Source: Nitrospirota bacterium (GTDB lineage: Bacteria > Nitrospirota > Thermodesulfovibrionia > Thermodesulfovibrionales > Dissulfurispiraceae). Taken from it: a stretch of 52,438 nt of DNA. This document shows, piece after piece, positions 1 to 52,438 of the stretch (its first letter is position 1; each line of letters starts with the position of its first letter). The stretch covers positions 1 through 52,438 of the forward strand of contig JAMCVZ010000010.1 of NCBI GenBank assembly GCA_023476565.1, given 5' to 3'. A program made the position numbers and the translations under genes. The notes beneath the pieces are model-generated. The model was not told where the DNA came from. It did no database searches and saw only the letters and a list, made by a program, of their open reading frames with translations.

Positions 1-26
1 AAAAATGTTTTATTGTTTTGTGATAG

Positions 27-43
27 ATCCGTCTTTGACGGAT
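27..43. other. Short perfect hairpin upstream of the pilin gene
   Basis: ATCCGTC and GACGGAT form a perfect 7-bp stem around a TTT loop. No T-tract follows, so it is not a clear intrinsic terminator. It may be the end of an upstream unit or an mRNA structure. The function is unknown. Confidence 0.3.
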
Positions 44-65
44 AAGATTGTTAAGCGTTAGAGAG

Positions 66-95
66 TTGTAGTGTCAGAGTTATTGCCTTTATAAA
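66..95 (+). promoter_or_regulatory. Candidate sigma70-type promoter of the pilin gene
   Basis: TTGTAG at 66-71 and TATAAA at 90-95 are separated by 18 nt, which leaves a leader of about 50 nt with a strong AGGAGG ribosome binding site at 140-145. No sigma54 -24/-12 pair, common before pilin genes, was seen. The -35 match is only partial. Confidence 0.35.
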
Positions 96-152
96 AGTTG
101 TGCCATAACGCATTACGCTCAACGCTATAACGCAAGACAGGAGGCTTAAGGA

Positions 153-554
153 ATGTTAGAACTCATCAACAAAATGAAAGTCAGGGATGAGAGAGGTTTT
201 ACCCTCGTTGAACTGCTCATCGTTATTGCGATCATCGCGATCCTCGCAGCTATTGCGATACCCCAGTTCGCTGCTTACAGGCAGAGGGGTGTAAGGGCAA
301 GCATGCAGGCTGACGCAAGGAACTTAGCAACCTCTTTAGAGGCATTTTTTGCGGATAACCAGAGCTATACGACGTTCACCATCGGTGCCGGCTCAGCTAT
401 AACCGCTCCAGTAAGTGCAAAGGCAAGTGCAGGCAATTCCATCACTGTAACGGGAAGCACATCTACTTACACAATCTCAGCTATCAATTCCAATGGCGGC
501 TCAAGCTCAACCCAGTATACCATTGACAATACTGGGGCCACTGCTTGGCACTAA
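153..554 (+). CDS. pilA: Type IV pilin (major pilin-like, PilA family)
   Basis: Structural subunit of a type IV pilus, exported through the inner membrane and assembled in the periplasm. A 15-residue positively charged leader ends in Gly15, the prepilin peptidase site, followed by FTLVELLIVIAIIAIL with the conserved Glu5 of the mature protein. The mature chain is 118 residues with no cysteine, so the usual C-terminal disulfide loop is absent. The last 60 residues are very rich in Ser and Thr (23 of 60), which could be O-glycosylation sites. The start was chosen because AGGAGG lies 8 nt upstream; an internal Met8 could give a shorter leader. A GC-rich hairpin follows the stop and a membrane glycosyltransferase comes next. 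The family is certain; whether it is the major pilin or a minor pseudopilin cannot be told from sequence. Confidence 0.93.
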   Translation: MLELINKMKVRDERGFTLVELLIVIAIIAILAAIAIPQFAAYRQRGVRASMQADARNLATSLEAFFADNQSYTTFTIGAGSAITAPVSAKASAGNSITVTGSTSTYTISAINSNGGSSSTQYTIDNTGATAWH

Positions 555-569
555 GATTTAGTCATGCTC

Positions 570-589
570 AGGGCGGCTTGCGCCGCCCT
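570..589 (+). terminator. GC-rich hairpin after the pilin gene (terminator or attenuator)
   Basis: GGGCGGC (571-577) and GCCGCCC (582-588) pair perfectly around TTGC, extended by A570/T589. No run of T follows, only CCAGGTCTTTA. The position just after a highly expressed type of gene suggests partial termination or mRNA 3'-end protection. Confidence 0.5.
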
Positions 590-643
590 CCAGGTCTTTA
601 CGTCGAGAAATGCCTTGAGAATCAGCTATAGCACCCTTTATCA

Positions 644-2533
644 ATGAGCAGATACATCATCGTTTTCCTTTTTTCCTTCGCTGTCTTCCTTTCTCTCTTA
701 ACCCCAAATGTTAATTCCGGTGATGCGGGTGAGCTTGTTACAGCATCTTATTATATGGGTCTGGCCCATCCGTCCGGTTATCCTTTCTATTTGCTCATAG
801 GCAAACTGTTTACATTCCTGCCATTCGGCAATATGGCCTTCAGGGTTGCGCTCATATCCGCACTGTTCAGCTCTATCAACCTTATGCTTGTTTACTGGCT
901 GACATACAGGCTTACAGAAAACGAAGCCGCTTCTTTTTTCGCAGCAGCAACGCTCCTTGTATCATATTCTTACATGACGCAGTCCGTAATTGCCAAGTTT
1001 TATCCACTTAACCTCTTTATTGTTCTGCTCATATTCTCCATGTGGCTTCATGTATATCTCGACGGTTTCAAGGAATGGGCTCTGCTCATTACCGCCTTTC
1101 TCTTTGGATTGACCATGACCAACCACCATACGGGGATACTTATGGTCATCCCGGTACTCTTCGCCCTCCTTTTTTACAGAAGACATCTGACACTGAAACT
1201 TCTGGCCACCGCATGCTTCACTGCTGCCCTTGGATTTATCCTCTACAGTTATGCATTTATCCGGGCAGGAAGCGGGAGCTTTTTCACCACGTACAATGTA
1301 TATAATTTCCATGATTTCTATAAACTCCTGACCAGAGGCGATTATGGAGAAAAAAACAGCATTTCACTTGCTCTCTACATGTTCAGCAGCGTATCGAAAT
1401 ATTGGTATGCGGTTAAAAATTTCCTATCACTGATCACCAAAAGCTTCTCTGTTTATTCGTATCCTTTATTCTTCGTCGGCGCATATTATCTCTACAAAAA
1501 ATACTCCCGGCTCCTTCTTTTCATACTCATAAGTCTTTTTGCCTACGGTCCGCTTCTGGCGAAAATCAATACCTTTTTCATGGAAAACCTTTCGGAAAAG
1601 GATTACTATCTTTCAGGCCATCAATTCTATCTGCCCGCATTCTCTTTTTATGCCCTTTTCCTGGGAATAGGCCTCTGCCAGATACTCCTATGGCTCAAGC
1701 AAATGAGATTCACGATACTCAGCAAGGCCGTGCCGGCTATCATTATTATGCTGCCGATGATCTTCCTGATATCGAGGGCGACCGACAGCAATTACCGCAC
1801 TAATTATGTCCCCTACCAGGCCATCAAGGACACATTCTCCATCTTGCCGGTGAACAGCATTATTCTCTCTTATGGCGATGATGCGATATTTCAGGGCTGG
1901 TATATCAAACTCATCGGCCGGTACCGTGAGGACATCTGCCAGTCGGGCGCTGCCACGATCAAGGAGAGGGCATGGTTCTACCAAAGCTGCAAAAAAGAGA
2001 TTTATGGGGATATCTATCCGGAAGTATTCACTGGAAAGGTAAGTAAACTGGTACCTCTCATGATGAAAAACAGATTCTACGGGACGGATATGATAGACAG
2101 CAAGTTCCCTTATGAGTCATATCTGTACAGCAAACCTTTCTCTCTTGTGCATTTATATCTGCCGAAGAGAAAGACCGTTGAAGAAATGCGGCTCAAGGGG
2201 GGTGATAATACAGCCGCCTTTAATAATAACTTGATGATTGCAGAAAAGATAGTTAATCCCTATCCCTGTCTTTCCCATTTTACTGATGATTGGCTTTCCA
2301 GGGGAATTTGCAACAGATATATTACTCATTACTCGGAGCTCGGGAGGCTTTACGGTGATGAGAAATATGGGAAAACGGGGAAAACGGTATCAGTGAGTTA
2401 TTTCGGCGCAGATGAAAAGCTGAAAGAGCTCTATACAGTCAAGGTGACTAATAAGAATTTGCCCTATTTTTCGCTGGCAACCCTTATCCAGGAGCACAAC
2501 AAATGGCCTCTTTACTACATAAGAGTAAAATAG
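644..2533 (+). CDS. DUF2723-family integral membrane glycosyltransferase (GT-C-like)
   Basis: A 629-residue multi-pass membrane protein of the DUF2723 family, related to GT-C transferases that use polyprenyl-phosphate sugars and act on the periplasmic face. The N-terminal block is typical: a first TM helix, then NSGDAGEL with the acidic residues placed where GT-C enzymes hold their catalytic Asp, followed by GLAHPSGYPFY and a run of TM helices to about residue 390. The C-terminal 240 residues are soluble. The acceptor is unknown. The preceding Ser/Thr-rich pilin and the polyprenol-phosphate sugar synthase 0.7 kb downstream make pilin or surface glycosylation a reasonable inference. No Shine-Dalgarno site is evident before the ATG. 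The 3' end overlaps the next gene by 31 nt. Confidence 0.8.
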   Translation: MSRYIIVFLFSFAVFLSLLTPNVNSGDAGELVTASYYMGLAHPSGYPFYLLIGKLFTFLPFGNMAFRVALISALFSSINLMLVYWLTYRLTENEAASFFAAATLLVSYSYMTQSVIAKFYPLNLFIVLLIFSMWLHVYLDGFKEWALLITAFLFGLTMTNHHTGILMVIPVLFALLFYRRHLTLKLLATACFTAALGFILYSYAFIRAGSGSFFTTYNVYNFHDFYKLLTRGDYGEKNSISLALYMFSSVSKYWYAVKNFLSLITKSFSVYSYPLFFVGAYYLYKKYSRLLLFILISLFAYGPLLAKINTFFMENLSEKDYYLSGHQFYLPAFSFYALFLGIGLCQILLWLKQMRFTILSKAVPAIIIMLPMIFLISRATDSNYRTNYVPYQAIKDTFSILPVNSIILSYGDDAIFQGWYIKLIGRYREDICQSGAATIKERAWFYQSCKKEIYGDIYPEVFTGKVSKLVPLMMKNRFYGTDMIDSKFPYESYLYSKPFSLVHLYLPKRKTVEEMRLKGGDNTAAFNNNLMIAEKIVNPYPCLSHFTDDWLSRGICNRYITHYSELGRLYGDEKYGKTGKTVSVSYFGADEKLKELYTVKVTNKNLPYFSLATLIQEHNKWPLYYIRVK

Positions 2534-3126
2534 CTGCATACATAGCAATTATGGTTGTCTCCATGCTTTCCATAATAGTCATGCGGCTATTATTCGACCA
2601 ATGGCAAAGCTACAACCAGGGAGTGAATAGCCTTAAAAAAGACAATTTTAAAGATGCCGTTATGTATTTCGATCATGTCCTCAATGCGCATGTTCCCTTC
2701 AGCCCCCTTGAGAGGAGGGCAAAAGAAAATCTGATGAATCTTGCAATGATGCTTGAGAACAAAAATGAGCATGAGCTTGCGCTCCTGTGTTATGAAACAA
2801 TACGGTCGTCCCGTTACCTGGCACGCCATTTTGTAGTTCCTGACGGCAGGGATATCCCGCTTCTGAATGATAGAATCGCATCTATCAAGGCACGGCTCCT
2901 CGTAAGAGATGGCATGGTAAGTGATTTTAAAAAAGGATACGAGCAGCAGATCGGGATAATGAAAAAGGATTTCTCTCCCTCCGTCGCCTGGTCTTTACTT
3001 GCCGTTGCCTCGTTGTTCATGTATATCGGGCTTGTTATAGTGTGGATTCTTAAAAAGAGATGGGTGTACTTTATCGGGCTCATATGTGCTTTTATTGTGT
3101 GGGCTGCGGCCCTTTATTTGGCATAA
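2503..3126 (+). CDS. Small membrane protein with TPR-like middle region
   Basis: A 207-residue protein I cannot assign to a named family. One TM helix lies at about residues 11-30, followed by a soluble helical stretch of about 120 residues whose spacing (YNQGVNSLKKDNFKDAVMYFDHV) resembles a tetratricopeptide repeat. Two TM helices close the protein. The gene overlaps the DUF2723 glycosyltransferase by 31 nt, so the two are probably co-translated and may work together at the inner membrane. Such overlap suggests an accessory or scaffold role, but this is inference only. Confidence 0.7.
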   Translation: MASLLHKSKIAAYIAIMVVSMLSIIVMRLLFDQWQSYNQGVNSLKKDNFKDAVMYFDHVLNAHVPFSPLERRAKENLMNLAMMLENKNEHELALLCYETIRSSRYLARHFVVPDGRDIPLLNDRIASIKARLLVRDGMVSDFKKGYEQQIGIMKKDFSPSVAWSLLAVASLFMYIGLVIVWILKKRWVYFIGLICAFIVWAAALYLA

Positions 3127-3165
3127 CAGGTGACCGGTGGCTATCCGAAGAAAGATAAAAGCATA

Positions 3166-3174
3166 TGGTATAAT
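3166..3174 (+). promoter_or_regulatory. Extended -10 promoter for the 3199-11535 operon
   Basis: TG-G-TATAAT is a perfect extended -10 element 24 nt before the first ATG of the long operon. No convincing -35 lies 16-18 nt upstream, as is usual for extended -10 promoters. A transcript would have a leader of about 18 nt containing AGAGG. Confidence 0.5.
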
Positions 3175-3198
3175 CTCCGTCAGAGGTAATATTTCTCT

Positions 3199-3930
3199 AT
3201 GGCGACCATGAAGACATTGGCAATCCTCCCCACATACAATGAGGCAAAAAATATTGATGCGATACTCTGCAAGCTCCTGGACTTCAGTTTTTTGAATGTC
3301 CTTGTTGTTGATGATAATTCAACCGATAAAACCAAAGAGATAGTCAGTAGTTTTTTTGATACCGGAAGAGTTCATATGCTTGAAAGACCTTCAAAACTCG
3401 GACTTGGCACCGCATATATTAAAGGCTTCCAATGGGGACTTCAAAGAGAATACGAATTATTTTTTGAAATGGATGCGGATAATTCGCACAACCCTGCAGC
3501 TGTCCCCTATTTCATAAAAAAAGTCGGGGAAGGCTGCGATATGGTGGTCGGCTCGAGATACATCAATAATACCATCAGTGTTGTCGGCTGGGATTTTAAA
3601 AGATTATTACTGTCCAAATTCGGCAACTGGTATGCATCTACACTGCTAAGACTTACACAGTTTACCGATTTAACAAGCGGCTATAGATGTTATACTAAAA
3701 GGGCGTTAGAGTTAATTGAGCTTGAGGGAATAAGGTCAAACGGCTATGCCTTTCAAATAGAAATGGTATATAAAATGCATAAGGCCGGTTTGAAGATTGC
3801 TGAAATCCCTATAATTTTCTACGAAAGAAACAGCGGAAGCTCTAAGATGAGCAAAAAAATTGTGAAGGAAGCTGTATTGTTACCGTTCAAGTTAACCATT
3901 GATGAAATAAAAAAAGGATTAGGATTTTAA
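3199..3930 (+). CDS. Polyprenol-phosphate mannosyl/glucosyltransferase (DPM1-like, GT2)
   Basis: A 243-residue soluble GT2 enzyme of the dolichol-phosphate mannose synthase type. It transfers a hexose from a nucleotide sugar to a polyprenyl phosphate at the cytoplasmic face, producing the lipid-linked donor that GT-C enzymes use in the periplasm. Visible motifs are LPTYNEAKNI near the N-terminus, VVDDNSTDKT at about residues 37-46, the metal-binding MDADNSH near residue 92, and VGSRY near residue 117. There is no C-terminal GtrA-like or paired TM domain, so it is the short DPM1 form. It is the first gene of a long operon. The sugar identity cannot be read from sequence. A DUF2723 GT-C enzyme upstream is a possible user of its product. 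Confidence 0.85.
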   Translation: MATMKTLAILPTYNEAKNIDAILCKLLDFSFLNVLVVDDNSTDKTKEIVSSFFDTGRVHMLERPSKLGLGTAYIKGFQWGLQREYELFFEMDADNSHNPAAVPYFIKKVGEGCDMVVGSRYINNTISVVGWDFKRLLLSKFGNWYASTLLRLTQFTDLTSGYRCYTKRALELIELEGIRSNGYAFQIEMVYKMHKAGLKIAEIPIIFYERNSGSSKMSKKIVKEAVLLPFKLTIDEIKKGLGF

Positions 3931-3975
3931 AATTCACGTTTTACAAAAAGTTCTTATGATGCAGTTTGCTAAAGT

Positions 3976-5379
3976 ATGAAAATTCTTTTAATCCATCCCA
4001 GAGAAAACATTTGGATAAGGTCAAAGACTGTTCCTTTAGGATTAGGTTATATTGCATCGGTTCTTGAAAAAGCTGGGCATAATGTGAAAATTATTGATTA
4101 TCGTATTTTCCCGGATCGGGAATTGGAAAAAGCTGATGTCGTTGGAATTACCGCTACAACACCCCTTATTCGAGGAGCATGGGAAATTGCAAGGGAAGCA
4201 AAAAAGAAATTTAACGCAATTACTGTACTCGGAGGACCTCATGTATCTGCATTACCGGAGGAATCAGCCAAGCTTCCATATATAGATTATGTTGTCAGAG
4301 GAGAGGGAGAAGACACAATAGTACAACTTTGCAGCATATTAGAACAAGGAAAGAGCGCAGAACAGGTTTTAGGAGTTTCATTTAAGAAAGATAACAAAAT
4401 TATACACCATCCTCACAGGGAATTTATAAAAAATATCGATGATATTCCTTTCCCTGCATATCATCTTTTCCCGCCTCTGGATAAGTACACAAATCCGCAA
4501 CCTCTTATTTCAGAAAGAACGCCGGCGGCGAATATAATGACCTCACGCGGTTGTCCTTTCGATTGTGTCTTTTGTTATAAAGGAGTTTATGGACGGCATT
4601 ACAGAGTCAGAAGCCCTGAAAATTTAATAGCAGAATGGAAATGGCTTATTGAAACTTACAATGTGAAAGAAATTGCGATACAGGATGATATGTTTAATAT
4701 TAAATTGGACAGGGCAAAGAACATTTGCAAGCTAATCATAAAAGAGAATCTTGCAATTCCATGGTCAACCCCAAATGGGATTAGAGCGGATTTTTTCGAC
4801 GAGGAACTTGCGGTTCTGATGAAAGAGGCTGGATGTTATCGTATTGCCTTTGGAATCGAATCTGGGAACCAGGATATTTTAAATTCCATTGGTAAAAAAA
4901 TAAAACTTGAGGACATAGAAAAAGCAATGAAAATCGCCAAAAAAGTTAATTTAAAAACGATAGGTTTTTTTGTGATGGGAAATCCTGGCGATACGGGGAA
5001 AACGCTTCAAGACTCAATTAATTTTGCGATAAAGGTTGACCCTGATTATGCACAATTTTCTGCTGCCACGCCGTTTCCGGGAACAAGGTTATATGAAATT
5101 ATAAGGGAGAAAGGCAAGATTTTGATAAAAGACTGGGATATATACAGTCAATTTGACAGGAAAAGTTACTTCGAATATGGATACATAAACAAGCAACTTG
5201 TCGAAAAAATGGTTAAAAAAGCTTACAAAAAATTTTACTTAAGACCTCAAAAACTTATAAAACTTATATTGGAAACTATTACCTTTAAAAATATATTCCA
5301 TGTGCTCGGCGGTGCACTTCATTTTATATTTGGATGGAAACATTCAAAAAAGATTGAAAATAGAAGGGGCAATGATTGA
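3976..5379 (+). CDS. B12-binding-domain radical SAM protein, copy 1
   Basis: A 467-residue radical SAM enzyme with an N-terminal Rossmann-like B12-binding domain (about residues 1-130) and a radical SAM barrel with the [4Fe-4S] motif CPFDCVFC at about residues 193-200. The B12 domain lacks the DxHxxG signature, so cobalamin, if bound, would not use that histidine. Such enzymes include methylases and ring-forming enzymes acting on lipids, peptides or antibiotics. The next gene is a paralogue with the same architecture and many identical motifs (SRGCPF, YKxVxGRH, RARSPENV or equivalents), so the pair arose by tandem duplication. It is AT-rich compared with the bamA block. The substrate is unknown. 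No clear Shine-Dalgarno site precedes the ATG. Confidence 0.85.
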   Translation: MKILLIHPRENIWIRSKTVPLGLGYIASVLEKAGHNVKIIDYRIFPDRELEKADVVGITATTPLIRGAWEIAREAKKKFNAITVLGGPHVSALPEESAKLPYIDYVVRGEGEDTIVQLCSILEQGKSAEQVLGVSFKKDNKIIHHPHREFIKNIDDIPFPAYHLFPPLDKYTNPQPLISERTPAANIMTSRGCPFDCVFCYKGVYGRHYRVRSPENLIAEWKWLIETYNVKEIAIQDDMFNIKLDRAKNICKLIIKENLAIPWSTPNGIRADFFDEELAVLMKEAGCYRIAFGIESGNQDILNSIGKKIKLEDIEKAMKIAKKVNLKTIGFFVMGNPGDTGKTLQDSINFAIKVDPDYAQFSAATPFPGTRLYEIIREKGKILIKDWDIYSQFDRKSYFEYGYINKQLVEKMVKKAYKKFYLRPQKLIKLILETITFKNIFHVLGGALHFIFGWKHSKKIENRRGND

Positions 5380-5428
5380 TAAAAAAACAACTCCCGGCTA
5401 ATATTTATGAATATGGACTTAGATTGAC

Positions 5429-6802
5429 ATGAAAATATTGCTTATAAGACCAACTCCGTGGAAATCCCTGTTCGGCGCTGAATCCTTCCTTCCATTAGGA
5501 ATAGCTTATATCGCATCGAGTCTGGAAGCGGCAGGACATAATGTTAAGGTTATCGACTTTACAGTGCAACCATACAACGATACCGAACTGATTTCCCTTA
5601 TAAAAAAGGAAAATCCAGATGTTGTGGGATTTAGCGCAGTTACGCCGACAGTCAAAAGCGCTTACAGAACCGCAAAAATCGTGAAAGAAAATATACATGC
5701 AAAAACAGTCATCGGCGGGCCGCATCCTACAGCTATGCCTGAAGAGCCGCTTTCAAACAATATCGACTTTGTAGTGCGGGGTGAAGGCGAATTTACAATT
5801 GTTGATTTGTGCAACCATATGAATAATCCTGCAATAGTTAAAGGAATATCATATGTTAAGGATAAAAATATCGTTCATAATCCTGATAGAGCGTACATAA
5901 AAGACCTTGACAGTCTGCCCTCCCCTGCAAGGCATTTATTTCCACCCCTAAAACTCTATAAGGGGCAGCCAGCTTTAGGCAACAGACTGCCTGTAGGCAA
6001 TATCATGACTTCAAGGGGATGCCCTTTTAACTGCACCTTCTGCTATAAAGCAGTATTTGGGAGGCATTTCCGCGCAAGAAGTCCTGAAAACGTCATGCAG
6101 GAATGGGAAGAGCTTATAAAAAAATATAAGGTAAAAGAAATTGCTATAGTCGATGATACGTTCACAACTAATGTTGACCGTGTATTCGAAATCTGCGAAC
6201 TGATATTAAAGAGAAATTTAGAAATCCCTTGGAGTTGCCCAAACGGGATTAGGGTTGATACCGTATCTTACGAATTATTAAAAAAAATGAACGAGGCGGG
6301 GTGTTACAGAATTGCTCTTGGAATAGAATCAGGCTCTCAAAAAATACTCGATACCATAGGGAAGAAGATAAGCATAAGACAAATAGAAGATGCGGTTTCT
6401 ATTGCCAAAAAGTCCAACATTGAGACAACAGCTTTCATGATGCTTGGAAATCTGGAAGAAACCGAGGAAACAATGGAGGAAACAATCCGCTTCTCAAAGA
6501 AAATTGAGCCTACTTATGTGCAATTCGTAATTGCTGTTCCGTATCCAGGCTCGTATTTATATGAGGAAGTCAAAAGAAATGGAAAAATATTTATAAATGA
6601 TTGGGATGAATACGGCCCATATGAAGGTAAACTTTGCTTCGAATATAAACATATCAATAAAGAACTGATAGACAGGATGTATAAAAAGGCTTATAAAGAA
6701 TACTATTTAAGGGTCAATTATATTCTAAAGCAGCTATTCAGCTTAAAAACATATACTTTTTTCACAAGAAGACTGAAGGCCTTCGTGCATTTTATAAAAT
6801 AG
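5429..6802 (+). CDS. B12-binding-domain radical SAM protein, copy 2
   Basis: A 457-residue paralogue of the preceding protein. The N-terminus (MKILLIRPTPWKSLFG) and the block LPLGIAYIASSLEAAGHNVK match it closely. The iron-sulfur motif CPFNCTFC lies at about residues 196-203 and is followed by YKAVFGRHF. The region VDDTFTTN replaces the QDDMFN of copy 1. The basic C-terminal 60 residues, with hydrophobic stretches, are shared by both copies and may bind membrane or lipid. Two diverged tandem copies suggest two successive or alternative reactions on related substrates. It lies 49 nt after copy 1 and 19 nt before a GT2 gene, clearly in the same operon. Its reaction is not known. Confidence 0.85.
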   Translation: MKILLIRPTPWKSLFGAESFLPLGIAYIASSLEAAGHNVKVIDFTVQPYNDTELISLIKKENPDVVGFSAVTPTVKSAYRTAKIVKENIHAKTVIGGPHPTAMPEEPLSNNIDFVVRGEGEFTIVDLCNHMNNPAIVKGISYVKDKNIVHNPDRAYIKDLDSLPSPARHLFPPLKLYKGQPALGNRLPVGNIMTSRGCPFNCTFCYKAVFGRHFRARSPENVMQEWEELIKKYKVKEIAIVDDTFTTNVDRVFEICELILKRNLEIPWSCPNGIRVDTVSYELLKKMNEAGCYRIALGIESGSQKILDTIGKKISIRQIEDAVSIAKKSNIETTAFMMLGNLEETEETMEETIRFSKKIEPTYVQFVIAVPYPGSYLYEEVKRNGKIFINDWDEYGPYEGKLCFEYKHINKELIDRMYKKAYKEYYLRVNYILKQLFSLKTYTFFTRRLKAFVHFIK

Positions 6803-6821
6803 TCTTTGAAGTAATTAAAAA

Positions 6822-7793
6822 ATGATACGAGATAATATTGCTTTAACATTCATAATCCCTCATAGAGAGACAGATACTATAGAGGAGACTGTAGTCTCCG
6901 TAAAGACGTCATGTGAAAAGGCAGGGATAGCCTGCGAGATATTTGCAGTATCGGGCAATAATCCTACCAAACAGAGGAATAAATGCATAGATATGGCTCG
7001 GAATGATTATATTTATTTTATAGATAACGATTCGATAGTGGTGCGTGAATCACTGGAAAAGTTTAAGGGGTTGATAAAAAAATATCCGAAGGTCTCCGTA
7101 ATAGGAGGCCCCGCAATTATCCATCCTCAAGATAATTATCTGCAAAAAAATTTTAATTCGGTTTTATCCTCACCATTGGCAGTCGGTAAAATCTCTTCAC
7201 GATATTCTAAAAGGGGCGGGGTGAGGGAAACGGATGATTCAGAGCTTATTCTATGCAATCTCATAGTCAAGAAAAGTATCTTTGATAAAGTGGGGAAACT
7301 GAATGAAAACCTGTATCCGAATGAAGAGAATGAATTTATTCACCGCGTCAAGTCTTTTGGAGAGAAAGTGTTATATGACCCTGAAATTTATGTTTTCAAG
7401 TCTCAAAGAGAAACATTCAAAGATTTTATAAACCAGATATTCAACTATGGAAGGGGAAGGGGAGAACAAACAAGGATTTCACCAAAAAGTTTTAAGCCGT
7501 TGATTTTGATTCCGGTTTTTTTCAGTTTATACCTGCCACTTTATTTAATATTAGGGATTTCCGGTAAAATAGATATATTTATTGTTTCTGCCCCTCTGTT
7601 TTTATATTTATTTACAGCTACTCTTTCGTGGTTTTCGCAGTGCTTGATGGATAAATATTTTTATTTATATTATCCCGCGATATTTCTCTTAACCGATGCT
7701 CTATACGGTTTTGGCTTTCTTTACGGTTTCTTTAAAAGAACCTTTAAAACCGCTAATATAGAGTTCTCATATAAAATTGAGAAGATAGAATGA
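6822..7793 (+). CDS. Membrane-anchored family 2 glycosyltransferase
   Basis: A 323-residue GT2 enzyme. The N-terminal catalytic domain has FIIPHRE near the start, a DxD-like YFIDNDS at about residues 64-70, GGPAI near residue 94, and the acidic NEENEF near residue 166 with the downstream YGRGRGEQ block typical of processive or polymer-type GT2 enzymes. About three TM segments occupy the last 100 residues, so the active site faces the cytoplasm at the membrane. The coding sequence is AT-rich. It ends 1 nt before the DUF362 gene. The sugar and acceptor are unknown; the operon context suggests a glycolipid or lipid-linked glycan. Confidence 0.82.
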   Translation: MIRDNIALTFIIPHRETDTIEETVVSVKTSCEKAGIACEIFAVSGNNPTKQRNKCIDMARNDYIYFIDNDSIVVRESLEKFKGLIKKYPKVSVIGGPAIIHPQDNYLQKNFNSVLSSPLAVGKISSRYSKRGGVRETDDSELILCNLIVKKSIFDKVGKLNENLYPNEENEFIHRVKSFGEKVLYDPEIYVFKSQRETFKDFINQIFNYGRGRGEQTRISPKSFKPLILIPVFFSLYLPLYLILGISGKIDIFIVSAPLFLYLFTATLSWFSQCLMDKYFYLYYPAIFLLTDALYGFGFLYGFFKRTFKTANIEFSYKIEKIE

Positions 7794-7794
7794 A

Positions 7795-8964
7795 ATGAAC
7801 AGAAATAAAGTTGCGGTTACTAAATGCACCTCATATAATACCGCTGAAGTAAGCTCTGCAATAAAAGATATTTTTGCTGCACATGGCGGTGTAAGAGCTT
7901 TATTTAAAAAAGGAGATAAAATTGCTGTCAAGGTAAATATCTTAAAAGCTTCTCATCCTGATAAGGCTATCATAACCCATCCGATGATCGTGTATGCTGT
8001 CTGCAAAGAGCTTGTTGAAAATGGGGTCAACCCTGTCATTGTCGAGAGCCCAGGCACAGGAACCCCCTACACCCCGGAATCATTAAGGAGTGTCTATAAA
8101 ACTTGCGGCTACTTTGATTTGTTCAAGAATCTGGATGTTGAATTTAATTACAATACTGATTACACGAATGTAAAAATTCCGTCCGGAAAAGTCATTAAGT
8201 ACCTGGATATTATAAATCCGATCCTTTCAGCAGACGGCATTATAAATATTGCAAAAGGGAAGACACACGGCTTTACCTATCTTACAGGGGCGGTTAAAAA
8301 TCTTTTCGGGACTATCCCGGGAATGTATAAAGCTGGGTATCACCTGAAACTGAAAGGCATAGGTAACTTTTCGGAAATGCTCGTTGATATTGCGCACTTT
8401 ATCAAGCCCCGGCTGTCTCTTATTGATGCAGTCGTCTGCATGGAAGGGAATGGCCCTGCAGATGGCCAGCCGAGAGAGGTCGGACATATCATAGCATCCG
8501 ACAGCCCTTTTGCAGCTGATTATGTTTTCTGTGATATGGTGGGACTGGATTACAGAAAAAATCCCGTCCTTTTAAAATCGGAAGAACGGGGATTTCTGAA
8601 TAGGGATAATATTATAGCCAACGGCAAGTATAATCGAATTACCGATTTTATCTTTCCCGATACTGCGGTAACAATGGACGGGTTTGTAAATCCTTCCTTT
8701 CTGTTTAAAACATATAAATTCCTTTTTAAGGATATGCTGACTCTAAAGCCTGTGATCAACAGGAACTGCGCCGGATGCGGCATTTGCAAGAAGAGCTGCC
8801 CGGCCTCCGCGATTACCTTAAGGGAAGGCAGTGCTGTTATCGATTACAACAAATGCATTCGATGCTACTGCTGCCATGAAATGTGCAATAACAGGGCAGT
8901 CGATTTTCACAGAGGCATCATGTACAAGATAAGTAAGAAACTATTATCAAAAAAACCGGAATAG
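7795..8964 (+). CDS. DUF362-domain protein with C-terminal 2[4Fe-4S] ferredoxin domain
   Basis: A 389-residue protein. Residues 1-310 are a DUF362 domain (KGDKIAVKVNIL, VIVESPGTGTP, INIAKGKTHGFTYLTGAVKNLFG, DAVVCMEGNGP). Residues 320-370 hold two ferredoxin motifs, CAGCGICKKSC followed by CP-type spacing and CIRCYCCHEMC, so two [4Fe-4S] clusters are expected. DUF362 proteins are uncharacterised as a class and often stand next to redox or radical SAM enzymes. Here it could deliver electrons to the four radical SAM proteins of this operon or catalyse a reduction itself; both are inference. The start overlaps nothing but follows the GT2 stop by one base, and the SPASM gene starts two bases after its stop. 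Confidence 0.87.
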   Translation: MNRNKVAVTKCTSYNTAEVSSAIKDIFAAHGGVRALFKKGDKIAVKVNILKASHPDKAIITHPMIVYAVCKELVENGVNPVIVESPGTGTPYTPESLRSVYKTCGYFDLFKNLDVEFNYNTDYTNVKIPSGKVIKYLDIINPILSADGIINIAKGKTHGFTYLTGAVKNLFGTIPGMYKAGYHLKLKGIGNFSEMLVDIAHFIKPRLSLIDAVVCMEGNGPADGQPREVGHIIASDSPFAADYVFCDMVGLDYRKNPVLLKSEERGFLNRDNIIANGKYNRITDFIFPDTAVTMDGFVNPSFLFKTYKFLFKDMLTLKPVINRNCAGCGICKKSCPASAITLREGSAVIDYNKCIRCYCCHEMCNNRAVDFHRGIMYKISKKLLSKKPE

Positions 8965-8966
8965 AT

Positions 8967-10046
8967 TTGTCATTACTGAATAAAATGCTGATGGGGGCTT
9001 CACTCCTTGATTCTAGAATAAGGGGAAGAAGGTTTCCGTTTATGGTAAATTGGGCGATCACAGGCAAGTGCAATCTGAAGTGCACGCATTGCTATGGAGA
9101 GTACGGAAGAGTCCAAAATGAAGAAGTTCCTCTCGATACAATCAAAAAAACCATTGATGCCCTGAGGGCAATGGGCACAAAGCGAATTACCATTGAGGGG
9201 GGCGAGCCCCTGGTCAGAAAAGATGCAGAGGAAATAATCAGCTATATATATGACCGGGGAATCGAGATGAGCCTCTGCACAAATGGAGTGCTTTTAGAGA
9301 GGCATGCAGGGTTCATCAAGGATAAGATCGACTTGCTGGTGTTGAGTCTGGAAGGATGTGAGGAGCATCATGATGCCTTGAGGGGGGCAGGCAATTTCTC
9401 GAAAGTACTAAATGCCATTGAAGTAGCAAAGAAACACAACATGCGCGCTCTCATTTTCACCTGCCTTATTGATGAAAACATCAATGATATAGATTTCCTT
9501 ATAGCTACTGCTCAAAAATATGCCGTCAATATAGCGTTCAATATAGGTGTTGCAAAGGTGGAGAAAGAGGGTGGTCGCGGGCAGCTCAACAAAGTTGCAG
9601 ATGATGATTACAAAGCTGCATTCTTGAAAATCTCAAATTACAAAAGAAACGGCGCCCCTGTATTCTACTCTGAAAGTAATTTTAAGCAAGTGTTAAACTG
9701 GCCGACTTTTGCCAAAGAGAAATTTTCCCCCGAGGACATATCCTGCATGGACGAGGGATTAAAAAAGACAATGATTCCTTGCTATGCGGGCGTCAATTAC
9801 TGTTATGTTGAATGCGATGGCAGTGTTTACCCATGCTATCAAACAGTCGGGATAATACAAGCCAAAAATATTGCAATTAATGGCTTCAAGGAATCCTTTG
9901 AGCATTTGTCGAATATCTCTTCCTGCAAACATTGCTATAATACTGCGCTATCTGAACTAAATCTGCAATGCAAGCTGGACCTCAGGTCTGTGCTTAAAGT
10001 AATTGCAAACTACCGTTCTACTCTGTCAGGAGGGGGTTCACATTAG
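8967..10046 (+). CDS. Radical SAM/SPASM-domain protein
   Basis: A 359-residue radical SAM protein with the canonical CNLKCTHC motif at about residues 32-39, EGGEP at about 78-82, and a C-terminal SPASM/Twitch-type cysteine set (CYAGVNYCYVECDGSVYPC, then SCKHC) able to hold auxiliary clusters. SPASM enzymes modify peptides, proteins or small molecules, and some act on lipids or cofactors. I found no short precursor-peptide ORF beside it, so a RiPP role is not supported. The open frame starts at TTG 8967 two bases after the DUF362 stop; ATG 8985 (residue 7) is an alternative. The 3' end overlaps the apparent ATT start of the next gene, suggesting translational coupling. Confidence 0.85.
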   Translation: MSLLNKMLMGASLLDSRIRGRRFPFMVNWAITGKCNLKCTHCYGEYGRVQNEEVPLDTIKKTIDALRAMGTKRITIEGGEPLVRKDAEEIISYIYDRGIEMSLCTNGVLLERHAGFIKDKIDLLVLSLEGCEEHHDALRGAGNFSKVLNAIEVAKKHNMRALIFTCLIDENINDIDFLIATAQKYAVNIAFNIGVAKVEKEGGRGQLNKVADDDYKAAFLKISNYKRNGAPVFYSESNFKQVLNWPTFAKEKFSPEDISCMDEGLKKTMIPCYAGVNYCYVECDGSVYPCYQTVGIIQAKNIAINGFKESFEHLSNISSCKHCYNTALSELNLQCKLDLRSVLKVIANYRSTLSGGGSH

Positions 10047-11535
10047 GGTCGCGATTATTTATCCCACCTTTTTCAAGGGCGGTAAGAGACCACTTTTAGG
10101 GCAGAACAGGCAGTTCCGCTATTCAAGCTCTCCTGAAGTCAAGATATATCCTCTTGTTCCGGCTTCAGCTGCAACGTCCGTATCACGGAAAGGGCATGAA
10201 GTCTTATGGCTTGATGGAATGAATGATATATCTCTTTCGGAAAGTTTCGAGAGCCGCCTTGTGGATTTCAGACCACAGATAATATTAATGGAAACCAAAG
10301 CGCCGCTTATCAAAAAGCATGTGCATTATACACGCCACCTCAAAGAGCTCATTCCGGATGTAAAAATTGTACTCTGCGGTGACCATGTAAGTTTTTTCCC
10401 GAAGGAGACCCTTGGCACCTCTTCGGCAGATTATGTCCTGGCTGGAGGCTTATATGATTTTACCTTTACCCACTTAGTGGAATTTCTGTCAGGAAAGCTC
10501 GGGTCATTACCCGGCGGCTGTTACTACAAGGACGGGGGCCAAATCAAAAGAACGGGTGAGCTTGATCCACACATTGATCTCGATGCTCTTCCCTTCATCG
10601 ATAGACACCTCACAAAATGGAACCTCTACGGAGAGGCGTATCTTAAAAAACCAGCCACCTACATATTATCCGGACGTGGCTGCTCAGGCGCTAAGGGGAT
10701 ATCTGTATGCTCGTTCTGTATCTGGCAACAAGCCCTCTGGCGTTTTAGCGCCCGCCTCAGATCCCCGGAGCATGTCGTTAAAGAGATAAAATATTTAGTA
10801 GAGGAATTAGGCGTAGTGGAAGTTTTTGATGATAACGAAAGCGGCCCGGTATGGGATATTAATTGGCTGAGGGAATTTTCCAGACTCCTAATGAAGGAGG
10901 GGCTCCGGAAAAGGGTATATATATCAACCAATGCAAGGGCTGACCTCTTAACGAAAGAGGTATGCAGACTCCTCAAAGAGTGCAATTTCAGGTTGCTCAA
11001 GGTCGGGATAGAAAGCGGATCAGAAAGGATTCTAAGGGAAGTTATCAATAAGAAAGAGGGCGTTGCGGATATTAAAAGGGGGATAAAAAACGCAAAGGAT
11101 TGCGGGCTTATTGTCCTCATGACCAATATGGTAGGATATCCCGAAGAAACAGAAGAAGAGGCAGAAGCGACCCTATCCATGGCCAGAGAACTCCTGCTTT
11201 ATAAGACGAGAGCCGGAGACTCCCTTCAAGCCAGTATTTTAGTCCCCTACCCCGGAACACTGTTATGGAAAAGGGCTATCAGGAACGGATGGCTCATGGA
11301 AGACCCTTACGACTATGAGAAATTTGACATGTCCCATATCCTCATTAAAAGCAATGTAGGCGATCCCCAGGAATGGTGCAATAGAATCTGGAGATTGCAT
11401 CTTCATCCGAAATTCATCTTCCGCTCGCTTATTACAGCACGCTCCTTTCGTGACCTTAATCTCCTCTGGACCGGCTTTAAATCCCTTTTAGGGCACTTGA
11501 AAGATTTCAGCAACAAAGGGAACTCCAACCACTAA
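10042..11535 (+). CDS. B12-binding-domain radical SAM protein with CX8CX2C cluster motif; apparent ATT start
   Basis: About 497 residues. The N-terminal part is a B12-binding-type Rossmann domain, followed by a radical SAM barrel. The cluster motif is GRGCSGAKGISVCSFC, spacing CX8CX2C instead of CX3CX2C; expanded spacings are known in some B12-type RiPP maturases. The best start is ATT at 10042: AGGAGGGGG ends about 5 nt upstream, the ATT overlaps the TAG stop of the SPASM gene, and the N-terminus then reads xRVAIIYPTFF, aligning with MKILLIRPTPW of the operon paralogues. The only upstream alternative, TTG 10003, would lie deep inside the previous gene and add 13 unconserved residues. It is the last gene of the operon. 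The substrate is unknown. Confidence 0.82.
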   Translation: MRVAIIYPTFFKGGKRPLLGQNRQFRYSSSPEVKIYPLVPASAATSVSRKGHEVLWLDGMNDISLSESFESRLVDFRPQIILMETKAPLIKKHVHYTRHLKELIPDVKIVLCGDHVSFFPKETLGTSSADYVLAGGLYDFTFTHLVEFLSGKLGSLPGGCYYKDGGQIKRTGELDPHIDLDALPFIDRHLTKWNLYGEAYLKKPATYILSGRGCSGAKGISVCSFCIWQQALWRFSARLRSPEHVVKEIKYLVEELGVVEVFDDNESGPVWDINWLREFSRLLMKEGLRKRVYISTNARADLLTKEVCRLLKECNFRLLKVGIESGSERILREVINKKEGVADIKRGIKNAKDCGLIVLMTNMVGYPEETEEEAEATLSMARELLLYKTRAGDSLQASILVPYPGTLLWKRAIRNGWLMEDPYDYEKFDMSHILIKSNVGDPQEWCNRIWRLHLHPKFIFRSLITARSFRDLNLLWTGFKSLLGHLKDFSNKGNSNH

Positions 11536-11854
11536 TTGCTTCCTTTCCCTGTCGACGATCGTAGGGAATAATTGCAATAAACGCCTGGTCTGACTTATCT
11601 GTTTTAAATACTTTCTAATCGCCCGTCCAAAGCTGTAAAAAATTAATATTTTGGAATCGGATTGTGGTATACTAACCGCTAAACGATGTTGCCGGAGGGG
11701 CAATCTTTCTGTCGCCGCATGTCATATGAGGCGGGGCAATTCCCCGAAAAAAACTTGCATGTCCGGGAGGGCTTGAGATGACAGCATTTATTTACAGCAG
11801 AAGCAGGGGGATACAAAAGGCCTCATGTGCTGGAATCCTCCGGATGGATTGATT
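11536..11854 (+). other. Intergenic leader region of the bamA operon with hairpins
   Basis: This 319-nt gap contains an extended -10 element (11665-11673) and then about 180 nt of predicted leader. Several hairpins are visible: TTGCC/GGCAA at 11689-11703, GGGG/CCCC around CAATT near 11736, and smaller ones. None is followed by a T-tract on the plus strand. No known riboswitch signature was recognised. A long structured leader before bamA could act in post-transcriptional control. Confidence 0.35.
11665..11673 (+). promoter_or_regulatory. Extended -10 promoter upstream of bamA
   Basis: TG-G-TATACT is an extended -10 element. No good -35 is visible at 16-18 nt. It would drive the bamA-skp-lpxD-fabZ-lpxA-lpxI cluster with a leader of about 175 nt. 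Confidence 0.42.
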
Positions 11855-14122
11855 ATGAAGACAAAGAGTGTACTTTACAGCATTATTCTATTAGTAGCGG
11901 CCATCGTGCTGCCCGGCCTGCATCCCAGGGCTGCCCATTCTGAAGAGCTTCCCATTGTAACCGCCATAGAGGTAAAAGGATTAAAGCGCATTGAAGAAGG
12001 CTCGATAAAGGCAAAAATATCCCAGAAAATAAACGAGCCTCTTTCCAATGAAAAGACCTCAGAAGACATAAAGACGATCTATAAGATGGGCTATTTTGAT
12101 GATGTGAATGTCAATATAGAGCCTTTCGAAGGCGGGATAAAGGTTATCTATGTCGTTAAGGAAAAGCCCACCATTATAAGAGTGGATTTCCAGGGCAACA
12201 AGAAGTTTGATGATGCCAAGCTGAAAGAGCACGTTACCGTCACCACAGGCGCGATATCGGATATTACACTTATAAACGACAACGCCGCAAAACTAAGGAC
12301 GTTCTATGAGGATGAGGGGTTCTATCTTGCAAAGGTCGTGCCTGTCGTAAGAAAGGTCGCCGAAGGCGAAGTGGCCTTGACCTACCAGATAAACGAAGGA
12401 CAGAAGGTCAAGATAAAAGAGATAAAAATAGAAGGGAATAAAGCCATATCTGCACGGAAGATAAAAAAGGCGATGAAGACAGCGGAACGGGGGCTGTTTT
12501 CATTCATTACAGGCACGGGATATTATAAAAAGGATGTCATGAGGGCTGACATAGAAAAGATAAAAGACCTCTACTATAACAACGGCTATTTAAAAGTGAC
12601 CGTCGGAGAACCGAAAATCCAACTGACCGAAGATAAGAAGGGGATGCGGATTGCCCTGCAGGTTTCCGAAGGGGAGCAGTTCAAGGTAACCGCCGTGGAC
12701 ATAGCCGGCAATAAGGCATTCACGGAGGCCCAATTGAGAGAGCTGATAAAGCTCTCGCCCAATAAGGTCTTCAATAAAGCAACCCTTACCAAAGATGTCA
12801 CTGCGCTCACCGAGAAGTATTCGAATAACGGGTATGCGCTTGTATCGATATCCCCTGACATCATTCCTGACGAAGACAGGAGAGAGGTAAAAGTCGTCTA
12901 CAGGATCAATGAGGGAGATAAATACAGCATCGGGAAGATAGAGATATCGGGCAATACAAAAACAAAGGACAAAGTAATCAGAAGAGAGATCCGGCTTGAT
13001 GAGGGTGATACGTTTGACGCATCCGCGCTGAAGAGAAGTTACGAAAGGCTGAACAATCTCCAATTCTTCGAGACCGTTGACATCGCACCCAAACCGAGAT
13101 CCGAGGAAAAGCTCCTTGACCTCGATGTAACGGTGAAGGAGAAACCCACAGGTTTCCTGAGCTTCGGCGGAGGTTACAGTTCTGTAGATAAATTTGTCGC
13201 AATGGTGGATATAACCCAGGGCAATTTATTCGGCAAAGGGCAGTATGTAAAGCTGCGCGGAGAGCTCGGCGGCAGGAGTTCCTTCTACGAATTATCATAC
13301 AGGGATCCATGGTTCATGGATAAACCCATATCCTTCGGCACCAGCATCTATAAGACCACAAGAAAGTACGGCAACTTTGACAGGAAGGCCACCGGTTTCG
13401 AGGTCTCCTTCGGCAAGAATTTCTGGGAATACTGGAACGCGACCACAACGTATAATTTTGAGAAGACAACGATATTCAACGTAAGGGACGATGCCTCGAC
13501 AATAGTAAAGGACCAGGCAGGCACCAACACGACAAGCAGTATCAGTGTTTCCCTGGCAAGAGATACGAGAGACAATTACCTTGACCCTTCAAAGGGCACA
13601 CGACATGCGGCATACTTCACTTTTGCGGGACTGGGCGGAACAAATGCGTTTATCAAAGAGCTCCTTGATTCCAGCTGGTATTTCCCGGTCTTTGACGTTA
13701 CCACAATCCACCTGCGCGGAAGGATAGGCCTTGGCTCGGGCATATTCGGTAAAAAGCTCCCCCTCTATGAAAGGTACTATGTCGGAGGTATTTATACTGT
13801 GCGCGGACTGGGCTACGGCAAAGGCGGGCCGCTGGACAATAACGGAGAGCCTATCGGCGGAGATAAAGAGCTCATATTTAATGGAGAATATATCTTCCCC
13901 ATAGTATCCGAATACAAGTTCAAAGGGCTCGTTTTCTTTGATGCCGGACGGGCTTATTCTACAGGAGAAACCCTGGGAAGCGATCTCAGGTACACCGCGG
14001 GAACCGGTATCCGGTGGATTTCACCGGTAGGCCCCATCAGGATTGAGTGGGGCTACAACCTCAAACAGAAACCCGGTGAATCTGCGAGCAAGATAGAGTT
14101 TACATTCGGATCATTCTTTTAA
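11855..14122 (+). CDS. bamA: Outer membrane protein assembly factor BamA
   Basis: Core of the BAM complex that folds beta-barrel proteins into the outer membrane. The protein has an N-terminal signal peptide (MKTKSVLYSIILLVAAIVL, cleavage near AHSEE), five POTRA domains over about residues 30-350, and a 16-strand Omp85 barrel. Loop 6 shows VRGLGYG, the conserved VRGF/Y motif, and the chain ends with an aromatic residue (FGSFF) as expected for the beta-signal. I chose ATG 11855 because the signal peptide begins there and GGATGG lies 7 nt upstream; an in-frame ATG at 11825 would add ten residues before the signal peptide. It is first in the envelope-biogenesis cluster. Confidence 0.96.
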   Translation: MKTKSVLYSIILLVAAIVLPGLHPRAAHSEELPIVTAIEVKGLKRIEEGSIKAKISQKINEPLSNEKTSEDIKTIYKMGYFDDVNVNIEPFEGGIKVIYVVKEKPTIIRVDFQGNKKFDDAKLKEHVTVTTGAISDITLINDNAAKLRTFYEDEGFYLAKVVPVVRKVAEGEVALTYQINEGQKVKIKEIKIEGNKAISARKIKKAMKTAERGLFSFITGTGYYKKDVMRADIEKIKDLYYNNGYLKVTVGEPKIQLTEDKKGMRIALQVSEGEQFKVTAVDIAGNKAFTEAQLRELIKLSPNKVFNKATLTKDVTALTEKYSNNGYALVSISPDIIPDEDRREVKVVYRINEGDKYSIGKIEISGNTKTKDKVIRREIRLDEGDTFDASALKRSYERLNNLQFFETVDIAPKPRSEEKLLDLDVTVKEKPTGFLSFGGGYSSVDKFVAMVDITQGNLFGKGQYVKLRGELGGRSSFYELSYRDPWFMDKPISFGTSIYKTTRKYGNFDRKATGFEVSFGKNFWEYWNATTTYNFEKTTIFNVRDDASTIVKDQAGTNTTSSISVSLARDTRDNYLDPSKGTRHAAYFTFAGLGGTNAFIKELLDSSWYFPVFDVTTIHLRGRIGLGSGIFGKKLPLYERYYVGGIYTVRGLGYGKGGPLDNNGEPIGGDKELIFNGEYIFPIVSEYKFKGLVFFDAGRAYSTGETLGSDLRYTAGTGIRWISPVGPIRIEWGYNLKQKPGESASKIEFTFGSFF

Positions 14123-14190
14123 AAACCATAATACGTGAAGAATAATGCGTAACGGGTTTTGGGGACGTACCTTTATCCGTTATGCGTCAC
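14123..14190. repeat. Degenerate TAATGCGTAACG-type intergenic repeat
   Basis: Between bamA and skp lies AATAATGCGTAACGGG, then CCGTTATGCGTCACG, an imperfect inverted repeat of TAAcGC/TGCGT words. Similar words occur before the pilin gene (about 105-135) and at 22085-22190. It looks like members of a low-complexity dispersed repeat family. The function is unknown. Confidence 0.4.
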
Positions 14191-14212
14191 GAAATAAAAT
14201 TTGGAGGAAAAA

Positions 14213-14755
14213 ATGAGAAAGATTTTGGCGATCATGATCTTGGGACTTACCGTACTTGTATCAGGCCTGGCCTTTACGGCACACGCGGCCGATACGAAGA
14301 TAGGGTTCGTCGACATTGACAAAGCAGCAAACGACTCGGAGGAAGGGAAAAAGGCCGTATCCGGATTGAAAGATTTCATGGCATCAAAGCAGGCGGCAAT
14401 AAATGAAAAGGGGAAGGCTATTGAGAAGATGAAAGCCGACCTCGAAAAACAGGCCGCGATCATATCCCCCGATGCAAAGAGGACAAAACTGGAGGAGCTC
14501 GAGCGCTCGGAGAGAGATTTTCAGCGGATGCGTTCCGATGTCAACGCAGAACTGGAGAGAAAACGCAGGGAGCTGACCGAATCGATATATAAGGAAATTA
14601 TTGAAGTCGTCGATAAGGTAGGGCAGGAAGGGAAGTATGATGCAATCTTCCCTATCCAGTCAATCTTATCCGGGAACAAATCCCTGGATCTTACCGATAC
14701 GATCATCAAGAGGTACAATGAGCTTAAGGTCTCGAAAGCCTCTTCCAAGAAATAG
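14213..14755 (+). CDS. skp: OmpH/Skp-family periplasmic chaperone
   Basis: A 180-residue periplasmic chaperone that holds unfolded outer-membrane proteins on the way to BamA. An N-terminal signal peptide (to about residue 25, ending AHAADT) is followed by TKIGFVDIDKA, the typical OmpH start, and a long charged coiled-coil region (about residues 50-130), the tentacle part. The start ATG 14213 has a good GGAGGA site 5 nt upstream; an upstream in-frame TTG is less likely. Position between bamA and lpxD is the classical gene order. Confidence 0.92.
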   Translation: MRKILAIMILGLTVLVSGLAFTAHAADTKIGFVDIDKAANDSEEGKKAVSGLKDFMASKQAAINEKGKAIEKMKADLEKQAAIISPDAKRTKLEELERSERDFQRMRSDVNAELERKRRELTESIYKEIIEVVDKVGQEGKYDAIFPIQSILSGNKSLDLTDTIIKRYNELKVSKASSKK

Positions 14756-14771
14756 GGAATTAGTGCAGCCT

Positions 14772-14801
14772 GAGACAGTTTAATTCGCTTTGAACTGTCT
14801 C
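14772..14801. other. Nine-base-pair inverted repeat between skp and lpxD
   Basis: GAGACAGTT and AACTGTCTC pair perfectly around a 12-nt loop. There is no T-tract after it. It may be an mRNA processing or stabilising structure inside the operon, or a protein-binding palindrome. Confidence 0.4.
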
Positions 14802-14831
14802 GCGCCACCGGGGACCATACCTGGTTCATAT

Positions 14832-15857
14832 ATGAAACTAAAGGATATCGCAGAGATAATACATGGCGAAATTATCGGCCCTCCTCAGGCGGAAGATATT
14901 GAAATAACGGGCGCCTCCGGCATATCTGACGCAAAAGAGGGAGACATAACATTCCTGTCCGACAGGAAGCGGCTGAAGGAGATTGCGAGCAGCAGGGCAG
15001 CGGCAGTACTGGTAAAAGATTTTATAGAGGGATTGCAGAAACCGCAGGTAAAGACCGGAAATCCTCAATATGCCTTCGCAAAGCTTCTTGCCCATTTCCA
15101 TGTAAAGCCCCGGCCCTGCAGAGGCATCAGCAAGAACGCCTTTGTTTCGGAAAAATCATCCCTGGGGCGCAATGTGTCCGTTTATGATTTTGCCTATATA
15201 TCAGAGGGCGCAAAGATCGGCTCTCAAAGTGTAATCCATCCCGGAGTGTTTATCGGAGAAGACAGCGTAATAGGCGAGGAATGCCTTATATACCCGAACG
15301 TCACCATCCGTGAGGGAGTCACAATCGGCAACAGGGTTATCATACATTCAGGCTCTGTCATAGGCTCCGACGGTTTTGGATACGTTTATGAAGAGGGCGC
15401 TCACCAAAAAATTCCGCAGGTAGGCGGTGTTATAATAGAAGATGATGTTGAGATCGGCGCCGGCGTAACCATTGATAGGGCAACTACCGGCAATACGACT
15501 ATCGGAAGAGGCGCCAAAATAGATAATCTCGTCCAGGTTGGGCATAACGTTCATATCGGCAGAAATGTTATCCTGGTCGCGCAGGTCGGAATAGCGGGGA
15601 GTTCCCGCATTGAGGACGGCGTTATCCTGGGAGGACAGGTAGGCGTTGCGGATCATGCGCATGTGGAGTCAGGCACAATGGTCGGAGCAAAATCCGGCGT
15701 TCTCGGCGAAGTGAAGCGGGGGATCTATTCAGGCGTTCCGTTGATGCCCCACAGGGATTGGCTGAAGGCCACCGCGGTATTTGCCAGGCTTCCTGAACTT
15801 AAGAAAAAAATTGAAGAGCTCGAGAAGAAGATCAAAGCAATAGAAGGCGGAAAGTAA
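14832..15857 (+). CDS. lpxD: UDP-3-O-acylglucosamine N-acyltransferase LpxD
   Basis: Adds the second (N-linked) acyl chain to UDP-3-O-acyl-glucosamine in lipid A synthesis, in the cytoplasm. The protein is 341 residues, normal for the family. The N-terminal uridine-binding domain (about 1-100, with ASGISDAKEGDITFLSD) precedes a left-handed parallel beta-helix of hexapeptide repeats. The catalytic histidine lies in VQVGHNVHIG. The C-terminus is a charged helix (ELKKKIEELEKKIKA). ATG 14832 is chosen because LpxD proteins begin with MKLxDIAE; the longer reading frame adds 14 unrelated residues. Confidence 0.95.
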   Translation: MKLKDIAEIIHGEIIGPPQAEDIEITGASGISDAKEGDITFLSDRKRLKEIASSRAAAVLVKDFIEGLQKPQVKTGNPQYAFAKLLAHFHVKPRPCRGISKNAFVSEKSSLGRNVSVYDFAYISEGAKIGSQSVIHPGVFIGEDSVIGEECLIYPNVTIREGVTIGNRVIIHSGSVIGSDGFGYVYEEGAHQKIPQVGGVIIEDDVEIGAGVTIDRATTGNTTIGRGAKIDNLVQVGHNVHIGRNVILVAQVGIAGSSRIEDGVILGGQVGVADHAHVESGTMVGAKSGVLGEVKRGIYSGVPLMPHRDWLKATAVFARLPELKKKIEELEKKIKAIEGGK

Positions 15858-15920
15858 CCGGGGGCTTAGTCCGTTCGGAATGCATGCAACTGCTTAATAA
15901 CTCAATCACCAGGAGGAGAT

Positions 15921-16343
15921 ATGATAGACATTAAAGAAATTTTTTCCCTGCTCCCTCATCGATACCCCTTCCTGCTCGTTGACAGGATCATCGAACTGGA
16001 ACCTGAAGTCAAGGCGGTCGGGCTGAAGAACGTGACCATTAATGAGCCGTTCTTTCAAGGCCACTTCCCCAATAACCCGGTAATGCCGGGGGTATTGATC
16101 GTGGAAGCCATGGCTCAGGTGGCGGGCATACTCGCCTTTAAATCAGGCGCCGCCGGGAAAGCGGTATATTTCATGAGCATTGAAAAAGCCAAATTCAGGA
16201 AGATCGTTTCACCCGGCGACCAGCTCAGGCTTGAAGTAACAGCCACACATAAAAGAGGCACTGTGTGGAAGTTTTCCGGCAATGCCCTTGTTGGAGATAA
16301 ATTGATGGCCGAGGCGGAGTTTACCGCCATGGTCGCTGATTAA
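15921..16343 (+). CDS. fabZ: 3-hydroxyacyl-ACP dehydratase FabZ
   Basis: Cytoplasmic dehydratase of fatty acid synthesis converting 3-hydroxyacyl-ACP to trans-2-enoyl-ACP. It competes with LpxA and LpxD for hydroxyacyl-ACP and is commonly co-encoded with them. At 140 residues it is full length. The hot-dog fold signature FQGHFPNNPVMPGVLIVEAM contains the catalytic His and Glu. LLPHRYPFLLVDRI near the start is also typical. AGGAGGAG lies directly upstream of the ATG. Confidence 0.96.
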   Translation: MIDIKEIFSLLPHRYPFLLVDRIIELEPEVKAVGLKNVTINEPFFQGHFPNNPVMPGVLIVEAMAQVAGILAFKSGAAGKAVYFMSIEKAKFRKIVSPGDQLRLEVTATHKRGTVWKFSGNALVGDKLMAEAEFTAMVAD

Positions 16344-16403
16344 GAGCTCTAGTGCTCCTGGAAAAATTTTGCATGGTTTTTGCGGCACTGTATAGGAGGA
16401 TGA

Positions 16404-17183
16404 ATGCCGAAAGAAATACATAAAACAGCGGTAGTCAGTTCAAAGGCAGAGCTTGCCGACAACGTTTCCATAGGTCCCTTTTGTATCGTAGGAGAGGGAG
16501 CTGTAATAAAAAAAGGGGCCAGGCTCATATCCAATGTGGTTGTTGACGGGAATACGGAAATAGGAGAGGATTGCACCATTTATCCTTTTGCATCGATCGG
16601 CCTCCCTCCGCAGGACCTTAAATATAAAAACGAGAAAACAGGGATCAAAATCGGGAAAAAGAACATCATCAGGGAATATGCTTCCATTCACAGGGGCTCT
16701 GTGGGAGGTGACGGCCTGACGGAGCTCGGCGATTCAAATTTCCTGATGGCATACGTGCATGTAGCACACGACTGTAAAATCGGCAATTCCACGGTAATGG
16801 CTAATGCAGCAACACTTGCAGGGCACGTAATTGTAGAAGATTTTGCAGTAGTGGGCGGCCTTGTGGCGATACACCAGTTCACCCGCATAGGCGCCTATGC
16901 CATGATCGGCGGATTCAGCGGCATTGGACAGGATATCCTTCCTTACACGATGGCGTCCGGGGCCCGCGCCAAATTATACGGACTCAACGTTATCGGCTTG
17001 AAGAGGCACGGGTTTTCCGATGAGGCGGTAAACAATCTGAAAAAGGCCTATAAGATCCTTTTCAGGGAGAAAAAAACTTTGAAGGATGCTTTGAAGAAAA
17101 TCAAATCAGACCTCCCCGAGACAAAAGAGGTCGAGCACCTTGTTGAATTCATAGAGAAGAACAAGAGAGGAATATGCAGGTGA
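16404..17183 (+). CDS. lpxA: UDP-N-acetylglucosamine acyltransferase LpxA
   Basis: First enzyme of lipid A synthesis, acylating UDP-GlcNAc at the 3-OH with hydroxyacyl-ACP in the cytoplasm. It has 259 residues. Hexapeptide repeats form the beta-helix, the catalytic His is in VHVAHDCKIGN, IHRGS and GGLVAIHQF are LpxA signatures, and a helical C-terminal domain follows. AGGAGG precedes the ATG at 6 nt. Gene order fabZ-lpxA-lpxI is kept. Confidence 0.96.
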   Translation: MPKEIHKTAVVSSKAELADNVSIGPFCIVGEGAVIKKGARLISNVVVDGNTEIGEDCTIYPFASIGLPPQDLKYKNEKTGIKIGKKNIIREYASIHRGSVGGDGLTELGDSNFLMAYVHVAHDCKIGNSTVMANAATLAGHVIVEDFAVVGGLVAIHQFTRIGAYAMIGGFSGIGQDILPYTMASGARAKLYGLNVIGLKRHGFSDEAVNNLKKAYKILFREKKTLKDALKKIKSDLPETKEVEHLVEFIEKNKRGICR

Positions 17184-17267
17184 GGCAAATACCAAATTTC
17201 AAGCACCAAATTCCAAACGGACATAAGGAATTTGAGCTTATTATCTGAAATTTGATATTTGGGATTT
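17184..17267. repeat. AT-rich inverted repeat between lpxA and lpxI
   Basis: The arm CAAATACCAAATTTCA (about 17186-17201) pairs with TGAAATTTGATATTTG (17246-17261) with one mismatch, leaving an inner CACCAAATTCCAAA / GGAATTTG pair. This AAATTTCAAA-type filler recurs in weaker form near 30285-30330, 44100-44177 and 46576-46636. It looks like a dispersed degenerate palindrome family and occupies the whole spacer up to the lpxI start. Confidence 0.5.
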
Positions 17268-18092
17268 ATGAAGAATGTAGGTATTATAGCTGGGACCGGT
17301 GAGCTCCCTAAAATAATCGCAAAAGATGCTATGGAGCGTGGCTACAGGGTAATTACCGTTGCGCTGGAAAATCTCGCGCCTGTTGAAATGAATGACCTGT
17401 CGGATGAGATCAGGTGGATAAATGTCGGCAAACTGGGCGAGCTTATAAATTTCCTCAAGGAATTTGATGTAAAGGAAGCGATAATGGCCGGCAAAGTCCC
17501 CAAATCCCTCCTTTACAAATCAAAGGTAATACCTGACCTCAGGGCCGTGAAACTGCTATTTTACCTCAAGGATAAAAGCGATGGCTCCATTTTGAACGCA
17601 ATCACGAAAGAGCTGGAAAGCGAAGGCATCCATATAATAGATACAACCACCCTAAGCCCGCACCTCCTAACACCGGAAGGGGTTTTAACGGAAGAGCCTC
17701 CTTCAAAAGAGGAATGGAAGGACATTGAGTTCGGATGGACAATGGCCAAAGAGATCGGCAGGCTGGACATCGGGCAGGCCGTGGTGGTAAAAGGACAGGC
17801 TATAATGGCTGTTGAGGCCATCGAAGGCACGGATGAGGCGATAAGGAGAGGGGGCAAATGGGCAGGGGACGGCGCTGTTGTAGTCAAAGTGAGCAAGCCC
17901 CATCAGGATATGAGACTCGATGTCCCTGTCGTAGGGCTCTCAACCCTTAAATCCATGATAGATGTGGCTGCAAGGGTTCTCGTTGTTGAGGCTCAGAAAA
18001 GTATAATAATCAACAGGGACAAGTTGATTAAAGAAGCTGAAGACGCCGGCATTACTTTAGTCGGGCTTAACGGATTAAAGTTCAGCGCCTGA
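17268..18092 (+). CDS. lpxI: UDP-2,3-diacylglucosamine pyrophosphatase LpxI
   Basis: Hydrolyses UDP-2,3-diacylglucosamine to lipid X and UMP, the fourth lipid A step; LpxI is the non-orthologous replacement of LpxH. The protein is 274 residues. The N-terminal VGIIAGTGELPKIIA and the C-terminal KWAGDGAVVVKVSKPHQDMRLDVP, VGLSTL and AGITLVGL blocks are typical of the family (DUF1009). The start at ATG 17268 gives this N-terminus; the frame extends three codons further to a TTG. lpxB, which often follows, is not present in the window. Confidence 0.9.
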   Translation: MKNVGIIAGTGELPKIIAKDAMERGYRVITVALENLAPVEMNDLSDEIRWINVGKLGELINFLKEFDVKEAIMAGKVPKSLLYKSKVIPDLRAVKLLFYLKDKSDGSILNAITKELESEGIHIIDTTTLSPHLLTPEGVLTEEPPSKEEWKDIEFGWTMAKEIGRLDIGQAVVVKGQAIMAVEAIEGTDEAIRRGGKWAGDGAVVVKVSKPHQDMRLDVPVVGLSTLKSMIDVAARVLVVEAQKSIIINRDKLIKEAEDAGITLVGLNGLKFSA

Positions 18093-18114
18093 AAATTCCG
18101 AGCTGGAGCGCCCC

Positions 18115-18136
18115 CCGGCGGCCGGGAAAACGCCGG
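18115..18136 (+). terminator. GC-rich hairpin after lpxI
   Basis: CCGGCG and CGCCGG pair around a 10-nt loop, and outer bases GCGCC/GGTGC extend it imperfectly. No immediate T-run follows. It probably marks the end of the lipid A unit. Confidence 0.4.
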
Positions 18137-18159
18137 TGCTCAGGATGCATAAAAAAGCT

Positions 18160-18187
18160 TTGAAATTGCGCATTCGGGATTTATAAT
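18160..18187 (+). promoter_or_regulatory. Sigma70-type promoter of the 18232 gene
   Basis: TTGAAA (18160-18165) and TATAAT (18182-18187) are separated by 16 nt, 45 nt before the ATG. Confidence 0.6.
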
Positions 18188-18231
18188 TTGTGTAGAATTT
18201 CCATAACAGGAGCAGGGATCTGGAGTAACTT

Positions 18232-19239
18232 ATGACATACATCGCCACGATAAAAGAGGGAATAAGCACCGTACATAAAAATTGGCAACTGATCCTTATA
18301 CAGTTTGCCTCAATGTTTCTCAGTTGCCTGAGCTTCTTCATCATAGTCGGCATACCGATTGCCATAGCGTTCGTCATGTTCGGGCTCGACCTCACGGAAA
18401 TACTGAGGCTCAAGGATGTAGTGAGCGCCTTCAAAGGCTCGGCGGAACTGCTGAACAAGTATTTCGGAATGGCCCTGATAATAATTATAAGCCTTCTCGT
18501 ATATCTCACCTCCATAATAATATTGTGGATCTTCACCATTGCGGGGGTCATCGGGATACTTGCGGAAACCATCTCAAGCGGAAACCGCCAGTTTACCCTC
18601 GGAGGCTTTTTTGCCGAAGGCAGAAAGCTGTTCTTCCCGGTACTTGTCTTTTCAATAATAGTAGGCATTATCTTCATAACGCTTGCGTTCATCCTCGGGA
18701 TTCTCGGCGGCGGCGCTTCGTCCATAATCGATATGGCAAAAGCCCAGGAAGCGACCCTCGGGCTTTTCCTCGGTGTATTCTTCTCATTGGTGCTCCTCTC
18801 CGCCGGCCTTGCCATGATCCTTATTACCTTATCTGTAACGATCTACGGGATCGCCGACATAGTCTTCAACCAATCGAAACCGTTTGCTGCCCTGAAAGAC
18901 ACCGCGCGTTATCTGTATTCGCAGCCATCCGCAATAGGGTTTTACGGTGTCCTCCTTCTGGGGTACATGGTAATCGGTTTCGTAGTAATCCTCATAGGAA
19001 CTCCCCTGGCGCTTATTCCGATAATCGGCTCTTTGCTGGCGATCCCCTATCAGTTCGTCACCTACATCATACAGGGATACATCAGCCTGGTTATGCTTTC
19101 TTCGATTTTTCATTATTATTATAAAACCGGCTATGCCCCGACTCTCCCTCTGTCCACCGGGGGTTCCGGTATTTCTCAGACAGCAGAGAGCGGGCAAGTT
19201 CCGCCTCCTGAGGAGACGGAAGGGAATCCGCAAGAGTAA
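18232..19239 (+). CDS. Multi-pass membrane protein of unknown function
   Basis: A 335-residue protein with about six hydrophobic segments rich in Ile, Leu and Gly (for example about residues 25-48, 83-115, 137-165, 180-210, 238-265). It resembles the DUF4013/YciC-like class of glycerophosphoryl-diester or membrane-homeostasis proteins in overall pattern, but I cannot name the family with certainty. The tail is hydrophilic, Pro/Glu-rich and without domain signals. Its own promoter and a GGAG site precede it. The last 149 nt overlap, on the opposite strand, the 3' end of the octanoyltransferase gene. Confidence 0.75.
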   Translation: MTYIATIKEGISTVHKNWQLILIQFASMFLSCLSFFIIVGIPIAIAFVMFGLDLTEILRLKDVVSAFKGSAELLNKYFGMALIIIISLLVYLTSIIILWIFTIAGVIGILAETISSGNRQFTLGGFFAEGRKLFFPVLVFSIIVGIIFITLAFILGILGGGASSIIDMAKAQEATLGLFLGVFFSLVLLSAGLAMILITLSVTIYGIADIVFNQSKPFAALKDTARYLYSQPSAIGFYGVLLLGYMVIGFVVILIGTPLALIPIIGSLLAIPYQFVTYIIQGYISLVMLSSIFHYYYKTGYAPTLPLSTGGSGISQTAESGQVPPPEETEGNPQE

Positions 19240-19975
19240 TATCGAATATCCGTTCGAAGGACAGTTTAATACACCGCTTGAATTCCTCCGGATCAAAGTC
19301 CGGGATCAGTTCATTCAGCCCGACCATGTCAAGCGGCAGTGACGAGTCAGTAATCCCCCCCTGCCCTCCTTTAGTAAAGGGGTGTGAGGGGAGCTTACTG
19401 ATTTTAAACACCTTATCGAGCTTTTCATAGTCGATAGCGTACGGAATGGAGCCCTGCTGAAGGAACCCGTCGTTCCACCGCTTTTGAGCTGAGCCAATGA
19501 GCTTTCTGCGGTTAAAGCTTATCTCTCCGTAGGATGTGGATTTAAAGCAAAGAGGGCTGCGCGTCAGGTTTCTTCCCGGCTCCCGTTCCATTTTTATTAC
19601 TGCCTGCACTCCGATCATTTCAAGACCCGCCTGCAACGCTGCGCTTATCTTCCGGTAGGTGTCCAGGAGCCCGTGTGAGAAAGGGCCCTCATTCCTTGAG
19701 GAGAAACTGTACGTGAGCTCTTCGTTGTGCAGGATTCCCCTGCCTCCGGTAGGTCTCCTGACAACGGGGACGTTATTGGCGCTGCAATACTGCAGATTTA
19801 TATCCGGTATCTTCTGGAATGAGCCTATGCTTACGGCAAGGCCCTCCCACCCGTAAAATCTGAGCGCCGGCTGAGACCAGCCGTTTCTGACGGCAATCGA
19901 AATCGCCTCATCAAGGGCCATATTGTAAGCGGCATCACAGGGACCTGAGTCAATGAATCTCCAGGCAATTATCAC
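19091..19975 (-). CDS. lipM: Lipoate/octanoyl transferase (LipM-like) with in-frame palindromic insert
   Basis: A 294-residue member of the BPL/LplA/LipB superfamily. It probably moves octanoyl from ACP to a lipoyl domain in lipoate synthesis. Visible motifs: AYNMALDEAI near the start, RRPTGGRGILH (lipoyl-binding loop), and LCFKSTSYGEIS followed by KLIGSAQKR. The Cys in the latter block sits where LipM has its catalytic cysteine, favouring octanoyltransferase over lipoate ligase. About residue 195-212 holds LPSHPFTKGGQGGI, encoded by a palindromic repeat (19348-19400) inserted in frame. The start is GTG 19975 with GAGG 8 nt upstream. The 3' end overlaps the convergent membrane-protein gene by 149 nt. 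Confidence 0.85.
   Translation of the reverse strand: MIIAWRFIDSGPCDAAYNMALDEAISIAVRNGWSQPALRFYGWEGLAVSIGSFQKIPDINLQYCSANNVPVVRRPTGGRGILHNEELTYSFSSRNEGPFSHGLLDTYRKISAALQAGLEMIGVQAVIKMEREPGRNLTRSPLCFKSTSYGEISFNRRKLIGSAQKRWNDGFLQQGSIPYAIDYEKLDKVFKISKLPSHPFTKGGQGGITDSSLPLDMVGLNELIPDFDPEEFKRCIKLSFERIFDITLADSLPSPQEAELARSLLSEKYRNPRWTEGESGHSRFYNNNEKSKKA
19348..19400. repeat. Palindromic element inside lipM
   Basis: The centre CCTTTAGTAAAGG is a near-perfect palindrome flanked by C-rich and G-rich arms, and the ends CAGTAA and TTACTG are inverted copies of each other. On the coding strand the core reads CCTTTACTAAAGG, identical to the copy inside hisF (35914-35958). It adds about 15-18 codons without shifting the frame. 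Confidence 0.65.
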
Positions 19976-20081
19976 TCGGTAATCCTCAATGCCGGATCAA
20001 TTCATCAGTGATGAGCGCCAGTGAAAAGACTTTTCCGGCACTGCCTCCTGACACTAAACACCGACACCGGCGCTGATGTAA

Positions 20082-20273
20082 TTATTTCTTTTCTTCGAGC
20101 AGTATCTTATGCCTCAGCAGGGATATTTCTTTTACGTACCCCTCAAAGGTCTTTTGCTCTCCGAAGAGATTTTTGAGGTATATTTTACCGCCTTCGGGAA
20201 TCAGGACATCTACGCTTTCGAGATAAAGGTCCTCTTTTCCATCCTTGTAAATATACGCATTTGCCTCACACAT
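20082..20273 (-). CDS. CooT-family nickel-binding-like small protein
   Basis: A 63-residue protein starting MCEANAYIY, the short-N-terminal Cys signature of the CooT family (small dimeric Ni-binding proteins linked to CO dehydrogenase maturation, Cys2 as ligand). The rest (VDVLIPEGGKIYLKNLFGEQK) forms the beta-rich fold typical of the family. GGGAGGAA lies directly upstream of the ATG. No carbon monoxide dehydrogenase gene is in the window, so its real partner is unknown. Confidence 0.8.
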   Translation of the reverse strand: MCEANAYIYKDGKEDLYLESVDVLIPEGGKIYLKNLFGEQKTFEGYVKEISLLRHKILLEEKK

Positions 20274-20334
20274 CCGGTTCCTCCCGTTTTGATTTCAGAA
20301 GAGAGTGCAGCCGTACACGCCCTAACCGCAGCCC

Positions 20335-20751
20335 TCATTCATTCATACTTTGGTTTATAGTCTCTATCAGCTTCTCTATAAGGTGAGGTAAAGGCTCCCT
20401 CAGGGTCCCTATCACCTCTACATTCTCCTGATTAAGCGGGATCAGAAATTTTTTTGCGGCCGAAGACGCTATCGCTTTCGCCATCTTGGGCGTAAGTTCG
20501 CCGAGCATGCCGTTGGCAAGCACAATGCTCACCGGGCCTATGATCGCATCGACCCGGCCGGCGTTCCATACTATTGCATTCTCGCCCGTTGCCCCCCTAT
20601 TCGCCCTTGCCTTCAGCATCGCGCTGGTGGCCGTAGAATTGGTCCCGAGCGCTGTAATCTCAAGCCGGTCGCCGAACTCTTCCTTGAGCCTCTTGATAAC
20701 AAGGCTGCCTATGCCGCCCCCCTGCCCGTCGATTACCGCTATTTTCCTCAT
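20335..20751 (-). CDS. DUF3842 family protein
   Basis: A 138-residue protein recognisable as DUF3842: KIAVIDGQGGGIGSLVIKRL at the N-terminus looks like a nucleotide-binding Rossmann turn, followed by ALGTNSTATSAMLKA and NAIVWNAGRVDAIIGP. The function is not known. In other anaerobes such genes are often near CooT-like genes, as here (61 nt apart, same strand). A TATACT -10-like box lies only 7 nt before the ATG and no Shine-Dalgarno site is visible, suggesting a leaderless mRNA. Confidence 0.82.
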   Translation of the reverse strand: MRKIAVIDGQGGGIGSLVIKRLKEEFGDRLEITALGTNSTATSAMLKARANRGATGENAIVWNAGRVDAIIGPVSIVLANGMLGELTPKMAKAIASSAAKKFLIPLNQENVEVIGTLREPLPHLIEKLIETINQSMNE

Positions 20752-20758
20752 AAAATTA

Positions 20759-20764
20759 AGTATA
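20759..20764 (-). promoter_or_regulatory. -10 box directly before the DUF3842 gene (leaderless type)
   Basis: On the minus strand TATACT is followed by 7 nt (TAATTTT) and then the ATG at 20751. Transcription would start at or next to the A of the ATG. Confidence 0.45.
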
Positions 20765-20807
20765 CCTTAAAAACACATCAATTCCGCTCCATGGATCGCC
20801 AGACCGT

Positions 20808-22190
<1,383 letters not shown>

Positions 22191-22258
22191 AGTGGTTGTC
22201 TTCCTTTACTTTTCCTTAAATTCCCCGAAAACAATAGAAATCCCGAATAAATACTTAA

Positions 22259-22267
22259 TGATATAAT
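22259..22267 (+). promoter_or_regulatory. Extended -10 promoter of the fliK-like gene (leaderless type)
   Basis: TG-A-TATAAT ends 10 nt before the ATG at 22278. No Shine-Dalgarno site is seen, so the transcript would start within a few bases of the start codon. Confidence 0.5.
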
Positions 22268-22277
22268 AGAATTAGCC

Positions 22278-23837
22278 ATGATTAATTTCAAGATTACAAG
22301 CCTCGACAGCGGGTTCCTCACTATTGAAAAGCCTTCCGGCAAAGCCATATCTCTCAAAATAGGGGAAGTTCTAAAGGCGGATGTTATGGATATCCTGCCT
22401 TCCGGAGGGGTAGTCCTGAAAGTAAAGGGAGACTCCATAACCGCTCACTCAGACGTTCCGCTGGATAAGGGGTCAACTGCATTTTTCAAGGTAACCGGCC
22501 AGCCTGCTGATGGAAAAGGGTTGAGACTGCAATTCATGGGATATGCTGATGAATCCGCTCAGGGCCAGACCCAGGGCAATCTTGATACAGCCGATTTTAA
22601 AGGGGAAGCTCTCAATAAGCTCCTTCAGGAAATCAATCTCTCAAAAGGTGCGGAAGCCCCCGGCAAGGGCTTTCCTCAGAAGGGGCTCTCGCTGGACAGG
22701 ATTGAGAATCTCATTAAGGCATTACCTCCCGATATTAATTCTCTGCCGAAGGATATCAGGGTCCAGTTGCAGGACCTTTTGACCTCAAGCCTTAAATCAG
22801 CAGGACAGAGCATCCAGGCAAGGCTTGATAATCTGCTCGACCAGCTTCCGGATGCAATTAAAAATCACCCCCTTGTAGAGAGTCTGAAAAAAGATCTGAT
22901 AGTCAATGTGGAAAAATTATTGGGCGCATCGTTGAAAAGCGCCCTGCAGAATACAGGCGTTGTTTTTGAAGCCAAACTGAAAGCGTTGGCTCTCAGCCAG
23001 CTCCTGCAGCAAGCAGGGAGCGCTCCGGACAACCCTGAAGCATTACATCCGGACAGCCTTCTCCAGGATGCCGATATCATGGGGGCCAAAACAGTTGTAA
23101 TGGGAGAACTGCCTCACGTGGAAGGAGATGCCGGCAAGCCTGAGATTGGGCTGAAACAGTCCTCTGCGGGCACACTCACCCGGCAGCCGGAGAAAGGTAC
23201 GGACAAGCCTGAATCATCCGGATCAGGACAGGCAGGCATGGGCCGCCCTGAACCCCCGGCGATCAAAAATGATCTGAAAGCAGCGCTCCTTGAATTAAAA
23301 CAGTTCATTGCCGAAAAGGTGGAGGATGCTTCAGGCAACCTTTCCGTCAAAGGAACTGCGGCCGCAAGCCAGGGCATTCAGGATGCCGCGCCTGCGAAAA
23401 ACATCCAGGGGACTATAGAAGGACTGCTCAAGGATATCGAGACTTTTCAGGCGCTCTCAAGAACAACCGATTCGTTCTATACCTTTCTTCCTATAAGCTG
23501 GAAAGAGCTGAGGGATGGGGAGATCTCGTTCAAAAGAGGTCAGGGTTGCGCCGAAGGCAGATCATCCTATTCCTGCAGGATAAATCTTGATCTTCAAGAG
23601 CTCGGGAATTTGTCGGTGATGGTCATTATGCATAACAGGGATTTTTTCGTCTCGTTCAAGGCAGAAAAGCCTGAATTCAAAACAATGCTCAGTTCCAATC
23701 TCGAGGAGCTCAAGGGCGCATTCATAGAGAAAGGGTTGAGCCTGAAGGCCGTCAATACCCTCGATAAGGGCGACGCCTCGTTCGAGCAGTTGGAAAAACT
23801 CGAATCCTCAGAAAGGATCATAAATATCAAGGCATAA
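22278..23837 (+). CDS. FliK-like hook-length control protein
   Basis: A 519-residue protein. The C-terminal 100 residues (from about 400: LPISWKELRDGEISFKRG, INLDLQELGNLSVMVIMHNRDFFVSFKAE) form the Flg_hook domain of FliK-type proteins, which sense hook or needle length and switch export specificity. The N-terminal 70 residues are a beta-rich domain, and the middle is low-complexity and helical, as usual for ruler proteins. Its stop overlaps the start of an FlhB-C-like gene (TAATG), matching the functional pair. No other flagellar gene lies in the window, so the machine it serves is elsewhere. Confidence 0.8.
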   Translation: MINFKITSLDSGFLTIEKPSGKAISLKIGEVLKADVMDILPSGGVVLKVKGDSITAHSDVPLDKGSTAFFKVTGQPADGKGLRLQFMGYADESAQGQTQGNLDTADFKGEALNKLLQEINLSKGAEAPGKGFPQKGLSLDRIENLIKALPPDINSLPKDIRVQLQDLLTSSLKSAGQSIQARLDNLLDQLPDAIKNHPLVESLKKDLIVNVEKLLGASLKSALQNTGVVFEAKLKALALSQLLQQAGSAPDNPEALHPDSLLQDADIMGAKTVVMGELPHVEGDAGKPEIGLKQSSAGTLTRQPEKGTDKPESSGSGQAGMGRPEPPAIKNDLKAALLELKQFIAEKVEDASGNLSVKGTAAASQGIQDAAPAKNIQGTIEGLLKDIETFQALSRTTDSFYTFLPISWKELRDGEISFKRGQGCAEGRSSYSCRINLDLQELGNLSVMVIMHNRDFFVSFKAEKPEFKTMLSSNLEELKGAFIEKGLSLKAVNTLDKGDASFEQLEKLESSERIINIKA

Positions 23838-24100
23838 TGGAAAAGCGCGTAAAAGCAGCGGCCCTGCGATATAAGCCCGAGAAAGATTCTGCGCCAAAGG
23901 TTGTGGCAAAAGGGAGCGGGGCCATAGCAGAGAAAATAATACAGATTGCACGGCAGCATAATGTCCCGTTGAAAGATGACCCGCAGCTTGTAGAGGTGCT
24001 TTCCGCCCTTGACCTGCATCAGGAAATCCCGCCCGAGCTTTACAAGGCAGTTGCAGAAATACTCGCCTATGTGTATAAAATGACAAAGAAAGCTAAATAA
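23837..24100 (+). CDS. FlhB C-terminal-domain homologue (FlhB2/YlqH type)
   Basis: An 87-residue cytoplasmic protein matching the C-terminal cytoplasmic domain of FlhB/YscU export-switch proteins without the TM part: AAALRYKPEKDSAPKVVAKG, IIQIARQHNVPLKDDPQLVEVLSALDLHQEIPPELYKAVAEILAYVY. The self-cleaving NPTH motif is absent (region around DSAPKV), as in other free-standing paralogues. Start and preceding stop overlap by one base. It probably interacts with the FliK-like protein. Confidence 0.85.
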   Translation: MEKRVKAAALRYKPEKDSAPKVVAKGSGAIAEKIIQIARQHNVPLKDDPQLVEVLSALDLHQEIPPELYKAVAEILAYVYKMTKKAK

Positions 24101-24164
24101 GTAAGGTTTCAATAAGTACATAAGCTGGAGAGCCGGCCATTCAGGTTGCGTAACCATTTAAGTC

Positions 24165-24800
24165 ATGAAAAAAACTGCACAACTGTTAAAAATCTATAAT
24201 AACCTCTTCTCGTTCTTCGGCCCCCAGCACTGGTGGCCGGGGGACACCCCTTTTGAAGTTGCGGTCGGAGCCATTCTTACACAGAACACCAACTGGTCCA
24301 ATGTCGAAAAAGCCATCGGCAATCTCAAAAGAGAGCGGGTACTGAATGCAAAGGCATTGCATGCTTTGCCGGCAGAGAAGCTTGCGTCCCTTATAAGGCC
24401 CGCGGGGTACTTTAATATAAAAGCGAAAAGGCTGAAATCGTTCCTGGATTTTCTCATGCAGCACTACGGCGGCAGCATTAAAAAAATGAAAAAGAAAAAT
24501 ACCCGGGCCTTAAGACAGGAGCTCCTGCATGTAAACGGCATAGGGCCGGAAACAGCCGACTCCATCCTGCTGTATGCCCTCGGCAAGCCTGTATTCGTGA
24601 TTGATGCGTATACCAAGCGCGTGCTGGCCCGGCACGGGATTATGGATTACGACGACACGTATGATGAATACCAGACCTTATTCCATAGGGCCCTGGATCA
24701 GGATGTACAGCTCTTTAACGAATACCATGCCCTGTTTGTGATGGTCGGCAAGGATTACTGCAAACCGGAACCTAAATGTGAAGAGTGTCCGCTGAAGTGA
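24165..24800 (+). CDS. Endonuclease III-related DNA glycosylase, 3' end altered
   Basis: A 211-residue HhH-GPD protein for base excision repair. The motif VNGIGPETADSILLYALG is the helix-hairpin-helix, followed by the catalytic Asp in FVIDAYT. The Nth lysine position holds Glu (GPET), as in the monofunctional, alkylation-repair (MagIII-like) branch. The C-terminal cluster motif is incomplete: CKPEPKCEECPLK then stop, so three of the usual four Cys ligands are present. The stop coincides with the start of a metallophosphoesterase remnant in another frame, suggesting that a deletion joined the two genes and removed the glycosylase tail. It may still be active, since the cluster is not essential in this branch. 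Confidence 0.82.
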   Translation: MKKTAQLLKIYNNLFSFFGPQHWWPGDTPFEVAVGAILTQNTNWSNVEKAIGNLKRERVLNAKALHALPAEKLASLIRPAGYFNIKAKRLKSFLDFLMQHYGGSIKKMKKKNTRALRQELLHVNGIGPETADSILLYALGKPVFVIDAYTKRVLARHGIMDYDDTYDEYQTLFHRALDQDVQLFNEYHALFVMVGKDYCKPEPKCEECPLK

Positions 24801-25032
24801 TCTGCACCCCGAAATTTACCCATTCCTTGGTACATGCCGTCTTGAGGAGCCCCTGAACCGCTGCCGGGTTGCCGCAGTCTTCCACGGACATGCGCACGGA
24901 GGCAGTCCCGAAGGTCTGACCAGGGAAAATATCCCTGTTTATAATGTGTCTATGCCGGTACTGCGCCGGGCCTATCCGGGTCGCCCGCCATTCAGATTGG
25001 TGGAGATCCCGGCAGTGCCAAAGGAGCCATAA
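24796..25032 (+). pseudogene. Metallophosphoesterase remnant (C-terminal fragment)
   Basis: Reading from 24796, the frame encodes PEIYPFLGTCRLEEPL, AAVFHGHAHGGSPEGLT, IPVYNVSMPVLRRAYPGRPP and FRLVEIP, and stops at TAA 25030-25032. This is the C-terminal third of Icc-like calcineurin-type phosphoesterases, with the metal-binding GHAH motif. No start codon with a ribosome site and no N-terminal metal motifs (DxH, GDxxD, GNHE) exist; the frame is closed by TGA at 24793. The TAATG overlap with the next gene is kept, as expected for an original two-gene unit. It is judged a decayed gene. Confidence 0.72.
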
Positions 25033-25541
25033 TGTCTCCTGATATGAAACTTGAAACAAAAACACCCGTTGCAACTGAAGAGCAGCCCTGCGCGCCGGAC
25101 AAGAACGATGTCGACCCGAAAACCCGTGAGTTTTACCAGAAGGCGATGGGGACGGCGATCGAGTCCGGGACCCGATTTCTCGTCGGCGGCTCGGGAAAGG
25201 GCATCAATGATATAGATGACGAGTGGTTTACATTCGCACGGGAGAGAGAAATTCTGAACATGACTGTCAAACTCTGCCCCCCTGAAGAGATTATCTGGTC
25301 AAAATCGTTCATTATGGAGCGCGAGCGTTACGACGGCGCCGACATCGCGCATCTTTTCAGGGCCTGCGCCGAGCACCTTGACTGGGAGCGGCTGCTCCAC
25401 CGTTTCGGCCCGCATTGGGAATTGCTCTTCAGCCATATCATCCTCTTTGGCTTTATCTATCCGTCCGAGAGGGCGCGAATACCCGAATGGGTCATGCGCA
25501 CCATGCTGGACCGTTTAGATGGGGAATGCGTTTTTTTGTGA
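25032..25541 (+). pseudogene. Nucleotidyltransferase-family gene with internal deletion
   Basis: A 169-residue frame. The start (PKTREFYQKAMGTAIESGTRFLVGG) and the end (VDDEWF-like DIDDEWF, PPEEIIWSKSFIMERERYDGAD, HLDWERLLHRFGPHW, LFGFIYPSERARIPEWVM) match a nucleotidyltransferase family that commonly follows a metallophosphoesterase. In the intact family about 60-70 residues with the catalytic Asp pair lie between FLVGG and the DDEWF block; here they are missing in frame. The C-terminal tail also ends early (DGECVFL). It is probably inactive as a transferase. It could still be translated, since the frame is open and SD-like AAGGAG is present. Confidence 0.68.
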
Positions 25542-25680
25542 TTACAATCACAGAATACCATCGTAAGTTGAAGGTATACTATCTGCGCATGAAACGCGAT
25601 AACCCGTGGATAAGAGACAAAAAAGAAATTTTTCACACTCTATACTAAACAGAAATGCTATTCTACCGATATTAAACTTA

Positions 25681-26496
25681 ATGAAAACCAGTTTGCTGAC
25701 CTTATCCATGCTCGTCTTTCTTCTCTTCTGGCTCCCGATCACCAAGGGGGAATTAAAGGACAGGAAGGACAATGCCCAGGCAGTACAGGTCCCCATCCTC
25801 CTCTATCACAGGTTCGGGCTCTCTGTTGCCGACAGCATGACGATAACCACACCCGTTTTTGAGTCCCATCTCAAATATCTCAAAGAGAACGGCTACACCG
25901 TTATCCCCCTCAGGCAGCTCGTGAATTATTATCTCAGGAAGGGGCCGCCCCCTCCGCCCGGATCGGTGGTCATCGCCGCTGACGACGGCCATAAATCGAT
26001 CTATACGGACATGCTGCCCCTGGTGAAAAAATACCATATCCCGGTAACGCTCTTTCTCTATCCCTCGGCGATATCGAATGCCTCATACGCCATGACCTGG
26101 GATCAGCTCAGGGAAATAAAAAAGACAGGGCTTTTCGACCTGCAGGGACACACCTACTGGCACCCTAACTTTAAAAAAGAGAAGAAGAAGCTGCCCCCTG
26201 CCGAATACGAGAAGCTTGTAGACATGCAATTCAGGAAGTCTAAAGACAAACTGGAAAAAGAGCTCGACATAAAAGTGGACATGCTTGCATGGCCTTTCGG
26301 TATCTATGACGAATGGCTTGCCGATAAGGCTGCCAAAGCCGGATATGTGGCGGCGTTTACCATAGAGCGGCGCCATGCGAACGGGTCCGATAACGTTATG
26401 ATGCTGCCGCGTTATCTCTTGATCAATGCAGATAAGGGAAAGGCCTTCGAAAGGATACTTGCGGGGAGCGCCTCTGAGCGGAAAATCATCTATTGA
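25681..26496 (+). CDS. Polysaccharide deacetylase (NodB-fold, CE4), exported
   Basis: A 271-residue secreted or membrane-anchored CE4 enzyme removing N-acetyl groups from a polysaccharide or peptidoglycan. The N-terminus (KTSLLTLSMLVFLLFWLPI) is a signal or anchor segment. Motif 1 is VIAADDGH (first D of the usual TFDDG kept as a variant AADDG), motif 2 HTYWHPNF, motif 3 AWPFG near residue 202. The domain begins VPILLYHRFG, typical for PgaB/YadE-like deacetylases. ATG 25681 is chosen for the signal; an upstream GTG (25606) is in frame but lacks a ribosome site. It heads a run of envelope carbohydrate genes. Confidence 0.85.
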   Translation: MKTSLLTLSMLVFLLFWLPITKGELKDRKDNAQAVQVPILLYHRFGLSVADSMTITTPVFESHLKYLKENGYTVIPLRQLVNYYLRKGPPPPPGSVVIAADDGHKSIYTDMLPLVKKYHIPVTLFLYPSAISNASYAMTWDQLREIKKTGLFDLQGHTYWHPNFKKEKKKLPPAEYEKLVDMQFRKSKDKLEKELDIKVDMLAWPFGIYDEWLADKAAKAGYVAAFTIERRHANGSDNVMMLPRYLLINADKGKAFERILAGSASERKIIY

Positions 26497-26534
26497 AAAA
26501 CTAATAATCTTTGAGGAAGAATCAGGAGACGACA

Positions 26535-27842
26535 ATGAGAAGAAGATCCGGACATTTCACGGCTATTTTCCTTATGATGCTTGTTTTGCCGGTACAGGTG
26601 CATGCATCGGGGTCCATAACCGGACAGGTTATCGATGCCTTCACCAAGAAGCCTATTAAGGGCGCAATCGTCACTTTAAACAACGGCGCTGTCCAGACCG
26701 ATGACAACGGCACGTTTACCGTGGCAAATACCGCAACCAGAATAGCGGTAAGGGCAGCCGGATACCTGAGGACCGAGATGTATTCGCTCAGTCCTCAAAC
26801 CAGGGGGCCGCTTGAATTCAAATTACAGCCTTTTACCCCCAAAGCCCTTTATCTGACCTTTTACGGGATAGGGGACAGAAAGCTTCGCGAATCAGCGCTC
26901 AAGCTTATCGATGAGACCGAGCTCAATGCACTCGTTATAGATGTCAAAGGCGACAGGGGTGTAATAACGTACAAGACTTCTATCCCGATGGCCTCCGAGA
27001 TCGGCGCCCAAAAGCTGGTTATCGTAAAAGATATAAAGGGCCTTATCAAGTCGTTGAAAGAGAGGGGCGTGTACACAATCGCACGCATTGTGACCTTCAA
27101 GGACAACACCCTCGGCACAGCCCGGCCTGACCTGGCGATAAAGACCAAAGAGGGGAATATATGGCGCGACAGAGAGAATCTCATCTGGGTCGACCCGGCC
27201 AGGAAGGAGGTATGGGAGTACAACATCAGCATAGCTGTTGAGGCAGCCCGGAACGGGTTTGACGAGATACAGTTCGACTATGTCCGCTTCCCGGACAGGA
27301 AGGGGCTCGCCTTCTCGATACAAAATACCGAAGAGAACAGGGTAAACGCCATCTCCGGGTTCCTCGCTGAAGCAAAAAAGAGGCTTGCGCCCTACAATGT
27401 ATATATTGCTGCCGACATTTTCGGCTATGTTTCCTGGAACCTCGACGATACCCAGATCGGGCAGAGGCTCGACAGGGTCGTGCCCTATGTCGATTATATT
27501 TCCCTGATGCTTTATCCTTCAGGGTTCCAGTTCGGAATACCCGGCTACAGGAATCCTGTTGCGCACCCTTACGAGATAGTCTATCTTTCCTTGAAAAAAT
27601 CCAGGGAGCGTACTAATATTCCATCAGTCCGGTTCAGGCCGTGGCTTCAGGCCTTCAAAGATTACGCCTTCGACAGAAGACATTTCTACGGCCCGGAGAT
27701 CAGAAGTCAGATAAAGGCTGCCGAGGAGTTCGGATCCGGTGGCTGGATGCTCTGGAACCCGAGGAATGTATATGTTTCTGATGGACTGAAGAGAAAGGCG
27801 ACTCTCTCAAGGGACAAAATAAAATCCAATGCCTCAGGCTAA
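26535..27842 (+). CDS. Putative glycoside hydrolase (DUF4015) with carboxypeptidase-regulatory-like domain
   Basis: A 435-residue exported protein. A signal peptide (to about residue 23) is followed by a beta-sandwich domain (GSITGQVIDAFTKKPIKGAIVTL, to about residue 95) and a TIM-barrel DUF4015 domain (ALYLTFYGI, NALVIDVKGDRG, IARIVTFKD, FDEIQFDYVRFPD, PYVDYISLMLYPSG, RPWLQAF). DUF4015 proteins are related to GH13/GH114-like enzymes; EIQFDYVRFP carries the probable acid residues. The substrate is unknown, perhaps a surface polysaccharide, since a deacetylase precedes and a muramidase fusion follows. AGGAGA lies 6 nt before the ATG. Confidence 0.85.
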   Translation: MRRRSGHFTAIFLMMLVLPVQVHASGSITGQVIDAFTKKPIKGAIVTLNNGAVQTDDNGTFTVANTATRIAVRAAGYLRTEMYSLSPQTRGPLEFKLQPFTPKALYLTFYGIGDRKLRESALKLIDETELNALVIDVKGDRGVITYKTSIPMASEIGAQKLVIVKDIKGLIKSLKERGVYTIARIVTFKDNTLGTARPDLAIKTKEGNIWRDRENLIWVDPARKEVWEYNISIAVEAARNGFDEIQFDYVRFPDRKGLAFSIQNTEENRVNAISGFLAEAKKRLAPYNVYIAADIFGYVSWNLDDTQIGQRLDRVVPYVDYISLMLYPSGFQFGIPGYRNPVAHPYEIVYLSLKKSRERTNIPSVRFRPWLQAFKDYAFDRRHFYGPEIRSQIKAAEEFGSGGWMLWNPRNVYVSDGLKRKATLSRDKIKSNASG

Positions 27843-30246
27843 AACAGAGAGCGATAACAGTTGTGAGGGGATAAGGAATCTCCTCACAGTTTTCCTGTGT
27901 ATCTTTCTTAAGCTGATCACGGTAACCGCCGCACTGGCCCAGGACGGCGCAGGCCATACCCCACCATTACGCGAAGAGCACCTCGCCCCCATCCAGGATA
28001 TTGTCGAAAAAGAGATAACCGCCGGGAACACCCCCGGGGCAGTGGTGTTCATCGGGACCCCGGAGAGGATCATATATCGCCGGGCATTCGGCAACCGCAC
28101 CCTTGAGCCGAAAAAAATCCCCATGTCCGAGGATACCATCTTTGACCTAGCCTCCCTCACCAAGGCGGTTGCAACAACCACTGCAATAATGCAGCTTGTG
28201 GAAAAGAAAAAGATAAACGTTGACGCACCGGTCTACAGGTACTGGCCCGCTTTTAAGGCAAACGGCAAAAAGCAGATAAAGATCCGCGAGCTCCTCACCC
28301 ACTATTCCGGCCTCAGGGCTGATCTGAAATTGAAGCCGAAATGGTCGGGGTACAAGGCAGCCATGAAGATGATCATCCGGGAGAAGCCCCTCTCTGATCC
28401 CGGAGCCTGTTTCAACTACAGCGACATCAATTTTGCGATACTCGGCGAGCTGGTGCGCAGGGTTTCAGGGCAGCCCCTTAATGTGTACTGCGCCAAAAAT
28501 ATTTTCAAGCCTCTGGGAATGAAGGACACCGGCTTCAGGCCGTCGGCATCTCTGCATGATCGCATTGCGCCGACCCAGTACCACGGAAGGAAGCCGGCAT
28601 GCGGTACGGTTCATGATCCCATGTGTTATAGAATGGGCGGACTTGCAGGGCATGCCGGGCTTTTTTCGACAGCCGATGACCTCTCCATTTTCGCCCGGAT
28701 GCTCCTGAACGGCGGAAGCCTCAATGGCGTGCGTATACTCAGCCGGCAAACCGTTGAAAAGATGACCACCCCCCAATCCCCGACTGACAGAAAACCCCTG
28801 CGGGGTTTCGGATGGGATATCGAACCGCCCCTTGCCGCCAATCGCGAAGACCTCTTCCCGGCGGGCTCCTATTCCCACCTGGGGTATACCGGGACCTCGC
28901 TGTGGATCGACCCGGTAACGAGTACCTACGTCATTATTTTAACCAACAGGGTACATCCGGACGGTAAAGGCGATGTAAAGGTCTTACGGGCCCGGATCAA
29001 GAAGATAGTTTCGGATGCGAACGGGCCGGTAACAGCCGAACAGGTCCTCGCCAGACGCCCCTCGCTGGTCGGCTCCTACGGGCGGATGAAAGGTTACACG
29101 CTGCAGAGCTTCCGCGGCGGAAAAGTCATGACAGGAATAGATGTCCTTAATGCCGAGCAATTCTCATCCCTGTCAGGGTTGCGGGTGGGACTCATCACCA
29201 ACCACTCCGGCATAGATTCAGAAGGACGGCGCACGCTCGACCTGCTCCTTAAGGCGCCCGGGGTGAAGCTGGCGGCAATCTTCAGCCCCGAGCACGGCCT
29301 GTTCGGCAAGGCGGATGAAAAGGTGGCCTCGATGAAAGACCCCCTCTCCGGCCTGCCTGTTTACAGTCTCTACGGCGACGCCAGGCGGCCTACCGGGAAG
29401 ATGCTGAAAGGCATCGACGCGCTCATCTTTGATATTCAGGATGCGGGTGTCCGCTTTTATACGTATATATCTACAATGGGCTACGCAATGGAAGCGGCGG
29501 CAAAAAGGGGAATCGATTTCTACGTCCTCGACAGGCCGAACCCTATAAACGCCTCACTGGTGCAGGGGCCTGTTATGGACAGGGACCTGAAATCCTTTAC
29601 CGGTTATTTCCCCCTTCCTGTCAGGCACGGCATGACTGTGGGAGAGTTGGCCGAAATGTTCAACGCTGAAAACAACATCGGGGCGAAGCTGCATGTAGTC
29701 AAGATGTCGGGATACAGCCGCACCGACTGGTTCGATGAGACCGGCCTTCAATGGGTGAATCCCTCCCCGAACCTGCGCAGCCTTACTGAAACCATTCTCT
29801 ATCCCGGAGTTGCGCTGATTGAAGGCGCCAACGTGAGTGTCGGGCGGGGTACTGACTCGCCCTTTGAGCTCCTCGGGGCCCCTTGGATCAATGCCGCGGA
29901 GCTTGCAGCATATCTGGGTAAACGCAATATCCGGGGGGTCCGGTTTGTTCCTGAAGATTTCACTCCCGGAGGGTACATCTATAAAAACCGTGTATGCCAC
30001 GGGGTCAGGATCATTCTGGACGATCGCCGGGAGCTCGATTCCACGGTATTGGGCATTGAGATTGTAAGTGCGCTCTACAGGCTCTTCCCCAGGGATTTCC
30101 AGCTTGATAAAACGCTCGGGCTTATCGGTGCACGCACTGTCCTGCAAGCCATAAAGGACGGCCAGGACCCGGCATCCGTCGTGCTGCTCTGGCAATCACC
30201 GCTTGAGCAGTTCCTCAAATTACGGGCCAAATACCTGCTTTATTAA
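27829..30246 (+). CDS. Serine hydrolase (beta-lactamase fold) fused to exo-muramidase NamZ (DUF1343)
   Basis: An 805-residue two-domain protein. After a signal segment, residues about 50-400 are a class C beta-lactamase/esterase-type hydrolase with SLTK (S-x-x-K, in LASLTKAVATT), YSDIN (Y-x-N-like) and HLGYTGTS. Residues about 425-805 are DUF1343, the NamZ-type exo-beta-N-acetylmuramidase (GLITNHSGID, FSPEHGLFG, IFDIQDAGVRFYTYIST, DRPNPI, GVALIEGANVSVGRGTD). NamZ removes terminal MurNAc from peptidoglycan fragments for recycling. The fusion suggests combined peptide or ester trimming and glycan trimming in the periplasm. It overlaps the upstream gene by 14 nt, so is probably co-expressed with it. 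Confidence 0.9.
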   Translation: MPQAKTESDNSCEGIRNLLTVFLCIFLKLITVTAALAQDGAGHTPPLREEHLAPIQDIVEKEITAGNTPGAVVFIGTPERIIYRRAFGNRTLEPKKIPMSEDTIFDLASLTKAVATTTAIMQLVEKKKINVDAPVYRYWPAFKANGKKQIKIRELLTHYSGLRADLKLKPKWSGYKAAMKMIIREKPLSDPGACFNYSDINFAILGELVRRVSGQPLNVYCAKNIFKPLGMKDTGFRPSASLHDRIAPTQYHGRKPACGTVHDPMCYRMGGLAGHAGLFSTADDLSIFARMLLNGGSLNGVRILSRQTVEKMTTPQSPTDRKPLRGFGWDIEPPLAANREDLFPAGSYSHLGYTGTSLWIDPVTSTYVIILTNRVHPDGKGDVKVLRARIKKIVSDANGPVTAEQVLARRPSLVGSYGRMKGYTLQSFRGGKVMTGIDVLNAEQFSSLSGLRVGLITNHSGIDSEGRRTLDLLLKAPGVKLAAIFSPEHGLFGKADEKVASMKDPLSGLPVYSLYGDARRPTGKMLKGIDALIFDIQDAGVRFYTYISTMGYAMEAAAKRGIDFYVLDRPNPINASLVQGPVMDRDLKSFTGYFPLPVRHGMTVGELAEMFNAENNIGAKLHVVKMSGYSRTDWFDETGLQWVNPSPNLRSLTETILYPGVALIEGANVSVGRGTDSPFELLGAPWINAAELAAYLGKRNIRGVRFVPEDFTPGGYIYKNRVCHGVRIILDDRRELDSTVLGIEIVSALYRLFPRDFQLDKTLGLIGARTVLQAIKDGQDPASVVLLWQSPLEQFLKLRAKYLLY

Positions 30247-30369
30247 ATATAAGTACTCCCGCCTCCCAATAATTCATGCAGGTTTTGGATTTTGAGCCTT
30301 TTGGGTTTGTTTGTGATTTGGGATTTTAACTCTCTCTACAGTCTAAACGCAGTCTTCAAAAATAATTTC

Positions 30370-30378
30370 TGCTATAAT
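30370..30378 (+). promoter_or_regulatory. Extended -10 promoter of the channel-like gene
   Basis: TG-C-TATAAT lies 31 nt before the ATG at 30410, with GAGGGGG as ribosome site in the short leader. Confidence 0.5.
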
Positions 30379-30409
30379 TCCGTATATATATCGAGGGGGA
30401 CAACCGTTC

Positions 30410-30772
30410 ATGTTTGAGCACCACCGGAAACCGCTGCTCAGCCGCAGGGCCTTCCTTCGCAGGCAAGTGCGGCACACCGCTTTCTCATTAATTATCCTGG
30501 GGTTCTCGATCGGCATCGGGATGATCGGGTATCACTACTTCGGGCGGCTCTGCTGGGTTGATGCGTTTCTCAATGCCTCGATGATCTTAACGGGCATGGG
30601 ACCGGTAGACCACATGGATTCAAGCAGAGGAAAAATATTTGCCGCCTTGTATGCCCTGTTCAGCGGGATAGCGTTCCTCACCTTTGCTGCCGTTCTTTTT
30701 TCTCCGATTTATCACAGGTTCCTGCACAAGTTCCACCTTGCTTTCGAAGAGGATGAAAATAAGACCGGGTAG
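30410..30772 (+). CDS. Two-TM ion-channel-like protein without a canonical K+ filter
   Basis: A 120-residue inner-membrane protein. TM1 is about residues 24-44 and TM2 about 80-105, with a hydrophobic re-entrant loop between them (DAFLNASMILTGMGPV). The layout matches two-TM potassium channel pores, but the selectivity sequence TVGYG is replaced by TGMGP. Homologues with GGMGP-type loops are annotated as channel family proteins without known ion. It has its own promoter and a good ribosome site. The assignment rests on topology and loop position only. Confidence 0.62.
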   Translation: MFEHHRKPLLSRRAFLRRQVRHTAFSLIILGFSIGIGMIGYHYFGRLCWVDAFLNASMILTGMGPVDHMDSSRGKIFAALYALFSGIAFLTFAAVLFSPIYHRFLHKFHLAFEEDENKTG

Positions 30773-30834
30773 CCGGGGAGAGCTATGAAAGAGAGCTCCT
30801 TCATTTTTTCCCTGGCCTGACTTTAATTCCAGGG

Positions 30835-31167
30835 TTATTTCACAAACTCGACCTCGATCGCAAGCACCCCGTGCGGCGGCTCATCGTGGAGGCCAACCGC
30901 CCTCAATGCATGCAATGCTTCCTCCGCGCTCTTTGCCTCCGGCGCCACTTTCCGGTAATGCTCATGGTGAATGAGATCCTGGAGCCCCGGATAGCCCCGG
31001 ATGCCCTTGACCTTTACCTCTGTTGCGCTGTAATGAATACTGTCCCCTTTTTTAACATCAGCATATTTCTCTGAGTTTACCCGCACATCAATGGTCTTGC
31101 GCCCCTCCCTGACAGCCTTTTCCCATTCCGGCTTGATAGCAAAATGAAATGAAGTCCTGAATGTCAT
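30835..31167 (-). CDS. ASCH-domain protein
   Basis: A 110-residue protein with an ASCH (PUA-like) fold: FAIKPEWEKAVREGRKTIDVRVNSEKYADVKKGDSIHY, then EALHALRAVGLHDEPPHGVLAIEVEFV. ASCH proteins bind RNA or nucleotides, and some are N4-acetylcytidine amidohydrolases. The ATG at 31167 has GGAGGTG 3-4 nt upstream, so the further upstream TTG (31203) is not the start. No neighbour explains its role. Confidence 0.82.
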   Translation of the reverse strand: MTFRTSFHFAIKPEWEKAVREGRKTIDVRVNSEKYADVKKGDSIHYSATEVKVKGIRGYPGLQDLIHHEHYRKVAPEAKSAEEALHALRAVGLHDEPPHGVLAIEVEFVK

Positions 31168-31532
31168 ATACACCTCCCTGCTGGCGGGAATTTTGGGAAT
31201 CAAGCATCTATATTAATTTTATAAAAAAATCCCCCAAATGTCTTCCGGGTTCTTGCTGCCCGGCAGACCGGCACAGGAGCGGGTGTTTCAGCGCCGCATA
31301 AACATAGTACGCGGCTCAACGTTCTCCTCCCCTCTTCAGCCATATTCCCTTGTGCGCAACGGTATACTTCAGGAATAAACAACAGCAATCCCCTTACAGA
31401 CGTACAAATGCTCAGGATCCGTAATAATTGGAGAGCAGCGTGTATTACGTCGAGATGACATCAGGATGAAGAGAAACGGCTGTGGTTCAGGCTTTCAGTC
31501 TGTCCCGGATGCTTTTTATTTTTTATGTGCGA
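31168..31532. other. Intergenic region between ASCH gene and cytochrome gene
   Basis: This 365-nt gap holds the promoter region of the ASCH gene (AT-rich, with TATAAA at about 31219-31224 on the minus strand) and the 3' flank of the cytochrome gene. I see no RNA gene, no complete ORF and no clear terminator. Confidence 0.4.
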
Positions 31533-32651
31533 CTAATTCTTTTGAGTATGACAGGTGAAACAGCCGCCGCTTCCGCCCCCACCTGCTACCATGGTATTGT
31601 AGTCCCACCTGAGCATATCCGGGTAATCCGAAGCATGTGCTACATGGCAGGACAAGCACATGACGACATCCGTTCCGGGGGTAACAACATTGCTCATAGC
31701 GTCCGGAACCACCGTCCTCGCAACAGGGGCCTCAACGCTGTATGTCGTATATGCGGCATATTCACCGGCAGCTTTCAAGGTCACATCGGCAGGATGCCTT
31801 TTGAACGGTGATGAGGTACTGCCTCCTATACCCTGCAGCGAGTGGAAATCTCTATGGCACATCCCGCAAAAACCGCTTATCGTATTATTTTGGGGATTCC
31901 ACCCCGAGCTTCCATGACAACTAGTGCACGGGCTGCTGGACGAGGAGATACTCATCGGCGCAGTTGCCCCAAAATACTCATTATGATTAGTCGCATCCTT
32001 GTTCTGCCATTTATAGGTCCCGTTGTTTTCGTACCCCTTAACTCCCAACAGAAACCTGTAGCTGTTGTAAACCTTATCAGCGACATCGCACTTGCCGTCC
32101 ACGTTTTGGTGGTGAGCGCCTTTGATACCCGTTGACGAATTTTTGGCATGGCAGCCGCCCGACTCGGCACAGGTTAGAGTATCTCTCGTTGGGCCGTGAT
32201 CATGGCCCGGAGGGAAACCGGTAATTACATCTTCCAGATAAGCAGCGCCAAGGTCTATTACATTGTGCCCCTTCCGATTGGAAGCGCCGCTTCCTTTCGC
32301 ACCAGTGATATAGGCGAAATTCCCACCTGCCAGATCTCCTGAGCCATCGGTATGCCATACCTGGGGAATATCGCTTCCGCCAATATTCACAATCTTTGCC
32401 GTGCCTATCCCGTGGCATCCCAGACAGGTGCCGCGAGTCAAAGATGGATTTGGACCGGAGACTTTCCATGCCTCGCCGCTGGCCCCGTATGCAGCCATGG
32501 GTGAGCCGTTCTGGCTATTATGCATGGTATGGCAGTTAGCGCATGGTCCCGTTATTTTGGCGTTAAGCGCTGGAGGATAGCTTATAGAGATAAGGGCTAT
32601 TATGAAGGGGATGCAGAGAAATGAAGCCTTTAAGGGAAATTCGCTAAGCAT
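31533..32651 (-). CDS. Periplasmic multihaem cytochrome c
   Basis: A 372-residue exported protein with six CXXCH haem c motifs (CANCH, CLGCH, CTSCH, CGMCH, CLSCH, CFTCH) and one CX5CH variant (CAESGGCH), so six to seven haems. A signal peptide is followed at once by the first motif ([14 protein letters not shown]). The [13 protein letters not shown] and CHRDFH motifs resemble doubled-CXXCH and NrfA/OmcA-accessory-type proteins of anaerobes. It probably acts in periplasmic or outer-surface electron transfer. Nothing else in the cluster is a redox partner. The ATG 32651 has AGGGG 6 nt upstream. A GGGTC-A-GACCC hairpin lies in its 5' region. Confidence 0.9.
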
Positions 32652-32821
32652 GTTCTACCCCTTTTTCCTAAAGGTTGGTAGAAAAGGGTCTGACCCGCAG
32701 ATAAGCAGTCGGTCGAATTCCGAACCTTTTCCCTTTTATTACGATGGCAGAATATTGTGCCGCCCGTTCGAGCTCTTAATATGTAATTCGGCAATTATCT
32801 AATAATCTTTAATATATTTTA

Positions 32822-32909
32822 GGTTTGGGGTCAGGTTTGCATTCGTGCATTTGACACAAGAAAGGCATTGTGTATTCTAAATGCATGTATGCAAGCCTGA
32901 CCCCAAACC
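32822..32909. repeat. REP/MITE-like imperfect palindrome beside tRNA-Met
   Basis: The arms GGTTTGGGGTCAGGTTTGC (32822-32840) and GCAAGCCTGACCCCAAACC (32891-32909) are inverted repeats with one mismatch, and pairing continues into the loop (GTGCAT/ATGCAT). The GGGGTCAG core resembles bacterial REP/MITE palindromes mobilised by Y1 transposases. No transposase is in the window. It lies 23 nt from the 3' end of the tRNA gene. Confidence 0.6.
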
Positions 32910-32932
32910 AAAACAAACCTAAACCACAAAAT

Positions 32933-33009
32933 TGGTGGCGGTGCAGGGAATCGAACCCCGGACACTGCGGATATGAGCCGCATGCTCTAACCGTCTGAGC
33001 TACACCGCC
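32933..33009 (-). tRNA. tRNA-Met (CAT anticodon), elongator type
   Basis: A full cloverleaf can be drawn on the minus strand: acceptor GGCGGTG/CACCGCC, D arm GCTC/GAGC, anticodon arm TGCGG-CTCATAT-CCGCA with CAT, T arm CGGGG-TTCGATT-CCCTG, and an encoded ACCA end. The 5' part is nearly identical to elongator tRNA-Met of other bacteria (GGCGGTGTAGCTCAG), and the first acceptor base pair is closed, so it is not an initiator. A tRNA-Ile2 (CAU modified) is possible but less likely. Confidence 0.93.
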
Positions 33010-33106
33010 TTTACAGGAAAGAAATATTATAGCAAACAGTTGTCTTTGTAGGCAATATGTCGTATGAGCTCGATACCAGAAAATAGCCTCCAAGCGCCCC
33101 TCTATA

Positions 33107-33856
33107 CTACTTGCCTTTTTCCTGTATCTCCCAGAGCTTCAGGTACTTGAGAAAGGTGTAGAAGCTATACAGCAGCGCGAGGATGAGCCCGTGAAAGCCG
33201 TCCCTGAAGCCCTGCTGGAGCAGGAACATTTTAAGAAATGTGAATGGAGGCTTTATGAAGAGATAACAGGGCTTGAACGAGATGCCTTTCCCCTTTAATT
33301 CCCGCGCGGCAAGGGTGGAGTAGTTATCCATTTTTTTAATGTAACCGGAAATCGTTCTGTAGGTAAAATGCTCCAGGGGGCTCTTGAGGTGGCTTGTCTT
33401 GCCGTTGACCACGATCTTCTCATGCACCTCCCTTTGCTCCATGTAAGCGGAATCCTTCCTGAACAGCCTCAAGGTATAATCAGGCCACCAGCCGCTGTAT
33501 CTTATCCATCTGCCGAGGAAGAAATTTTTCCTCGGGATATAATAACCCTGATACCCGGCGTTCGCAATGGCATCGGCAATGTCTCTCTTTAATTCCCCGG
33601 TCACCCGCTCGTCGGAATCAAGGACCAGAACCCACGGCTGCGTTGCCCTATCAATGCCTGTCTGCTTCTGCTTCGCATATCCCTGCCATTTGATCCGGTA
33701 GATTTTCGCATCGAATCTCTGCGCGATCGCTACGGTATCATCCGTGCTGAAGTCATCGATAACGATAATCTCGGGGAATTCGCGCACACTCCGGAGCGCC
33801 TCTTCGATGTTCATCCCCTCGTTTTTTGTAACGATGACAACAGATGCCGGTATCAG
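33107..33856 (-). CDS. WaaE/KdtX-family LPS core glycosyltransferase with apparent CTG start
   Basis: A GT2 enzyme of about 249 residues acting on lipopolysaccharide core at the cytoplasmic face. Signatures: VVIVTKNEG, IDDFSTDDTV, LDSDERVT (DxD), NFFLGRWIRYSGWWPDYTLRLFRK and REVHE, which are typical of WaaE. The first ATG (33814) would cut off SVVIVTKNEG, the nucleotide-sugar-binding strand. In frame upstream is CTG 33856, overlapping the TGA of the DUF3108 gene (CTGA), with perfect AGGAGG 6 nt before it. So CTG is the probable start. Gene order with the DUF3108 gene suggests coupling. Confidence 0.85.
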   Translation of the reverse strand: MIPASVVIVTKNEGMNIEEALRSVREFPEIIVIDDFSTDDTVAIAQRFDAKIYRIKWQGYAKQKQTGIDRATQPWVLVLDSDERVTGELKRDIADAIANAGYQGYYIPRKNFFLGRWIRYSGWWPDYTLRLFRKDSAYMEQREVHEKIVVNGKTSHLKSPLEHFTYRTISGYIKKMDNYSTLAARELKGKGISFKPCYLFIKPPFTFLKMFLLQQGFRDGFHGLILALLYSFYTFLKYLKLWEIQEKGK

Positions 33857-34644
33857 TACTGGCCTCCTGCAAGGGTCGCCTTAACAGAGCCGATCGAGAC
33901 CTTTGTCTTCAGCAGAACGGGTATCCTCTTGCTGTCATCGGTCAGCCATATGTAGAGGTCTCCCTTTTTGTGAAAGATGCCCTCTGATTTAATGATCGGC
34001 TTTATGAGAATAGTGTTGAATGTACCCGCCGGGGTTTCCACGACCTCTCTTTTCAACACCTGAACCTCTGCCTTGTACAATTTTTTATTGTCGAATACAT
34101 CGACATAGACGGATTTCCCCACCTCCAGAGGAAGTGTCCTGACGTAATAAAAACTCGAAAGCGGGTCCATGGCCGATTCGTTTATGCCGAAAACCATCTT
34201 CTCTCTGTTCAGATGATTTATATACGTTGCCTTTTTTGCTGTGTGGTCAAGCATAACCTCTTTATCCCTCCGGTAGCGCCCCTCTCTTAATCTGATCTTA
34301 TAGTGGTAGGGGACTCCCACAAAATTATCATATAAGCCCCCGGGATTCTCTTTTTTGAGAGTGCTTACCACGATATCTTCAACACGATGAAATACCGAAA
34401 CCAATTTTGTGGAGTTCGCCTTTGATATGAATTGTATGCTTGCGCCGTTTTCCTTAGCCTCAAGCACCGCCTCCCCTGTCTTGATGCCGGCCCAGGTAAG
34501 ATCGTAGTGCAATTTCTCAGGCACGCTGAACGACAGGGCCTCCGGAATGTCCAGGGGAAAAGCGAAAAGCGCAACTGCCAGCGCATAGCCGGAAAGCGCC
34601 ATGCCCCGGGCCCTGAAGGTATAATTTCTCATTATTTTTTTCAT
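33853..34644 (-). CDS. DUF3108 family exported protein
   Basis: A 263-residue protein with an N-terminal signal or anchor (ALSGYALAVALFAFPLDI). The body matches DUF3108, a lipid-binding-like beta-rich domain found in envelope proteins (LHYDLTWAGIKTGEAVLEA, DPLSSFYYVRTLPLEVGKS, PAGTFNTILIKP, LYIWLTDDSKRIPVLLKTKVSIGSVKATL). The function is unknown; neighbours in other genomes are envelope or LPS genes, consistent with the following WaaE-like gene. It is transcribed divergently from hisA across about 43 nt. Confidence 0.85.
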   Translation of the reverse strand: MKKIMRNYTFRARGMALSGYALAVALFAFPLDIPEALSFSVPEKLHYDLTWAGIKTGEAVLEAKENGASIQFISKANSTKLVSVFHRVEDIVVSTLKKENPGGLYDNFVGVPYHYKIRLREGRYRRDKEVMLDHTAKKATYINHLNREKMVFGINESAMDPLSSFYYVRTLPLEVGKSVYVDVFDNKKLYKAEVQVLKREVVETPAGTFNTILIKPIIKSEGIFHKKGDLYIWLTDDSKRIPVLLKTKVSIGSVKATLAGGQY

Positions 34645-34673
34645 TCTCTTCTTACTGTGATGAAGCGGTATTA

Positions 34674-34682
34674 TGTTATATT
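34674..34682 (+). promoter_or_regulatory. Extended -10 promoter of hisA (leaderless type)
   Basis: TG-T-TATATT ends 5 nt before the hisA ATG (34688), so transcription would begin at the start codon. No Shine-Dalgarno site exists upstream. Confidence 0.5.
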
Positions 34683-34687
34683 ACTGT

Positions 34688-35413
34688 ATGGTTATAATTC
34701 CTGCAATAGATTTGAAAGACGGCCTCTGCGTAAGGCTCCTTCAGGGCAGGAAAGAGGATGCCACCGTGTATTCAGATGACCCCGTGGCCACTGCGCGGAA
34801 ATGGGAATCATACGGGGCAAAGCTCCTGCACGTGGTCGATCTTGACGGCGCTTTTACCGGGAACCAGAAAAACTTCGAAAGCATACGGAAAATCAGGGAA
34901 TCCATATCCATGGACATCGAAGTGGGCGGCGGCATACGAGACATAGACAGAATCGACAAACTCGTTTCACTGGGGATCAACAGGGTGATCTTGGGTACGG
35001 TTGCAATAGAAAATCCCGGGCTTGTTAAAGAGGCGTGCAGGAAATATCCGGGCAGGGTGGTTATCGGGATCGATGCGAAAAACGGACTCGTTGCCGTAAA
35101 GGGATGGGTGGAAGTCACGCAGGTCAGGGCGAGAGACCTTGCCTTGCAGATGCAGGGACACGGGGCTGCCGGGATAATTTATACGGACATTTCAAAAGAC
35201 GGCATGATGACCGGCCCCAATATCGAAGCGACACGGGAAATGGCGGAGGCGCTGGACATTCCCGTCATAGCTTCAGGAGGCGTATCGTCCATAGATGATA
35301 TAAAAAGACTGTTGGGGATAAAGGGCCTGTGGGGAGCGATCACCGGCAAGGCCATCTATTCGGGCTCCCTGGATTTGAAAAGCGCGATAGAGCTCACAAT
35401 GCGCAATGCGTAA
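34688..35413 (+). CDS. hisA: HisA, ProFAR isomerase
   Basis: Converts ProFAR to PRFAR in histidine synthesis, cytoplasmic TIM barrel. The protein has 241 residues. [17 protein letters not shown] is the canonical N-terminus with the catalytic Asp, and [15 protein letters not shown] carries the second Asp; [11 protein letters not shown] binds phosphate. The C-terminal RNA tail is encoded by AATGCG repeats. ATG 34688 is chosen for the N-terminus match; upstream ATG codons only add LYYC. hisF follows after 15 nt. Confidence 0.95.
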
Positions 35414-35428
35414 TGAGAGGTTTTCAGT

Positions 35429-36304
35429 ATGTTAGCGAAGCGGATAATACCATGCCTTGATGTAAGGGACGGACGTGTTGTCAAAGGGGTGAATTTCGTC
35501 AACATCAGGGACGCGGGAGATCCTGTCGAGAATGCTATTTACTATGACGAGCAGGGCGCTGATGAACTTATATTCCTCGATATAACGGCGTCCCACGAAA
35601 AGAGGAAGATTATACTTAACGTCGTCGAAAAAACAGCCGATGACGTATTCATGCCCCTTACGGTCGGCGGCGGCATAAAATCCCTCGCTGACATCAGGGA
35701 ACTGCTCCATGCAGGATGCGATAAGGTCTCGGTAAATACAACGGCCGTGAAAGACCCTTATTTCATAAGCCGCGCCGCCGAGAAATTCGGAAGCCAGTGC
35801 ATCGTGGTCGCAATCGACGCAAAGAGGGTGGATAATAATATGTCTGAGGCAACGGGCGAGGATTGGTTCTCTGAGCCGTCGCTCAAAGGCGTCTGCCTCG
35901 ACCTGCCATCAAAAATTCCCCCCTTCCCACCTTTACTAAAGGGGGATGAGGAGGGATTATGGGCGCTCTCCACACACGGCGGCAGAAAGATGAAGCTTAT
36001 AGACGCCGTCAGATGGGCGAAAAAAATGGAAGAGCTCGGAGCCGGCGAGATCATGCTCACCAGCATGGATAAAGACGGCACTAAAGACGGGTACGATATC
36101 GAACTGACGCGCACTATTGCCGAAGCAGTCACGATCCCGGTAATCGCTTCGGGCGGGGTCGGCAACCTGGAACACCTTTACGAAGGGGTTGTAAAAGGAA
36201 AGGCCGATGCTGTCCTGGCCGCATCCATCTTCCACTACAGGGAATATACGATAAAAGAAGCAAAGGAATACCTGAAGTCAAAGGGAGTTCCTGTCAGGCT
36301 TTAA
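35429..36304 (+). CDS. hisF: HisF, imidazole glycerol phosphate synthase cyclase subunit, with in-frame insert
   Basis: Cyclase subunit of the HisF-HisH synthase, making imidazole glycerol phosphate and AICAR from PRFAR and ammonia. The length of 291 residues exceeds the usual 250-256. Catalytic Asp residues are visible ([11 protein letters not shown]-terminus, and [10 protein letters not shown]). The extra ~40 residues lie just after AIDAKRVD, in the loop after strand 5 on the active face: [14 protein letters not shown], then [16 protein letters not shown], the latter from a palindromic element. The fold continues normally with [25 protein letters not shown] precedes the ATG. It is probably functional, since the frame and all other motifs are intact. 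Confidence 0.95.
35914..35958. repeat. Palindromic element inside hisF
   Basis: C-rich arm, core CCTTTACTAAAGG and G-rich arm, matching the element in lipM. It lies in frame and codes [13 protein letters not shown]. The insertion sits in a loop beside the conserved AIDAKRVD. Confidence 0.68.
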
Positions 36305-36362
36305 GATGGAAGTTGCCGGCATAAAGTGCATCTCACCATAAGCGCGCGGAAAGGCTCAGGGA

Positions 36363-36761
36363 TTAATCTTTCTTGCCGCCTTCAAAAAGAATTGTCCTGA
36401 TTTTTTTGCTCAGCAGGTCGACGGTAAGGGGTTTGATAACATAATCGGTAACCCCGAGCTTCACGGCCTCCACAATGGCTTCTTTATCGTTCCTTGCCGT
36501 TACCATGATAAACGGCGCGGCATTCAAGGCACGGGACGGATGGCTCCTCATCCAGCGCAAAAGCTCGTTCCCCTTGACATCGGGCATCTCCCAATCGCAT
36601 AAAACAAGGCTAAAAGGCTCATATTCCATTTTCTTTTTCGCATCGGCAACGCTGCTCGACACATCAATCTCAAAATCAGGAAAAATCTTCCTGACGGAGC
36701 TTACCATCATCTCCCTCATGAGCAGCATATCATCAACGATCAAAATCCTGATCTTTTTCAT
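36363..36761 (-). CDS. Single-domain response regulator (CheY-like)
   Basis: A 132-residue receiver domain. The conserved acidic pair is seen in [10 protein letters not shown], the phospho-acceptor Asp in [10 protein letters not shown] (about residue 57), the Thr/Ser switch in MVTARND, and Lys in YVIKPLT. No output domain is present. It is the last gene of a four-gene unit and overlaps the hybrid kinase by 4 nt, so it is likely the relay's or the operon's diffusible output. Confidence 0.93.
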
Positions 36762-39367
36762 GTACGCTCATCCTCAACGGCTGTATTGTTGCCGCAAAAC
36801 ATAGTAACAAATTTATCGACTTCTTTTAAAGAGTCCTCAAGCGATCCGCAGAGCGCCTGAGCAGCAGCCCAATCCTCCTGTCGTGCAGCTTCCTGCAGTT
36901 GCACACTCAAACGTGTCATTTCATCGGCAGCTATATTGGAGCTCGCCCCCTTTATGCTATGTGCAAACCTTGCCAGAGATTCGCTGTTACGCATATCAAG
37001 GGCCTCCTGAACCCCGGCAAGCAATGACAGGGTCGAGGATATATAAAGCTGCAAGAGCTTCCTGACGAGATCGTCATCACCTCCGAACATCTGCCGCAGT
37101 TGCACCAGGTTGATGGCTGCACGTGCGCCGGCGCTCCCGGCCTGCTCTCTTTCATTTTGATCGCGCTCTCCCTCTGCAGGGCGTCCGGCATTCTGCAGCC
37201 TCTGGTTGATCCAGCGGTCGACTATCTCGTTAAGGCGTTCCGGGTTGACAGGTTTGCTGATATAATCGTCCATTCCGGCAGCAAGACATTTCTCGCGGTC
37301 CCCCTGAATTGCATGTGCTGTCATGGCTACAATCGGAATGCGGTGCCCCCTGTCGAAACCGCGAATGTAAAAGGTCGCTTCAAAGCCGTCCATCTCCGGC
37401 ATCTGGCAATCCATAAAGATTATGTCGTAGGATGCATTTTGCAGCGACTTAACGGCCTCCTTCCCGTTGGCGACAACTTCTACCGTGCAGCCGAGTTTTT
37501 CGAGCATGCGCCTGGCCACTTCCTGATTCACGATATTATCCTCTGCAACAAGGGCCTTGACCTGATATGCTTTTGCGCCTGAAGGGCTCCGGCGTGATGC
37601 TGCAGGCATTGAGAGCCTGTCCTTTCCCCCATTTTTTAATGAAGAGATAATATTGTAAAGCTGCAACTGCCGCACCGGCTTATACAGGTATGCCTTGATT
37701 ATCCCCTGTTTGCGCAGCTCTTCACAGTGATCCCGGTAGCCGGGGAACGTAAGCATCACTATCTTGGCAGATGAAACGGCAGGGTCGGATTTAATGGTGC
37801 AGGCCAGTTCAAAACCATCCATGCCCGGCATAAGGGTATCGATTATCACAAGGTCATAGGGATTCGAACGCAGCTCTTCCAGCCCCTCTGAGCCGTTCCC
37901 GGCAGTGCTGCTCCTTATCCCAAGCGATGAGATGCATGTGTGCAGGGCAGTGCGACTCGACGCGTTATCGTCAATGATGAGTATATTCATATCGCCGTAA
38001 TGCCCTGCCGCAGCCTGCCCTTTTTCATGTTGTTTGCTCAACTGTGCGGTAAACCAGGCAGTGCTCCCTGTGCCGGGAGCACTGGCGATGCCGATCTCCC
38101 CGCCGATCATTTCGACAAGCTGCCTGGAGATGGTCAGCCCCAGACCGGTGCCCCCATACTTACGGGTGGTTGTGCTATCGGCCTGCGTAAAAGGCTGGAA
38201 CAGGTTCTTGCACTCTTCAGGGGAAATGCCGATGCCTGTATCGATGACCTCAAAGCGCATAAGCAACGCCTCGTCGGTCTCTTCTACTGTGCTTACATTA
38301 AGCGTAATTTCTCCCTGTGAGGTAAACTTGATCGCATTGCTCATCAGATTGGTGATTATCTGGCGCAGGCGCGTCGGATCACCGCGCAGGGCTGCAGGAA
38401 CAGTTTCAGGGACCAGGCAGATCAGCTCAAGCCCCCTGCTGTTCGCCTGTTCGGCAAACAGCGCGATTATATCATCTATGATCAGGTGCAAATCAAAGTC
38501 GATTATTTCAAGTTTGAGCTTGCCCGCCTCGATCTTCGAGAAATCCAGTATCTCATTGATGATCTCAAGGAGGGCCGTGCCGGAACTGCGGATGGCCTTG
38601 ACGAAATTGAGCTGCTCCTGCGTCAGTTCCGTATCGAGCAGCAAATGGGTCATGCCTATTATGCCGTTCATCGGTGTCCGTATTTCGTGGCTCATGTTGG
38701 CAAGAAACTGTGACTTGGCGATATTAGCCACTTCAGCCTGCTCGCGCGCTTTCTGGAGCTCCTGCGTGCGCTTCTGGACTTGCAGCTCGAGATTCAGGTT
38801 CTGGCTCCGCAAGAGCTCATACAGATAGGTGCTCTCCAGGGAGTGCGCCGCATTGCGGAGGATCACGGAAAGGATGTACAGGGACGGGTCGTTCGCCTCG
38901 AATTCATCGCTCTTGATCATACCGGCAAACATACCCCTGATGCGTGATCTCGTGGATATGGAATGGAGCACCAGCGTATGTCCGGGATGCCCGGACGGCG
39001 CCGCCACAGGACGGTTTTGGTTTAACGCCCAGGCAAACGTCCCATCCAGAATCCTTTCGTCTATATCCTTTTGGATGAGCGGCCGGCTTGATTCGGGCTC
39101 ACAGTCCGCAACAGCAAAACTGTAATCCGCATCGCTGACCAGCAGCATCGCTATGCCCTGGAAGGGCAGTATGCGTCTCATTTGCAGGCGTGCTGCGATA
39201 AGGATAGAGTCAACGTCATTGTCCTGCATGATGCCCGCCTGGAGATCCCCGCTCGACGCGAGCATGCCCAGGGCATCCAGCAGTCGCCGGATCACATCCG
39301 TACGGTACGCGAAGCCGGGTGGTGGTACAGGATTGGCCTTGCCTGAATTGTCCGGAGCACCTTTCAC
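36758..39367 (-). CDS. Hybrid sensor histidine kinase (GAF-like-HisKA-HATPase-REC-REC-HPt)
   Basis: An 869-residue cytoplasmic phosphorelay kinase. The N-terminal 180 residues resemble a GAF-type sensor domain. A coiled coil leads to HisKA with the phospho-His in [15 protein letters not shown] (about residue 233), then HATPase with N, G1 (DTGIGI) and G2 (GGTGLGL) boxes to about residue 455. Two receiver domains follow, with Asp in [12 protein letters not shown] and [12 protein letters not shown], and an HPt domain near the C-terminus with the phospho-His in [12 protein letters not shown]. No TM segment is present, so the signal is cytoplasmic. It overlaps the flanking genes by 4 nt each. Confidence 0.93.
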
Positions 39368-40224
39368 TTCTTCTGCTCCTTATGGTACATCAGTTGAAGC
39401 GCTACGGCAAACTGGCGTTCGGTCTCGTCCAGGGCAGAGGACAGCATGCCCGGAGCAACCTCGATCCGCTCCCAGGCGTTTGCATCCAATGGAGGCACAA
39501 GGGTTTCTCCGCTGCTCCCCAGTTGCAGGGCATGCGCAATAATATCCGCCACATGGACAACCGATGTCTCCGCTGCAAAATGCTTTGATCGCAGCGGTTT
39601 GTGATGAGAAGCCACCATCTCCACCAGACTGAGAGGGAGCTTCCATTCTTTCAGCAGCACCTCGCCGACGTCGGCATGATCGAACCCCAGAACCTCCTTT
39701 TCCACCTTGTGCACAAGCTCACCGCTGTTGTGGCAGCGCGTGAGCATTTCGCGAGCTGTCTCGGGTATCTTCGTACACATGATAAGGCGCCCGATATCGT
39801 GCAATATGCCGGCCACGAAAAAGCGCTCCGCATTCACTTCCCGCCGGTAGACGGCCAATATCCTTGCTGTGGTCCCGCAGGCGATACTGTGATGCCAGAA
39901 CGATTCCATGGTAATGACGGCCCCCGGTATTCCCTTAAACTGCTGCATGACCGAAGTGGCCAATACAAGGTCCAGTACCTGCTGAGTGCCGATGATCGTT
40001 ATCGCCTGGGTAATGGTCTCGACTTTTGACGGATAGGAATAGAACGGGCTGTTCGCCAGCCTGAGCAGGCGTGCCGTCAAGCCCTGGTCCTCGCTGATAA
40101 TCTTCCCGATATCAACGATTGAACTGTAGGGATTATTGATTACCTCATTGAGCTGGACTAATATTAAAGGCAGCGAGGAGATCTGTGTGTCACCCTTCAC
40201 CAGGTCATATGGATTTTGTACCAC
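39364..40224 (-). CDS. HDOD-domain protein
   Basis: A 286-residue HDOD protein, a catalytically variant HD superfamily domain used in signalling and regulation. [18 protein letters not shown] opens the domain, [13 protein letters not shown] is the usual block, and [31 protein letters not shown] and ASHHKPL show HD-like residues. HDOD proteins often work with histidine kinases, as here. It overlaps the upstream gene by 20 nt and the downstream kinase by 4 nt. Confidence 0.9.
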
Positions 40225-40564
40225 TGACGCCTCCTGATAAATGCCGGACCTTTCTCAACATGCAAAGGCGAAGTATCTCTTTAACGGCGGGGTGGCCACG
40301 GTCGGTGTGACGGAAAAGCTCATCGAGCTCGGCCTCTACGGCCTGGAGGACTGCCGGGTCTATCTGTTCGGTAATGCCGGGCGCAACGTCTTCTTCTGTT
40401 ATACCCTCTATATCAACCTCTGCGACTCCCCATGTCCTGAAAATATGTATATGCTTTCCTTTAATCTCCACCCCTGCATTCAACAAGAGGCGTCCGTTGC
40501 GGTCTTTGACATCACTATTCAGTACCATTCCCGGCTTCAGATACTCAACACCGATATTTGCCAT
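40205..40564 (-). CDS. Small protein of the HDOD/kinase operon, HD-GYP N-terminal-like
   Basis: A 119-residue protein. The start (VEYLKPGMVLNSDVKDRNGRLLLNAGVEI) resembles the N-terminal domain placed before HD-GYP or HDOD domains (a small beta-rich DUF3391-like module) and the later part is helical and charged. The family is not certain. It is the first gene of the operon. A TATAAT box lies only 5 nt before the ATG, with no ribosome site, so the operon mRNA is probably leaderless. Confidence 0.65.
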   Translation of the reverse strand: MANIGVEYLKPGMVLNSDVKDRNGRLLLNAGVEIKGKHIHIFRTWGVAEVDIEGITEEDVAPGITEQIDPAVLQAVEAELDELFRHTDRGHPAVKEILRLCMLRKVRHLSGGVSGTKSI

Positions 40565-40569
40565 GGCCC

Positions 40570-40578
40570 ATTATATCA
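40570..40578 (-). promoter_or_regulatory. Extended -10 promoter of the signalling operon (leaderless type)
   Basis: On the minus strand TG-A-TATAAT is followed by GGGCC and then the ATG at 40564. The start site would fall on or next to the ATG. Confidence 0.55.
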
Positions 40579-40676
40579 CAAAAACGTACGAATATCGTCG
40601 ATGAATTCATGGATTGCAGAGCAGCGATATGCCGGGCAGACTGGTTTGATGTCAAGCGCCGGGCGGCGTTTGTTAC

Positions 40677-41288
40677 TTATTGTTTAGACAGGTATTTACC
40701 TGTACCGGCAAGGGCCCTCTCGACTGTATCGGACAGGGCGCTGTTGATCAGCTCTTCAGCTTTATCCCTGCTGAAGCTTACCGTGACGTACGATGTCGAG
40801 ACCTCGAATCTCTCCTGGTGCTTTATTTCTTTTGACTTTACGTCGGCAAAGACAAGGGTAATCTTTATCGAACAGATATACTCGGTCTTGACCAGGCTGA
40901 TACTCCTGGCAGTAATGGAGAAATCCTCCAAAGACCCTCCTATAACCAGGTCGCCCCAGCCGGGCTTTATGGTTTGGACCGTGCCGTCCCACACTTCGTC
41001 AAGCCTGTTGACAGTATATCCGCGATTTGCGAGATATGTTTTAAAGGCTTTGGCAAGGGCCACGGAGGGCCCGTCAATAAGAGCTATGAACGCAATCTCA
41101 TTGTCCCTTGTCCCTATCGCTCTCTTGTCTGCCACCGACCTCTTATCATTGAGCAATGCTACAGTAATAACCTTGCCGTCTGTTTTTGCGTACTGCTTTG
41201 AGGGCAGATACGAGAGATTTATCGGGTAATTGGAAACACCCGCGCATGATGAGAGCAAAAGGACCAGAGACGCTAAAATTCTTTTCAT
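40677..41288 (-). CDS. Lipoprotein, YajG-like
   Basis: A 203-residue lipoprotein with lipobox LLLSSC (Cys15) after a short signal, so attached to a membrane on the periplasmic side. The body (NYPINLSYLPSKQ, VITVALLNDKRSV, VALAKAFKTYLANRGYTV, CSIKITLVFADVKSKE, ALAGTGKYLSKQ) resembles the YajG family of unknown function. The ATG overlaps the stop of the preceding PP-loop gene (ATGA), so it is translated after it. Confidence 0.78.
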   Translation of the reverse strand: MKRILASLVLLLSSCAGVSNYPINLSYLPSKQYAKTDGKVITVALLNDKRSVADKRAIGTRDNEIAFIALIDGPSVALAKAFKTYLANRGYTVNRLDEVWDGTVQTIKPGWGDLVIGGSLEDFSITARSISLVKTEYICSIKITLVFADVKSKEIKHQERFEVSTSYVTVSFSRDKAEELINSALSDTVERALAGTGKYLSKQ

Positions 41289-42316
41289 TGATTTATTACC
41301 TCTTCCTTTCCGGGCAGTTGGATCATGTAGCTGTTGAGCATCGCCTCCGTTGCCGGCTGCGCCTGTATTTTAAAGCCTGTTCCGTTGCCGGCTACGGAGA
41401 CATTAACCGAAGGCAGCCCTTTTGCGTCCGAATACCGCGCGCACAGGGAGGCGGCCAATCTCAAGACCCCGTCCGTTGCTGCGCCCCTGACGATTATCAG
41501 AGGGCTGCCAAACCCATCCACCCACAAGAGATAATCGCCGCCATCCGCCAACGATTGAATAATGTTATTGTCACCTTCATTTCTCCCGACGATGATCTTA
41601 CAGGCATCGGGAATCCTGAAATGGCGCCCGGACCTCAAGAGCTGTATATCTTTCAGAGAGGGTGAGGGTTCATGTGCAAGCAGCTCCCTCAGGCGATAGG
41701 AATATATGGGGTCAGTCAGAAGGCAGCCGCCTGCCGGTGCAGGATAATCCGTCAAGCCGAATTCCTTTGCAAGGGCCATTTGGGGCTTCCGCGACCTGCC
41801 GTTAAAACCGCAGAGCCTCTCTCTGTCCACAATACCCGTTTGTTCGGGGATGGTCGGCTTCAACAGCTTTGCGCTGAGGGGCCTTACTATAGAGCCGGCC
41901 AGGCCCGCTTCCCTGTCTATTTTGGGGAAGGTATCTCTCCTCTGGCTCATGGGTCTCTGCCCCAGCACCTCTCCCGTGATAATGAAATCAGCCCCGCGCA
42001 TGGCCATAAGTTCTTTTGCTTCCTTGAGCATGAGAATCCTGCAATCTATGCACGGGTTCATGTTCTTGCCATGCCCGAATTTCGGCTTCTTCACGACCTC
42101 TATGAATTTGTCCGCCAGATGGCAGAGCTTTACTTCGAATCCGAATTGCGCGGCAGCGGAAAACGGGTCTTTCGAACAGGAGGATTTATCGGAGATATCA
42201 CAGCCGAAGTGGGTAAGGAAGGTCACCGCAGTCACCTCGATCCCTTGCCTCATCGCGACAAGTATTGCGAGCGTGCTGTCGAGGCCCCCTGAATATAATG
42301 CTATTGCTTTTGTCAT
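41285..42316 (-). CDS. PP-loop ATPase, tRNA thiouridine-synthase-like (ThiI/MnmA-like) with NFACT-R-like C-terminus
   Basis: A 343-residue enzyme of the sulfur-transferase PP-loop class. The N-terminal SGGLDSTLAI is the PP-loop, NPCIDCRILMLKEA holds a CxxC redox pair, and PAPAGGCLLTDP carries a further Cys, as in MnmA-related proteins. The C-terminal region (about residues 225-340: KIIVGRNEGDNNII, LLWVDGFGSPLIIVRG) resembles the NFACT-R/DUF814 RNA-binding domain, so the protein is probably a tRNA modification enzyme of unusual build. The exact nucleotide is unknown. It ends overlapping the lipoprotein start by 4 nt. No ribosome site is seen before the ATG. Confidence 0.8.
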   Translation of the reverse strand: MTKAIALYSGGLDSTLAILVAMRQGIEVTAVTFLTHFGCDISDKSSCSKDPFSAAAQFGFEVKLCHLADKFIEVVKKPKFGHGKNMNPCIDCRILMLKEAKELMAMRGADFIITGEVLGQRPMSQRRDTFPKIDREAGLAGSIVRPLSAKLLKPTIPEQTGIVDRERLCGFNGRSRKPQMALAKEFGLTDYPAPAGGCLLTDPIYSYRLRELLAHEPSPSLKDIQLLRSGRHFRIPDACKIIVGRNEGDNNIIQSLADGGDYLLWVDGFGSPLIIVRGAATDGVLRLAASLCARYSDAKGLPSVNVSVAGNGTGFKIQAQPATEAMLNSYMIQLPGKEEVINQ

Positions 42317-42377
42317 AAAAATCAGTAACGAATATTTTATTATTTTGAGGTGTTCTTTATTTTAACATTTTGACTCG

Positions 42378-43370
42378 TCACTTGTTCCTTTTTATATTTC
42401 CGAGTGATTTGATCAGCACGTCCGGAGCGGCCGCTGCTGTCCCCACCTCGCCCACGACAATGCCGGCAGCATGGTTGGCGATCATTGCGGCATCAGCGAG
42501 CGATGCGCCCGCTGTATAGGCAAGGGCAAAGGTCGCGATCACCGTATCGCCGGCGCCGGTTACATCGAAGACCTTCTTCGCCACGGTGGGGATGTGTGTT
42601 ACCTTGATTTCCCGTGCCCCGCCCTTTTCAAACAGGCTCATGCCGTCCTCTCCGCGGGTTATAAGCACCGATCTGCATGAGAGCCTGTTCAAGAGCGTTT
42701 TCCCCGCCTTCAGAAGGCTCTTTTCATCCTTGATCTCAATGCCCGATCCCTGGGAGGCTTCCATGATATTAGGGGTAACCAGCGATACGTTTTTGTAAAA
42801 ATGGAAATGTCCCACTTTCGGATCAACGGCTATAAACGTGCCGTTGGCTTTTGCGTACTTTACAAGCGCCTTTATAAGCGCTGATGTAATAACACCTTTT
42901 TTGTAATCGGAAACGATTACGGCATCGTGCTCCGGGATCGCCTTTTTGATATAGCACAGAAGGCCCGCAAGGCTCTTCCCCTCAAGCCTTTTTTTATCCT
43001 CTTTATCAAACCGGACCACCTGCTGGTTATGGGCTATGATCCTTGTTTTGACCGTAGTCGGCCGCCTGTCCTCGATTATTCCCTCCGTGTTGATGTTCCG
43101 TTCCTCGAGCAGTTCCCTGAGAACCCTTCCCGCCGTATCTTTACCTATAATTCCGGTGATAGAAACATTCCCGCCCATGGCGATGATATTGTTCGCCACA
43201 TTGGCGGCGCCTCCCAGGAGGAACGATTCCCTGGTGACCTCGACAACGGGAACAGGGGCCTCAGGGGAAATCCTGCTGACTTTGCCGAAAATATACCGGT
43301 CGAGGATCAGGTCTCCGATGATCAATACCCTCTTGTTTTTAAAAGCATGAACTATTTTCGCAAAATCCAT
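42378..43370 (-). CDS. rfaE1: D-glycero-beta-D-manno-heptose-7-phosphate kinase (HldE N-domain / RfaE1)
   Basis: Phosphorylates heptose-7-phosphate at C1 in ADP-heptose synthesis for the LPS core. The protein has 330 residues, only the PfkB-type kinase domain, without the C-terminal nucleotidyltransferase of HldE. GDLILDRYIFG and SRISPEAPVPV are the typical N-terminal block; FDVTGAGDTVIATFALA holds the catalytic Asp and anion hole. It is divergent from tolQ. It complements the lipid A and core genes of the window. Confidence 0.93.
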   Translation of the reverse strand: MDFAKIVHAFKNKRVLIIGDLILDRYIFGKVSRISPEAPVPVVEVTRESFLLGGAANVANNIIAMGGNVSITGIIGKDTAGRVLRELLEERNINTEGIIEDRRPTTVKTRIIAHNQQVVRFDKEDKKRLEGKSLAGLLCYIKKAIPEHDAVIVSDYKKGVITSALIKALVKYAKANGTFIAVDPKVGHFHFYKNVSLVTPNIMEASQGSGIEIKDEKSLLKAGKTLLNRLSCRSVLITRGEDGMSLFEKGGAREIKVTHIPTVAKKVFDVTGAGDTVIATFALAYTAGASLADAAMIANHAAGIVVGEVGTAAAAPDVLIKSLGNIKRNK

Positions 43371-43436
43371 AGTAGAAAAAAATAACCTATTCGCATGATA
43401 AGTTGCAAGTAAGCGGCGGTTAAAATTGCCGTACGT

Positions 43437-43464
43437 TTGACTTTTTGGGGCCGAATTATATAAA
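43437..43464 (+). promoter_or_regulatory. Sigma70-type promoter of tolQRAB
   Basis: TTGACT (43437-43442) and TATAAA (43459-43464) with 16 nt spacing. The ATG at 43476 lies only 11 nt after the -10 box, so the mRNA would be nearly leaderless. Confidence 0.6.
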
Positions 43465-43475
43465 GTTTATGAAGT

Positions 43476-44099
43476 ATGCAGCATTCAGCGATTCAATTAA
43501 TTCTTCAGGCAGGGTATGTAGTCAAGGCAATACTCATTATCCTCCTCTCCTTTTCCGTCATATCATGGACGATCATATTTCACAAGTGGCGGCACTTCTC
43601 GAACGCCGATAAAGAGACACACGATTTTTTGAGAATATACGAAGCAACCCAGAACCCCAAGGACCTGTTCTCCACATCGAGGAAATACCCGATAAGTCCG
43701 CTTGCGCTGCTCTTCAAGTCCGTTTACTCCGAAAAGACCTACTCTGAAAGCGATGAACTCAAGAGAATGCTCAGGAGGTATTCCACTCTTGAAGGCACAA
43801 AGTTGCAGCGTTATCTGAATTTCCTCGCAACAACCGGATCAACAACCCCCTTCATCGGCCTGTTTGGAACCGTATGGGGCATAATGAACGCGTTCAGGGG
43901 CATCGGCGCCGCCGGTTCAGCGTCACTCGCCGTAGTAGCACCCGGTATCGCCGAAGCATTGATCACCACCGCAGTAGGTCTTGCCGCAGCTATCCCCGCG
44001 GTTATCGCATACAACTACTACCTGAGCAGGGCAAACCGCATGATTATCGAAATGGAAGACTTCTCAGAAGAACTCGTTGACTACATTCTGAGACAATAA
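43476..44099 (+). CDS. tolQ: TolQ/ExbB-family proton channel protein
   Basis: Inner-membrane subunit of the Tol-Pal (or ExbBD) system that uses proton motive force to constrict the outer membrane or energise transport. The protein has 207 residues, with three TM segments (about 15-37, 123-145, 160-185). GTVWGIMNAFRGIG and ALITTAVGLAAAIPAVIAYN are the TolQ/ExbB signature. Followed by tolR, tolA-like and tolB genes, which supports the Tol assignment. No Shine-Dalgarno site is visible. Confidence 0.92.
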   Translation: MQHSAIQLILQAGYVVKAILIILLSFSVISWTIIFHKWRHFSNADKETHDFLRIYEATQNPKDLFSTSRKYPISPLALLFKSVYSEKTYSESDELKRMLRRYSTLEGTKLQRYLNFLATTGSTTPFIGLFGTVWGIMNAFRGIGAAGSASLAVVAPGIAEALITTAVGLAAAIPAVIAYNYYLSRANRMIIEMEDFSEELVDYILRQ

Positions 44100-44177
44100 T
44101 GCACATTGCAAATGTAAATATCAAAATTATGGGGTCCTCAATTTTGCATTTTAAACTTTGATTTTTGAATTTATATT
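44100..44177. repeat. AT-rich degenerate repeat between tolQ and tolR
   Basis: This spacer contains AAATATCAAAATT, ATTTTGCATTTTAAA and TTTGATTTTTGAATTT words like those at 17184-17267 and 46576-46636. tolR's ATG follows without a ribosome site. It looks like a member of the dispersed AT-rich repeat type. Confidence 0.35.
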
Positions 44178-44579
44178 ATGAAAACCCCCGGAAAAAGAAC
44201 GGTCCTGTCTGAAATCAATGTCACCCCTCTCGTCGATGTAATGCTGGTGCTTTTGATAATATTCATGGTTACCGCGCCGCTGCTCCAGCAGGGCATTGAT
44301 ATCAACCTGCCAAAGGCAAAAGGAAAAGACCTGCCGACCGAGGAGCGGGTCACCATTGTCATAAAAAAGGGCGGGGGGATCTTTATGAACAACAACTCCG
44401 TATCCATGAATGAAATGAAAAGCAAGCTCTCGGCAATCAGCAGGCTTAATCCCAATGTGTTTCTCAAGGCCGATACGAATGTGCCCTATGGGCTGGTTGT
44501 AGAAGTGATGGGTGAGATAAAAGAAGCCGGAATAGAAAAACTGGGGATGATAACCGAGCCAAAGATATCATTGCCATGA
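44178..44579 (+). CDS. tolR: TolR/ExbD-family protein
   Basis: A 133-residue inner-membrane protein with one TM helix (about 14-35) containing the essential Asp in TPLVDVMLVLLIIFM, and a periplasmic domain with the family signature (DINLPKA, VFLKADTNVPYGLVVEVMGEIKEAGIEKLGM). It works with TolQ as the proton-driven motor. It overlaps tolA-like by 4 nt. Confidence 0.93.
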   Translation: MKTPGKRTVLSEINVTPLVDVMLVLLIIFMVTAPLLQQGIDINLPKAKGKDLPTEERVTIVIKKGGGIFMNNNSVSMNEMKSKLSAISRLNPNVFLKADTNVPYGLVVEVMGEIKEAGIEKLGMITEPKISLP

Positions 44580-45280
44580 GAGAGCAGGGCATGTACAGTG
44601 CCTTCACCGTTTCTCTTTCCTTTCACATCCTCCTAGTCCTGGCAGCAGGAATAATCGTAAGGCACTCGAATATGTATAGAATGCCGTCCCCTTATGTCGT
44701 ATCTCTTGTCGATGTCTCGAGCACGTCCGGTCCAGCCGCCGGGAGACAAAAAGAAACGGCGCAGAAGATCGAGGAACCGCCGAAGAAATCATCGGTAAAG
44801 AAAGCGGAAACGCCGCGTGTCGTTGAGAAACCTGCAAAGCAGGACAATACATTGGTGAGCGACCGGATAAGAGCTTTGCAGGCAGAGAAGAAGATCGAAA
44901 AGCTCGTTGCCCTCAGAAAAGTGGTTGATATCGGAAGCCGGAAAAATACTTCAACCGCTGCAGCATCAAAGCCTCCGGCAAAAAGCGGCAAGCCCGGCGC
45001 CGGGGGGACATCATCGGGAGCAGGCAGCAGCGGAGATTATTATTCGGCAATTGTCGGGAAAATCAGGCAGCAGTGGGTGTATCCTGAAAGTCTCGACAGG
45101 GACCTCGAGGCAACGGTCTCGATCAGGATTGCCAGGGACGGGAGCGTAACGATTGACGGGATTGAAAAAAGCTCGGGCAGCCGTCTCTTCGACAGGTCCG
45201 TTTTAAGCGCCATTTCAAAAGCAAGCCCTCTGCCGCCTCCGCCGCAAGAGATGGAGATAGGAGTGAGGTTCAGACCGTGA
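44576..45280 (+). CDS. tolA: TolA/TonB-like protein
   Basis: A 234-residue inner-membrane-anchored protein. One TM helix (about 8-25), a Pro/Lys/Glu/Ala-rich periplasmic linker (about 50-145) much shorter than in E. coli TolA, and a C-terminal TonB/TolA domain (YYSAIVGKIRQQWVYPESL, ATVSIRIARDGSVTID, SLLPPPPQ-like end). It links the TolQR motor to the outer membrane. It overlaps tolR by 4 nt and tolB by 4 nt. Confidence 0.85.
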   Translation: MREQGMYSAFTVSLSFHILLVLAAGIIVRHSNMYRMPSPYVVSLVDVSSTSGPAAGRQKETAQKIEEPPKKSSVKKAETPRVVEKPAKQDNTLVSDRIRALQAEKKIEKLVALRKVVDIGSRKNTSTAAASKPPAKSGKPGAGGTSSGAGSSGDYYSAIVGKIRQQWVYPESLDRDLEATVSIRIARDGSVTIDGIEKSSGSRLFDRSVLSAISKASPLPPPPQEMEIGVRFRP

Positions 45281-46575
45281 GAGAAAAAGCAGGATACAAA
45301 AATAAAAATGCAAAATCAAGGGATCTCTTATTTTTTATTTTTTCGCTGGCTACCAGCTGCTGGCTGCTGGTTACTTCCTTTGCCGACGCCAAGGTATATA
45401 TCGACGTAACATCGCCCGGGGTAAGAAAGCTGCCCATTGCTGTACAGAATTTCGTCGGCAATAAGGACATTTCGGATATCGTAAAAGGCGATCTTGATTT
45501 TACCGGTCTTTTCACCTGCATCGACGAGGCCGCCCAGGTGGAACGGCCCGACCAGACCTTTAATCCAGCCGGCTGGATGGGGATCGGGGTCGAGTTCGTT
45601 GTCAAGGGCAGGGTCACTGCTTCCGGGAAAGGACTGTATGTAACTATCTCGGCATACGATGTCTCGGATGGCAGAGAGGTACTGAAGAAAGAATATTCTT
45701 CCCCGCCGGGGCTCTTGAGACAGCTTTCCCATTCCGTTGCCAATGATATATACGCTGCACTTACCGGGCAGCAGGGTATATTCAGAACCAAGATCGCCTT
45801 TGTCGGAGAAAAGGGCGGCAAGAGAGAGCTGTACCTGATGGACTGGGACGGCTACCATACGCAGGGACTGAACGTGACCGGCAGCATTCTCCTCGCGCCC
45901 CATTGGACGAGCGATAAAAGCAAACTGCTTTATTCCTCCGAACGGTCCCGCAAGTGGGGACTCTACATCCTTGATATGAACACGATGAAAGAGAGATTGA
46001 TCGTGATGCTCAGGGGATTGAATATAGCGGGCAACTTTTTCCCCGGCAATAAGGAGTTTATCTTTACATCCTCGAAAGACGGCAGCCCGGACATTTACAT
46101 AGCTGATAGTGCCAGCATTATGGGCAGGAAGATCATTTCGTCACCCTGGATCGATGTCTCTCCCACCGTTTCACCCGACGGCAATTCCATAGCTTTTGTC
46201 TCGAACAGATCGGGCGGCCCCCAGATATACATTGCCGATAAAAACGGGAATGGAATAAGAAGGATCACCTTTCAGGGCTCTTACAATACCGCACCTGCCT
46301 GGTCCCCAAGAGGCGACAGGATCGTCTACACCGGCATGCTCGGGGGCAAAAACCAGATATTCATCGTCAAGCCCGATGGAACAGGGCCGGCCCAACTGAC
46401 CGATAAGGGGAATAATGAGGACCCGTGCTTCTCACCCGACGGCAGATATATCGTTTTTAGTTCCACCATGGATGGGACAAAAGGTCTGTACATCATGAGG
46501 AGCAGCGGCGAGGGGCTGATGCGGATCACGCCGAAAGGGTTCCCCGCAAGCAGGGCAAGCTGGTCGCCGCTGTAA
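45277..46575 (+). CDS. tolB: TolB translocation protein
   Basis: A 432-residue periplasmic beta-propeller protein of the Tol-Pal system. The signal peptide lies within the first 40 residues; its core (DLLFFIFSLATSCWLLVTS) includes the repetitive CTGCTGGCTGCTGG and AAAATGCAAAATC-type DNA, so it seems to come from a repeat element. The N-terminal domain (YIDVTSPGVRKLPIAV) is followed by WD-like TolB repeats (SPDGNSIAFVSNRSG, SPRGDRIVYTG, SPDGRYIVFSS). The start is GTG 45277, overlapping the tolA stop. pal does not follow. Confidence 0.93.
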   Translation: MREKAGYKNKNAKSRDLLFFIFSLATSCWLLVTSFADAKVYIDVTSPGVRKLPIAVQNFVGNKDISDIVKGDLDFTGLFTCIDEAAQVERPDQTFNPAGWMGIGVEFVVKGRVTASGKGLYVTISAYDVSDGREVLKKEYSSPPGLLRQLSHSVANDIYAALTGQQGIFRTKIAFVGEKGGKRELYLMDWDGYHTQGLNVTGSILLAPHWTSDKSKLLYSSERSRKWGLYILDMNTMKERLIVMLRGLNIAGNFFPGNKEFIFTSSKDGSPDIYIADSASIMGRKIISSPWIDVSPTVSPDGNSIAFVSNRSGGPQIYIADKNGNGIRRITFQGSYNTAPAWSPRGDRIVYTGMLGGKNQIFIVKPDGTGPAQLTDKGNNEDPCFSPDGRYIVFSSTMDGTKGLYIMRSSGEGLMRITPKGFPASRASWSPL

Positions 46576-46636
46576 GATCAAAATCCAAAAGGATTCCATA
46601 TTTTTTAATTTTTATTTTTAAATTTTACATTTTGGG
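46576..46636. other. Convergent spacer between tolB and kup
   Basis: This 61-nt spacer is AT-rich, with AATCC-AAAA-GGATT as a small hairpin and T-rich runs on both strands. It probably serves as a bidirectional terminator. Its wording resembles the AAATTT-type repeats. Confidence 0.4.
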
Positions 46637-48451
46637 CTACATCTCCACCCGCGTGATAACGCCGTGCAGTTTTCCAGGGGGGAGCTTGTAGAATTGAACG
46701 TATGCAGGTGTCAGCCTCTTGAATATCGAGAAGAGCTTCCAGACAATATTTCTGGTAGCTATATCCTCAAGTCCGTAGAATATGGTCTTTTCATCGATGC
46801 CCGCCTCTTTCAGTATCTCCTCCACATCCACCACTTCCATGTACCCGAGCTGTATCTCGAAACTTCTTAATCCCTCGGCATAGCAGGCATTGAAGAATCC
46901 GGTAATGCCGAACGGGTCGTCACGCCTGACGATCGAGACAATAATGTTGTCCTCATAAATGATATTGTTGTTGAACATGGTATTAACGATATAGGGCGGG
47001 ACCCGCTGTATATCCCGTGCGAAGTAGAGCGCGGTTCCCTTTATCTTGTTTGTTGTCCTGTACATTTCTTTGTACTTTTCAAGGAAATTTTCCAGCGGCA
47101 GGGGCTCCAGCGAGCGGTAAAGCTTCTTCTGGCCGTTGGTGTAGACCAGGATTATGCCCAGGGGGATCGCCGCTATGATAATAGACCAGTAACCGCCGTG
47201 GGGTATCTTGTACGTATTCGACAGCAGGTATGCTGTATCCACAAAAGTCACCAGCAGCGATACGCCCGCCCTGACCATGTTTCTTCTCAGATAAAATATC
47301 CAGGTCATCATGATGCCGGTGAGCGTCATCGTGCCGGTGACCGCAAGGCCATATGCTGCGGCAAGGCGGCTGGACTCCCTGAATTGGAACATAATAAACA
47401 GGACGGAGATCAGCAGGAACCAGTTCACGAAACCTATGTATATCTGGGACCTTAGCTCGGTAGATGTGTAATCCACCTTGAACAAGGGCATGACATGAGT
47501 CGTGATCCCCTGATAGAAAATGGAAAACATCCCGCTGATCATGGCCTGCGATGCTATAACAGTAGCAATAATACTGAGTACCAGGAACGGCACATAGAGG
47601 ACCCCTGCCTCGTGAAATACCATCTCGAAGAGCACATTCTTCGCACCCGGATGCTGAATAAGGAAGGCCCCCTGTCCGAGATAATTAAGCAGGAGGGCAA
47701 AAAATACGAAATACCAGGCCCTGATAATAGGCGTCCGTCCAAGATGTCCCATATCGGCGTATAATGCCTCTCCACCCGTTGCGCACAGGATGACCTCTGA
47801 AAGGACAAAGAACCCGGTAATGCCGTTCTCTGCAAGGAACTTGAATGCATAGTACGGGTTGACCGCCTTGATCACAGACGGGACATGGAATATCGATACG
47901 ACCCCTGAAACAGTCAACGACAGAAACCACATGACCATCATGGGCCCGAATGCCCCTGCAACCTTCTCTGTGCCTTTTCTCTGGAAAGCGAACAGGATTA
48001 TGGCGATTATTCCTGCAATGATGATAAGGATCTCCTGCCTCGTCTTCTCAAGGCCCGGGATGAGGAGCAGTCCCTCAACAGCACTGAGTATGCTTATGGC
48101 CGGAGTTATTACGCCATCGCCTACAAGAAGCGATATGCCGATAAAAGAAAGGAGGCTTATTAATGCAATCTGCCTGCCTGACTTAAGCAGGGGAACAAGT
48201 GTCTCCTTCAGCACTATGGTGCCGCCTTCGCCTTTTTTCCCAAGGCTCATGGCGAGCCAGGCATATTCGACCGTAACAAGTATTACCAGTGTCCATACAA
48301 TAAGCGAGAGGACGCCTATTACGTGGTTCTCAGTAGGTTTTGCAAGGAGAAAGATGACGGTAAGCGTATAGATGGGACTTGTGCCTATATCTCCGAAAAC
48401 AAGTCCGAGGGATTTTATAATCCCTCTAACAGCGAACTCCTTATCACGCAT
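46637..48451 (-). CDS. kup: Kup-type potassium transporter
   Basis: A 604-residue inner-membrane K+ uptake protein (K+/H+ symport) with the Kup start GLVFGDIGTSPIYTL and VEYAWLAMSLGKKGEGGT, TM helices to about residue 430, and the C-terminal cytoplasmic domain. GGEALYADMGHLG is a family signature. A c-di-AMP riboswitch and a terminator stand in the leader on the same strand, so high c-di-AMP should switch expression off. No ribosome site is clear before ATG 48451; it is used because it gives the conserved N-terminus. Confidence 0.94.
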   Translation of the reverse strand: MRDKEFAVRGIIKSLGLVFGDIGTSPIYTLTVIFLLAKPTENHVIGVLSLIVWTLVILVTVEYAWLAMSLGKKGEGGTIVLKETLVPLLKSGRQIALISLLSFIGISLLVGDGVITPAISILSAVEGLLLIPGLEKTRQEILIIIAGIIAIILFAFQRKGTEKVAGAFGPMMVMWFLSLTVSGVVSIFHVPSVIKAVNPYYAFKFLAENGITGFFVLSEVILCATGGEALYADMGHLGRTPIIRAWYFVFFALLLNYLGQGAFLIQHPGAKNVLFEMVFHEAGVLYVPFLVLSIIATVIASQAMISGMFSIFYQGITTHVMPLFKVDYTSTELRSQIYIGFVNWFLLISVLFIMFQFRESSRLAAAYGLAVTGTMTLTGIMMTWIFYLRRNMVRAGVSLLVTFVDTAYLLSNTYKIPHGGYWSIIIAAIPLGIILVYTNGQKKLYRSLEPLPLENFLEKYKEMYRTTNKIKGTALYFARDIQRVPPYIVNTMFNNNIIYEDNIIVSIVRRDDPFGITGFFNACYAEGLRSFEIQLGYMEVVDVEEILKEAGIDEKTIFYGLEDIATRNIVWKLFSIFKRLTPAYVQFYKLPPGKLHGVITRVEM

Positions 48452-48565
48452 TACGGTACTTCCCTGACCGTGAACAATAGTGAGCTATCGTCGGTGGTCC
48501 CTCTTCAAGAACTATTGGCATGCCGCTGTCCTCTCTTTCGTCCTTCTTCGGGCAAAACGGAGGGA

Positions 48566-48594
48566 AATAAAAAAACCGCCGGTATCATAGCGGT
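48566..48594 (-). terminator. Intrinsic terminator in the kup leader
   Basis: On the minus strand ACCGC and GCGGT form a stem with a 10-nt loop, followed by seven T. It lies just after the riboswitch and before kup, so it is the expression platform for transcription attenuation. Confidence 0.75.
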
Positions 48595-48617
48595 AGTGAT
48601 TTCTGTCCACTGCCCTT

Positions 48618-48711
48618 CCACATGCCTGCGGGGTTAGCTGACAGGCTCGGTTTTGGAAGTACCCTATCCCTCCTGAAGACCGGGTCCACCGCGTCCATGC
48701 ATGCACATTGG
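48618..48711 (-). promoter_or_regulatory. Cyclic di-AMP riboswitch (ydaO/yuaA) before kup
   Basis: The minus strand has GTGGACCC, GGAGGGATAGGG, and the highly conserved 3' block CCTGTCAGCTAACCCCGCAG. P1 can form between CCAATGTGCATGC (5') and GCAGGCATGTGG (3'). The ydaO class binds c-di-AMP and is known before potassium transporter genes. Boundaries are estimated. The attenuator follows it and kup is the controlled gene. Confidence 0.8.
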
Positions 48712-48761
48712 CTTTGAATGGATTTAGGCTACAAATGCATATCACGTAAAGCGCACTTCTT

Positions 48762-48790
48762 AATTTAATAATTTGGCTTCTTGTTGTCAA
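48762..48790 (-). promoter_or_regulatory. Sigma70-type promoter of the kup leader
   Basis: Minus-strand TTGACA (48790-48785) and TAAATT (48767-48762) with 17 nt spacing, directly upstream of the riboswitch. It is divergent from the GT4 promoter, 24 nt away. Confidence 0.6.
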
Positions 48791-48814
48791 GCTGAAAGCG
48801 GTGCAGCGGAAGCG

Positions 48815-48843
48815 TTGACAACCGCCGATTTGTGTGTTATATC
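48815..48843 (+). promoter_or_regulatory. Sigma70-type promoter of the GT4-debranching enzyme operon
   Basis: TTGACA (48815-48820) and TATATC (48838-48843) with optimal 17 nt spacing, 58 nt before the ATG. Confidence 0.6.
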
Positions 48844-48901
48844 TCTAATTAAGCACACCCGAAGATAAACAATAAACCCCCAAACCAAAAAGGGTCCGGT
48901 C

Positions 48902-49951
48902 ATGAAAATTGCACAAGTCTCGCCACTGTATGAGTCTGTTCCGCCTTCAGGTTACGGCGGGACCGAGCGTGTAGTATCGTATCTTACAGAAGAGCTCGTA
49001 AGCCTTGGGCATCAGGTAACACTTTTCGCGAGCGGAGATTCCTCGACGAAAGCCCGGCTTGTACCGGTATGCCCGGAATCCCTGCGCCTCTCAAGAAAAT
49101 GTTCTGATCCCATTAGCTACCATATCCTCATGATCGAGATGGTCCTCAAAAACGCGGCGGAGTTCGACATTATTCATTTCCATACCGATTACCTGCATTT
49201 CCCTGTTTCGAGGAGAGTCGGGAAGCCCTCGCTGACAACCCTTCACGGCCGTCTCGACCTGCCGGAGCTCGCTCCTCTCTATCAGGAGTTCAGAGATATG
49301 CCGCTGGTATCAATTTCCAATTCACAGAGGGAGCCGCTTTCATGGGCCAATTGGCAGGCGACCGTCTATCACGGCTTGTCTCCCAACCTGTACCGGCTCA
49401 ACGAACAGCGCGGTGACTACCTTGTGTTCATAGGCCGCGTCTCACCTGAAAAGAAGGTGATCGACGCCATAGAGATAGCAAAGCAGGTGGATATTCCCCT
49501 CAAGCTAGCCGCCAAGATAGATCCGGTCGATGAGCCTTACTTCAGAGATGCCATAGCACCCCTTTTGAAACATCCGCTTATAGAATTCATCGGTGAAGTC
49601 GGGGAGAAAGACAAGCAGGAGCTCCTCTGCGGAGCTTACGCCTTCATCTTTCCGATAGACTGGCCCGAACCCTTCGGCCTCGCCATGATCGAGGCCATGG
49701 CATGCGGCACGCCGGTAATCGCACGCCGCCGCGGAAGCATTCCGGAGATTATCGATGACGGGGTAACAGGCTTTATTTTTGATGATGTGCCCCAGGCCGT
49801 AAAGGCTGTTGAGGCTGCCGGCGCCCTCAGCAGGCTCAAGGTGCGCAATGTTTTCAAGAAACGGTTCTCTGCACGGGAAATGGCCCTGAACTACTTGTCT
49901 GTTTACGAGGATATTTTAAAAAAACACAAACCGCTGACCCATGCCGCATGA
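48902..49951 (+). CDS. Family 4 glycosyltransferase
   Basis: A 349-residue GT-B fold retaining glycosyltransferase. The N-terminal domain has PSGYGGTERVVSYLTEELVSLGH and FHTDYLHFP; the C-terminal donor-binding domain has FIGRVSPEKKVIDAIEIA, and DWPEPFGLAMIEAMACGTPVIARRRGSIPEII (E-x7-E motif). It is adjacent (6 nt) to a glycogen debranching-type enzyme and co-transcribed, suggesting a role in a storage glycan or a trehalose/sucrose-like disaccharide. The sugar is unknown. AAAGGG lies before the ATG. Confidence 0.85.
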   Translation: MKIAQVSPLYESVPPSGYGGTERVVSYLTEELVSLGHQVTLFASGDSSTKARLVPVCPESLRLSRKCSDPISYHILMIEMVLKNAAEFDIIHFHTDYLHFPVSRRVGKPSLTTLHGRLDLPELAPLYQEFRDMPLVSISNSQREPLSWANWQATVYHGLSPNLYRLNEQRGDYLVFIGRVSPEKKVIDAIEIAKQVDIPLKLAAKIDPVDEPYFRDAIAPLLKHPLIEFIGEVGEKDKQELLCGAYAFIFPIDWPEPFGLAMIEAMACGTPVIARRRGSIPEIIDDGVTGFIFDDVPQAVKAVEAAGALSRLKVRNVFKKRFSAREMALNYLSVYEDILKKHKPLTHAA

Positions 49952-49957
49952 TCTAAA

Positions 49958-52105
49958 ATGGAAAGCATTATCCGCTTAGAAGATAAATATTACATCCTTG
50001 CCACAACGTCCAATATCGACCTCAGAACCCAGACCATAAAACATGATGAAACTTTCGCTGTTTTCGACCGTCTTGGCGATATACTCAGGCTGGGCATGGG
50101 AGAGCAGGGCATATATCACCTGGGTACCCGCCACCTCAGCAGTTGGGAACTCCTCATAGAAGGGCAAAGGCCTCACCTGCTGTCCTCAGGAAAGAGGGGG
50201 GAAAACAACATCCTTTCCGCGGACCTCACCAACCCTGACATCCTGACTGAAGATTTCTTTCTCGCCAGGGAATCCATTCACTTCCATCGCTCCAAATTCC
50301 TGTGGAAAGGGAAGTGTTTTGAGAGTATTTACCTGAGCAATTTCGGGCTCCAACCTGTTGTGATAAGCCTGTCCCTGTTGTTTGATGCCGATTTTGTCGA
50401 TGTGTTTGAGGTAAGGGGGATCAAGAGGGCAAGCAGGGGAGAGTTCCTCCCCCCGGTAGTCGGGCAGCAGGAAGTTACCCTCGGCTACAGGGGACTTGAT
50501 AATGTTAAACGCACGACGAGGCTCGAGTTCTCGGCGCCTCCGCTTTCGCTTGATGGAAATAAAGCCACCTTCGAGTTCCGCCTGCTGCCGAAAAACCGCG
50601 AAGTTTTTCGTACAACCATGCACTTTGATCACACAGAGGAAATGCAATGGGAAGATGCCTACATAATGGTCAACGAGGCGTACCGAGCCATGAGGGCAAA
50701 GGCTTGCCATGCCTGCACATCCAACGAGCAGTTCAACGCGTGGGTTAACACCTCCCTGACCGATATTCACATGATGCTGACGCATACGCGCCATGGCATT
50801 TATCCCTATGCGGGGGTGCCGTGGTTTAATGCGGCTTTCGGGCGCGACGGTATCATTACGGCGCTTGAATGCCTGTGGTTCGAACCCGACATTGCCAAAG
50901 ATGTCCTGTCCCACCTTGCCGCCAACCAGGCCGGCAGCGTGGACCCCGTCCGTGATGCTGAGCCCGGGAAAATCATCCATGAGGTGCGTTTCGGTGAAAT
51001 GGCCGCCCTGGGAGAAATACCTTTCGGCAAATACTACGGCAGCGTGGATTCCACCCCCCTGTTCGTGTACCTTGCCGGGTCATATTACCGGAGGACCGGG
51101 GACCTGGAATTTATCAAAGGGATATGGCCCCACCTGATACGGGCACTCACCTGGATCGACCGGTACGGCGACCTTGACCATGATGGGTTTGTCGAATACC
51201 GGCGGCGCACCGGAAGGGGCCTGAGGAACCAGGGCTGGAAGGATTCAGGCGATTCCATATTCCATGCTGACGGCACACTGGCCGAGGGGCCGATCGCTTT
51301 GTGCGAGGTCCAGGGGTACGTATACGCGGCAAAGACAGAGGCGGCACATCTTGCATCTTTGCTCGGCGAGGAGGATTTTTCGAGAAAACTCAAGCAGGAG
51401 GCCGAGACACTGAAAGAGAGGTTTGAAAGGCGCTTCTGGCTTGAGGATATCGGCATGTATGCACTGGCGCTTGACGGCAAGAAGCGGCCCTGCAGGGTGA
51501 GGACCTCGAATGCGGGGCAGTGCATTTTTACGGGCATTGCCAAAGAGGAACATGTTTATAGAATGGCTGAAATACTCATGTCCACCGATTTCTTCTCGGG
51601 TTGGGGGATCCGCACCGTGGCCTCTACAGAAGCCAGGTACAATCCCATGTCCTATCACAACGGATCTATCTGGCCGCACGATAACGCGCTTATCGCAAAA
51701 GGCTTTGCCCGCTACGGATTAAAGGATGCGCTGCTACAGGTCTTCAAAGGGATGTACGATGCTTCAAAGTTTTTCGACCAGTTCCGGCTTCCTGAGTTGT
51801 TCTGCGGCTTCCACCGCCGCCTGGAGGATGGCCCGACAGGCTATCCTGTGGCGTGCTCGCCGCAGTCGTGGGCCGCGGGAACGGTTCTCATGCTGCTTGA
51901 GGCATGTCTCGGTCTTCATCTTGAACAGCCCGACCGCATAGTCCTGAAGCATACGATATTGCCTGACTTCCTGCAGGAAGTCGCCCTGTCGGGTCTGAGG
52001 ATCAAGGATGCAGAAGTCGACCTGATGCTGAGGCGGTACAGATACAATGTCGGGGTCGAGATCGTAAGGAAAACCGGTACTATGGAAGTGTTGGTCATTA
52101 AGTAA
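49958..52105 (+). CDS. Amylo-alpha-1,6-glucosidase / glycogen debranching enzyme family protein
   Basis: A 715-residue cytoplasmic enzyme. The N-terminal beta-sandwich (about residues 1-220: FDRLGDILRLGMGEQGIYHLGTRHLS) is the GDE N-terminal type domain; from about 270 an (alpha/alpha)6 barrel follows with PWFNAAFGRDGIITALEC (catalytic Asp), GRGLRNQGWKDSGDS (second acid), SNAGQCIFTGIA, and YHNGSIWPHDNALIAKG. It hydrolyses branch points or removes glucose from an alpha-glucan. Operon with the GT4 gene. A hairpin with T-run follows. Confidence 0.9.
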   Translation: MESIIRLEDKYYILATTSNIDLRTQTIKHDETFAVFDRLGDILRLGMGEQGIYHLGTRHLSSWELLIEGQRPHLLSSGKRGENNILSADLTNPDILTEDFFLARESIHFHRSKFLWKGKCFESIYLSNFGLQPVVISLSLLFDADFVDVFEVRGIKRASRGEFLPPVVGQQEVTLGYRGLDNVKRTTRLEFSAPPLSLDGNKATFEFRLLPKNREVFRTTMHFDHTEEMQWEDAYIMVNEAYRAMRAKACHACTSNEQFNAWVNTSLTDIHMMLTHTRHGIYPYAGVPWFNAAFGRDGIITALECLWFEPDIAKDVLSHLAANQAGSVDPVRDAEPGKIIHEVRFGEMAALGEIPFGKYYGSVDSTPLFVYLAGSYYRRTGDLEFIKGIWPHLIRALTWIDRYGDLDHDGFVEYRRRTGRGLRNQGWKDSGDSIFHADGTLAEGPIALCEVQGYVYAAKTEAAHLASLLGEEDFSRKLKQEAETLKERFERRFWLEDIGMYALALDGKKRPCRVRTSNAGQCIFTGIAKEEHVYRMAEILMSTDFFSGWGIRTVASTEARYNPMSYHNGSIWPHDNALIAKGFARYGLKDALLQVFKGMYDASKFFDQFRLPELFCGFHRRLEDGPTGYPVACSPQSWAAGTVLMLLEACLGLHLEQPDRIVLKHTILPDFLQEVALSGLRIKDAEVDLMLRRYRYNVGVEIVRKTGTMEVLVIK

Positions 52106-52108
52106 TAA

Positions 52109-52134
52109 CGGCTGCTTTCGCAGCAGTCGTTTTT
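52109..52134 (+). terminator. Rho-independent terminator after the debranching gene
   Basis: CGGCTGC pairs with GCAGC...CG around TTTC (one bulge), followed by TTTTT at 52130-52134, 4 nt after the stop codon. Confidence 0.55.
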
Positions 52135-52352
52135 GACTTGTCGCTTCCCCCTGTTTTTTGAGCTCCCTCCACAAGGCTTGCTTTTCAAGCTCTCTTGATT
52201 TCATAATTTAAGTGCATGGCAAATAAAAAACCGGATAGGACAAGCTGATAGGGGAGGGCCTGGGCATTCCGAAACGGGTAACCGGCGTTATCGTAGCCGA
52301 TATAGACGAAGGGCAATTCCCGCATCGCAAATAATGTGCTAAAATTACTGCT
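52135..52352. other. Intergenic region before the PilZ gene
   Basis: This 218-nt gap separates the debranching gene from a PilZ-domain gene. Its last part is a GC-rich, structured-looking stretch (about 52230-52330). No known riboswitch core or complete gene was recognised. A minus-strand ORF (52376 to 52185) covers most of it and shows no family signature. Confidence 0.3.
52337..52345 (+). promoter_or_regulatory. Extended -10 promoter of the PilZ gene (leaderless type)
   Basis: TG-C-TAAAAT ends 7 nt before the ATG at 52353, with no Shine-Dalgarno site. Confidence 0.45.
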
Positions 52353-52438
52353 ATGGGATTTATAGAGCAAAGGCACTCAAAACGGATACCTGTCAATTTA
52401 CATGCAAAGATCAGGTCCGGAAACAGGAGTTACGAGGG
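52353..52438 (+). CDS. PilZ-domain protein, N-terminal fragment (cut by window end)
   Basis: The first 28 residues include EQRHSKRIPVNLHAKIRSG and GNRSYEG, matching the start of PilZ domains (RxxxR and a downstream beta-strand). PilZ domains bind c-di-GMP and control motility, adhesion or polysaccharide export. The ATG is directly after an extended -10 box. The rest of the gene is outside the window. Confidence 0.65.
   Translation, partial: MGFIEQRHSKRIPVNLHAKIRSGNRSYE

Follow-up and report, generated by a model that had tools for sequence, protein, structure and literature searches.

Four radical SAM enzymes in a putative surface-glycan tailoring cassette beside a type IV pilin gene of a Nitrospirota bacterium

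Results and Discussion

Gene organisation of the locus

The window, that is the whole stretch of DNA analysed here (52,438 nucleotides), is one complete contig; the genome has 73 contigs and a size of 2.67 Mb. The following features were identified in it, with the evidence for each given in brackets.

153–554, plus strand: pilA, type IV pilin (prepilin N-methylation domain above the Pfam cut-off)
555–643, plus strand: pilA/GT-C intergenic region with a perfect GC-rich hairpin (folding and comparison with six relatives)
644–2533, plus strand: TMEM260-like GT-C membrane glycosyltransferase, candidate pilin O-glycosyltransferase (PF11028, E = 1.4e-25; pilin linkage)
2503–3126, plus strand: small membrane protein with three TM-like segments (hydrophobicity; homologues at the matching place in loci L099 and L100)
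3199–3930, plus strand: g1, DPM1-like polyprenyl-phosphate hexose synthase (PF00535; match to 5mlz; DPM1 in L099 and L100)
3976–5379, plus strand: g2, B12-binding radical SAM (rSAM) protein with CX3CX2C (PF02310 and PF04055 above cut-off; motif)
5429–6802, plus strand: g3, B12-binding rSAM protein with CX3CX2C, paralogue of g2 (PF02310 and PF04055 above cut-off)
6822–7793, plus strand: g4, GT2 glycosyltransferase with C-terminal membrane segments (PF00535; TM-like segments; adjacency to g7 elsewhere)
7795–8964, plus strand: g5, DUF362 fused to a 2[4Fe-4S] ferredoxin (PF04015, E = 6.3e-54; Fer4 domains)
8967–10046, plus strand: g6, rSAM protein with partial SPASM (PF04055; PF13186 below cut-off; cysteine pattern)
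10042–11535, plus strand: g7, B12-type rSAM protein with CX8CX2C and a probable ATT start (PF04055; start context; orthologue in L145)

All seven plus-strand open reading frames that an earlier note had described as one operon (g1–g7) were present at the coordinates it gave, and their spacings of 45, 49, 19, 1, 2 and −5 nt were reproduced exactly. The value of −5 nt between g6 and g7 arises because the start of g7 was taken as ATT 10042, which the alignment of homologues indicated as the probable start and which has AGGAGG (10028–10033) 8 nt upstream; the alternative given by the ORF finder is TTG 10003. The extended −10 element (TGGTATAAT) proposed 5′ of g1 is present, but sigma-70-like sites in this region were no commoner than in shuffled sequences. 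The domains reported for the seven genes were also recovered, except that the SPASM domain of g6 is partial and that the set comes with the upstream genes for pilA, GT-C and the small membrane protein. As the same note had stated, the gene content fits no known pathway. None of the NCBIfam equivalogs reached its cut-off. A RiPP pathway was considered and rejected, as the gaps from g1 to g7 are 49 nt or less and leave no room for a precursor gene.

The pilin, GT-C and DPM1-like genes form a linked module

The pilA product contains 38% Ser/Thr beyond mature residue 60, and the hairpin between pilA and the GT-C gene has the sequence GGGCGGC-TTGC-GCCGCCC. GC-rich hairpins at this position were found in the window and in six relatives. 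The window GT-C scored 90.5 bits against PF11028 (gathering score 24.2), and the same family was matched by all ten GT-C homologues scanned. Homologues were present in 31 of 149 genomes of the order, with the window's own counted, and in 0 of the 17 other genomes of the same family in the sample, and the plasmids gave no GT-C match. A type IV pilin signature was found upstream of GT-C on the same strand at 18 of the 19 informative loci, which include close relatives and are not 19 independent events. The nearest signature in these 18 loci was 280–674 nt before the GT-C start, and the background rate of pilin signatures was 9 in 682 stretches of 1.5 kb (1.3%). The linkage of pilin with a TMEM260-like GT-C is thus strong in the sampled order and makes the bacterial role of this family directly testable; a search of the open-access literature for DUF2723/TMEM260 with pilin returned nothing.

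The small membrane protein, which has no Pfam match, has homologues of 28–30% identity at the equivalent position in two of these loci (L099 and L100, in genomes G009 and G087), both of which appear to come from Thermodesulfovibrio-like organisms as judged by synteny and sequence. The best solved match of g1 was the dolichol-phosphate mannose synthase 5mlz (E = 4.7e-25), and its GT2 catalytic domain was recognised by PF00535. In G009 and G087 the GT-C gene is followed by one for a DPM1 57–61% identical to g1, and g1 is therefore best assigned to the upstream pilA/GT-C module. These two pilin/GT-C/DPM1 loci contained no rSAM gene within the stretch read.

A comparable arrangement is found in the pilin-accessory cassettes of Pseudomonas, where the pilin gene is followed immediately by a glycosyltransferase gene, the two being separated by a hairpin or Rho-independent terminator; the accessory types include TfpW, a GT-C arabinosyltransferase, and TfpO, and the pilin glycans guard against pilus-specific phages (PMC11841053). 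In the TfpW cassettes the GT-C gene is directly 3′ of the pilin gene and on the same strand, as in the window and in the 18 of 19 loci. The GT-C described here differs in being TMEM260-like (PF11028) and in having DPM1 and rSAM genes attached, and its GC-rich hairpin recalls the pilin-accessory terminators but has no clear U-run in the window; the likeness considered here is one of arrangement.

A low-GC block lies in a variable interval between pilA and bamA

The GC content was 0.35–0.39 in g1–g4 (g2 0.364, g3 0.386, g4 0.353), climbed to 0.42–0.43 in g5–g6 and 0.46 in g7, and was 0.51 over 12–52 kb of the window. The low GC that had been noted for 3976–7793 is real, and the transfer proposed from it is likely on the basis of this composition, the patchy occurrence of homologues and the fact that g7 has its closest relative in a Planctomycetota MAG. 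The gradient suggests parts of differing origin, and the g2–g7 cassette between pilA and bamA, which is variable and mostly low in GC, is best read as horizontally acquired. A genome of the same genus has both flanks (PilA 64% identical over 74 aa, BamA 79%), which argues against a chimeric contig, and there is no obvious sign that the low-GC block arose by misassembly. In that genome bamA lies ~16 kb away from the pilin gene, with other glycan genes in between, including those for a GT2, a UbiA-type prenyltransferase, a methyltransferase and a TPR/PMT_2 protein. The pilin gene is near bamA in G081 too, with different intervening genes, and in G034, G024, G012, G054 and G064 bamA is preceded by other genes; the pilA–bamA interval is variable across the relatives.

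Radical SAM proteins of the cassette

Both g2 and g3 carry the B12-binding and rSAM domains with CX3CX2C that define the class. They are 52% identical to each other and pair as sisters, with a support of 0.99, in a small tree; the nearest other sequences from the phylum sample are ~41% identical. The third B12-type rSAM protein reported earlier, g7, has the rSAM domain and the expanded cluster motif, CX8CX2C in place of CX3CX2C, but its B12-binding domain came just under the cut-off (31.0 bits vs 32.1). CX8CX2C is common to g7 and its Planctomycetota orthologue, and CX4CX2C is found in more distant relatives. In g6, for which a SPASM domain had been proposed, the CX12GX4C half is present but the CX2CX5CX3C half is absent, and PF13186 gave E = 0.01 and 16.5 bits against 21.5; the cysteine pattern makes a single auxiliary cluster likely.

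Of the NCBIfam profiles, HpnJ scored highest against g2, g3 and g7, although far under its cut-off. The scores of g2 and g3 were 230–234 bits for HpnJ (cut-off 578) and 198–228 bits for BchE (cut-off 481), and g7 scored 48 bits against AprD4 (cut-off 500); the identity of g2, g3 or g7 with any of these equivalogs was rejected. The HpnJ/BchE family gives the best-scoring profiles for g2 and g3, whereas the locus has no hopanoid or chlorophyll context. The HpnJ scores, together with tandems of HpnH-like (DUF3463) and B12-rSAM genes found in relatives, raise another explanation, in which g2–g7 would modify a membrane lipid or glycolipid of hopanoid- or ladderane-like type and g1 and g4 would be lipid glycosylation steps. 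We regard this as unlikely, as g6 gave no match to DUF3463, hopanoid and fatty-acid enzymes are absent from 153–11535, and the recurrent partners of g4 and g7 are polysaccharide genes.

B12-type rSAM enzymes methylate or rearrange unactivated carbons, C-methylation being the commonest reaction. AprD4 is an rSAM 1,2-diol dehydratase that acts on an aminosugar and is not known to use cobalamin, despite its fold in common with the B12 class. The predicted model of g7 (pLDDT 83, built from 17 sequences) had its best structural match in AprD4 (Z 30.4, rmsd 3.0, 415 residues), followed by the cobalamin-dependent rSAM enzymes MgmA (Z 26.9), OxsB (Z 26.4) and then TsrM. The model takes the fold of these proteins across both domains, whereas the sequence identity is 12–22% and CX8CX2C is a feature of g7; a fold in common does not demonstrate a reaction.

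The whole set was found once in the genomes sampled and parts of it recur elsewhere

No whole-cluster counterpart was found in the 296 same-phylum genomes queried with g3, g5 or g7. Relatives of g7 at E ≤ 1e-50 were present in 5 of these 296 genomes, the window genome counted. A scan of genome contigs, which finds close relatives only, returned one g7 orthologue, 62–63% identical, on the Planctomycetota MAG contig L145, which is only 5.8 kb long, and no second g7 was found in 154 genomes of the class of that MAG. Viral contigs had no g7 relative and g2/g3 relatives of just 23–35% identity, and the plasmids had only ~26–32% relatives. Homologues of g5 were found in 80 of the 296 phylum genomes; no relative of the window rSAM genes was seen in the four neighbourhoods that were read.

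Smaller sets were found repeatedly. Homologues of g7 have a g4-like GT2 as their immediate neighbour in five other genomes of the phylum (G027, G067, G123, G166 and G172) and in the Planctomycetota contig. B12 rSAM genes were also present in 5 of the 7 g6-homologue loci read (chance ~0.001, a rough value that rests on an assumed B12-rSAM gene density), and pairs of SPASM and B12-rSAM genes with DPM1-like or GT-C genes recur in glycan loci. The co-occurrence search found the whole set in no other genome sampled, an outcome that the earlier note had named as refuting its view; this applies to the whole set but not to its parts, as the g4+g7, SPASM+B12-rSAM and pilin+GT-C sub-sets recur, the last with DPM1 in two loci. 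The idea of the seven genes as one conserved pathway was not supported, since no other genome with the whole set was found, g1 goes with pilA/GT-C, and the g5 homologues in the four neighbourhoods read are not linked to rSAM genes.

The lack of a whole-cluster counterpart, the GC gradient over g1–g7 and the generic g5 homologues, unlinked to rSAM genes in the neighbourhoods read, would fit a chance pile-up of separately acquired genes at a variable site, sharing no common pathway. The tight spacings and overlaps, the intact frames and motifs, and the recurrence of the g4+g7 and SPASM+B12-rSAM linkages make such a pile-up very unlikely.

A stronger alternative comes from the neighbours of g4 and g7. 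The g4–g7 homologues elsewhere lie in general polysaccharide loci in which no pilin gene was seen, and some g4+g7 loci also have genes for a flippase, UDP-sugar enzymes or an aminotransferase, identified in part from the protein sequences. It is possible, if somewhat doubtful, that g2–g7 modify a free surface polysaccharide, either an O-antigen or an exopolysaccharide, and that pilA, GT-C and DPM1 merely neighbour them in a variable glycan region. The location of lpxD and bamA just downstream of the cassette in the window and the G009 and G087 pilin loci with no rSAM gene in the stretch read also support this explanation. It is opposed by the position of g1, a member of the pilin/GT-C module, 45 nt from g2, and by the absence of all flippase, polymerase and chain-length genes within 153–11535.

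Proposed function in surface-glycan tailoring

The locus most likely serves to tailor a surface glycan, and a role in pilin glycosylation is plausible. Our preferred explanation, a tentative one, combines a pilin-accessory glycosylation cassette with an rSAM tailoring module gained by horizontal transfer. It draws on the pilin linkage at 18 of 19 loci, the GT-C identity, the hairpins, the DPM1 genes of G009 and G087, the other glycan genes in the pilA–bamA interval of the same-genus genome, the recurrence of g4+g7 and SPASM+B12-rSAM, the aminosugar substrate of the best structural match of g7 and the spacings of 49 nt or less over g1–g7. Against it are the lack of a second genome with g2–g7, the GC gradient, the g4–g7 homologues in polysaccharide loci and the rSAM-free stretches of G009 and G087. 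The gene content and the pilin/GT-C and g4–g7 linkages are observed; we infer a single glycan uniting the parts, the pilin as its acceptor, and each of the reactions that follow.

The core module would consist of pilA, the hairpin, the TMEM260-like GT-C, the small membrane protein and g1. In this pilin-accessory cassette, g1 would load a sugar onto polyprenyl phosphate, and GT-C would transfer the lipid-linked sugar at the outer face of the inner membrane, with the Ser/Thr-rich pilin as the most likely acceptor. The g2–g7 products would then change or extend a surface glycan, plausibly the one on pilin. Here g4 would add a sugar, g2 and g3 would carry out B12-dependent radical chemistry, g6 and g7 would catalyse additional radical reactions, either dehydration/deoxygenation or epimerisation, and g5 would give low-potential electrons, while its LarA-clan domain may also act on the substrate. 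The polyprenyl-linked glycan that the earlier note had hypothesised is plausible, but a single seven-gene pathway for it was not supported.

A more specific form, in which a pilin O-glycan is reshaped by the four rSAM enzymes, the TMEM260-like GT-C is fed by a polyprenyl-phosphate sugar and g5, as a LarA-clan/ferredoxin fusion, has a redox or epimerising role on the lipid-linked sugar, is rather unlikely in its entirety. Little is known about rSAM enzymes whose substrates are surface or protein-linked glycans. Such a pathway, if true, would put radical-modified sugars on a surface appendage and would offer a way to probe DUF362, which is widespread but has no assigned function.

A possible LarA-like signature in g5

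The ferredoxin domain of g5 had been proposed to supply electrons. DUF362 and LarA belong to one Pfam clan, CL0471 (PMC11770544), and therefore g5 need not be just an electron carrier. Residues H158, K168 and H183 were invariant across seven g5 homologues, and their spacing (H158-X9-K168-X14-H183) is similar to H174-X9-K184-X15-H200 of LarA1. In contrast to LarA, the nickel-pincer lactate racemase, g5 has a fused ferredoxin and no obvious R75 counterpart. Lar_N (PF09861) gave no match in g5 and E = 0.17 in one g5 homologue, and the DUF362 profile searched against PDB had only Fe–S proteins among its best 60 matches. The single-sequence fold prediction of g5 had a pLDDT of 36, too low for comparison with the LarA fold. 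No open-access report was found on DUF362 together with radical SAM. The putative LarA-like site is taken as a lead only; LarC and LarE genes are present in the genome, but they are near-universal among the relatives too.

Linkage of a pilin gene to a TMEM260-like GT-C gene

A type IV pilin gene was found directly 5' of the TMEM260-like GT-C gene in 18 of the 19 informative loci.

153–2533, + strand, window: pilin and TMEM260-like GT-C gene pair (comparison loci, L074–L093)

The TMEM260-like GT-C proteins are a candidate family of pilin O-glycosyltransferases, a role for which no description was found in the literature searched, and this linkage is possibly a more solid result than the proposed radical SAM (rSAM) operon g1–g7.

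Probable start codon of g7

The B12-type rSAM gene g7 appears to start with the rare codon ATT; this start overlaps the stop codon of g6, and AGGAGG lies 8 nt 5' of the ATT (window 10028–10046).

rSAM gene arrangements in other genomes

In three genomes, rSAM genes have as a neighbour the gene of a small membrane protein whose sequence includes an (F/V)xDIDHxxDY-like motif; the two of these three proteins that were scanned gave no Pfam match at 1e-3.

L039:4648–5097
L043:8706–9191
L045:9350–9832

An rSAM gene stands in tandem with a B12-binding rSAM gene like g2/g3 in three genomes, one having two such pairs; the partner was HpnH-like (DUF3463) in the single one scanned.

L133:2704–5194
L134:7073–12212
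L135:7579–10074

Arrays of B12-binding rSAM genes alternating with SPASM-type rSAM genes, flanked by genes encoding large membrane proteins, occur in two genomes of different families.

L044:3940–9155
L048:4141–9383
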